Source of the DNA: a virus
Direction: 5' to 3' (one strand)
IMG/VR virus record: IMGVR_UViG_3300022690_000287
Span: 1 to 34,759 of that record
DNA length: 34,759 nt
Under the pieces are notes generated by a model. That model was not told where the DNA came from and ran no database searches. It saw only the letters and a program-made list of their open reading frames with translations. The position numbers were made by a program, and so were the translations under genes. Below are positions 1-34,759 of the stretch, one piece after another; positions within the stretch are counted from its first letter, which is position 1, and every line of letters starts with the position of its first letter.

Positions 1-91
1 GTATAGTATAAGTTCTAGTTGCTGCTTGTGCTGCATTAGTAATAGTTAAGGTGCTATTTCCTGTGTTATCAGTAGCTTGAATCCTCGTCTT
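1..91. repeat. Left arm of a perfect 91-bp inverted repeat at the window edge
   Basis: Bases 1-91 are the exact reverse complement of 426-516, inside the tail gene that begins at 129. Identity stops abruptly at base 92. Read on the minus strand, the copy is in frame with the tail-protein repeat, but a TGA closes that frame just beyond the junction, so it is not an intact gene. It may be an assembly or amplification fold-back at a contig end, or one arm of a DNA-inversion cassette. The sequence alone cannot decide. Confidence 0.9.
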
Positions 92-128
92 CCTTTGGCA
101 GATTCAATTTTAATCTAGGGAGATTCTA

Positions 129-1361
129 ATGGTAGGTGGAACATTTAAAGCAGGTGATCTAGGGCGTCTAACTACTGAGACTAGTGGTGCCACAACTGAT
201 CTCGTAACAAAGTTCAAATCGGATGGAACTATTGTTAATACAACAGTGGCGAATATAACTAAATCTATAGGTGTAGCAGTCAACGAAGTTGTTTACGGCA
301 CTACAGATGGGGAGCTCAAAGGAGATGCCACGAAGATATCCTATGATGATACAAATACATTCGCGATTGGTTCCAGTGGAGTATTAGGGAGAATTGAACT
401 TTTCCCGAATACTGCTTCGAAAGGCAAGACGAGGATTCAAGCTACTGATAACACAGGAAATAGCACCTTAACTATTACTAATGCAGCACAAGCAGCAACT
501 AGAACTTATACTATACCTGATGCTGGTGCATCTACTGCAAGTTTTGTTATGACGGAAGGAACTTCTCAGTCTATAAATGGCAATCTAGTGTTAGGTGCTG
601 ATGCTAGCGCAGGAACATTACAACTACATCCTGGAACTACCAATAGTGGGACCTTAATAGTTGCGGCTGTAAATAGTTCTTCTGATGTTAATGTTACTAT
701 AAGTAATGCAGATCATGGTCAGGCTAGTGTTGTTTCTATCCCGGATGGGGGGCAGTCTACTGCCAACTTTGTACTAAGTGAGGGCGCTGCTACAATTGCA
801 GGGGCTAAAACATTCTCTACATTAACTAGATTTACAGATGCAGCGGTAGGAGGAACTACTACTGGTACTGGCATCACAGTGGTGCATACTCCAGGAAAGA
901 GTGTATTTACTCTTGTAGATCATGCATTAACAGTAACTGATTCCGGTGCTAATGGGGGGCATGGAGCATTTACATTCTTCACCTTCCCAGAAGGACATAT
1001 TCGTGTTGAGTCCGGACTAGCAACATTTACTAAGTTCTCAGCTCAAAGTTCAAGTAATGCTGATTCAGGTGTTTGTGATATAGGGGTTGGTACAACTGCA
1101 ACTGCTACTGATAATGAAGTGTTATCCTCGACTGAGCAGGATATATGTACCAAGATTGATACTACTTTGGACGGTTCGGGGGATTTATCTGGAACTGTCA
1201 ATAGTACAATTAATTCAACAGCAGCGGCTTTCGATGGAGCTTCAACAGCTATCATATGTAGCTTAAATGCTGCTATTACTGCGGCGACCATAAGTGCAAC
1301 AGAGATATTTGATGTATCAGGCACTATTACAATAAATTGGACTGATATGGGTGATACATAA
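129..1361 (+). CDS. Tail fibre / virion appendage-like protein with internal repeats
   Basis: A 410-residue Gly/Ser/Thr/Ala-rich protein. ATG follows an AGGGAGA-type ribosome site. Residues about 87-145 and 154-212 are two copies of a repeat. Each has a beta-rich segment (TRIQATDNTGNSTLTITNA in the first, LIVAAVNSSSDVNVTISNA in the second), then IPDAG/IPDGG, then STASFVMTEG or STANFVLSEG. Such repeats are common in phage tail fibres and fibre-like virion proteins. The C-terminal third is unrecognised. It heads a run of overlapping virion genes. Exact place in the particle is inferred from repeat style and context; the part coding the first repeat is duplicated in inverted orientation at the window start. 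Confidence 0.7.
   Translation: MVGGTFKAGDLGRLTTETSGATTDLVTKFKSDGTIVNTTVANITKSIGVAVNEVVYGTTDGELKGDATKISYDDTNTFAIGSSGVLGRIELFPNTASKGKTRIQATDNTGNSTLTITNAAQAATRTYTIPDAGASTASFVMTEGTSQSINGNLVLGADASAGTLQLHPGTTNSGTLIVAAVNSSSDVNVTISNADHGQASVVSIPDGGQSTANFVLSEGAATIAGAKTFSTLTRFTDAAVGGTTTGTGITVVHTPGKSVFTLVDHALTVTDSGANGGHGAFTFFTFPEGHIRVESGLATFTKFSAQSSSNADSGVCDIGVGTTATATDNEVLSSTEQDICTKIDTTLDGSGDLSGTVNSTINSTAAAFDGASTAIICSLNAAITAATISATEIFDVSGTITINWTDMGDT
426..516. repeat. Right arm of the 91-bp inverted repeat
   Basis: This segment lies inside the tail gene at 129-1361 and codes for part of its first repeat (around TRIQATDNTGN and the following TITNAAQAA). It matches the reverse complement of bases 1-91 with no mismatch. 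Confidence 0.9.
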
Positions 1362-1426
1362 GCCCAGTCGTTAGTTGGCAGTTTACATGAGGTATAGAAA
1401 TGCTTGAAATGTAGCAGGAATAACAT

Positions 1427-2632
1427 ATGTCTTTTGTATCACTTAATTTGTTTGGCGAGAATGTGATTCGTGTCAAATCCCCATCGGGATTCGGGGCTGC
1501 AATTGCAGGTGAGCGTCAATTGATACCTGGAAAGACATATGCCTTGTGTGCTGCCTTTGATCTAGCTGAAACACTGATATGTGATGATAATATCATTTTT
1601 GATATCTCAGGGGGTAGATACACTCTCACTTTCACTGGGACTACACTACTTAAATCAGCGGATATGAAGCTCTGTAGATTGGATGACGTGAGAATTGTAG
1701 CAACTAATGTATCTTCGGTGTTATGGGATTTCAATAGTTCGAGTTCAACATCTATCCAAACATTAACACGCTGTATAATATCAGGATTTAATAGTCTGGG
1801 CACTATTAATGACTCTACAGAGATTAACTGGAACCACTCAACAATTGAAGGTTTTAGTAATGAAGTAGTTTTAGATAGTGGAAATGCACATACAGTTGTT
1901 AATACTACAATGGATCCTTTGTCATCAGCAGTAACGAATTGTGTCGAATGGAAAGGAACATGGACTGATGCAATCACGTTATCAGCCTCTATCTTCTTTG
2001 CTAGGAATTCGGGTAGTGCGGTATTTGATATAGATTCGGCCTTTACCAGTTCTGGGCCAATAACAGGCGAGCTTTTATCTATTAATGCTAGTAGTGGAGG
2101 TGTCTTTTTAGATTCTACAGGTAAGGATGTGAATGCACCTGAAGTATATTTCCAGCGCAATGGATTTACACGAGGTACGGTAACAGGTGCCGAAATAACA
2201 CTTCTAAATAACACAATTATTACTACTTTTACGGATATAGATACTACTACGGCTATCCTAGGTACTTCAGTTGCTATATTTCTGAGTAAATTCACACTGG
2301 ATGGTAATGAACTTACTTATATAGGTAAGAAAGATATTACTGTCCGTCTTGTAGCTAGTGTACGTGGTGAAGTAAATGCGCGGAACGAAAGAGACACCAT
2401 AACTATAATGTTTACTAAAGATTCAGGAGGTGGATTTGTCGATCTTGATGACTCAAAAGATATTCAAACTTTAGGTGATGTGTTGGGTAGTCCTATATGC
2501 CCGCCATTTAAACCAGGTTCTCATACTGAGCTAAAAGAAGGCGACATAATTGCCCTAAGAATGGAAAACAATACGAGTACAGAAGGTGTAGTAATTACAC
2601 ATATAAAGTTAAATATAGGCCAGGTCGAATAA
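1427..2632 (+). CDS. Putative virion protein with C-terminal jelly-roll-like domain
   Basis: 401 residues, ATG preceded by AGGAAT. No catalytic motif. The middle is rich in Ser/Thr/Asn with alternating hydrophobic residues, as in beta-helical phage appendages. The last ~140 residues (from TFTDIDTTT to the end) match in pattern the end of the next gene: a FTDI segment, then DSGGGFVDL, then a Gly-Asp/Asn turn before a MENNTST strand. This looks like a small beta-sandwich of the TNF/C1q kind. The stop overlaps the next start by one base (TAATG), so the two are translationally coupled. Function is inferred from position only. Confidence 0.6.
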   Translation: MSFVSLNLFGENVIRVKSPSGFGAAIAGERQLIPGKTYALCAAFDLAETLICDDNIIFDISGGRYTLTFTGTTLLKSADMKLCRLDDVRIVATNVSSVLWDFNSSSSTSIQTLTRCIISGFNSLGTINDSTEINWNHSTIEGFSNEVVLDSGNAHTVVNTTMDPLSSAVTNCVEWKGTWTDAITLSASIFFARNSGSAVFDIDSAFTSSGPITGELLSINASSGGVFLDSTGKDVNAPEVYFQRNGFTRGTVTGAEITLLNNTIITTFTDIDTTTAILGTSVAIFLSKFTLDGNELTYIGKKDITVRLVASVRGEVNARNERDTITIMFTKDSGGGFVDLDDSKDIQTLGDVLGSPICPPFKPGSHTELKEGDIIALRMENNTSTEGVVITHIKLNIGQVE

Positions 2633-3432
2633 TGGTTGATAAGTTACAATCAGATAATTACACGCAGTGGAAAGGAGATCTAATAGATGTAACTCTAACT
2701 GCTGCAGCTACTCTGACTTCTGTACAAGAAAATGTGGCACTTGATAGCAGTGGTGGTGCATTCCCTGTTGAATTGCCTGATATAACCGAAATGACTACTG
2801 ATAAGGAAATTTGGTTCTTTGACCTTGGTGATGCAGCAGCAAATAATATCACAATTACAGCTAACGCAGGAGATGGTTCTAGTCTTGACGATGGGAATGA
2901 ATATCTTGTGGATCTGAATAATAGAACAGTAGGATTCAGACTCATTAACAAAAGATGGCAGGTCATAGAGAGTTCCTTAAGAGACACCATTATCGGTGCG
3001 TTTGACTTTGTGGACAATGCTTCAGTTACGACTATATCTTTTGTTAATACTTTTACGGATATTGAAGGAACGGGAGTGGCTTCTAGTATAAATAATGGCT
3101 TTAATTTCTCAATATCGCCTAATACTTTAACAAGTACGTTCGGTGCGTCTTATACTGGCATAATCCGTTATAACGCGACGGTATCAAGAGATATAGGAAA
3201 TGCACCTAGAGAAATAGCAGTTGCAGTATTTGAAGATACTGGCGGTGGTTTCGTAAAGATAGGTATAACTGAAGTAGCTGCAACTATGACAGGTGATTTA
3301 ACTAATGTTACAGGGCAAACATTTATTACTGTGGTTAATGGTAATAAATATAAAGTAATGATCGAAAACAGAGATTCTACTGATGATATTTTAGTATCAA
3401 ATCTAAGCCTGGGGATTCTTAAAATAAGATGA
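2632..3432 (+). CDS. Putative virion protein, C-terminal paralogue of the upstream gene
   Basis: 266 residues beginning at the TAATG overlap. The N-terminal ~120 residues have an alternating beta pattern (DVTLTAAATLTS, FPVELPDI, IWFFDLGD) seen in small phage adhesin or capping domains. The C-terminal half (from SFVNTFTDIEG) repeats the beta-sandwich pattern of the preceding protein, including DTGGGFVKI and MIENRDST. The domain was probably duplicated and placed on a different N-terminal anchor. Next start overlaps by four bases (ATGA). Confidence 0.6.
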   Translation: MVDKLQSDNYTQWKGDLIDVTLTAAATLTSVQENVALDSSGGAFPVELPDITEMTTDKEIWFFDLGDAAANNITITANAGDGSSLDDGNEYLVDLNNRTVGFRLINKRWQVIESSLRDTIIGAFDFVDNASVTTISFVNTFTDIEGTGVASSINNGFNFSISPNTLTSTFGASYTGIIRYNATVSRDIGNAPREIAVAVFEDTGGGFVKIGITEVAATMTGDLTNVTGQTFITVVNGNKYKVMIENRDSTDDILVSNLSLGILKIR

Positions 3433-3719
3433 AGTTTATTGAAGTAACTGCAAATAAGACATTGGGTGGAGGAGATGACGGCACAATGCAATGTGCAACA
3501 GCTCTGGTTACGCTTACTGTTCCGTTAGATGCAACACATTTGTTTTTAGTAAACGATACTATCGAGATATTCAATTGCCATACGGCGGCGATTACTTTGG
3601 ATCTAGAAGAAGGGGTGGACATACACCGTACAGGAACTAATAAAATAATTAAAAACGGTCATTGTACAATAAGAAAGATAGGAAATGATGAATGGATTGC
3701 TTGGGGCGATCTATCGTAA
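3429..3719 (+). CDS. Small putative virion protein, unknown
   Basis: 96 residues starting in the ATGA overlap with the previous stop. The sequence alternates hydrophobic and polar residues (VTLTVPLDATHLFLVNDTIEI, split by short turns) and ends in a GNDEWIAWGDLS strand, typical of an all-beta domain resembling the N-terminal part of the protein encoded at 2632. No family recognised. Position suggests a fibre-associated or capping component. Confidence 0.55.
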   Translation: MKFIEVTANKTLGGGDDGTMQCATALVTLTVPLDATHLFLVNDTIEIFNCHTAAITLDLEEGVDIHRTGTNKIIKNGHCTIRKIGNDEWIAWGDLS

Positions 3720-3732
3720 TAGGAGTATTAAA

Positions 3733-3864
3733 ATGCCAGGACACACACCGAAAGAAAGAGCTAAGAGAGGCAGTAGCCATAATTCTAATCGTGGAAGTAA
3801 GAAAGGAATAAAAGTCACTGTATCAGTGCAGCCTATTAAGAGGAAACCTAAGAAGAGGAAGTAA
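3733..3864 (+). CDS. 43-residue highly basic protein
   Basis: ATG follows AGGAG with seven bases between; stop is TAA two bases before the next start. The product is dominated by Lys, Arg and Ser (starts PGHTPKERAKRGSS, ends PIKRKPKKRK). Small basic ORFs are common among phage virion genes and could bind nucleic acid, but no function can be assigned. Confidence 0.6.
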   Translation: MPGHTPKERAKRGSSHNSNRGSKKGIKVTVSVQPIKRKPKKRK

Positions 3865-3866
3865 TC

Positions 3867-4379
3867 ATGGCAACCACCACAACGAATCTTTCATTAACTA
3901 AGCCTGCTGTAAATGATCCAACTGATGAGGATCTATGGGGTGGGCAGTTAAATACGAATATGGATACGCTTGATAGCGAGGCGGCTACAAAGACAGTTGA
4001 TTTAAACTTTGCAGATAAATTGCTATCACGTCCTGATATGAAAGATGTAGCAGAAACCACCAAGAGTCTAGGCAGTATATCAGGGGCTGTAACAATAGAT
4101 TATGAGGATGGAAATTATCAGTTCGGCACTGTATCAGGTGATATATCTAGTGTGACAATAAGTAATCTGCCTGCATCGGGCAAGGTTGGATTCATCACGG
4201 TTGAATATACACAGGATGGTGGTGGGGCTAACAGTATTACTCATAGCTCTACCTTTAGATTCCCTGGTGGATTCGCTCCTGATTTATCACAGGCAGGTGG
4301 GGCTATAGATAAGTTTAGATATGAAACCCGTGATGCTGGCACCAATATAGACGTATTTGTAAACACCAATATAAGTTAA
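3867..4379 (+). CDS. Conserved phage tail-region protein (ATTTTNLSLTKP type)
   Basis: 170 residues. The start, MATTTTNLSLTKPAVND then DLWGGQLNTNMDTLDS, is a signature seen at the N-terminus of many phage fibre or adhesin proteins, where it probably forms the attachment segment. The rest is a compact beta domain with an FRFPGGFAPDLSQAGGAID segment, like a knob or tip domain. Flanked by other tail-appendage genes. The exact structural role is inferred. Confidence 0.65.
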   Translation: MATTTTNLSLTKPAVNDPTDEDLWGGQLNTNMDTLDSEAATKTVDLNFADKLLSRPDMKDVAETTKSLGSISGAVTIDYEDGNYQFGTVSGDISSVTISNLPASGKVGFITVEYTQDGGGANSITHSSTFRFPGGFAPDLSQAGGAIDKFRYETRDAGTNIDVFVNTNIS

Positions 4380-4383
4380 AGTT

Positions 4384-5343
4384 ATGTCTTTATTTTCTAC
4401 TTTAAATGGAATAATGGGTGGTAATAGTCAAACAATATGGTTAGCTACTGCTGACAGTAATTTCACTCGTTCTCTTGATGGTGGTGCTACCTGGAGTGCG
4501 ACTCAAACCACTATAAATAATGGTGTATATGGTATTCCGAATGGTACTTTCATGGGTGCCAAAGATACTGACATATTTAGGTCTACAGATAATGGGGCTA
4601 CTTTCAGTAGTGTTTTTACAACGTTAACTGCAAGAGTGAATGATTTTAGTACAGATCAAGCAGAAAACTGGGTGGCTGTTGGTAGTAGTGGAGGATTTGC
4701 CCTTTCATCTGATAATGGTGCAACATGGAGTTTAAATAGCACCGATTCATTTGGGAGTAATGATGTCGCAGGAGTAACAACAGATAGGGATGGGACGTGG
4801 GTAGCAATAGGTCAAGGTAGTAATATAGCCGTATCTTCTGATAATGGCGCAAACTGGACAGCTGCTACTACACAGCCAGTTGTTGCTACATTCTTCGATG
4901 TCTCTACTGATACCTCTAATTGGATAGCTGTAGGAGAGGGCGCTGCAAACAATGGTATGGCTAAATCAACAAATTTAGGTGTTACATGGGCTGCTATAAC
5001 CACTCAACCTTTTGGAGCTAATAAGAAAATCACAGGTATTGCCAATTTCAGGGGAATATGGATAGCAGTAGGTGATGGTTCACCTACATTCAATGTAGGC
5101 ATATCTGTATCAACTGATGCAGGTGCTACTTGGAGTGCATTAGTAACTAATACGTCGGTAGCAACAACTGGACAGAAGGTGGCTGTAGATAATAAAGGTG
5201 TATTCTTTGTTTATGACAGTAGTAGGCAAGTAATGATTTCGGAAGACGGTGGTCTTACCTGGGGTAGTCCTATTTCCACAGGTACAACAGGAACGGTTAG
5301 AGATGATTCTCAACACTTAGGTAGTAACGCGGGGAATATATAA
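4384..5343 (+). CDS. Asp-box beta-propeller protein (sialidase/YCF48-like fold)
   Basis: 319 residues holding seven Asp-box motifs of the S-x-D-x-G-x-T-W type: SLDGGATWS, STDNGATFS, SSDNGATWS, SSDNGANWT, STNLGVTWA, STDAGATWS and SEDGGLTWG. Between them are hydrophobic strands such as WVAVGSSG and WIAVGEGA. Seven blades fit a closed seven-bladed propeller, as in YCF48-like and sialidase-fold proteins. No sialidase catalytic set (Arg triad, Tyr/Glu) was recognised, so a binding role in a fibre or receptor-recognition part is more likely than an enzyme. Its last base overlaps the next start (TAATG). Confidence 0.75.
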   Translation: MSLFSTLNGIMGGNSQTIWLATADSNFTRSLDGGATWSATQTTINNGVYGIPNGTFMGAKDTDIFRSTDNGATFSSVFTTLTARVNDFSTDQAENWVAVGSSGGFALSSDNGATWSLNSTDSFGSNDVAGVTTDRDGTWVAIGQGSNIAVSSDNGANWTAATTQPVVATFFDVSTDTSNWIAVGEGAANNGMAKSTNLGVTWAAITTQPFGANKKITGIANFRGIWIAVGDGSPTFNVGISVSTDAGATWSALVTNTSVATTGQKVAVDNKGVFFVYDSSRQVMISEDGGLTWGSPISTGTTGTVRDDSQHLGSNAGNI

Positions 5344-7919
5344 TGGCACCTGCAACATATTCCTTCCAACCTATAGAAGCAGTCCCAGGAGTGGACAAGG
5401 ATAATACAGCTTTAACTACCCGACATTATACCGATGCCAGTAATATACGTTTTGTAAATGGGAAGCCACAAAAGGTAGGTGGTTTTGATACTCTAACATT
5501 TAATGAGAGAGCAACAATAACAGGATGTGCAAGAACTCTCTATTCTCAATTAGTTGGAACGACCGCTATATCTTATACATTGATAGGAACGCACCTAAAT
5601 CTATACTCACTAAACAATACAACGCTAACTAATATCACTCCCTTAATATCTACCATAGTTACGCTTGGAAGTAATCCAGTAGCCACGACCAATACATCTG
5701 TAACAGTTGTGATAACACAAACTGCTCATGGCCTGTCTAATGGTGCTGATGTTATTATTAAAGGTGCTGCTACTGTAAACGGGGTCCTTGCTGCAGAACT
5801 CAATACATCACATACAATATCTAATGTAGCAACGAATACTTACGATATAGTAGTGATTACGGCTGCTACGGGTACTGGTTCTGGTGGTGGTGCTGCTGTT
5901 ACGGTGGAAACACAGGCTACTAAGTTAACTACCAGAACAACACTAGGGAATGACCCTCTTGATAGTAATACATCTACAACTGTAACTGTTAATCAGACAG
6001 GACATAATCTAATCTCGGGTGATACTATCAGAATGGAAGGTGCTGTTGCATTTGATAGTCTTGTTGCAGGAGAGTTAAATAATACCCATACCATAACGAA
6101 TCCAACAGCGAACGATTATGATATAGTTATAACTACTACGGCGACAGCAAGTAATGCGGGTGGTGGGGCTGCTGTAATCATAGAGCATTCAAATATAGTA
6201 AATCACTTCCAGACTCTAGGCAATAATCCAGTTGCTACTGTCTCTGGTTCATCTACTTTAACTATATCGAGTACAGCTCACGTCTTAGAGGCAGGAGATA
6301 CGGTAACACTTGCAGGAGCGACAACAACGAATGGTATTCCTGCAGGCCAAATAAATGCACAGCATATTGTCAGAAGTAAAACTACAAATGATTATACAAT
6401 TAGTGTAACGGCATCAGCTAGTTCTACAGGAAGTGGTGGTGGTGCTTCTGTAACTGAAGGTTCAACAGTCTTACAAATAACAAAAACAGCGCATGGATAT
6501 ACAGATGGTGATAGGGTTTTAATATCAGAATCCACATTAGGACCATACGGTGGTATTACAGATGCAGAGTTAAATGCAGAGCATATCATAAGAAATAAAA
6601 CCACTAATACATATGATATAATATTAACAACTAATGCCACGGCTTCTAATACAGCAGTGGGCGGCCCCTTCGTTGCAGAGCAGATACAAATAGCTGATGG
6701 TGATTGTGATGCTAGTTTCGGTACGGGATATGGCTTAGGTCTAAATGGTGTGGGTTTGTACGGTGTACCGAAGACGGGGAGTTCCCTTTTAACACTACCT
6801 AGAATTTATAGTTTTGACCGATTCGGTAATAATGTCGTACTTACTCCTGGTAACCAGACAGGGGTTTATGATTGGACGGGAGCGACAACAACCGCCCCTA
6901 TGTTGCTTACTAATGCTCCTACGGCTGTAAATTATGTATTTGTTTCGGATAACATTATAGTCACACTAGGTGCGAGTGGTGTGGTAAATAGGGTGCACTG
7001 GTCGGATCAAGGTGTTTCAACAACATGGACAGCAACAGCTACCAATTTCGCTGGGCAAGATGATATAGAGGGTTCTAATCAGTTTATTAGCCATACAAAT
7101 GTACGTGGTGTTAATCTTCTGTTCACAGGCGATCAATTGTGGACTATGCGCTTTATTGGCAGACCGTTTATATGGGAGTTTAAGCTAGTTGACGTATCAG
7201 ACGGTATAATAGGACAGAATGCAAGAGCTTCCCATAATGGTATTGTGTATTGGATGGGTAATGATGACTTCTTCTTATACTCAGGAGGGGTAGCTAAACC
7301 AATTCCGAGTAATTCAGGTGTAAATTATGTAAGAGACTTTGTATTCTCTAATATAAATACAACACAAGCATCTAAGTGTTTTGCTTGGTACAATAAGAAG
7401 TTCTCGGAAATATGGTTCCATTATCCTAGCGCTTCATCTACAGAACCTGACAAAGTTGTTAAATTCAGTACAAAAGAGTTACATTGGACTCCTGACTCTA
7501 TTGATAGAACAGCGGCCGAGAACCCAAGGAATGCGACACAATTCCCGTATTTAATAGATTCATCTAATGCATTCTTTAGGCATGAGAAGGGCGTTGACGC
7601 TGATGGATCTGCTTTATCATTCTCGCTGACTTCACCTATATATCAAGCAGCCAATGGGACAGATCTAGTGCAATTTGATGGTTTAATACCTGATTCTACA
7701 CAGACAGGTGATGTTACTGTTACACAAACAACCCGAGAATATTCACAAGTGTCTTCAACTGAAACTACACAAAACATTACAGTTACCCCAACCTCTGGGA
7801 AGGTAGATATGAGACAGACTAATAGAACTTGGCAATATAAGTGGGTACAGGCTGTTATAGGTGGTAATTGGCGAATGGGGGATTGGTTCCAGAGAATAAG
7901 AATAGGGAGTCCTAAATGA
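5343..7919 (+). CDS. Packaged-DNA stabilisation / head-tail protein (P22 gp10-like) with four internal repeats
   Basis: 858 residues. The N-terminus (YTDASNIRFVNGKPQKVGGFD) and the section from ~480 onward (IYSFDRFGNNVV, NIIVTLGASG, QLWTMRFIGRPFIWEFK, VYWMGNDDFFLYSGG) match the phage stabilisation family to which P22 gp10 belongs, which closes the portal channel and joins it to the tail. Residues ~107-446 are four related ~80-residue repeats, each with a NPVAT-type start, QTAHGL...GDTV, a V.AGELN..HTI turn, TNDYDIV and a GGGAA linker. The family core does not need them, so they look like an inserted beta-repeat array. Ends in an ATGA overlap with the next gene. Confidence 0.75.
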   Translation: MAPATYSFQPIEAVPGVDKDNTALTTRHYTDASNIRFVNGKPQKVGGFDTLTFNERATITGCARTLYSQLVGTTAISYTLIGTHLNLYSLNNTTLTNITPLISTIVTLGSNPVATTNTSVTVVITQTAHGLSNGADVIIKGAATVNGVLAAELNTSHTISNVATNTYDIVVITAATGTGSGGGAAVTVETQATKLTTRTTLGNDPLDSNTSTTVTVNQTGHNLISGDTIRMEGAVAFDSLVAGELNNTHTITNPTANDYDIVITTTATASNAGGGAAVIIEHSNIVNHFQTLGNNPVATVSGSSTLTISSTAHVLEAGDTVTLAGATTTNGIPAGQINAQHIVRSKTTNDYTISVTASASSTGSGGGASVTEGSTVLQITKTAHGYTDGDRVLISESTLGPYGGITDAELNAEHIIRNKTTNTYDIILTTNATASNTAVGGPFVAEQIQIADGDCDASFGTGYGLGLNGVGLYGVPKTGSSLLTLPRIYSFDRFGNNVVLTPGNQTGVYDWTGATTTAPMLLTNAPTAVNYVFVSDNIIVTLGASGVVNRVHWSDQGVSTTWTATATNFAGQDDIEGSNQFISHTNVRGVNLLFTGDQLWTMRFIGRPFIWEFKLVDVSDGIIGQNARASHNGIVYWMGNDDFFLYSGGVAKPIPSNSGVNYVRDFVFSNINTTQASKCFAWYNKKFSEIWFHYPSASSTEPDKVVKFSTKELHWTPDSIDRTAAENPRNATQFPYLIDSSNAFFRHEKGVDADGSALSFSLTSPIYQAANGTDLVQFDGLIPDSTQTGDVTVTQTTREYSQVSSTETTQNITVTPTSGKVDMRQTNRTWQYKWVQAVIGGNWRMGDWFQRIRIGSPK

Positions 7920-8197
7920 CAACAGAGACTTACCCCGAAATGAGTAATTTAATAAGTGCAGATGATGTCATTAATAGGATGACTGAATTGCGTAATAATG
8001 ACATTGGGGATTTTAATAACTTACCTAATCGATTTATTGCAGGACGAAAGGGAGACAGAATCCCGTCATCATCTACCGATGTGGTATCGACGGATAATGA
8101 AGGTGATATTAATTACGATAGTACACATTTGTACATTTTACTAGATACAGGAAGCTCAGTATTAGCATGGAGAAGAGTAGCGATAGCGTCATTTTAA
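7916..8197 (+). CDS. Small conserved phage protein next to gp10-like gene
   Basis: 93 residues from the ATGA overlap. N-terminal half is helical and polar (ADDVINRMTELRNNDIGDF). The second half contains a GDINYDSTHLYILLDT...AWRRVAIASF strand pattern often found at the ends of small phage structural proteins that carry a display or capping domain. Probably a virion accessory; no named family claimed. A promoter-like site follows 5 bases downstream. Confidence 0.6.
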   Translation: MTTETYPEMSNLISADDVINRMTELRNNDIGDFNNLPNRFIAGRKGDRIPSSSTDVVSTDNEGDINYDSTHLYILLDTGSSVLAWRRVAIASF

Positions 8198-8202
8198 TAA
8201 GA

Positions 8203-8231
8203 ATGACAAAATCAACAAATTGTTATACAAT
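8203..8231 (+). promoter_or_regulatory. Sigma-70-like promoter for the ejection-protein genes
   Basis: ATGACA (8203-8208), a 17-base spacer and TACAAT (8226-8231): five of six matches at each hexamer with ideal spacing. It sits in one of the few gaps between virion genes, 27 bases before the next start codon. Confidence 0.6.
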
Positions 8232-8257
8232 ACAATAGATTAGTAGAGGCAGTTATT

Positions 8258-9580
8258 ATGGGTTTATTTGGAAGTTTATTTGGAAAGAAACCTAAGCAAG
8301 TTATACAACCTACAGGTTTTGAAACACTGCCCGAAGAAGTGCAGCAAGCTTTCCTAGGACAATTAGAAGCAGCGCAAGGGTTGCCAAGTGATATATTTGC
8401 ACCTACTCCACTCACTGGGGCGCAACAAGGTGCGTTAACCCAATTACAACAACCATTTCAATTCGGTCCAGGTGAACAAGAGGCATTAACAGCGCTCCAG
8501 AACCTCCCTGGTCTTCCTTCATTCGGCTTTGGTCAACAAGCTGCCCAACAGTTTGGTGCTGCTGGTGATGTTCTAGGCCGTGCACCTGGTCAAGTTGACT
8601 TGGCTAATCAGGCAGTACAAAGAGCAGTAGGTGGCATATCAAGAGGGACAGCACCTATTACTGGTGAACAGTTGCAGCAAGGAATATCAGAATTCTTAAA
8701 TCCATTCACTGGTGAAGTAATTGCAGGAGCCGCACGAGATATTAGGGAACAAGGGCGTGGAATATTTGCTGATATAGGAGCTGGTGCGACTGGTGCTGGT
8801 GCTTTCGGGGGCACAAGACAGGCAACTATAGAAAGTCAATTAGGCGGTAATATTGCTAGGGAAATAGGGGATGTATCGGGCCGACTTAGATCTCAAGGTT
8901 TCCAGCAAGCATCACAACAAGCATTGAGCCGTCTAACTGGGGAGCGTGGGCGTGAACTGCAAGGAGCGCAATTGCAACTGGGAGGTGGTCAGTTAGGACT
9001 AGGTGGAGCTCAAGCTTTAACAGGTATTGGTGGGCAGTTAGGTCAATTGGGATCTAGATTGTTTGGTGCTAGAGAAGGAGCAAGAGGATTGAGACTTGGG
9101 AGTGCCCAGGCTGCATTAGGAGCAGGACAATTGCAAAGACAATTACCACAAGAGCAATTACTCAGAACTCTACAACTTGGAGAGATTCCTAGAGGGTTGC
9201 AACAACAAACTCAACAAGCTCCATTACAACAACTGCAATTCTTACAAGGTATACTAGGAGGCTTCCCTGGCGGGGGTGGTCAAATAGGCTCTGGTCCTCA
9301 AAGACCTGGAGCATTACAACGAATAGGAGATGCCTCTGGCGGAATAGCTTCTATAGCTGCATTGTTCTCAGATGAGAATTTAAAAGATGGAATTAAATTT
9401 AAACGTAAAGAGAAAGGTTTTAATATTTATGAATTCTCATACAAAGGTGAAACTAAGAAGTACGAAGGGGTCATAGCCCAAGAAGTAGAGAAAATACAAC
9501 CTGATGCAGTTATTGAGATGTTCGGAATTAAAGCTGTTTACTACGATAAATTAGGACTGACAATGAGGAGGGTAGCATAA
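8258..9580 (+). CDS. Ejection/internal virion-like protein ending in an S74-type chaperone segment
   Basis: 440 residues. Residues 1-~345 are rich in Gln, Gly, Ala and Leu with helical segments (e.g. GAGAFGGTRQATIESQLGG), as in internal proteins that phages inject with their DNA. Residues ~369-440 resemble the intramolecular chaperone Peptidase_S74: SDENLKDGI places Ser371 and Lys376 like the autocleavage dyad, followed by NIYEFSYKG and EGVIAQEVEKIQPDAV. The domain is shorter than usual. In tailspikes it helps trimer folding and is cut off; here it may serve assembly of an oligomer. Stop overlaps the next start (TAATG). Confidence 0.7.
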   Translation: MGLFGSLFGKKPKQVIQPTGFETLPEEVQQAFLGQLEAAQGLPSDIFAPTPLTGAQQGALTQLQQPFQFGPGEQEALTALQNLPGLPSFGFGQQAAQQFGAAGDVLGRAPGQVDLANQAVQRAVGGISRGTAPITGEQLQQGISEFLNPFTGEVIAGAARDIREQGRGIFADIGAGATGAGAFGGTRQATIESQLGGNIAREIGDVSGRLRSQGFQQASQQALSRLTGERGRELQGAQLQLGGGQLGLGGAQALTGIGGQLGQLGSRLFGAREGARGLRLGSAQAALGAGQLQRQLPQEQLLRTLQLGEIPRGLQQQTQQAPLQQLQFLQGILGGFPGGGGQIGSGPQRPGALQRIGDASGGIASIAALFSDENLKDGIKFKRKEKGFNIYEFSYKGETKKYEGVIAQEVEKIQPDAVIEMFGIKAVYYDKLGLTMRRVA

Positions 9581-10593
9581 TGGCAGATGGCTTAGGTGGT
9601 TTCCTTAGTTCTATAGGTGAGAGGTTAGGAGCTGCAGGTGCGGCGGGACAAGATCCGGCAGGATTCTTCCAAAAGAGACAACAACAACGACTAGAAGAGG
9701 AAAAATTAAGACAACAACAAATTCTACAACAGCAGCAACAATCCGCACTTGCTCAACTTCCTGGTATTCTAACTGGTCAAAATATCCCAGCTTTTAGAAG
9801 GGAGGAGTTAGGCTCACCACAAGCTATTGCACAGGAACAGCGTCAAAATGTATTAGGTGCTTTAGGTACTTTAGCCCCACAGCAATTAACACAACAAGCT
9901 GTAGCGCAAGCTTTTCCTAAGCGTGTTGCACCTGTTACTCTTAAGCCTGGCGAACAATTAGTACAACCTACGACAGGCGAATTAGTTGCTCAGGCCCCAG
10001 AGACTACTTTACAAAGAGCACAGGCGCGAAAGACAGCACAACAAACACGTAAGTTCCAGTTTGAAGCAGATAAACTAGAAAGTCAATTGGCTGCTGGTGT
10101 AGGTGTTAATGATCCTCAAGTGTTTGAACAAGTAGGAAAGTTAAGAAGAGAATTTACTAATTTATCTAAGGAATTTATAACGCAGAGAGATGCATTTTCA
10201 AGAGTGCAGGCATCTGCAGAAGATCCGAGTGCGGCTGGTGATATAGCTTTGATATTTAACTTTATGAAGACGTTAGATCCAGGATCAACAGTAAGAGAAG
10301 GAGAATTTGCCACAGCGCAAAATGCAGCAGGGGTTCCGGAAAGAATTAGGGCGCAATTAAATAAGGTATTGTCTGGTGAAAGATTAGTTCCAAAGACCCG
10401 TGCAGATTTTGTGAAGAGAGCTGGTCTAATATTTGATCGCGCTCAAAAACAACATGATAAAAGAGTGGGTACGTTCAGCACTTTAGCTGTTAAATCAGGA
10501 TTACCTTCCGATCAAGTAGTATTGGACTTACAATTAGCGGGCGAACCATCTCAATCAGAGCTAGAAGCTGAAGCCTTAAGAAGGGGGTTGTAA
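9580..10593 (+). CDS. DNA-ejection / internal virion protein
   Basis: 337 residues. The first ~150 are Gln/Ala-rich and probably coiled or disordered (KRQQQRLEEEKLRQQQ). Around residues 215-265 lies a conserved block, DIALIFNFMKTLDPGSTVRE followed by GEFATAQNAAGVP and KVLSGERL, which I recognise from phage DNA-transfer and internal virion proteins. No enzyme motif. Coupled by single-base TAATG overlaps to the genes on both sides, as expected for subunits of one injected complex. Confidence 0.7.
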   Translation: MADGLGGFLSSIGERLGAAGAAGQDPAGFFQKRQQQRLEEEKLRQQQILQQQQQSALAQLPGILTGQNIPAFRREELGSPQAIAQEQRQNVLGALGTLAPQQLTQQAVAQAFPKRVAPVTLKPGEQLVQPTTGELVAQAPETTLQRAQARKTAQQTRKFQFEADKLESQLAAGVGVNDPQVFEQVGKLRREFTNLSKEFITQRDAFSRVQASAEDPSAAGDIALIFNFMKTLDPGSTVREGEFATAQNAAGVPERIRAQLNKVLSGERLVPKTRADFVKRAGLIFDRAQKQHDKRVGTFSTLAVKSGLPSDQVVLDLQLAGEPSQSELEAEALRRGL

Positions 10594-12761
10594 TGGTAAC
10601 AGTACAAGAGCTTTCAAATGATGACTTATTAAGAAGACTAGGAAGGACTGCTCCTGGTGCTCCTTCCGTTCCAAGTGTTAGTCAATTATCTGATCAAGAT
10701 CTTTTGCAACGTTTAGGACGAAAGCCTAAGTCTCTAGCTCAACAGCCTGAACAGCCTGGGTTTATACGTCGTGGTCTTGAAACAGCGGCTGATGTTGGAA
10801 CTGCGGCATTAACAGGTTTAGCAGAGTTACCTTTAGGTGCTCAACAATTAGCTACTGATATTGCAGCTACTAGAGGTGGCGAGCAAGCCCCTGCAGGTAG
10901 AGTAGGGCAAGTATTAGGTTTCCTTGCTGATCCAGCAGCATTTATACAAGATCCAGAGTTAAGAGCAGAATTAGGACGTACTGATGTAGGTGCTTTAAGA
11001 AAGGCGCAAGCAAGCGCTGCCCAGAGGATTGAAGATATACAGAAGGAAGCTGCCAAAACAAGTCCCATAGCAGCTCCAGTAGGAGAATTCGCGGGTCAAG
11101 CGCTTCAGGTGGCAGGATTATTACCTGGTGCTATTCCGGCAACAGCAAAAGGAGCCGCGGGCGCAGGTATCTTAACAGGTGGTGCTTTCTCTGGTCTACA
11201 GCCAGAAACACAGCAATTAACGACAGAAGAAGCTATAGCGGCTAGACAGCAGCGTTTAGCTATTGGTGCCGGACTAGGTGGTGTGTTAGGAGCTGGTGTG
11301 CAACAAGTTATACAACAAGCTCCTGCATTAGCTGGGAAATTGGGAGATTTATTGCCTAAGATTCCAGGATTTATAGGGAGAGGAATAGCACGTTTAGCTA
11401 AAGTGAATCCTCAAGCAGCTCAAGACTTTGCGGAAACAAACAATATTGCCAGTTTAGGTGCTCTTAGTGATAGTCCAGTAGTTAAATTGGCAGAGGCAAC
11501 GCTAGAAAAGTTTCCATTAGCATCTGATATTATGGAAAAGAATGCAAGCAGAGTAATTGCAAACATTGAAAGCAATATAGATACTCTTGGTGGCGCGAAG
11601 GGAGTAAGTAACACAGAGGCAGGTGAAATTATACAGGGTGGTGTTAGAAAGTTTGTTGAAAAATTTAGTGCAGTTTCAGAGAAGCTTTATAATAGACTGG
11701 ATAAATTTGTATCTAAAGAAGAGAGTGTGTCATCTACGAATATTAACAATCTTTTCCAGCAGATTTCAAAAGAACAAGCAGCAACACCAGCATTGCAAGC
11801 ACGTATTCAGAATTCAGAAGGATTTAAAGTATTAAATGATATAGCAAGCGACGCGAACCTTGCCAATGGTCAATTGCCATATAAAGCATTAAAGCGTTAC
11901 AGAACGTTAATAGGCAATAAATTAAACAAACCGCAACTTATTGATAGCGAAGAAGAGGCTATACTAGATCGGGCATATGGTGCGCTAACAGACGATATGA
12001 GAACTATCTTTCAAGCTAAAGGTGATGATGCATTGCGTGCGTTCGACAAAACAAATGATTTCTATAGACAAGGACGGGATAGAATAAAAAATTCTTTGCA
12101 AAAAGTAATAAATCAAGAAGCACCTGAAAAAGTACTAAGAGCCGCTCTAGAAGGAACTAAACTGGGTGGCACTCGAATAGGCCGTATCATGCGGTCGTTA
12201 GATAAACAGGAAAGAGAAATTGTAACAGGAACTGTACTAAAGAACTTAGGCAAAGCAAATCCAGGAGCACAAGACGCAACAGGCGATCTATTTAGTGTAA
12301 ATACATTCCTTACTAATATGAATAAATTATCACCAGAAGCTAAAACGGCGTTATTTGGTGATAAAAGCAATCTAACAAGACGATCTATTGATGTAATAGC
12401 GAGTCAAGCTTCTCGTCTAAGAGATATTAACCGTTTCCGTAATCCATCAGGAACGGCACAACAAGTAACCCTTGGAGCTGTCCTAATGGGATTGTTTACA
12501 GCCCCTGCGGCTACAATAGGAACTGTAGCCAGTGCCAACGGATTAGCAAGGTTATTTACAAACGAATCCTTTATTAGATTCCTTGGTAAATCAGTTAATA
12601 AACAAATAAACCCTGGGAATATATCTAAAAGTCTAAAAGCATTAGAGAATGTAGCAAAGAACAATCCAGGTATAGCTAATGATATATCTAAATATGTTGC
12701 TTCTCTTGCTATATTAAATGAGGCTAAAAATGGAATAATAGAGGGAGATGCGGGTATATAA
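10593..12761 (+). CDS. Large DNA-ejection / internal virion protein
   Basis: 722 residues. The N-terminus has two copies of a short helix motif, ELSNDDLLRRLGR and QLSDQDLLQRLGR, ~28 residues apart. A long Ala/Gly-rich part follows with hydrophobic stretches (AGILTGGAFSGL, IGAGLGGVLGAGV), then helical segments and another hydrophobic stretch near the C-terminus (VTLGAVLMGLFTAPAATIG). The make-up fits an ejection protein that crosses the host envelope. No transglycosylase or protease motif found. Overlaps both neighbours by one base. Confidence 0.7.
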   Translation: MVTVQELSNDDLLRRLGRTAPGAPSVPSVSQLSDQDLLQRLGRKPKSLAQQPEQPGFIRRGLETAADVGTAALTGLAELPLGAQQLATDIAATRGGEQAPAGRVGQVLGFLADPAAFIQDPELRAELGRTDVGALRKAQASAAQRIEDIQKEAAKTSPIAAPVGEFAGQALQVAGLLPGAIPATAKGAAGAGILTGGAFSGLQPETQQLTTEEAIAARQQRLAIGAGLGGVLGAGVQQVIQQAPALAGKLGDLLPKIPGFIGRGIARLAKVNPQAAQDFAETNNIASLGALSDSPVVKLAEATLEKFPLASDIMEKNASRVIANIESNIDTLGGAKGVSNTEAGEIIQGGVRKFVEKFSAVSEKLYNRLDKFVSKEESVSSTNINNLFQQISKEQAATPALQARIQNSEGFKVLNDIASDANLANGQLPYKALKRYRTLIGNKLNKPQLIDSEEEAILDRAYGALTDDMRTIFQAKGDDALRAFDKTNDFYRQGRDRIKNSLQKVINQEAPEKVLRAALEGTKLGGTRIGRIMRSLDKQEREIVTGTVLKNLGKANPGAQDATGDLFSVNTFLTNMNKLSPEAKTALFGDKSNLTRRSIDVIASQASRLRDINRFRNPSGTAQQVTLGAVLMGLFTAPAATIGTVASANGLARLFTNESFIRFLGKSVNKQINPGNISKSLKALENVAKNNPGIANDISKYVASLAILNEAKNGIIEGDAGI

Positions 12762-12928
12762 TGGATATAATAGAAACAATCATTTGGTTAATAAATGGGT
12801 CTATGCTGATGTGTGGTATTCTCTTTAGTATAGGATTAATCATACTTGGCGTGCCATTCTTACTATTGAGTATGTTTGGTGCTCTTAAAAATAACGGAAA
12901 GGGAGAAGAACAATGTCAGACCGAATAG
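12761..12928 (+). CDS. 55-residue single-span membrane protein
   Basis: Starts in the TAATG overlap with the ejection protein and overruns the next start by 16 bases. Residues ~5-42 are strongly hydrophobic (ILFSIGLIILGVPFLLLSMF within them), followed by a short polar tail. Could be a membrane partner of the ejection machinery or a lysis accessory; nothing more can be said. Confidence 0.6.
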   Translation: MDIIETIIWLINGSMLMCGILFSIGLIILGVPFLLLSMFGALKNNGKGEEQCQTE

Positions 12929-13236
12929 AGCTTTTCAATGCTCAAACCACCAATGCTAATGGTAGTACTGTAATTAATTACCTATCCCGTGCCGAACAGC
13001 GTTTAAGCGTATTTGGTACATTTGATGGTGCAAGTTTCAAGTTGCAGACTCAGGCTGTAGATAATACTACTTGGATAGATGAGAACGATAGTACACGTAC
13101 TTTAGTAACAATTACTGCAAATGAAAATGTTACGCTTACTTTGCCTTATGGAATTAGCGTGAGGGGTGTAATAACGGGTGGTGGTGGAAGTCTTAGTTTA
13201 AGTGCTTTTATAATAAGACAAGAGCGCCGCGCGTAA
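12913..13236 (+). CDS. Small putative virion protein, unknown
   Basis: 107 residues; start preceded by GGGAGAAG. The sequence is an alternating beta pattern (LSVFGTFDGASFKLQTQAV, LVTITANENVTLTLPYG), then a GGGGS turn and a final strand. Small beta proteins of this type are frequent beside phage fibre genes. It lies directly before the SGNH hydrolase and may be part of the same appendage. Confidence 0.55.
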   Translation: MSDRIELFNAQTTNANGSTVINYLSRAEQRLSVFGTFDGASFKLQTQAVDNTTWIDENDSTRTLVTITANENVTLTLPYGISVRGVITGGGGSLSLSAFIIRQERRA

Positions 13237-13249
13237 ATGAGGTAATATA

Positions 13250-14629
13250 ATGGTTTTTAATTCTATACCCAAATCAATAAAAGCACTATCCGATACTAAA
13301 ACTGTTTGTACTTACGGTGATAGTATTTTAGCACAAGCACATACAGGAACGGACGCAACACCTGATACTGACACTGGAGTTATTACAGCCCGTAATAATG
13401 GTGTATTCCCTATATTGAATGCTCTTATGGGGCAACAGTTTTATCATGGGGTTAAATGGATAGGTTCTAAACCTGCAGGATTTGAGAAAGTGGGTTTTGA
13501 TGCTGGTATAAGTAGTCATACAATATCTCTATGTATAGATGATGTAGGAAGAGTCACAGGATTGAACGCCGATGCATGTATGTTGCTTGTAGGTACAAAT
13601 GATATACGAGGTGGAGCAACAACTCTTGCTAACATGAAGCTTCAGTATGTTCAATTGATAAATGCTATTATAGGGTCTGGGACTGCGGTGTGGGGACTTC
13701 CTATAATGCCAAGAAATGCGACTGATGGTTCTGGAGATTGGACAACAGCAGAAAGATTACGCCATCTGGCTTTTAATGATTGGATGCGTAGGTTAGATAA
13801 AGATACTGGAAAAGAGTTTCTTCTATTCGATTGGTATTCGGTTCTAGTAGATCCTGCAACTGGTGATATGATTACCGGTTTTACTAGTGATAGTGTGCAT
13901 TTCAGTACTAAAGGAGCTACTGCTGGAGCTAGATTCATTAAATCGAAATTAGAATCTTCTATTCCTTCTTTTAGGAGTATGACTTATTTTACTAATATAA
14001 TTGATTTTGTAGATGCTACTGATAACCCATGCGGTAATTTGTTCTCACCAGCGGCATTTACAGGAACTGGTGGTACAAAAGATACAGGAATAACAGGAAC
14101 AGTTCCTGATACTATCAATATAGATAATGAGGATACAACTAATATTTCCGCAGTTATGAGTATTATTACCGCTCCTACGGACTTCGATCAATTCGGGGGC
14201 AATTGGTTAAGATTTGTATGTACTAGTGGTGGTGGTGGATCTGGAGAAAAGTTTATAAGAATGCAGAGGATTTCTCAAACTATTGCCGTTCCTTCTGGAA
14301 CTACAAATAAATGGTTTAAAGCCGGATGTTTTGTAAAGATTGGGCTTCCGTCTGTAGATGATTTGTTATTCGGTGTATATATTAAATTCCTTAATGTTTC
14401 TCCCAATTTAAGTAATGAAACAATGCGTGATATTGGTCTGGGTATGGAGACAGAAACAGCTATTCAGGCATTAGAAACTCAGCCATTATTCATTGTTGAT
14501 GATACGGAAACTCTACGATATGAAATATTCATAGAACTTGATGCAGGTGTATCAGGTAATGTAACTATAGAGATAGGTCAACCATATATTAAACAAATGC
14601 CGATTAATCCTGATTTTGGAGCTGAATAG
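13250..14629 (+). CDS. SGNH/GDSL hydrolase with C-terminal beta-sandwich domain (virion esterase)
   Basis: 459 residues. The SGNH set is visible: YGDSIL with nucleophile Ser25, LVGTNDIR with Asn117, and the DSVHFSTKGA block with Asp214 and His217. Residues ~235-459 form a separate beta-rich domain with GNWLRFVC and AGCFVKIG strands, like a carbohydrate-binding module. Such enzymes de-esterify surface polysaccharides. Its place among virion genes suggests it removes acetyl or acyl groups from host glycans during adsorption. The hydrolase fold is clear; the substrate is not. Confidence 0.8.
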   Translation: MVFNSIPKSIKALSDTKTVCTYGDSILAQAHTGTDATPDTDTGVITARNNGVFPILNALMGQQFYHGVKWIGSKPAGFEKVGFDAGISSHTISLCIDDVGRVTGLNADACMLLVGTNDIRGGATTLANMKLQYVQLINAIIGSGTAVWGLPIMPRNATDGSGDWTTAERLRHLAFNDWMRRLDKDTGKEFLLFDWYSVLVDPATGDMITGFTSDSVHFSTKGATAGARFIKSKLESSIPSFRSMTYFTNIIDFVDATDNPCGNLFSPAAFTGTGGTKDTGITGTVPDTINIDNEDTTNISAVMSIITAPTDFDQFGGNWLRFVCTSGGGGSGEKFIRMQRISQTIAVPSGTTNKWFKAGCFVKIGLPSVDDLLFGVYIKFLNVSPNLSNETMRDIGLGMETETAIQALETQPLFIVDDTETLRYEIFIELDAGVSGNVTIEIGQPYIKQMPINPDFGAE

Positions 14630-14637
14630 GAGTTGAT

Positions 14638-15033
14638 ATGCCTGATGTATCAGAAGAAAGAATTTACAATGAGCTAAAGGCCATTAGCAAAACTGTAACT
14701 GAGATCCAAATAGATCATGCTTCCATGTTGAAGGATATCCAAAGCACTAAAGCTAAACAGCTGTCAGACTCGGAACAAATCAAGCACATATATTTCAAGA
14801 TAGAAGCATTCAGAGAGATAACTGCGAAACAATTCGTGGAAGCACAAAATGAAGCTAGAGAAGAAATCAAGCTTAACAAAGAATTAACTGAAAAAAAAAT
14901 AGGTAAGATACAACGTAGAATTGATCATCAGACAAGATTGCAAGCATGGCTATACGCTGTCGCTACTGGTGTGGGGGGTGGAGTTACATTTTTGATTTAT
15001 AACATTCCTAAATTCTTTGCAAAGGGTATGTGA
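14638..15033 (+). CDS. Coiled-coil protein with C-terminal membrane span (possible holin)
   Basis: 131 residues. The first ~100 are charged and heptad-like (IYNELKAISKTVTEIQID, EEIKLNKELTEKKIGKIQ). A single hydrophobic stretch follows (AWLYAVATGVGGGVTFLIY), then IPKFFAKGM. This architecture resembles XhlA-like and other small lysis-module membrane proteins, and the gene overlaps the lysozyme by one base. A holin role is a reasonable inference, but a tail-associated membrane protein is not excluded. Confidence 0.6.
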   Translation: MPDVSEERIYNELKAISKTVTEIQIDHASMLKDIQSTKAKQLSDSEQIKHIYFKIEAFREITAKQFVEAQNEAREEIKLNKELTEKKIGKIQRRIDHQTRLQAWLYAVATGVGGGVTFLIYNIPKFFAKGM

Positions 15034-15512
15034 TGAGAATAAGTGATAAAGGTTTAGAACTAATAAAGAGGTTTGAAGGCTTCCGACCTGATGTATATAT
15101 ATGCCCTGCTGGGGAACCGACGATAGGATGGGGGCATGTGTTAAAGGAGGGGGAAGACTTTGCTTATGGCGTATCTCAAAACGGTGCTAATATATTGCTG
15201 CGCGATGACATACGAGCATCTGAGAACTATATACCTAGGGTGGTTGATGTTACTCTACACCAGAGCCATTTTGATGCATTGTGTTCTTTTGTGTTTAATT
15301 TTGGCCCTAGGAACTTTAGGGATTCTACTCTACTTAAAATGGTGAACCAGGGTAAGCACGATGAAGTGTTGGAACAGTTCCCTAGATGGAACAAGGTTAA
15401 GACAGAAGAGGGCTATGTCCCGCTTGTGGGTCTTACCATAAGAAGGAAGGCGGAACTAGAACTCTACAAGGAAGGAACTCATGCCCAAGCACAAGCCGAA
15501 ACCAAAGCCTAA
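15033..15512 (+). CDS. Endolysin, glycoside hydrolase family 24 lysozyme
   Basis: 159 residues from the ATG at 15033 (TGATG overlap; AAAGGG upstream). A GTG at 15030 would add one residue. The GH24 catalytic pattern Glu-8aa-Cys/Asp-5aa-Thr is seen as Glu15 (RFEGF), Cys24 (ICPAGE) and Thr30 (PTIGWGH). Cys replaces the Asp of T4 lysozyme, a known variant. Later conserved blocks are FDALCSFVFNFG and LTIRRKAELELYK. It lacks a signal peptide or SAR anchor, so it needs a holin to reach the cell wall. Confidence 0.9.
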   Translation: MRISDKGLELIKRFEGFRPDVYICPAGEPTIGWGHVLKEGEDFAYGVSQNGANILLRDDIRASENYIPRVVDVTLHQSHFDALCSFVFNFGPRNFRDSTLLKMVNQGKHDEVLEQFPRWNKVKTEEGYVPLVGLTIRRKAELELYKEGTHAQAQAETKA

Positions 15513-15751
15513 GAAGAAGTAACTTTCTTCTTATACTCTCCGCACCAGTCATGTTCAGCTACACATAAGAATGTTCCTGTTTGGTCTGGCGTGTGTGCGT
15601 GGTCATTTTCGTGATCGACTAACACAGGGGTTAGCGCTTTGATTGTTGGTGGGTACCTCCTACATAGTCCCTCATCAATCCCACTTCCTAGGCAACTTTC
15701 TAGTGATGAATAAAATTTACATTTCCCGCAATTACCCCAATCTTCACTCAT
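15509..15751 (-). CDS. Small Cys-rich, probably zinc-binding phage protein
   Basis: 80 residues with paired cysteines: CGKCKFY near residue 8, ESCLGS, GLCRRYPP, FLCVAEHDWCGEY. The CxxCKFY...CRRYPP...DWCGEY arrangement is a recurring small phage/bacterial protein type thought to bind metal; no biochemical role known to me. It is the last gene of the leftward operon, overlapping the lysozyme end by four bases and the upstream gene by eight. Confidence 0.7.
   Translation of the reverse strand: MSEDWGNCGKCKFYSSLESCLGSGIDEGLCRRYPPTIKALTPVLVDHENDHAHTPDQTGTFLCVAEHDWCGEYKKKVTSS
15511..15532. terminator. Possible bidirectional terminator at convergent gene ends
   Basis: AAGAAGAA and TTCTTCTT form an 8-bp stem around a six-base loop between the ends of the rightward lysozyme and the leftward operon. 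The stem is mostly A-T and the U tract is broken, so this is a weak call made largely on position. Confidence 0.3.
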
Positions 15752-15983
15752 TCCCTTTCTCTCGATTCCCTGGTCGACTCATTGCTCCTTTGTGAGCATA
15801 CATACAAGACTGCCTTAGCAAGTCTATAGCGATGTGCATATCGTCGCAGCTCCCTATTATATTACGCACAGCCGTAGCGCACTCATCATAGGCTATCTCT
15901 AAAAGCCGCCCTTCCTGTATGCCTCGTTGGTTAGGTGTATGCATTTTGAATAGCTCTTTAGGTTGTTGTATTAGTTCTTTCAT
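15744..15983 (-). CDS. Acb2/Tad1-like small helical protein, candidate cyclic-nucleotide sponge
   Basis: 79 residues. The pattern FKMHTPNQ...ECATAVRNIIG...DMHIAIDLLRQSCMYAHKGAMSR fits the helical-hairpin family of Acb2/Tad1-type phage proteins as I recall it: an F..H.P start, a first long helix, a loop, then a D..xAIxxhRxxxMxAhxAhxR second helix. Known members sequester cyclic nucleotide signals of CBASS or Thoeris defence. Length and position in an early accessory operon agree. The assignment is by pattern memory, not alignment; a merely similar helical hairpin remains possible. Confidence 0.55.
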   Translation of the reverse strand: MKELIQQPKELFKMHTPNQRGIQEGRLLEIAYDECATAVRNIIGSCDDMHIAIDLLRQSCMYAHKGAMSRPGNREKGNE

Positions 15984-16422
15984 CTTCCACCTCTGGCATA
16001 AAGAACGCTTTGCCGTCGCGTTGTATCACTGCAATTACGTCTTCACTTCTAATCATCTCCACACTGTCATGAAGATCCATACTTAAGTATACGTTGTCAT
16101 TCAAGATTGAACCCGTATACCCTATGAAAGATGCATATAAGATACTAACTCCCGTATGTTTAAAGTGGAGCATATCACCTGCCATCGGCTCAAATATGTA
16201 CATACTGTCGGGGTGTACATCTGAGGTATTACCAAAATCCATATGTTGCTCTCCTATCCAATCAAACCAGTCGTTTGCGGTGAACTGCTCGTCTTCGCTA
16301 GGGTCGTTATATCCTACGTGATAACGCAATTTACCCTTATGGTACATATGAGTGTAACTCACCCCAAATTCTCTTTGCATCCATATAGCCTTAAGCGGGT
16401 CTGTGTAGTATAGCTTAGTCAT
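15958..16422 (-). CDS. Conserved phage protein (KAIWM/EFGV family), copy 1
   Basis: 154 residues. It is a paralogue of the protein at 32588-33097. Shared blocks are YTDPLKAIWMQREFGV at the N-terminus, HPDSMYIFEPMAGDML in the middle and VIAVIQRDGKAFFMPEVED at the C-terminus. The family occurs in many phages, often with an ESL-IFEP-GDL block and the IIQRNGKAFFWPE ending, but has no known function. It overlaps the downstream gene by 26 bases. Confidence 0.7.
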   Translation of the reverse strand: MTKLYYTDPLKAIWMQREFGVSYTHMYHKGKLRYHVGYNDPSEDEQFTANDWFDWIGEQHMDFGNTSDVHPDSMYIFEPMAGDMLHFKHTGVSILYASFIGYTGSILNDNVYLSMDLHDSVEMIRSEDVIAVIQRDGKAFFMPEVEDERTNTTT

Positions 16423-16443
16423 AGTAACCTCGTAAAGAATATG

Positions 16444-16950
16444 CTAAAATGGAATTTCATCATCTAACTCTTGGTCAACAGCCACATCCTGCTTTACAAC
16501 ACTATGTTGATTCGCACTTACACCAAAGTTTTGCGCTAATGCCGCTCTTTGTTCTGGCGACATATCAGACGTATCTACTTGACTCCCTGCACCTGTATCG
16601 TCCTTACCGCCAAGAAGCGCTAGTTGGCTCTTAAAGCCCTGCAAGACAATCTCGGTAGTATATTTATCATTACCGCTTTGATCCTGCCACTTGCGAGTTT
16701 GCAATGCCCCCTCTACATATAGCTTACTGCCCTTTTTTACATAGGACTCCACCACGTTAACAAGCCCTTCACTATATACAATAACGTTATGGAACTCTGC
16801 CTTCTCCTTACGCTCTCCTGTAGCCTTATCCTTCCACCGTTCTGATGTGGCTATGCTAAAGCTTGCTACACGCTTCCCGTTGTTCATGGTGCGTATTTCT
16901 GGGTCACGTACACAATTGCCAATAATTATTACTTTATTAATACTACTCAT
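16444..16950 (-). CDS. ssb: Single-stranded DNA-binding protein
   Basis: 168 residues. The ATG at 16950 is chosen over one nine bases upstream because a GGAG lies ten bases ahead of it. The OB-fold core is typical: SINKVIIIGNCVRDPEIRTM, VASFSIATSERWKD, EFHNVIVYSEGLVNVVESYV, KGSKLYVEGALQTRKWQD. The acidic tip is DDEIPF, which in bacterial SSB recruits replication and repair partners. Encoded opposite to the ERF gene, it would coat single strands used in replication and annealing. Confidence 0.95.
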   Translation of the reverse strand: MSSINKVIIIGNCVRDPEIRTMNNGKRVASFSIATSERWKDKATGERKEKAEFHNVIVYSEGLVNVVESYVKKGSKLYVEGALQTRKWQDQSGNDKYTTEIVLQGFKSQLALLGGKDDTGAGSQVDTSDMSPEQRAALAQNFGVSANQHSVVKQDVAVDQELDDEIPF

Positions 16951-17104
16951 AATCTTCATTCTCCATGATTATCTTTTCAATAAAAACCAATATATATTTA
17001 GCTCTATTTTTATCCTCAGGTAGGTATACATCAAGATAGTCATATATTTCCCTTACTGCGGATCTTGCTACATGGTACAATTTAGTCTCAGCATCATTAT
17101 CCAT
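16943..17104 (-). CDS. 53-residue protein, unknown
   Basis: A short ORF that fills the gap between SSB and its upstream neighbour. Its stop overlaps the SSB start by eight bases and AGGGAG lies upstream of its ATG. The sequence is helical and mixed-charge (AETKLYHVARSAVREIYDYL, then IEKIIMENEDYE). No family recognised; its tight packing argues that it is a gene. Confidence 0.55.
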   Translation of the reverse strand: MDNDAETKLYHVARSAVREIYDYLDVYLPEDKNRAKYILVFIEKIIMENEDYE

Positions 17105-17116
17105 CACATACACTCC

Positions 17117-17479
17117 CTATCCCTTTTCTAGCCATAACCACAACTCCCCCAGAGAATCGTAGAAATCTGTATCTCTACCAGTACCAACAAACATATGTGT
17201 TTCAATATTGACACCCCATACCTTTATATATCCCACTGATTCCCCTTGTATTTCTAAGTGCAGCTCATGCTTGCCACTATTCCATTGCACGGTAACATAT
17301 CCGTCTTCATCGCTAGAAATAAACGGGGTTATCCAAACCTTATCACTCCTGATAATCATCAAAAGAACTTCAATTAATACTCCTTTTGCAAGATTAATAT
17401 CTTTTAGTTTTGGTGCTTTAGAATCTCTATCATCCCAATTATCTTTACGGCTTTCTAATGTGGCGAAGTCAGTGTTCAT
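17117..17479 (-). CDS. Conserved hypothetical protein (DGYVTVQW family)
   Basis: 120 residues from the ATG at 17479, which overlaps the stop of the upstream gene (ATGTGATGA context). The outline, NWDDRDSKAP..., then AKGVLIEVLL, then ITPFISSDEDGYVTVQW and ELHLEIQGES, resembles a small alpha/beta protein common in bacteria and phages with a W(D/N)G-x-GA-xP start and a PDG-x-I-x-LEW block. The function of that group is unknown. Confidence 0.6.
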   Translation of the reverse strand: MNTDFATLESRKDNWDDRDSKAPKLKDINLAKGVLIEVLLMIIRSDKVWITPFISSDEDGYVTVQWNSGKHELHLEIQGESVGYIKVWGVNIETHMFVGTGRDTDFYDSLGELWLWLEKG

Positions 17480-18099
17480 CACATACACTCCCTGTCCCGA
17501 CACACAAAGTTTACTTCCGACACTCCCGGACAAAACGCAGCACCAGCAGCCAGCGCGATATTCTTATCACTCAAACAACCATACCTCTGCGCCGTTTGCG
17601 TGTTGTATATATTCTCTAGAACCCGCATCACACAAGTGTAGTCATACGTAACCTTCCCGAAGGATATAGATACTATAGTGCTGCCGCCACCGATGCCTGC
17701 CACCAACGCACATGACTGATCTGGGACTACTGATTGGGCGTATGCTGTTGGTACTTGGCGTTTATGGCGGTTATTTACGGATATACTGGATGCGGGGTTG
17801 CCGCCAGTCCCACCCGTACCGCCTGTAGCAGTACCGCCGTTACCACCGACACCGCCATAACCGTTACCGCCTTGAGAAGTAGCGTTACCGCCGTTAGCGT
17901 TGCTACTACCGCCTTGCCCACCAACAGCGCTACTATCGCCACCCTGTCCACCAGCAGCACTACTGGTACCCCCACTACCACCCGTTGCCGAGTTGTTATG
18001 GCTTCGGTGGCTACCGTCGCTATTTAGACTTGCGTGTGCTAATGATACAAACATGGCTGTTTGTAAACATGTGGCTAGTAGTAGTGTTTTAAGCTTCAT
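17479..18099 (-). CDS. Secreted Gly-rich protein with C-terminal six-Cys domain
   Basis: 206 residues with AAGGGA before the ATG. Residues 1-23 form a signal peptide (Lys-rich start, LLLATCLQ core, cut after AHA). Residues ~30-105 are Gly/Ser/Asn/Thr repeats such as GGQGGDSSAVGGQGG and GGTATGGTGGTGG. The last ~85 residues have six cysteines (QSCALV, YTCVMR, YGCLSD, FCPG, VCRDREC) and a GGGSTIVSISFGK strand. I recall similar signal-plus-low-complexity-plus-Cys-domain proteins in podoviruses, without known function. Export into the periplasm or onto the surface is expected. Local base composition is GC-rich because of Gly codons. Confidence 0.75.
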   Translation of the reverse strand: MKLKTLLLATCLQTAMFVSLAHASLNSDGSHRSHNNSATGGSGGTSSAAGGQGGDSSAVGGQGGSSNANGGNATSQGGNGYGGVGGNGGTATGGTGGTGGNPASSISVNNRHKRQVPTAYAQSVVPDQSCALVAGIGGGSTIVSISFGKVTYDYTCVMRVLENIYNTQTAQRYGCLSDKNIALAAGAAFCPGVSEVNFVCRDRECM

Positions 18100-18113
18100 A
18101 ATATTCCCTTCAA

Positions 18114-18434
18114 TTATACTTCAGTTATTACAATTCTATAATATGCTTCCACACACTTCTTCTTAAGCTTATACAGAGCTGTCCGAACTCCCTTAGCATC
18201 CTCAATAATTGCTCTTCCATTCTCTAGGTAACTAAAGTCAGCGAAATAATCAAATACAGGTATCTCGTTTATCTCAATAGCAAACTTAGGTTGCAACTCA
18301 AGATTAGAGATTTCCCCAGCCTTGAGTAACAGCTTCAACTCTGAGTACCGTTTCCCTTCTTTCTGGGAAGCAAACCAGATGTTGTCTATTGTAACTGGCT
18401 TAGCGTTATACTTATTCCCTCTGCGATACCCCAT
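18114..18434 (-). CDS. DUF1064 family protein, putative PD-(D/E)XK nuclease
   Basis: 106 residues matching the DUF1064 family in full: KYNAKPVTIDNIWFASQKEG, RYSELKLLLKAGEI, LELQPKFAI, FDYFADFSY, and IIEDAKGVRT followed by a YKLKKK helix. Asp66, Glu78/Asp79 and Lys81 are placed as in a PD-(D/E)XK active site, with Glu26 as a possible fourth ligand. Family members are thought to be phage resolvase-like endonucleases acting on branched DNA. It sits with SSB in the leftward operon. Confidence 0.85.
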   Translation of the reverse strand: MGYRRGNKYNAKPVTIDNIWFASQKEGKRYSELKLLLKAGEISNLELQPKFAIEINEIPVFDYFADFSYLENGRAIIEDAKGVRTALYKLKKKCVEAYYRIVITEV

Positions 18435-18532
18435 GAAGCATCCTCTCTATCCATTTGATAGGTGGTCGATTGATCAAAGGCTATTAGGCCGACGACTAGT
18501 AGTATTGTTAGTATCATAGTTAATTTGCTCAT
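18386..18532 (-). CDS. 48-residue membrane protein overlapping the DUF1064 gene
   Basis: A strong GGAGG lies nine bases before the ATG at 18532, so the longer reading frame upstream is rejected. Residues ~4-18 are hydrophobic (MILTILLVVGLIAF), followed by a polar tail. It overlaps the next gene by 49 bases in another frame. No family recognised; could be a small inner-membrane protein. Confidence 0.5.
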   Translation of the reverse strand: MSKLTMILTILLVVGLIAFDQSTTYQMDREDASWGIAEGISITLSQLQ

Positions 18533-18677
18533 CTCGTAACACCTCCCCACACCAATTAAACAACTCAGCACCAGGATATAGTCTTAACAGCTTCTCACAC
18601 TCACACCACGTATTAGCTGTATCAACCTCAAGTCCATTTAGTACTACTCTCCAATTTGGGCAATCGTTTACTATCAT
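18474..18677 (-). CDS. 67-residue Cys/Trp-containing protein, unknown
   Basis: ATG preceded by AGAGGGGGGA. Sequence blocks are NDCPNWRVVLNGLEVDTANT and WCECEKLLRLYPG, with a second NWCGEVLRDEQ. It overlaps the upstream XRE gene by 50 bases and the small membrane gene by 59. Coding status rests on its ribosome site and continuous reading through the operon. Confidence 0.5.
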   Translation of the reverse strand: MIVNDCPNWRVVLNGLEVDTANTWCECEKLLRLYPGAELFNWCGEVLRDEQINYDTNNTTSRRPNSL

Positions 18678-19089
18678 GTTTCCCCCCTCTTAAGATTTGG
18701 TCGGTAATTCCAATTAAGAGTGATAGTATAGTCTTATCGTTAATTTTACGTAAATTGTCGGCAAGTTTTAACATTAACTTTTGTGTTATGTCAGTATCGC
18801 CAGCCCCAAATCCTGCATCAATAGGAAAGAAGTCCTGTATAGGGATTTCTAGTATATGGGAAATGTAATATAAGGTTGAAGCCTTAACACGTGTGTATGA
18901 TATATCACCATTAGCTATTTTATCCCTTGCTTCGTATTTACGTCCTTGCTGATAGGATACTCGTAAACCACCCTCATAAAAAGCTTTTATAGTAAATTCG
19001 GCAACCTCTCTATAATACGCAATACGGTGCGCTATGTGTATATCAGCATCTTTTATAAACTCTGGTAAATCGTGTATTTTGTTAGTCAT
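18628..19089 (-). CDS. XRE/Cro-CI-like regulator
   Basis: 153 residues, AGAGGA before ATG, ATGA overlap with the first operon gene. Residues ~45-95 fit a divergent helix-turn-helix of the Cro/C1 type: YQQGRKYEARDKIANGD, then TRVKASTLYYISHILEIPIQDFFP. The C-terminal third is helical (LADNLRKINDKTILSLLIGIT). It lacks a LexA-like protease domain, so it is not a self-cleaving CI. It lies close to the divergent promoters and is a candidate repressor of them. Confidence 0.7.
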   Translation of the reverse strand: MTNKIHDLPEFIKDADIHIAHRIAYYREVAEFTIKAFYEGGLRVSYQQGRKYEARDKIANGDISYTRVKASTLYYISHILEIPIQDFFPIDAGFGAGDTDITQKLMLKLADNLRKINDKTILSLLIGITDQILRGGKHDSKRLPKLESSTKWT

Positions 19090-19268
19090 GTAACATCCTC
19101 TAATAGTATTGGTACTGCTCCACAGTCTGGACAGGTGCTTTCTTCTAAGTCGTAGTGACGTGACCCGTTATCTATATATGCTATGCCCTCAAATTTAGTA
19201 CCACATGAGTCGCAGAACATAGGCATTTGTATTATTACTCTGCCCCATTCATCTGTTGGCCCTATCAT
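19086..19268 (-). CDS. 60-residue zinc-ribbon protein
   Basis: First gene of the leftward operon. The start at 19268 is chosen for its AGAGGT with six-base spacing; an upstream ATG would add 15 residues but would lie almost on the promoter -10. Two CxxC knuckles, FCDSCGTKF and TCPDCGAVP, lie ~27 residues apart, forming a likely Zn ribbon. DNA, RNA or protein binding cannot be told apart. Confidence 0.65.
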   Translation of the reverse strand: MIGPTDEWGRVIIQMPMFCDSCGTKFEGIAYIDNGSRHYDLEESTCPDCGAVPILLEDVT

Positions 19269-19312
19269 AATAGTACCTCTATGTTTATTCGGCACCGCAC
19301 CGCCTATATACA

Positions 19313-19341
19313 CTTATAATATACATTCCCCGCTTTGTCAA
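19313..19341 (-). promoter_or_regulatory. Leftward early promoter
   Basis: On the minus strand, TTGACA (19341-19336), a 17-base spacer and TATAAG (19318-19313): a consensus -35 and five of six at -10. It points at the operon starting at 19268. Confidence 0.85.
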
Positions 19342-19342
19342 T

Positions 19343-19358
19343 ATAAACCACAGTTTAT
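19343..19358. promoter_or_regulatory. Palindromic operator candidate between divergent promoters
   Basis: ATAAAC-CACA-GTTTAT, perfect 6-bp arms around a 4-base centre, ending one base from the leftward -35 box. Size and position suit a dimeric XRE repressor, three of which are encoded nearby. Confidence 0.5.
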
Positions 19359-19373
19359 TTCTACAATTAGAGC

Positions 19374-19402
19374 TTTACAACCACAAGTGTACATGTTACT
19401 GT
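19374..19402 (+). promoter_or_regulatory. Rightward early promoter candidate (extended -10)
   Basis: TTTACA (19374-19379), 17 bases, TACTGT (19397-19402), with TG one base before the -10. The -10 itself is weak, but the extended TG and position ahead of the ERF operon support it. Confidence 0.45.
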
Positions 19403-19432
19403 AGTTTTAAGGATATAAACATGGAGGTTATT

Positions 19433-19678
19433 ATGTATAGTATTGAAAATGAGATGGAATATCGTGACTGGGGCCGCACGGCTTTAGAGGAAGAAGAACG
19501 CGAACACACGGAAGAGATAGAGAGGGATATTCGACAACTACAGGATGTGATTGGTTATTTAGAAAAATATGCAAAGGAGCGGGACTACCGTTCTCTACTG
19601 ATGAAGCAGCACAAGGATTTGCATCCTAGTATGATGCGTTTATTTGATTTAATACATGACATAAAGGGGAATAACTAA
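19433..19678 (+). CDS. 81-residue acidic helical protein, unknown
   Basis: First gene of the rightward early operon. The ATG at 19433 has GGAGG five bases upstream; the in-frame ATG at 19421 would leave almost no leader from the promoter. The protein is charged and helical (EEEEREHTEEIERDIRQL, YLEKYAKERDYRS). It ends with a TAATG overlap onto the ERF gene, so it may be a cofactor, but no family is recognised. Confidence 0.65.
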   Translation: MYSIENEMEYRDWGRTALEEEEREHTEEIERDIRQLQDVIGYLEKYAKERDYRSLLMKQHKDLHPSMMRLFDLIHDIKGNN

Positions 19679-20442
19679 TGGCAGAGTTACCAATACCAGA
19701 ATTACATAGTGTGGAGTTCGGAGCACTAGCAGAGGCATTAAGTAAGGTTCAAGGGGAGCTAGAGAATGCTTCAAAGAATGCAGAGGGGCATTTTAAGGAT
19801 GATCAAGGGAATAAGAACACTTATGCTAACCTTGCTGAGTGTCTAAATGCACCCCGCGCACTGTTAGCAAAAAACGGCCTATCAGTTACACATCCTATGA
19901 TATCTATAAATGGGCGGGATATTATGCACACTCTGTTGCTGCATAAGTCCAATCAATGGTTAAGGTGTATTTGGGATATAGGAACCGCCAGTGATACAGC
20001 ACCACAAAAGAAAGGCTCTGCTATTACCTACGCAAGGCGCTATACGTTCTGTGCTCTTGTCGGTCTTACTCAAGAGGATGATGACGGGCAGAAGGGAACG
20101 GCTGAGCACAACATCCAAGATAGGATAGATAAGGCTGTTCAAAGCGCTATTAATAAGACAAGGACGGAGGATATTGCAGTGTATAGTAGGTTGGAAGATT
20201 TTACGTATAGGATGGGGATGGCTACCAGTCCTGAGGATATTGAGGCGATATACACAGATCAGAAAATAATTAAATGGAGGGCTCGGATTACTGATAAGTC
20301 TGATAACTACCCCGCGGTTGTCAAAACTGTGGAAGAGTGGGAAGCAGAGCATATACTAAGTGACGTCATCGCAGAAACTAAAGAGCGTCTAACCAACCCA
20401 CCGTATAACATTAGGGAACTCGTCAACGCTCAAGGAGAATAG
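19678..20442 (+). CDS. erf: ERF-family single-strand annealing recombinase
   Basis: 254 residues. The ERF core is clear: FGALAEALSKVQGELENASK, NKNTYANLAECLNAPRALLA, KNGLSVTHPM, and the signature GSAITYARRYTFCALVGL followed by EDDDG. ERF proteins (P22 Erf type) form rings that anneal complementary single strands, supporting recombination, genome circularisation and concatemer formation. The C-terminal ~100 residues after the core are a helical region. SSB is encoded on the divergent operon. Confidence 0.92.
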   Translation: MAELPIPELHSVEFGALAEALSKVQGELENASKNAEGHFKDDQGNKNTYANLAECLNAPRALLAKNGLSVTHPMISINGRDIMHTLLLHKSNQWLRCIWDIGTASDTAPQKKGSAITYARRYTFCALVGLTQEDDDGQKGTAEHNIQDRIDKAVQSAINKTRTEDIAVYSRLEDFTYRMGMATSPEDIEAIYTDQKIIKWRARITDKSDNYPAVVKTVEEWEAEHILSDVIAETKERLTNPPYNIRELVNAQGE

Positions 20443-20445
20443 CTA

Positions 20446-20745
20446 ATGGATGAAGTATCCTTTGGGTCTATAATTCGGAAGGCAAGGATGCAAGATGATA
20501 TTAGCCTTAGAAAGTTTGCGGGTATGGTTGATTTGTCTCCTACGTATATATCTAAGATAGAGCGAGGTGATTTTGACCCGCCTTCTGCACATTCAATAGC
20601 GAGGATAGCACGTGTGTTACACTTCGATGTTGATTGGCTATTAGCTCAAGCGGATAAAGTTGCACCAGATCTAATAGCTATAATCTTGAAAGACCCTAAA
20701 GGGGCACGACGCTTATTAGAGTCAAAGGGAGATGATAATGGATGA
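20446..20745 (+). CDS. XRE-family transcriptional regulator
   Basis: 99 residues. Residues ~6-66 are a canonical Cro/C1 helix-turn-helix: FGSIIRKARMQDDISLRKFA, MVDLSPTYISKIERGDFDPP, then SIARIARVLHFDVDWLLAQA. The short tail (IAIILKDPKGARRLLESKG) is typical of phage and plasmid regulators. GGAG lies before the ATG. It probably binds the nearby divergent control region. Confidence 0.88.
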   Translation: MDEVSFGSIIRKARMQDDISLRKFAGMVDLSPTYISKIERGDFDPPSAHSIARIARVLHFDVDWLLAQADKVAPDLIAIILKDPKGARRLLESKGDDNG

Positions 20746-21160
20746 AATAGATGAACGATGCAAAGAACTGTTATACCTAAAACAAGAGATAGGAGATGAT
20801 AGAAGGAGGTGTGAGCGCAGAAAAGCCGAATTGGCTGCTCTTCTGAAGGAATTAGGTGAGTCGGAGAATTACTACAATGAAGCTGTTAAACACACCATAA
20901 ATATTATTGACGAGGAAAAGGCTAGCGACGTTGGTTTTGTATCGGCAATCGTCGATGGTGTGGAGTTTAAGACTGTTCAGGGTAGGGAGGTCGTAGTTAT
21001 AGAGGATGAAAAATTGTTGCCGGACCACTATCTCAAGCCGAAGATATCGAGCACGATAGATAAGGTCCGACTATTGAAGGACTTAAAGGCTGGTAAGCAA
21101 ATCCCTGGTGCTAAGAAGGTACGTAATGAAAACTATTTAGATATGAAGGTGTTATTATGA
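20738..21160 (+). CDS. Gp157-like phage protein
   Basis: 140 residues from the ATG at 20738, which has GGGAG upstream; an ATG six bases earlier is less well placed. The N-terminal ~60 residues are coiled coil (ERRKAELAALLKELGESENY). The second half matches the Gp157 pattern: VEFKTVQGREVVVIEDEKLLP, then DHYLKP, then a DKVRLLKDLKAGKQIPGAKKV ending split here by a short gap in similarity. The family was first noted in streptococcal phages and is often beside annealing recombinases. It overlaps the XRE gene by eight bases. Confidence 0.7.
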   Translation: MDEIDERCKELLYLKQEIGDDRRRCERRKAELAALLKELGESENYYNEAVKHTINIIDEEKASDVGFVSAIVDGVEFKTVQGREVVVIEDEKLLPDHYLKPKISSTIDKVRLLKDLKAGKQIPGAKKVRNENYLDMKVLL

Positions 21161-21312
21161 GTGATGATATAGACGACAAGAGAATAATGCTTACTCTCGC
21201 CCAACTACATCGTGATATGTTGAAGTTTCAAAATACTTTATGGCTCTCGATTATATTAAATGCCATGTTAATCACTGTATTATGTTTATATGTTAGACTA
21301 ACTGTTATGTGA
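21157..21312 (+). CDS. 51-residue membrane protein
   Basis: Starts in the ATGA overlap with the Gp157-like gene, preceded by GAAGGTGT. Residues ~28-48 are one hydrophobic span (LWLSIILNAMLITVLCLYV); the N-terminal 25 are polar and helical. The same upstream motif (GAAGGTGTTATTATGA) recurs before the next gene. Unknown function. Confidence 0.6.
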   Translation: MSDDIDDKRIMLTLAQLHRDMLKFQNTLWLSIILNAMLITVLCLYVRLTVM

Positions 21313-21322
21313 AGGTGTTATT

Positions 21323-21673
21323 ATGAAAAATACAAAGTTCAGAGAATTAGGCAGGTTCATTGCTCTGAAGAGGGAGGCAATAGGGTACAATCAAGGTTCT
21401 TTAGCGTATCGTGTTGATATAACCCCTTCAATGCAATCTAAAATAGAAAGCGGGCAGATCAATATTATTAAGGAAGAACTATTAATGAAATTCGCAAAGG
21501 TTCTACACGTACCAGAGGAAAGGCTTTTCCCTTTAGCGCATAAAGTTCCTATGGAGATAAAGAACGCTATCTTAGATAACCAAGAGTTAGGTGACCTGAT
21601 ATTTAGAATCGTGAAATTACCACCCCACAGAAGAAGTGAGCTGCTAGAGGAAATATCTTGTAAAGATGGTTGA
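21323..21673 (+). CDS. XRE-family transcriptional regulator
   Basis: 116 residues. Residues ~6-68 form a Cro/C1 domain: RELGRFIALKREAIGYNQGS, LAYRVDITPSMQSKIESGQ, then LLMKFAKVLHVPEERLFPLA. The remainder is helical without a protease domain. Last gene before a terminator, so co-transcribed with the ERF operon, and a candidate autoregulator. Confidence 0.85.
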   Translation: MKNTKFRELGRFIALKREAIGYNQGSLAYRVDITPSMQSKIESGQINIIKEELLMKFAKVLHVPEERLFPLAHKVPMEIKNAILDNQELGDLIFRIVKLPPHRRSELLEEISCKDG

Positions 21674-21721
21674 ATGTGTATAAGATAGCACATCTCATTA
21701 ACACTCTTATTACACTCCATG

Positions 21722-21752
21722 AAGGGCGCTCTTAACCGGGCGCTCTTTTTTT
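21722..21752 (+). terminator. Rho-independent terminator of the early rightward operon
   Basis: AAGGGCGC and GCGCTCTT form an 8-bp stem with one G-U pair around a ten-base loop, followed by seven T. It lies 49 bases after the XRE stop codon. Confidence 0.75.
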
Positions 21753-21889
21753 ATGTCTCCGACATGCAATACATCAAATAGCGCTTAAGCACTATTATCA
21801 TCACATTACAGCATGTTACTTGTAATACATTAGAAATACAGGTTAGTGATTAAGGACTATCGTATATCTGCCAGGATCAAAACACGATC

Positions 21890-22120
21890 AAATGTTTGTG
21901 GAGTCCAGACGCTCCACTACGCTGGGTAAGTAGGTAACTACACCACACCCCTAGGATATTGGTGTGGTGGCCTCTGGTGAGGTCTTGAAAAGCAATAGGT
22001 GGTGGCAGGGGCTGGTTGCCGTGTTAGTCTGTCCCACAGTTATCTCGAGTTCTGCTCGGCATTCTCCTGAGAGTCAGTCCTCTAGCATACAGAAGCATTT
22101 ACCGCTACCACCTATCTTGT
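21890..22120 (+). ncRNA. Structured non-coding region, possible phage RNA
   Basis: Part of a 590-bp stretch (21753-22342) with no credible gene. Four helices can be drawn: GTGGAG/CTCCAC (21898-21903 with 21912-21917), CACCACACC/GGTGTGGTG (21941-21949 with 21961-21969), CGAG/CTCG (22046-22058), and a long-range 12-bp pairing with one G-U between 21995-22006 and 22104-22115 that encloses the third. Two perfect G-C-rich hairpins in AT-rich DNA plus an enclosing stem suggest a folded RNA. No clear promoter was found just upstream, and an origin or protein-binding site would also show inverted repeats. Confidence 0.4.
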
Positions 22121-22186
22121 GCGTATTATACCGACTTCCATGTTAACTACAAGTTAAAAGAGTGTACTTATTTCACCCGTCGGATG

Positions 22187-22215
22187 TTGCAACTTTAGGT
22201 AGAGTGTGGTATGGT
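22187..22215 (+). promoter_or_regulatory. Promoter for the replication genes (extended -10)
   Basis: TTGCAA (22187-22192), 17 bases, TATGGT (22210-22215), preceded by TGG to give an extended -10. Transcription would start near 22222 and give a ~120-base leader. Confidence 0.55.
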
Positions 22216-22220
22216 GGGAT

Positions 22221-22342
22221 ATGCCGAGTAGCATCGGTCGAAGAGACAAGGATATTTCCTTATTTATAATTTGTCTATGTGTGCGGGTGGGTTCCTTCTT
22301 GTTTCACCTATGCTATACCCGCACCGCCAGAAGAGGCACCTC
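22221..22342 (+). promoter_or_regulatory. Structured 5' leader of the replisome-organiser gene
   Basis: Between the promoter and the ATG at 22343 lie several inverted repeats. AGACAA/TTGTCT (22244-22249 with 22271-22276) competes with AAGG/CCTT (22248-22251 with 22258-22261) because they share bases. GTGCGGGT/ACCCGCAC (22281-22288 with 22317-22324) ends eight bases before the AGAGG ribosome site. The layout could allow translational control or mark a replication-protein binding site. Confidence 0.4.
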
Positions 22343-23083
22343 ATGTCTGAAGGTTGGATTAAATTACATCGTCAAATAACAGATAACTCTATGTGGTTAA
22401 GTGAGCCTTTTACCAAAGCCCAGGCATGGGTTGATCTAATATTAATAGCTAATCACAAACCTAGTTATTTCTTCGTGCGTGGCAACAGGATTGATGTCGA
22501 TAGAGGACAGCTTGCATGGAGTAGGGAAAAAATAGCAACTCGATGGCAGTGGTCGAGGAAGAAAATAGATGGCTTCCTAAAAATGCTTGAAAAGGAGCAA
22601 CAGATTACCCAACAGAAATCACCTATTATCAATAAGATATCTATCTCTAACTATGAAACCTACCAAGAAAAGGAGCAACAGACTACCCTACAGAAGAGCA
22701 ACAGAAGAGCAACAGAAGAGCAACAGAAGCACACATACAATAATGTAAAGAATAATAAGAATGAAAAGAATAAAAATATTGAAGCGCATTTCTCCCTCTT
22801 TTGGAACAGATATGATTTAAAGAAAAACAGAGTGAAGGCACTCGCAGCGTTCAAGGTTGCAATCAAGAAGATTGAGATTGATAAAATGCTCGAGTGTGTG
22901 GATCAGTATAAGGCGTATTGCAAAGCCGAGGACGTGCCGCTTAAATATCCTCAAGGCTGGTTGAATGATGAGAGGTGGACGGACGACTACAGCCTTAGGA
23001 ACGGAAAGGATAGGTCGCTCAGTGAAATGACAGAAGAAGAGAAAATGGCTTATTTGGAACGATTAGAGGAGAAAAGGTTATGA
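22343..23083 (+). CDS. Replisome organiser / replication initiation protein
   Basis: 246 residues from the ATG at 22343 (AGAGG six bases upstream); the frame is open further upstream but enters the structured leader. The start, MSEGWIKLHRQITDNSMW, then AWVDLILIANHKPS, RGQLAWSREKIATRWQWSRKK and FLKMLEKEQQI, is the winged-helix N-terminal domain of phage replisome organisers. A polar Gln/Lys/Asn linker follows, then a C-terminal block (FWNRYDLKKNRVKALAAF, YPQGWLNDERW) common to DnaT/O-type phage replication proteins that contact helicase or loader. It overlaps the next gene by four bases. Confidence 0.85.
   Translation: MSEGWIKLHRQITDNSMWLSEPFTKAQAWVDLILIANHKPSYFFVRGNRIDVDRGQLAWSREKIATRWQWSRKKIDGFLKMLEKEQQITQQKSPIINKISISNYETYQEKEQQTTLQKSNRRATEEQQKHTYNNVKNNKNEKNKNIEAHFSLFWNRYDLKKNRVKALAAFKVAIKKIEIDKMLECVDQYKAYCKAEDVPLKYPQGWLNDERWTDDYSLRNGKDRSLSEMTEEEKMAYLERLEEKRL
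22692..22729 (+). repeat. 11-bp tandem repeat within the replication gene
   Basis: AGAAGAGCAAC occurs three times head to tail (22692-22724), followed by a partial fourth unit. It lies in the linker between the two domains. Because 11 is not a multiple of three, gain or loss of one unit would shift the frame. Confidence 0.9.
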
Positions 23084-23730
23084 CGAAATTAGATGCATTA
23101 ACGCATGTAGTTGAGGTGATAGAGGAATGCTATGGCAATTTAACCGATGGGATGAGGCAGAGGTACGTCGATGCATTTGCTCAGTACACACCTGATGAGC
23201 TTAGGAGCGCGATGGATCGTTGTTTGTCTCAGCACAAGAGGATGTCAAGACCAAGCATTGACGAGATACGGGCATATGTGCAGCCAATAGGGAAGCGAGT
23301 GGGTCCATCAAAACAGTTTGCCTGGGAAGCCAGAGAGTACAAGATTAACAGCATGTGCCTAGCTTACCTTAAGAGCTACAAGGCTAACTGCCCCCTCTAC
23401 AAGCAAGCGGTGAGGGAGCGGTGGGATTGGTGTTTACTCAGGGTGGTTTTGGATGCAGCGCATGTACAGGCCGAAGTGATTTGTGGAGCTAATGGTATTG
23501 GTGGCCCAACTAACGAGCCGTTTCCGTACTCAATCAAAGAGTCAGGAGAGTATTTTGATTGTTTAATGCATGACGCTAAAGGCAAAGAATATCCACAGGT
23601 TCGCTTTACTCAAGAGCAAGAACAGTACATGAGTGGGTGCAAGAACGTCTCATTAGTGCCTGAGAACGAAGGAAGTGGCAGTTTTAAGATGGTATTGGAT
23701 AAATTGGCTACCAAGAGACCTGGAAGCTGA
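23080..23730 (+). CDS. Putative helicase loader-like replication protein
   Basis: 216 residues, ATGA overlap with the organiser gene. The N-terminal ~75 residues are helical and contain YTPDELRSAMDRCLSQHKRM followed by SRPSIDEIRAYVQ. That arrangement resembles the N-terminal part of phage helicase loaders and P-type proteins, which pair with an organiser. No Walker A motif, so it is not a DnaC-type ATPase. The C-terminal half is unrecognised. Function is inferred mainly from the gene pair. Confidence 0.55.
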   Translation: MTKLDALTHVVEVIEECYGNLTDGMRQRYVDAFAQYTPDELRSAMDRCLSQHKRMSRPSIDEIRAYVQPIGKRVGPSKQFAWEAREYKINSMCLAYLKSYKANCPLYKQAVRERWDWCLLRVVLDAAHVQAEVICGANGIGGPTNEPFPYSIKESGEYFDCLMHDAKGKEYPQVRFTQEQEQYMSGCKNVSLVPENEGSGSFKMVLDKLATKRPGS

Positions 23731-23754
23731 AACAGGGAGGAAATGTAGCTTAAA

Positions 23755-23976
23755 ATGATGTATGATATTTGGATGGAAGGTTACTGTTGTACAGTAAACG
23801 AAGGTGTAGCGCAGTTTATTTGTCAAGTAGAAGCTTGTAGCTTTCAAGAAGCATGTGATAAAGCAGATACGCAAGGAAAGTTTGCTGGTTTTGGTATTTA
23901 TGATAACAAACGATTATCTCTTTGGGGATGTAAGCTGTTTGATAATGAAGATGCAGCAAGGAAAACTTTTGGATAA
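23755..23976 (+). CDS. Small conserved protein (YDIW...SFQEACDKA type)
   Basis: 73 residues; GGGAGGA precedes the start, with a second ATG one codon on. The pattern MYDIWMEGYCCTVNEG, then ACSFQEACDKAD, then LWGCKLFDNEDAARKTFG, is a type I recall from bacteria and phages with no known function: a beta strand, a helix, and a W-x-C-x-LFDNEADA ending. It precedes the promoter of the Gly-rich cassette. Confidence 0.65.
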   Translation: MMYDIWMEGYCCTVNEGVAQFICQVEACSFQEACDKADTQGKFAGFGIYDNKRLSLWGCKLFDNEDAARKTFG

Positions 23977-24018
23977 GTTACTGAGGCTACTTAAAAGGTG
24001 TATAATGTATAATTGTAG

Positions 24019-24047
24019 TTGACATCAGCAGTGTGGGGTGTAATACT
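24019..24047 (+). promoter_or_regulatory. Promoter ahead of the Gly-rich cassette
   Basis: A perfect TTGACA (24019-24024), 17 bases, AATACT (24042-24047) with TGT before it as an extended -10. Two overlapping TATAAT sequences just upstream (24001-24006 and 24008-24013) could serve a second start but have no good -35. Confidence 0.55.
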
Positions 24048-24074
24048 GAGGTTGTGAGTTTTGGTTGGTATTAA

Positions 24075-24123
24075 GGAGCAAAGAACCATGGGCAAAGTTA
24101 GTAACTTAGAGTTTACAGGTGGC
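24075..24123 (+). repeat. 49-bp direct repeat, copy 1 (ribosome site and N-terminus of Gly-rich gene A)
   Basis: Covers GGAGC through the codons for KVSNLEFTGG. It matches 24683-24731 with two mismatches in 49 bases. Both copies carry start codon and ribosome site, so the repeat is a whole translation-initiation unit. Confidence 0.92.
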
Positions 24124-24297
24124 GATGGCTGGGGCGGTGGCTACGGCTGGGGCGGTGGCGATGGCTGGGGCGGTGGCTGGGGCGATGGCTCTGGCTACGG
24201 CTGGGGCTATGGCGGTGGCTGGGGCGGTGGCTGGGGCGATGGCTGGGGCGATGGCTGGGGCGATGGCTGGGGCGATGGCGGTGGATCTAGTGGTTGA
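24088..24297 (+). CDS. Gly/Trp-rich repeat protein A (KVSNLEFTGG leader)
   Basis: 69 residues from the ATG at 24088, which has AGGAG upstream; an earlier in-frame ATG at 24061 lacks this. The first ten residues or so, MGKVSNLEFTGG, are shared with the protein at 24696. The rest is Gly with Trp, Asp and Tyr (GDGWGGGYGWGGG; ending in GWGD four times). No charge pattern or hydrophobic segment suggests a fold. Gly/Tyr/Trp-rich low-complexity phage proteins next to the 24323-type gene recur in other genomes as I recall, but none has a known role. A leader-plus-core layout also resembles a modified-peptide precursor, though no maturation enzyme is seen. Confidence 0.65.
   Translation: MGKVSNLEFTGGDGWGGGYGWGGGDGWGGGWGDGSGYGWGYGGGWGGGWGDGWGDGWGDGWGDGGGSSG
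24229..24276 (+). repeat. 12-bp tandem repeat coding for GWGD
   Basis: GGCTGGGGCGAT occurs four times without mismatch. Each unit is four codons, so copy-number change would keep the frame. Local GC content is far above that of the surrounding genes. Confidence 0.95.
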
Positions 24298-24322
24298 TGA
24301 TTAATAATAAGGAGAATTAAAG

Positions 24323-24709
24323 ATGAATATTGACGATATGACAATTGGTGCAGCTAGAAAGCTTAGTAATATGTTTAATACAAACCAGACGAATAAAGCT
24401 AGTATCTATACTAGATATATAGGGGAGTACGTTATTTGCCGTACTCGGAATGAAGGGGTTAACGCTGGTAAAGTTGTTAATCTTGATGACACGGGAGTTG
24501 TATTAGAAGATGCACGCCGTTTGTATTATCATCGGCCAATTAAGGAGAATGTATCTTGGTATGAGGGTGTAGCTAAATATGGCGTTTCAGATGATTCAAA
24601 GCTGGGAGTAGAGGCAGAGAAGTTAATTGTCGAAGATTATTCTTTAACTTTGTGTACTAAGGAGGCAGAAGAATCTATTCGTGGAGCGAAGAACCATGAG
24701 CAAAGTTAG
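24323..24709 (+). CDS. Conserved phage protein (IVRT...GV..G...DARRL type, DUF6948-like)
   Basis: 128 residues, AAGGAG before ATG. The core reads GEYVICRTRNEGVNAGKVVN, then GVVLEDARRLYYHRP, SWYEGVAKYGVSDDSKLG and a VEDYSLTLCTKEAEESIRGAK ending. It follows a phage family with the order V-RTYSAGV-GxL, V-L-DARRLW-W, ISLxxxAxxG, and an IEIxPCTxxAxxSI end. I believe this is DUF6948, stated from memory. Function unknown, but in my recollection it often sits beside Gly-rich repeat genes, as here, where they flank it on both sides. Its end overlaps gene B by 14 bases. Confidence 0.65.
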   Translation: MNIDDMTIGAARKLSNMFNTNQTNKASIYTRYIGEYVICRTRNEGVNAGKVVNLDDTGVVLEDARRLYYHRPIKENVSWYEGVAKYGVSDDSKLGVEAEKLIVEDYSLTLCTKEAEESIRGAKNHEQS

Positions 24710-24731
24710 TAACTTAGAGTTTACAGGTGGC
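24683..24731 (+). repeat. 49-bp direct repeat, copy 2 (start of Gly-rich gene B)
   Basis: Second copy of the initiation unit at 24075-24123, 608 bases away. The ends of both Gly-rich genes also share TGATTAATA-A/C-TAAGGAG, so the duplication included the downstream ribosome site. Confidence 0.92.
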
Positions 24732-24890
24732 TCTGGCTGGGGCTATGGCTACGGCTATTGCTATGGCGGTGGCTCTGGCGAAGGCGGTGGCTGTGGCTGG
24801 GTCTATGGCTCTGGCTACGGCTGTGGCTCTGGCGGTGGCTCTGGCGAAGGCGGTGGCTATGGCTATGGCTGGGGCGATGGCGCTGGATGA
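24696..24890 (+). CDS. Gly/Tyr/Ser-rich repeat protein B (KVSNLEFTGG leader)
   Basis: 64 residues from ATG 24696. It starts MSKVSNLEFTGG like protein A, then GSGWGYGYGYCYGGGSGEGG and a second CGWVYGSGYGCGSGGGSGEG block, so it has a ~30-residue internal repeat. Protein B has Tyr, Ser, Glu and three Cys where A has Trp and Asp: same leader, diverged core. Start lies inside the previous gene. Confidence 0.65.
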   Translation: MSKVSNLEFTGGSGWGYGYGYCYGGGSGEGGGCGWVYGSGYGCGSGGGSGEGGGYGYGWGDGAG

Positions 24891-24911
24891 TTAATACTAA
24901 GGAGGGGTGTT

Positions 24912-25145
24912 ATGAAAAAGATGACGAAGAAAGAGTTTGAAGCGCAAGTTGAAGAGTTTGGTAAGTTGATAACAAGAGAAGCAAATGACAGAAAGCTTGA
25001 AGCACATGTATTTGTAATCGTGTTACTCCATGTGCTTCAAGATGTGTTAAGGAAACATAATAGTGATGTTTTAAAGGAAGCAGTCAAGACAACAATGGAG
25101 GGTATCCTTGCTAAACCAACGGAAGACTGTGATAAAATGCATTAG
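24912..25145 (+). CDS. 77-residue helical protein, unknown
   Basis: AAGGAGGGG precedes ATG. Helical throughout, with alternating charge (KKEFEAQVEEFGKLITREA) and a hydrophobic helix (HVFVIVLLHVLQDVLRK) too short and polar-flanked to be a clear membrane span. Ends nine bases before the next start. No family recognised. Confidence 0.6.
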   Translation: MKKMTKKEFEAQVEEFGKLITREANDRKLEAHVFVIVLLHVLQDVLRKHNSDVLKEAVKTTMEGILAKPTEDCDKMH

Positions 25146-25153
25146 GGGGAGAT

Positions 25154-25480
25154 ATGAGTAAGACATTAGCAGAGCGTGCTGCTGTAGTGGCGGAGTTGGA
25201 TGGAAAGAGGACGCAGGGTGCAATTTGGGAGGTAGACAGGATAGATTGCAGAGATGGTTATCTGATAGTTACAGATGATTGGCCAGGTGAAAATTCTAAA
25301 CAAATAATTACAGGTCATAAAGGTTGGGGAGGGTTTATTCAAAATGAAAATGGGAAAGCTGATGCGTCGTTCATTGCCCACGCTCCCCAGATGGCGCAAC
25401 TCATAGCAGACTACGTAAAAGAGGTAGAAACGTTAAACAATGTAATAAGTCATTTGCAAGAGAGGCAACCATGTTCATAA
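25154..25480 (+). CDS. Ead/Ea22-like phage accessory protein, copy 1
   Basis: 108 residues with GGGGGAGA upstream. MSKTLAERAA at the start and FIAHAPQMAQLIAD near residues 75-88 are shared with the protein at 26073. The RT-x-G-x-W...DAxFIAxAPxMAxLI layout is common in phage accessory proteins of the Ead/Ea22 kind, whose role is unknown. It overlaps the amidase gene by ten bases. Confidence 0.65.
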   Translation: MSKTLAERAAVVAELDGKRTQGAIWEVDRIDCRDGYLIVTDDWPGENSKQIITGHKGWGGFIQNENGKADASFIAHAPQMAQLIADYVKEVETLNNVISHLQERQPCS

Positions 25481-26076
25481 TATCGGATGAGGAAGAGTAC
25501 AAAGAGTACAGGCATTTAATACAACCAGGGGATGTCATAGCCTTCGGTGGTAGGGGGTTTTATTCATGGTTTATAAAGTGGAAGACAAAGAGCAAGGTGT
25601 CTCATGTTGGTATTGTTATGCAGACATCTCTATTCAGTGGCGGCGTTAAAAGCATGGATATTGATAGTATATTACATGTAGGGGAGTCAACAACGCTCTA
25701 CAAAGGTAAACCAGGCGTATCAATTAATACGCTATCTGAACGGGCTAGAATGTACAAAGGTGAGGTGTGGTGGTTACCTTTAAATGACCATGCTAGGGAA
25801 AAGTTTAACTCGTTAGCAGCGTCAAGGTTCTTACGAGGTGAAGAGCATAAGCCTTATGACATGGAACAGGCTATTAAGTCAGCAATAGATTACTTCGAGG
25901 ATGTGCCTATATATGGCAATCTCGTGAAGAATAAAGAGGATGATGGCGCTTGGTTCTGCTCAGAGCTGGTTACTAAGGCGTTAAAGGTGGGCGGTATTGT
26001 TGATATGGGGATATGCTCTGCAGAGCAGACCCCGCAGGACGTGGTGGAGTTTGGGATATATAAGGAGGAGTTATGA
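25471..26076 (+). CDS. YiiX/C92-like (permuted NlpC/P60) cysteine peptidase or amidase
   Basis: 201 residues. The permuted papain-like arrangement is visible: QPGDVIAFGG, SHVGIVM with His45, GESTT, a GVSINTLSERARMYKGEVWW strand set, KPYDMEQAI and WFCSELVTKAL with Cys163. In this group the His precedes the Cys. Known relatives cleave peptide, amide or lipid-acyl bonds at the envelope. No signal peptide, so it would act inside the cell unless released at lysis. Sits among accessory genes, not with the endolysin. Confidence 0.75.
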   Translation: MFIISDEEEYKEYRHLIQPGDVIAFGGRGFYSWFIKWKTKSKVSHVGIVMQTSLFSGGVKSMDIDSILHVGESTTLYKGKPGVSINTLSERARMYKGEVWWLPLNDHAREKFNSLAASRFLRGEEHKPYDMEQAIKSAIDYFEDVPIYGNLVKNKEDDGAWFCSELVTKALKVGGIVDMGICSAEQTPQDVVEFGIYKEEL

Positions 26077-26738
26077 GTAAGACATTAGCAGAGCGCGCCG
26101 CCGAGGTGGAGAAGTTGGATAGGGGTAGGACCCGTGGTAATTGGAACTCTCGTAGGGATCGGTACGGTAATGTAGAAATGGTCTCAGATGATTATCACAA
26201 ACTTTTCGGAGTTCCCCCGTTAGTTACCGACTGCTACACCACCGAAGGAGTGAAAGAGGCCGAAGATAATATAAGCTTCATCGCTCACGCCCCCCAAATG
26301 GCGCAACTCATTGCTGCCATGGCAGAGGAAATTAAAAAAGCGCAACAAAATATAGAATTCTACCGAAAACTTCTCGATTCGGAGTTAAAAAGCAAAGACC
26401 TTGACATTAAGATTCTAAAGCAGGACTTAAAAGAAGCATACAAGACAATTAAGGGTGTGAATAGTCAGAGAGTTTACATCCCAATGCTTGAAGAGAAGGT
26501 GAAAGAGCGAGATTTACGCATAAAAAAGTTGGAGATAAGTAACTACCACCTTCAAAATGAAAATGATGCAATATACTTAGTTCGCCGAGAAAGAGAAAAA
26601 CCTGGCTTTCCTTTGCCATGTTGGGGTACGGCACAGAGAACAGTAGATCACTCATGTAGTGTTCAATACAACGGAAAAGAAATTGCAAGTATCGATGGTA
26701 GTGTGATGGATTATAAAACTGATGAGGGGGAGTCATGA
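26073..26738 (+). CDS. Ead/Ea22-like phage accessory protein with coiled coil, copy 2
   Basis: 221 residues, ATGA overlap, TAAGGAGGAG upstream. The N-terminal ~90 residues parallel the protein at 25154 (MSKTLAERAA, RTRGNWNS, FIAHAPQMAQLIA). A coiled coil follows, ~90-170 (LLDSELKSKDLDIKILKQD, LEEKVKERDLRIKKLE), then a separate C-terminal piece (CWGTAQRTVDHSCSVQYNGK). The amidase gene sits exactly between the two copies. Confidence 0.65.
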   Translation: MSKTLAERAAEVEKLDRGRTRGNWNSRRDRYGNVEMVSDDYHKLFGVPPLVTDCYTTEGVKEAEDNISFIAHAPQMAQLIAAMAEEIKKAQQNIEFYRKLLDSELKSKDLDIKILKQDLKEAYKTIKGVNSQRVYIPMLEEKVKERDLRIKKLEISNYHLQNENDAIYLVRREREKPGFPLPCWGTAQRTVDHSCSVQYNGKEIASIDGSVMDYKTDEGES

Positions 26739-26932
26739 ACGTTATAAAGTTTCCAACAGGTAAAGAGCAAGAAGTCAAAGTAGCCAGTGGTGTTACTATG
26801 ACTCATCTGAAGAAAGAGAACAACCATTTGAGGGACTTGTTAGCTAGTAATATGAAGCAGGACTTGACGTTGATGGAAATGGTGTTGGATGCACAGGAGT
26901 TGCTGGATAGGAGGCGTGATGGCAGTGATTGA
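26735..26932 (+). CDS. 65-residue leucine-zipper-like protein
   Basis: ATGA overlap with the previous gene; GGGGGAG upstream. A heptad helix runs through the middle (LKKENNHLRDLLASNMKQDL, then LMEMVLDAQELLDRR). Short zipper proteins of this type usually dimerise or join a larger partner. No family named. Confidence 0.6.
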   Translation: MNVIKFPTGKEQEVKVASGVTMTHLKKENNHLRDLLASNMKQDLTLMEMVLDAQELLDRRRDGSD

Positions 26933-27134
26933 GTCAGAGGATTTAAAGCAAAAGCTCAGGATTTGGAGACAATATGTTGCTGCATCTGAAGAAAAGCCGT
27001 TAGATACTAAAGTAGCTTTGCTTAGAGCTAGAGCTTTTGGGGCTTTTACCGACGCACATGATCAATGGTATAGAGAGAAGAATAAGAAGCAAGAGCAAGT
27101 GTTTATTGATGAGTATAGTGGAAAGGAGGATTAA
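26919..27134 (+). CDS. 71-residue helical protein, unknown
   Basis: ATG 26919 is preferred because GGAGG lies four bases upstream; an ATG 30 bases earlier has no such site. Overlaps the zipper gene by 14 bases. Helical and charged (EDLKQKLRIWRQYVAASEEK, ARAFGAFTDAHDQWYREKNK). Unknown. Confidence 0.6.
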   Translation: MAVIESEDLKQKLRIWRQYVAASEEKPLDTKVALLRARAFGAFTDAHDQWYREKNKKQEQVFIDEYSGKED

Positions 27135-27374
27135 ATGGTATTTATAGGTGAATTACCAGAGTATGAGGTTAAAAGAAGGGCGAAGGGGTTAAAAGAGGCT
27201 CGCGCTAATTGGGGAAAGTCCTTAGAGGCAGTTATAGAGTGTTATGGTAGTTTAACAATAGAATCTATCTCTGATGGTTATCTCCTCGTATTAGGCGGTA
27301 AGAAGGCATACGCTAAAGACTGGGGTGAAGTAGTAAATCAGATTAACGCAGTAATCCGCGTTAAGGAGGATTAG
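27135..27374 (+). CDS. 79-residue protein, unknown
   Basis: AGGAGG five bases before the ATG, which directly follows the upstream stop. A helical start (YEVKRRAKGLKEARANWGKS) is followed by a strand pair (SISDGYLLVLGGKKAYAKD) and a final helix. Not recognised. Confidence 0.6.
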   Translation: MVFIGELPEYEVKRRAKGLKEARANWGKSLEAVIECYGSLTIESISDGYLLVLGGKKAYAKDWGEVVNQINAVIRVKED

Positions 27375-27376
27375 TT

Positions 27377-27886
27377 ATGTGGGGATTTTGGAGTAAGTTG
27401 TTGGGGACTAAGGTGAAGATGACTGAAATGGTGGAAGGTGGACCAACGTTACAAGAGCAATACGCGAAACTTGGTATTCCTTTAATGGGCGCTCATTCGG
27501 GGGGACGTGTGCATGATTTCCCCCATACTTTACGTGATGAGAGGGATGAGTATCGAGCTAAAGTTAATCTGCACTTGAAAAGGATTGATGAGCTAGAGAA
27601 AGAAGTTGAGAGCTTAAAGAATCCCCAACCAGAGTGGATCAGTGTAGAGAATCCCTATAGGCTGCCTCATTTTGGGGTGGAGGTTCTTATTAAATTAACA
27701 GGTGATGAAAACATCACTGATGTTTTTCTGGCCAAGCGAATAAAAGATACAAATAGTACATATTACTGGAGAACTGATGGTGATATGGAGATTATGAGCG
27801 AAGGTGTAATATCATTCGCAAGAATCCCAAAGTATAAAAAGCCCACCAGCACAGGCAAGACTCACACAGGAGAGCTACACGATTGA
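27377..27886 (+). CDS. Coiled-coil protein with DUF551-like C-terminus
   Basis: 169 residues, AGGAGG seven bases upstream. Residues ~53-82 are coiled coil (RDEYRAKVNLHLKRIDELEK). From residue ~86, EWISVENPYRLPHFGVEVLI, then a DVFLAKRI strand, YYWRTDG and FARIPKYKKP, it resembles DUF551, a small domain frequent in phage accessory proteins. A shorter DUF551 protein is encoded at 29985. Confidence 0.6.
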   Translation: MWGFWSKLLGTKVKMTEMVEGGPTLQEQYAKLGIPLMGAHSGGRVHDFPHTLRDERDEYRAKVNLHLKRIDELEKEVESLKNPQPEWISVENPYRLPHFGVEVLIKLTGDENITDVFLAKRIKDTNSTYYWRTDGDMEIMSEGVISFARIPKYKKPTSTGKTHTGELHD

Positions 27887-28038
27887 AGTTCACGGAGGAA
27901 GATATAGAAGCAGCAACAGAGGAGGTGTATTGGAATTTATGTGGTGAGAAGATAAAAGATAAGAGAGGTCATGTGTATCAGAGCATTAGGAATAGTGTGG
28001 TGATTGTATTGGATGTAATAACAAAGAGAGGTGAGTGA
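27883..28038 (+). CDS. 51-residue protein with TTG start, unknown
   Basis: TTG overlaps the previous stop (TTGA), with AGGAGAG ten bases upstream. The product (KFTEEDIEAATEEVYWNLCG, then HVYQSIRNSVVIVLDVITKR) is a plausible amphipathic helical protein. Its last ~36 bases are repeated at 28374. TTG use makes this less certain. Confidence 0.45.
   Translation: MKFTEEDIEAATEEVYWNLCGEKIKDKRGHVYQSIRNSVVIVLDVITKRGE
27992..28028 (+). repeat. 37-bp direct repeat, copy 1
   Basis: Matches 28374-28410 at 36 of 37 positions. Here it codes for SVVIVLDVITK at the end of the TTG-started gene. Confidence 0.9.
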
Positions 28039-28214
28039 TGGATGAGTTTGATTTTAGTTCTATTAAAACAAAGAGTGATTGGCAGAGAGAAGGTAAGCGG
28101 CTACAGAGTGTGGCGTTATCTCATGTACACGATACCTTTGATGGGAGGTTTACCGCAGTCGTAGAAGAAGCGGACGCGTTAGTAGAGTTTGGCAAAGAGA
28201 AAGGGTTTTATTAA
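28038..28214 (+). CDS. 58-residue protein, unknown
   Basis: ATG in a TGATG overlap, with AGAGAGGTG upstream. Mixed-charge sequence (DFSSIKTKSDWQREGKRLQS, then VVEEADALVEFGKEKGFY). No family recognised. Confidence 0.5.
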   Translation: MDEFDFSSIKTKSDWQREGKRLQSVALSHVHDTFDGRFTAVVEEADALVEFGKEKGFY

Positions 28215-28229
28215 AGATGAGGGTGAGTT

Positions 28230-28361
28230 GTGAATCAAGCAGTATATAGTATTAGTACGTCGATAATTTACGGTATGTTCTTTTTTGTATGTGTGATGTT
28301 TATAGGTGAACCAGATATACATGATAAGATACTTGAGTTGATGAGTAAGTGCGGCAAGTAA
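28230..28361 (+). CDS. 43-residue membrane protein with GTG start
   Basis: GTG preceded by GAGGGTGA. One hydrophobic span (SIIYGMFFFVCVMFIG) and a polar tail ending LELMSKCGK. Unknown. Confidence 0.45.
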   Translation: MNQAVYSISTSIIYGMFFFVCVMFIGEPDIHDKILELMSKCGK

Positions 28362-28373
28362 AGTACACTAGAG

Positions 28374-28410
28374 ATAGTGTGGTGATTGTATTGGATGTAA
28401 TAATAAAGAG
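28374..28410 (+). repeat. 37-bp direct repeat, copy 2 (gene remnant)
   Basis: Non-coding copy of 27992-28028 with one mismatch. It looks like the 3' end of a duplicated gene whose 5' part was lost or replaced; the next gene uses the ribosome site just after it. Confidence 0.9.
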
Positions 28411-28419
28411 GAGAGAGGA

Positions 28420-28539
28420 ATGTCGAGTGAGATTATAGGATATGTAGTAGTGGGTATATTAGCAATGATAGTAGTGGCAGGTTTTATCATGCGGAGGATA
28501 AGAAGTAGGAAGAGAGAGACGCCATGGGGTGATGATTGA
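28420..28539 (+). CDS. 39-residue membrane protein
   Basis: GAGAGAGGA lies before the ATG. A single span (IIGYVVVGILAMIVVAGFIM) is followed by a strongly basic stretch (RRIRSRKRE), giving a clear inside-positive orientation with the C-terminus in the cytoplasm. Unknown function. Confidence 0.55.
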   Translation: MSSEIIGYVVVGILAMIVVAGFIMRRIRSRKRETPWGDD

Positions 28540-28561
28540 TGTTAACTAGGGAGCAGGGATA

Positions 28562-28732
28562 ATGATTGATAATTTATTAACGGCTACTTTATTCTTAGTA
28601 TTCACTGCATGTATGGGTTTTGCTATAGCAGATAGCTGGGGTAGGTCGCATCTATGGGGTAGAGTATTAGTGTGGGTCTCCATATTGGTTTTAATCGCTG
28701 CGTTTTGTAGTTGCACGATCTTAGCATCATAG
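28562..28732 (+). CDS. 56-residue two-span membrane protein
   Basis: AGGGA upstream of ATG. Two hydrophobic segments (LLTATLFLVFTACMGFAIA and VLVWVSILVLIAAFCSC) joined by a short loop with Arg and Trp. Size and topology recall class II holins, but it is far from the endolysin gene, so the role is open. Confidence 0.5.
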   Translation: MIDNLLTATLFLVFTACMGFAIADSWGRSHLWGRVLVWVSILVLIAAFCSCTILAS

Positions 28733-28753
28733 TAAGGTGATGTTAACTAGGGG

Positions 28754-28781
28754 TTGTATTTTATCGGAAATATGGTATAAT
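28754..28781 (+). promoter_or_regulatory. Promoter ahead of the sigma-like and packaging genes
   Basis: TTGTAT (28754-28759), 16 bases, a perfect TATAAT (28776-28781) preceded by TGG: a strong extended -10. The following AAGGAGGTG is a full ribosome site. Confidence 0.8.
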
Positions 28782-28798
28782 ACGAAGGAGGTGTGGAC

Positions 28799-28954
28799 AT
28801 GGAACTGATAGATTTTGGGCCGATAGCTAATGATAACAACTTCGTTGATGAGTTTGATTTCGGACTTGATAGCACTAAGAGTGTTGCAGAGTATTTCCTA
28901 GGGTATAAGCTAGAAGAGGCTTTAAGGATGATGCGGGATGAGGATGAGGAATGA
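28799..28954 (+). CDS. 51-residue acidic protein, unknown
   Basis: Starts after AAGGAGGTG and overlaps the sigma-like gene by four bases (ATGA). Very acidic (DNNFVDEFDFGLDSTKSVAE, ending MMRDEDEE). As the first gene under the strong promoter and coupled to a sigma-like protein, it may be its partner or an inhibitor; that is a guess. Confidence 0.6.
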   Translation: MELIDFGPIANDNNFVDEFDFGLDSTKSVAEYFLGYKLEEALRMMRDEDEE

Positions 28955-29223
28955 CTAAATGGTTAGCTAAATACTTAATAATGGAGTTCGAAGGGGAGAA
29001 TTTCTCAGGCAAGTATGATGGGGAGTTGGACCTAGGAATGCATAGGGATAACTTAGCTGGTGGCAGAGGTGGGTTGCCAGTGGCTTATCATATGACCTTA
29101 GACCAAATAGGTAAGGAGTTGGGTATTACTAGGGAACGGGTGAGGATGATACAAAATAATGCGTTAGGAAAGTTACGGCATCCTAAGAATAGTCGGTTGT
29201 TGAGGGGGTTTTTAGATGGATGA
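28951..29223 (+). CDS. Sigma-70 region 4-like DNA-binding protein
   Basis: 90 residues. Residues 48-88 (MTLDQIGKELGITRERVRMI, QNNALGKLRHPKNSRLLRGF) follow RpoD region 4.2 almost residue for residue, including the TRERVRxI recognition helix that reads -35 boxes and the KLRHP extension. No regions 2 or 3, so it cannot act as a full sigma factor; the first ~45 residues are unrelated. It could replace or reposition region 4 or act as an activator. It lies directly before the packaging genes. Confidence 0.8.
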   Translation: MTKWLAKYLIMEFEGENFSGKYDGELDLGMHRDNLAGGRGGLPVAYHMTLDQIGKELGITRERVRMIQNNALGKLRHPKNSRLLRGFLDG

Positions 29224-29356
29224 CGACCATACATTTATCTGCGCCACGTGTGGTAAGGAGTATAACCAGCACCTAACGTGCCCTCACGACAATAGAGTGC
29301 CAGCGTTGGAAGAGAGGATAGAGAGATTGGAGAGGATTATAGATGCCATCACTTGA
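29216..29356 (+). CDS. 46-residue zinc-finger-like protein with C-terminal helix
   Basis: ATG overlaps the sigma-like stop by eight bases; GAGGGGG upstream. CATCGKEY and LTCPHDN supply three Cys and His as likely Zn ligands; EERIERLERIIDA is a short zipper. Unknown target. Confidence 0.55.
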   Translation: MDDDHTFICATCGKEYNQHLTCPHDNRVPALEERIERLERIIDAIT

Positions 29357-29588
29357 TGATGCTAAGGAAGAAAGGATCACATATCTTAGTGCAAACGGAC
29401 GAGAGGTTACCCTTGGCTTTTCAAGCCTTAACGGACAAGAGTTTAAAAAAGTTCATTTTGTTCGAGAAGATGGAGATATGCTTAACGGTGTTGAAACATA
29501 TATGAATGACAAGAGAATTATAGAACTTTATGTAATTGTAGAAAGAGCGAATGGGAATATTGATAAAATACAGGCTGAGAGTAAATAA
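29343..29588 (+). CDS. 81-residue protein sharing its start with the small terminase
   Basis: GGAGAGG precedes the ATG. Its first residues, MPSLDDAKEE, nearly equal those of the small terminase (MPPLDNAKEE), and the DNA agrees at all but three of about 31 bases. The remainder (VTLGFSSLNGQEFKKVHFVR, IIELYVIVERANG) is a different beta-rich sequence. Looks like a foreign body joined to a copied 5' end. Confidence 0.6.
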   Translation: MPSLDDAKEERITYLSANGREVTLGFSSLNGQEFKKVHFVREDGDMLNGVETYMNDKRIIELYVIVERANGNIDKIQAESK

Positions 29589-29995
29589 TGCCACCACTTG
29601 ATAATGCCAAGGAAGAGCTATACGCACAAAGTCGGTCTAAAGGCATGACTCAGGTTGATTCTTATGTGGCAGCTGGGTTCGAAGAAGATGATGCTCATGC
29701 AAGTAGATATGAGGCCGGTAATGGCAGGATCGAAAAAAGGGTTAAGGAATTACAACAAACTGCGGCAGAAAGATGCGGTATTGACATCGAATGGTGGATA
29801 ACAGAAACGAAGGGATTGTACGAGAAATGTCTGACAGATAATGAGCTTCCTACAGCACGAGGTAGCCTGGATATGCTAGGTAAAAACCTCGGGGTATATG
29901 AAGAGCATAATAAGCAAGGTAAGAGTGATAACAATATAAATCTAGGTAGTGAGTTGGTGAAACATTTGGGGAAAATGGGGGTGGATGTTGAGTGA
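29588..29995 (+). CDS. Terminase small subunit
   Basis: 135 residues from a TAATG overlap. Order of blocks fits phage small terminases: AKEELYAQSRSKGMTQVDSY, VAAGFEEDDAHASRYEAGNG, RIEKRVKELQQTAAERCGID, then a helical oligomerisation part (LPTARGSLDMLGKNLGVYEE). The N-terminal helix-turn-helix would bind the packaging site; the large subunit lies about 1 kb downstream. Confidence 0.8.
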   Translation: MPPLDNAKEELYAQSRSKGMTQVDSYVAAGFEEDDAHASRYEAGNGRIEKRVKELQQTAAERCGIDIEWWITETKGLYEKCLTDNELPTARGSLDMLGKNLGVYEEHNKQGKSDNNINLGSELVKHLGKMGVDVE

Positions 29996-30203
29996 TAAAT
30001 GGCAGCCTATAGAGAGTGCACCAGAGAATACATCTATGTTAGTTACAGAGGGAGAGTTTATAGATTTAGGGATATTGAATAATGATACATGGTTTTATGA
30101 TTCAGGTGAGGTTGCGAATCAAATGATCTGGCATAGTACTAAATTAACTCATTGGATGCCATTGCCAGAATTACCAGAGAAAAACATATTAAAAGGAGAA
30201 TAA
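29985..30203 (+). CDS. DUF551 protein
   Basis: 72 residues. WQPIESAPENTSMLVTEGEF at the start and LTHWMPLPELPE near the end are the two hallmarks of DUF551, a small domain of unknown role found in many phages. It overlaps the small terminase by 11 bases. Confidence 0.75.
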   Translation: MLSDKWQPIESAPENTSMLVTEGEFIDLGILNNDTWFYDSGEVANQMIWHSTKLTHWMPLPELPEKNILKGE

Positions 30204-30204
30204 A

Positions 30205-30672
30205 ATGCCAAGAGGAATACCAAACAAACCAGCAGAAGCAACAGTAGTAGCTGATGTAACAGAAACGTTCGAGAATCCTATATCAGGACAGATCGAAACG
30301 AAGATAGGCAGTCAGCTTATCATTGATAACATTGATATGAAGATTGATCTAACCAGTGAGCACAATAAGCCACGCTATAATGATGATGAGATTATCGATT
30401 ACATAGCCTGGGACTCTGGTAAGGGTTCAGGTGCTAGAGGTACTTACAACCTGAATAAGTTACTCAATGAGTTAAGTATCGTCGTTGGTAGCAAAGAGAA
30501 GATAACTTACAACAAGCAAGAGCAGACTATCCACGTTATAGGACGTTTCAATACTGCTGAGTGCCTTAACATACATCAACCACCTCAAAATATTATACGG
30601 GCTGTTACTAATGTGATGAGGCTTACAGGTAATGCAGAGACAGAGCGCAGGGGATTGTATGGAGGGTATTGA
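30205..30672 (+). CDS. 155-residue conserved phage protein, unknown
   Basis: AAAGGAG before ATG. Starts with MPRGIPNKPAE, a basic AT-hook-like turn, then a mostly hydrophilic part (LIIDNIDMKIDLTSEHNKPR) and a DNA-binding-looking helix (GTYNLNKLLNELSIVVG). Its position between the terminase subunits suggests a packaging accessory. Not recognised. Confidence 0.6.
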   Translation: MPRGIPNKPAEATVVADVTETFENPISGQIETKIGSQLIIDNIDMKIDLTSEHNKPRYNDDEIIDYIAWDSGKGSGARGTYNLNKLLNELSIVVGSKEKITYNKQEQTIHVIGRFNTAECLNIHQPPQNIIRAVTNVMRLTGNAETERRGLYGGY

Positions 30673-31066
30673 GTATCTAGGAGAGATATATCCGCATTCA
30701 CACAAAGGTTGTTTGCGTGAGAGTGTAATGTCAAGGAATCTTGATAAAGGTGAAGAATATAAAGATCTTCTTCGTGCATGGGTCAAAGAAAGAGTAGAAG
30801 ATCTACAATTGAATATAGATACAATACATTTTCAAATCACAAAAGACCGTGGGAATGAAGATATTAATAAGGGTAATCCTTATTTGACTGTTACTGTAAC
30901 GGTCTTTTCATTTTTAGATGAAGCAGAATTGGAACAGCTTTTTAATAAGTATAATGCAGAAAGAGAAGATGCATGGTTACAAGAGGTTAAAGAAAATATA
31001 CCTAAATGGTTTGATGAAGCTTATAAAGAAGTGATGAATGCTCAAAAGGATAACGATAACACCTAA
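30659..31066 (+). CDS. Protein preceding the large terminase, unknown
   Basis: 135 residues if the ATG at 30659 (CAGGGGA upstream) is used; an ATG at 30728 would give 112. The body is helical and acidic (EEYKDLLRAWVKERVEDLQL) with one strand pair (NPYLTVTVTVFSFLD). Overlaps genes on both sides, 29 bases into the terminase. Not recognised. Confidence 0.55.
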   Translation: MEGIEYLGEIYPHSHKGCLRESVMSRNLDKGEEYKDLLRAWVKERVEDLQLNIDTIHFQITKDRGNEDINKGNPYLTVTVTVFSFLDEAELEQLFNKYNAEREDAWLQEVKENIPKWFDEAYKEVMNAQKDNDNT

Positions 31067-32588
31067 GCAAGCATTAGAGTTACAACGACGTTGGTGTATT
31101 AGCGACTTCGGTACATTCCTGCGTCTTGGATTCCATATTGTCGAGCCATCAAACGAGTATCAACACAACTGGCATATAGATGCTATCACGGAATATCTCA
31201 AGGCGGTTCATAGCGGTGAGATACGCCGCTTAATCATTAATATGCCGCCTCGTTCATTGAAATCAAACATAGTTAGCGTGTTCTTTCCAGCTTGGTTATT
31301 GGGATTGAATCCATCTGCTAAGATTATTGTAGGTTCATTCGCTAAATCTCTTAGTATTAAGCATTCAGTGGATTGTAGGTTACTTGTTCAATCTAAGTTC
31401 TATCAAGATATATTTCCCGATACCAGAATTACTGCTGATCAGAATGAAAAGTCTAAATTCCAAACAACCAAGCGAGGACATAGAATTAGCTGTTCTGTGG
31501 GTTCTGCGATAGTAGGGGAGGGAGGAGATCATCTTATAGTTGATGATCCAGTTGATCCAATTAATGCTTTATCCGAGGCAGTTAGAGAAACTGCCAATAT
31601 GTGGCATGATCAAACTTTGATATCAAGACAAAATGATAAGAAGAAATCATCTATAACTATCGTTATGCAACGATTGCATACAAAAGATCTTACTGGTCAC
31701 TTATTAGAGCAAGGTGGATGGGAGCATCTAAAGCTTCCTTCATACTTTAATAAAAAGACCATTATCCAAATAGGTGACTGGAAGCATACAGCAGAAGAGG
31801 GCGAGTATCTTCATAAGGAGCGTGAGGGTAAGGAGGAAATGAAACAGCTCGAAAGAGAAATGGGAGCCTATGCTTATGCTGGACAGTATATGCAAGAGCC
31901 TGTACCCGTTGGCGGTGGAGAGTTCAAAGCAGAATGGGTTCAATATTATCATGGCAAGCTATCTGTAAAGAGTATGAACATCTATATCTTGGTTGATCCT
32001 GCTAATGAAAAGAAGAAGGAAAGCGATTACACCGCACTTATGGTAGTTGGTTTAAATAACGATAAGAACTATTACCTCCTTGATATAGTGAGGGATAAGA
32101 TGAACCCTACCGAGCGTGTTAATGAGTTGTTCAGGTTACATGAGAAGTGGAACTATCTATCTGGTAAGCCTCCCAAGGTGGGGTATGAGAAGTATGGTAT
32201 GATGACGGACACTCACTTCATAAAGCTGAAACAAAAGACAGATGGCTATCATTTCCCACTTGTAGAGCTTGGAGGTAAGATGTCGAAGAACGATAGAATC
32301 AGGCAGTTGATACCTTTGATGGAAACAGAAAGATTGTTTTTCCCTCCATTTATAGAGTATACTGATTACAGTGGAAAGGAATATGATCTTGTAGAACAAT
32401 TAATTAAGGGAGAAATGCTAACGTTTCCAGTTGGTATGCATCCTGACATGTTAGATGCACTAGCACGGATAGTCGACCCTGACTTGAACGCTATTTTCCC
32501 TAAGCTAAGGAACAAACATTACAGGGCACCTCTCCACAATACAATAGACAATTCTCAAAGACAACCTAATAATTGGGTGAACATGTAA
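31038..32588 (+). CDS. Terminase large subunit
   Basis: 516 residues. ATPase: Walker A-like MPPRSLKSN (69-77), Walker B HLIVDDP (165-171) and a coupling segment TIVMQRLHTKDL. Nuclease: RNase H-like metal ligands at ILVDPAN (Asp320), possibly Asp330, and HPDMLDALARIVDP (Asp470/473). The PPRSLKS form is usual in terminases of P22-like and related podoviruses. It pumps DNA through the portal encoded two genes on. Length is normal. Stop overlaps the next start (TAATG). Confidence 0.93.
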   Translation: MLKRITITPKQALELQRRWCISDFGTFLRLGFHIVEPSNEYQHNWHIDAITEYLKAVHSGEIRRLIINMPPRSLKSNIVSVFFPAWLLGLNPSAKIIVGSFAKSLSIKHSVDCRLLVQSKFYQDIFPDTRITADQNEKSKFQTTKRGHRISCSVGSAIVGEGGDHLIVDDPVDPINALSEAVRETANMWHDQTLISRQNDKKKSSITIVMQRLHTKDLTGHLLEQGGWEHLKLPSYFNKKTIIQIGDWKHTAEEGEYLHKEREGKEEMKQLEREMGAYAYAGQYMQEPVPVGGGEFKAEWVQYYHGKLSVKSMNIYILVDPANEKKKESDYTALMVVGLNNDKNYYLLDIVRDKMNPTERVNELFRLHEKWNYLSGKPPKVGYEKYGMMTDTHFIKLKQKTDGYHFPLVELGGKMSKNDRIRQLIPLMETERLFFPPFIEYTDYSGKEYDLVEQLIKGEMLTFPVGMHPDMLDALARIVDPDLNAIFPKLRNKHYRAPLHNTIDNSQRQPNNWVNM

Positions 32589-33097
32589 TGCCGAAAACTA
32601 AGTTTTTTACCACTATGCATTATACAAGTATAATTAAAGCTATATGGATGTATCAAGAATTTGGTGTACAATTCTATATTGAACATAGAACAACGGGATA
32701 TGTAGGCTGTCTACCAGAGATCTTTACCTTTAAAGATGAAATATTCACAGATCATACAGCAGAATCAGAAATGTCTTTCTTTGTTAAACCTGAGAGTTAC
32801 AAGTTCTTTGAACCTAGAGTAGATGACTTGTATTATTCAGAACAAAATGAGAAATATAGAGAAATAGAGAAGATCTGCACACGATTAGAAGATTCCAGTG
32901 GAGATAGGGTCGAAGCGTTAAGTCTCTATCCCGTTCTTGCTATGACAGAAGAAGAGCAGGAGGCTGTATTAAATGAGATGTATATGATTTATCCTAAGGA
33001 TCATGATGAAGGTGACTGGGATAGTCCTGAGGCTATAAGAATAATAAAACGTGATGGAAAGGAATTCTTTCTACCTACCATAGAAGAGGTTGCGTAA
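32588..33097 (+). CDS. Conserved phage protein (KAIWM/EFGV family), copy 2
   Basis: 169 residues from the TAATG overlap with the large terminase (an earlier in-frame ATG lies inside that gene). Paralogue of 15958-16422: YTSIIKAIWMYQEFGV, PESYKFFEPRVDDLYY and IRIIKRDGKEFFLPTIEE align to the same blocks. It has an extra acidic helical insert of ~50 residues before the final block. Stop overlaps the portal start by one base. Confidence 0.7.
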   Translation: MPKTKFFTTMHYTSIIKAIWMYQEFGVQFYIEHRTTGYVGCLPEIFTFKDEIFTDHTAESEMSFFVKPESYKFFEPRVDDLYYSEQNEKYREIEKICTRLEDSSGDRVEALSLYPVLAMTEEEQEAVLNEMYMIYPKDHDEGDWDSPEAIRIIKRDGKEFFLPTIEEVA

Positions 33098-34759
33098 TGA
33101 TTAAAAGCGATAAAGAAATTGTCAAGCAGTTCAGAAAGCAACGCAAGATAAGCGAGCGTGGCCTGGCTCTTCAAAAGACGGAGGATAGAATTAATCTAGG
33201 TTTCTGGGCTGGTGATGAGCAGTTCTATAACACCAACATAACAGATGAAACCAAGGAAATGGTTGTACTCAATAGGGTCAAGCCGTTCGTAGATGCTGTT
33301 ACTGGATTTATGATACAGAACAGACGCAGACCAAAGTATCAATCGTTAAATGAGAATGTAGAAGCACAGGATGCGCAAAGTATCTTCCTTAATGGTGTCT
33401 CTGAATATGCAAGAGAGAATGCAAACGCCGATCAAATGGAGTCATTGCAAGACTTGTACATGGTTGTAACTGGCGTGGGTGCAGTTGATACCAACCTTAC
33501 GTATGATAATTATGATAGCGCTGATAATCCTAATGGGCAAATCGTCATGGAGGCTATCGACCCATCACAAGTGTTTTGGGATCCAGAAGCAAGCAAGCCC
33601 AATCTTATAGATAGCAGATGGGTGTATCGTGTACAAAGGATGCGTATTGATGAGGCAGAAGATCTATTAGATGCAGAGGAATCAGACTTCGAACCTAGCA
33701 CAGTTTCTACATCAGAGAGTAATGTATTCTTCGATCCTTCAACAGCTACCAATGTGTTATTTGACTTCGATAGAGTAGATAAAGATATTGTTAATGTATT
33801 CTACTACCAGTGGTTTGAGATTGAGAAATACTTTAGAGCAGATAACCCACTGATTGAATTATCTCAAATAGACCCTGAATTAACGCAACAATTGCTCACG
33901 GCTTTTGAGTTAATAGCAGCTGACAATGAGGATAAAGACGAACGCAATACTCAGATAGATGATCCGTTTAAGTTCGATCCTGAAGCTGAAACGCTTGTCA
34001 TGACTCCTGCAATCAAGACCTTAGTAGCTAAAGTAACGCAAGCGGGAATAGGAGTAAAGCTAGACTTCTTAGAAGATAAGAAGAAGGTGTACTTCACTGC
34101 CATTCTATCAGGTGAGAAAGTATTTACTAAGTATAAGAACATTGACCAACAATCATTTAACATTAAGTTCAAGACTGCAAGTTATGATGTGAATCAGCGC
34201 ATATGGTTTGGTTTGGTAACGCAACTGAGGGTTCCTGCGTTATACTCCAATAAGATTACAACTGAATTACTAAGAATCATTGCATCTAATTCCAAAGGTG
34301 GCGTTCTTATTGAAGAGGATGCAGTCGAGGACCATCAGCTATTCGAGCAAGAGTATGCTAAAACTGGTAGTGCGGTGGTTGTCAATTCAGGAGCACTTAC
34401 AGCAAATAAGATACAGCCTAAGCACACACCTATCTCTATGTCTGGCTATGGTGATATGCTGCCAATGTTTAATACCGCTCTCAATGATGTGTCAGGCTTT
34501 GATAAAGGTTTCCTTGGTAGCTCTGAGAACTTACAAGAATCAGCTTCACTACAGAGACAGCGCATAAAGCAATCTACTACAATGCTTGCTCAATACTTTG
34601 ACTCTATATCCCTATATCAGAAGATGCAGGCACGTAGTATGATTTCATTAATGCGTGTTATTGCAGAGGAAAGCAATGGTCGTATATTCAGGACGGTAGA
34701 TAGTGATGGGAACCCAGTGAATAGACCGTTATTGGCAGATGAATTTGCATTAGAGTATG
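33097..34759 (+). CDS. Portal protein, P22-like (3' end beyond the window)
   Basis: Open from the TAATG overlap to the last base, 554 residues without a stop, so the C-terminus lies outside. Blocks fit P22-type portals: LQKTEDRINLGFWAGDEQFY, LNRVKPFVDAVTGFMIQNRR, YMVVTGVGAVDTNLTYD, EAIDPSQVFWDPEASKPN and, near the end, GDMLPMFNTALNDVSGFDKG followed by LQRQRIKQ-type helices. The dodecameric portal is the DNA channel and docks the terminase. Scaffold and coat genes would be expected after it. Confidence 0.88.
   Translation, partial: MIKSDKEIVKQFRKQRKISERGLALQKTEDRINLGFWAGDEQFYNTNITDETKEMVVLNRVKPFVDAVTGFMIQNRRRPKYQSLNENVEAQDAQSIFLNGVSEYARENANADQMESLQDLYMVVTGVGAVDTNLTYDNYDSADNPNGQIVMEAIDPSQVFWDPEASKPNLIDSRWVYRVQRMRIDEAEDLLDAEESDFEPSTVSTSESNVFFDPSTATNVLFDFDRVDKDIVNVFYYQWFEIEKYFRADNPLIELSQIDPELTQQLLTAFELIAADNEDKDERNTQIDDPFKFDPEAETLVMTPAIKTLVAKVTQAGIGVKLDFLEDKKKVYFTAILSGEKVFTKYKNIDQQSFNIKFKTASYDVNQRIWFGLVTQLRVPALYSNKITTELLRIIASNSKGGVLIEEDAVEDHQLFEQEYAKTGSAVVVNSGALTANKIQPKHTPISMSGYGDMLPMFNTALNDVSGFDKGFLGSSENLQESASLQRQRIKQSTTMLAQYFDSISLYQKMQARSMISLMRVIAEESNGRIFRTVDSDGNPVNRPLLADEFALEY

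Follow-up and report, generated by a model that had tools for sequence, protein, structure and literature searches.

Eukaryotic Sm and Lsm4 proteins carry Gly-rich low-complexity tails, and low-complexity domains of the FUS/hnRNPA1 type, like silk-like proteins, combine Gly with Ser, Tyr/Phe and Asp/Asn. In phages, a recent report describes VIPR, in which RNAs with alternating GGY and hypervariable dinucleotides are bound by a RAMP-fold protein, Vipr, the repeats (YNNGG, period 5) being non-coding guides in an expressed RNA with a structured tail (PMC13142463, preprint 2026). The locus described here joins a member of the Pfam family DUF6948 (PF22253), whose entry gives no function, to genes for proteins in which every second residue is Gly. 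No mention of DUF6948 was found in the literature searched, nor was anything on the DUF6948-array pair found in the literature on Gly-rich phage repeats. Two Barba phage papers make no mention of gp017/gp018 (Barba9A numbering), and the array is not discussed in the passages retrieved from the Ymer-genus paper. An earlier note on this DNA had stated that no such system is known to have been described, and the literature searched agrees with it.

The window, meaning the whole stretch of 34,759 nt that was analysed, is a virus record of 34.8 kb encoding a tailed-phage terminase, lysozyme, SSB, ERF recombinase and a Gp157-like protein. Gene A (24088..24297, + strand) encodes a 69-aa Gly-X repeat protein in which X is mostly Trp, Asp, Gly or Tyr, and it resembles the Gly-X ORFs adjoining DUF6948 in relatives. 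The DUF6948 gene (24323..24709, +, 128 aa) separates it from gene B (24696..24890, +), whose 64-aa Gly-X product has mostly Tyr, Ser, Gly, Cys, Glu or Trp at X. The gene B start codon lies inside the end of DUF6948, and this 14-nt overlap is the commonest across the family. The features reported from the sequence alone are all present. Genes A and B both start with ...KVSNLEFTGG and continue with alternating Gly and differing cores. Their start regions form a 49-bp direct repeat with two mismatches, of which copy 1 (24075..24123, +) holds the RBS, start and leader of gene A and is the counterpart of the last DUF6948 codons plus the gene B start, while copy 2 (24683..24731, +) overlaps the DUF6948 3' end. 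Their shared ends follow the form TGATTAATA[A/C]TAAGGAG, which occurs 3' of gene A as TGATTAATAATAAGGAG (24298..24314, +), carrying the likely DUF6948 RBS, and again after gene B as TGATTAATACTAAGGAG (24888..24904, +), comprising the gene B stop and the start signal of the next gene.

On the simplest reading of this arrangement, the DUF6948-array cassette was duplicated in tandem and its first DUF6948 then deleted, and gene A looks like a remnant of that event; at another locus (L152), an upstream array is preceded by a DUF6948 remnant. Because the window cassette would be a tandem duplicate, the leader shared by A and B would itself be a recent duplicate. The constant leader proposed earlier does hold between A, B and a few close relatives, but pre-array residues across the family are short and unrelated. 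The promoter placed before the set is likewise present as a motif with a perfect -35 (TTGACA - 17 nt - AATACT, 24019..24047, +, 10/12 consensus matches), but a consensus scan gave 2 such sites against 2.4 +/- 1.6 in shuffles, which does not exceed chance.

Elsewhere in the same phage, an ORF at 17479-18099 (- strand) has a signal-like N-terminus (MKLKTLLLATCLQTAMFVSLAHA) and a Gly/Ser-rich stretch with no Pfam match, a different kind of Gly-rich protein. Downstream of the cassette, ORFs at 25154-25480 and 26073-26738 have the start MSKTLAERAA and the motif SFIAHAPQMAQLIA in common and form a small paralogous pair, and the ORF at 25471-26076 is weakly similar to permuted papain-like YiiX/YaeF (NCBIfam E 0.003-0.005, far below cut-off).

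The DUF6948/Gly-X pairing proved much wider than the earlier note assumed. A first search of viral contigs with DUF6948 returned five relatives, all with Gly-X sequence next to DUF6948, which in one of them is cut by the contig end. An alignment search then gave 80 viral loci, partly overlapping the first five, and 8 loci in genome contigs, all metagenome-assembled; named phages with DUF6948 were located by tblastn. After duplicate removal, the testable set of metagenomic and named phages comprised 86 DUF6948 loci. In 80 of these a long alternating-Gly ORF lies directly 3' of DUF6948 on the same strand, abutting or overlapping its stop, which bears out the earlier note's statement that the middle protein belongs to a family found beside Gly-rich genes. 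Four further loci have only a few units (L022, L072, L092) or carry the array upstream (L096), and in L083 and L094, which are identical in sequence, a truncated DUF6948 is followed by a Cys-rich array. The remaining ~360 kb of the same loci contain 7 Gly-X ORFs, several of which are extra cassette copies, so the adjacency is far beyond chance. Relatives keeping the middle gene without any Gly-rich neighbour, which would have spoken against a unit, were looked for and not found among the DUF6948 loci, and the near-constant pairing supports the proposal of a conserved functional unit.

The reverse search gave a similar picture. Among 91 arrays found by DNA pattern alone, DUF6948 lies upstream in 53 with the first profile and in 66 with the iterated one, the former being the conservative figure since the iterated profile was trained on some of the tested loci. 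The 25 arrays left without DUF6948 include four that adjoin a diverged relative; most of the others either sit within long ORFs or are monotone microsatellites of the (GS)n/(GA)n type, and one (L149) may be a genuine lone array. In L083:2998-3500 and L094:2991-3490, the DUF6948 N-terminal motif and a stop precede a gene with a Cys-rich tandem array (NCYGCYGCSDCFDCYGCYDC...) of three-residue period, with Tyr, Ser, Asp, Phe and Gly between the cysteines.

Named phages with the pair are Iodobacter phage PLPE, the Pectobacterium Ymer genus, Rhodobacter RcapNL and Chlorobiaceae phage CV-1-33, and the pair also occurs in 115 Rheinheimera Barba records; megablast of the region itself against named phages gave no match. 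Public annotation of the array genes is unreliable: CV-1-33 gene25 (L228:2828-3073) has been deposited with its array in a wrong frame (MAMALALA...), the PLPE record has no annotation for the array that follows gp84, and another array (L227:2231-2545) is named 'lamprin'. DUF6948 appears to be virus-specific and phage-borne, judging from the searches made. No relative was found in plasmids, and a cellular origin was set aside, the family being absent from 298 other genomes (one phylum sample) and 14 control genomes. In a raw ranking with one neighbour per locus, which is not an enrichment, RecT, ERF, YqaJ and Sak were among the commonest neighbour families, and neighbours were most often single-strand annealing proteins and recombination nucleases.

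The window protein matches PF22253 over residues 35-119 (E 2.5e-13, 50.4 bits, cut-off 27). PHROGs and PADLOC gave no usable family for any of the three proteins (A, DUF6948 and B), and NCBIfam gave none. Substitution patterns indicate that DUF6948 is under purifying selection, with pN/pS of about 0.03-0.14 in Pectobacterium phages and mostly synonymous differences. A confident AlphaFold2 model built with 57 homologues (pLDDT 91.8) predicts a helix at residues 8-19 and strands at 36-41, 46-54, 59-69, 98-102 and 106-110. All of the best 50 PDB matches in Foldseek are Sm/LSm chains or chains of Sm-fold-containing complexes (probability 0.82-1.00, best E 0.007), with a target TM of up to 0.77 to an archaeal Sm protein. 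In a viral library, DUF6948 proteins match best, and a Rheinheimera Barba protein ranks fourth. We describe DUF6948 as a predicted Sm/LSm-like beta barrel with an N-terminal helix. The likeness is a fold match only, of a kind that SH3-like barrels produce easily, and the 57-sequence profile matched no PDB sequence at E <= 1. With a median net charge of -1 the DUF6948 proteins are not basic, so nucleic-acid binding by them is a guess.

In 78 of 83 loci the start of the repeat gene lies no more than 40 nt from the DUF6948 stop; an overlap of 8-17 nt is usual, with peaks at 14, 11, 8 and 17 nt. In one locus (L115), DUF6948 and a long array are fused in a single open frame, and the array tail is predicted to be disordered (pLDDT about 40). 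The repeat gene almost always lies at a distance of 1 mod 3 from DUF6948, even in non-overlapping loci. This constant relative phase is most simply read as an inherited overlap, with programmed frameshifting into a fusion as another explanation compatible with it. A search for an experimental or proteomic record of either gene product found none.

Three hexamer words, Gly-Ser, Gly-Tyr and Gly-Asp, are the building blocks of most arrays, with Ser (32%), Tyr (30%) and Asp (24%) together making up 86% of X residues. Glycine is written in dialects, GGC in most arrays, GGG in 11, GGT in 3 and GGA in 2, and serine is TCY in most arrays and AGC in seven. The amino-acid set is the same in nearly all codon dialects, whichever Gly or Ser codon is used, and this constancy of composition indicates that selection acts on the protein. 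Alanine, one base from both the Ser and the Asp words, is rare, at 1.8% against 8.8% expected with independent variation of the two bases. As it would in an ordinary gene, the third base of the X codon tracks genome GC (rho 0.54, p 1e-6). The arrays most likely encode protein. Stop codons or a lack of selection in the Gly-rich frames, named earlier as grounds for rejecting the idea, were also looked for; the frames are open and constrained at the amino-acid level.

Our preferred reading, held tentatively, is that the two genes form a module of tailed phages consisting of an Sm-like adaptor and a disordered, order-free sticker-and-spacer scaffold. DUF6948 would be the small folded protein, and the repeat gene product a polymer, intrinsically disordered, whose units are Gly-Ser, Gly-Tyr and Gly-Asp. 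Joint synthesis is suggested by the overlapping start and the one natural fusion, and joint action is most likely. The polymer would serve as a multivalent scaffold in which aromatic residues are stickers and Gly, Ser and Asp flexible soluble spacers, with DUF6948 as the adaptor tying it to nucleic acid or to another protein. We infer that the two products interact physically, that they assemble or condense, and that they act at an early stage, in replication or recombination. Two marks of a scaffold, disorder and a composition that is kept while order is not, are found in the arrays and in the prediction for the L115 tail, and the phase-separating protein suggested by the earlier note is possible and is the alternative of its list that we favour. 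A low-complexity phage protein could also be inert filler. If only composition and rough length matter, as proposed, array order would drift by block duplication, deletion and recombination between arrays.

The arrays do turn over rapidly, as the fast-changing Gly-rich part proposed earlier would imply. Among metagenome assemblies, L043 and L048 share 99.2% of DUF6948, but the array has 32 units in the former and 49, differently ordered, in the latter; L051 and L053, with 96.6% in common, differ in Gly dialect. Cultured phages carry more weight: Abuela and Amona, of the Pectobacterium Ymer genus, show no difference in the 399 nt of DUF6948, the 1300 nt upstream or the 700 nt downstream, whereas their array genes, compared for length as the earlier note had proposed for related phages, measure 219 and 201 nt and have only their ends in common. 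In the 115 Rheinheimera Barba records the length of the stretch changes in steps of 6 nt (1070, 1076, 1100 and 1112 nt), and two conspecific isolates compared with Barba9A differ from it only inside the array. In 23 of 56 arrays the repeated blocks exceed the length that shuffles allow, so whole blocks are being duplicated and deleted. Of 80 contigs, 16 end less than 400 nt downstream of DUF6948 and none within the same distance upstream, as if assemblies were broken by the arrays, through their repetitiveness or their variation in the population. DUF6948 can change as well: within the Ymer genus (L233-L239), Koroua differs from Abuela at 23 nt within DUF6948 between essentially identical 1300-nt and 700-nt flanks, and Taid from Pappous at 37 nt with flanks identical except for a short indel near the Taid array. 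From these comparisons, DUF6948 and the array appear to be exchanged as one cassette.

Such hypervariability between otherwise identical phages, together with whole-cassette swaps between identical flanks (Koroua/Abuela, Taid/Pappous), would also be expected of a phage conflict factor directed against the host or a competitor, for example one that inhibits a host defence or nuclease or serves as its decoy, with array order under diversifying selection. Anti-RecBCD functions are often located near phage recombination genes, and the cassette lies near such genes. We nevertheless regard this as unlikely, if worth keeping in view: PADLOC gives no match, DUF6948 differences are mostly synonymous, and a constant composition with random-looking order and block duplication is what would be expected without selection on order.

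The codon dialects bear on a second alternative, that the array acts as repeated DNA, promoting exchange between phages as a hot spot of recombination or as a microsatellite that propagates itself, and that its open frame is tolerated and not used. Third bases are frozen within arrays: 1485 hexamers contain 18 synonymous changes away from the dialect. Genome GC is not reflected in the Gly third base, and GGC is kept even in AT-rich genomes. In the window, Gly is nearly all GGC in both arrays (the codon listing for gene A gives the same for its alternating Gly codons), compared with 12% of Gly in ten other genes of the phage. Exchange of the cassette around the array and recombinase neighbours fit the same idea. 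We consider it improbable, because the Ser/Tyr/Asp set persists across different Gly and Ser codons, the start codon position is conserved, one array is fused in frame to DUF6948, the DUF6948 partner is near-obligatory, and dialects that differ between phages would hinder annealing. The codon pattern is in our reading better described as selection on composition combined with rapid homogenisation of the array. The frozen GGC is not predicted by plain protein selection and counts against the scaffold-and-adaptor explanation that we favour.

A VIPR-like guide, in which array RNA would spell a target through two variable bases per GG-anchored repeat and DUF6948 would bind that RNA, seems very improbable. 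Per-position entropy of the hexamer is 0, 0, 0.23, 1.02, 1.07 and 0.25 bits, and this concentration of variation in bases 4 and 5, taken alone, could point to coding at the DNA level. The arrays are, moreover, phage-encoded and hypervariable between near-identical phages, their partner has a predicted fold of small RNA-binding type, and VIPR vrRNAs also alternate GGY with hypervariable NN (PMC13142463). Against this, the period is 6 and not 5, the partner is Sm-like rather than RAMP/RRM, and amino acids, not dinucleotides, are kept across lineages. Most arrays use 3 of 16 dinucleotides, with which ordinary genes cannot be spelled; start codons overlap and one array is fused to DUF6948; and a single test, with 12 units and a 1-nt skip, gave no target among viral contigs. 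We give as little credence to a six-base noncontiguous nucleic-acid repeat code, analogous but unrelated to VIPR, that would be read by the Sm-like protein and possibly also translated.

Least probable of all are the earlier note's suggestions of a surface coat or of a peptide precursor destined for modification or export, for which two window genes with a common short N-terminus and different downstream sequence speak: the family has no common leader, pre-array residues differing between clades, no RiPP modification or export gene stands among the 25 commonest neighbour families listed (one neighbour per locus), sequence so repetitive and so free of order does not resemble a RiPP core, and the repeat proteins lack a signal sequence.

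The DUF6948-array unit recurs in phages of gamma- and alphaproteobacteria and green sulfur bacteria and in gut and aquatic communities. Being near-obligatory and recurrent across such different hosts, the pair must benefit the phages that carry it. If the scaffold reading is true, the pair would offer a viral counterpart of eukaryotic RNP granules, in which Sm-like proteins occur with Gly-rich low-complexity chains, and one small enough for study in the test tube. The arrays also constitute a natural experiment in near-complete turnover of a protein sequence at fixed composition. Rheinheimera isolates and the Pectobacterium Ymer genus make the pair testable in cultured phages.

No system described in the literature searched accommodates the pair, though its eventual mechanism may be of a known kind. 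The VIPR parallel is striking but fits poorly. In both, a small phage-encoded protein adjoins short tandem repeats that are anchored by GG and hypervariable at two bases, but the arrays here have period 6 (GGN-NN-Y) in an open frame under amino-acid constraint, and DUF6948 matches Sm folds with no RAMP among the listed PDB matches; in period, partner fold, alphabet and amino-acid constraint the pair thus departs from the defining features of VIPR. FUS/hnRNPA1 low-complexity domains and silk-like Gly-X proteins resemble the arrays in joining Gly with Ser, Tyr/Phe and Asp/Asn, whereas the phage arrays, known from sequence alone, show strict Gly alternation and rapid turnover of order. With Sm, LSm and Hfq proteins, DUF6948 shares a predicted helix and five-strand bent barrel, and with Sm proteins it also shares a Gly-rich disordered chain, to which it is paired or, in L115, fused. 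It differs from Sm/LSm proteins in having no detectable sequence similarity to them and an extra helix between strands 3 and 4, and its Gly-rich part lacks RGG motifs and is as a rule a protein of its own; DUF6948 is likened to them by predicted fold, RNA-binding hexa- or heptameric rings being known from the Sm/LSm side. The window protein is a member of Pfam DUF6948, and the near-obligatory Gly-X partner and the predicted Sm-like fold are additions to what is known of that family.
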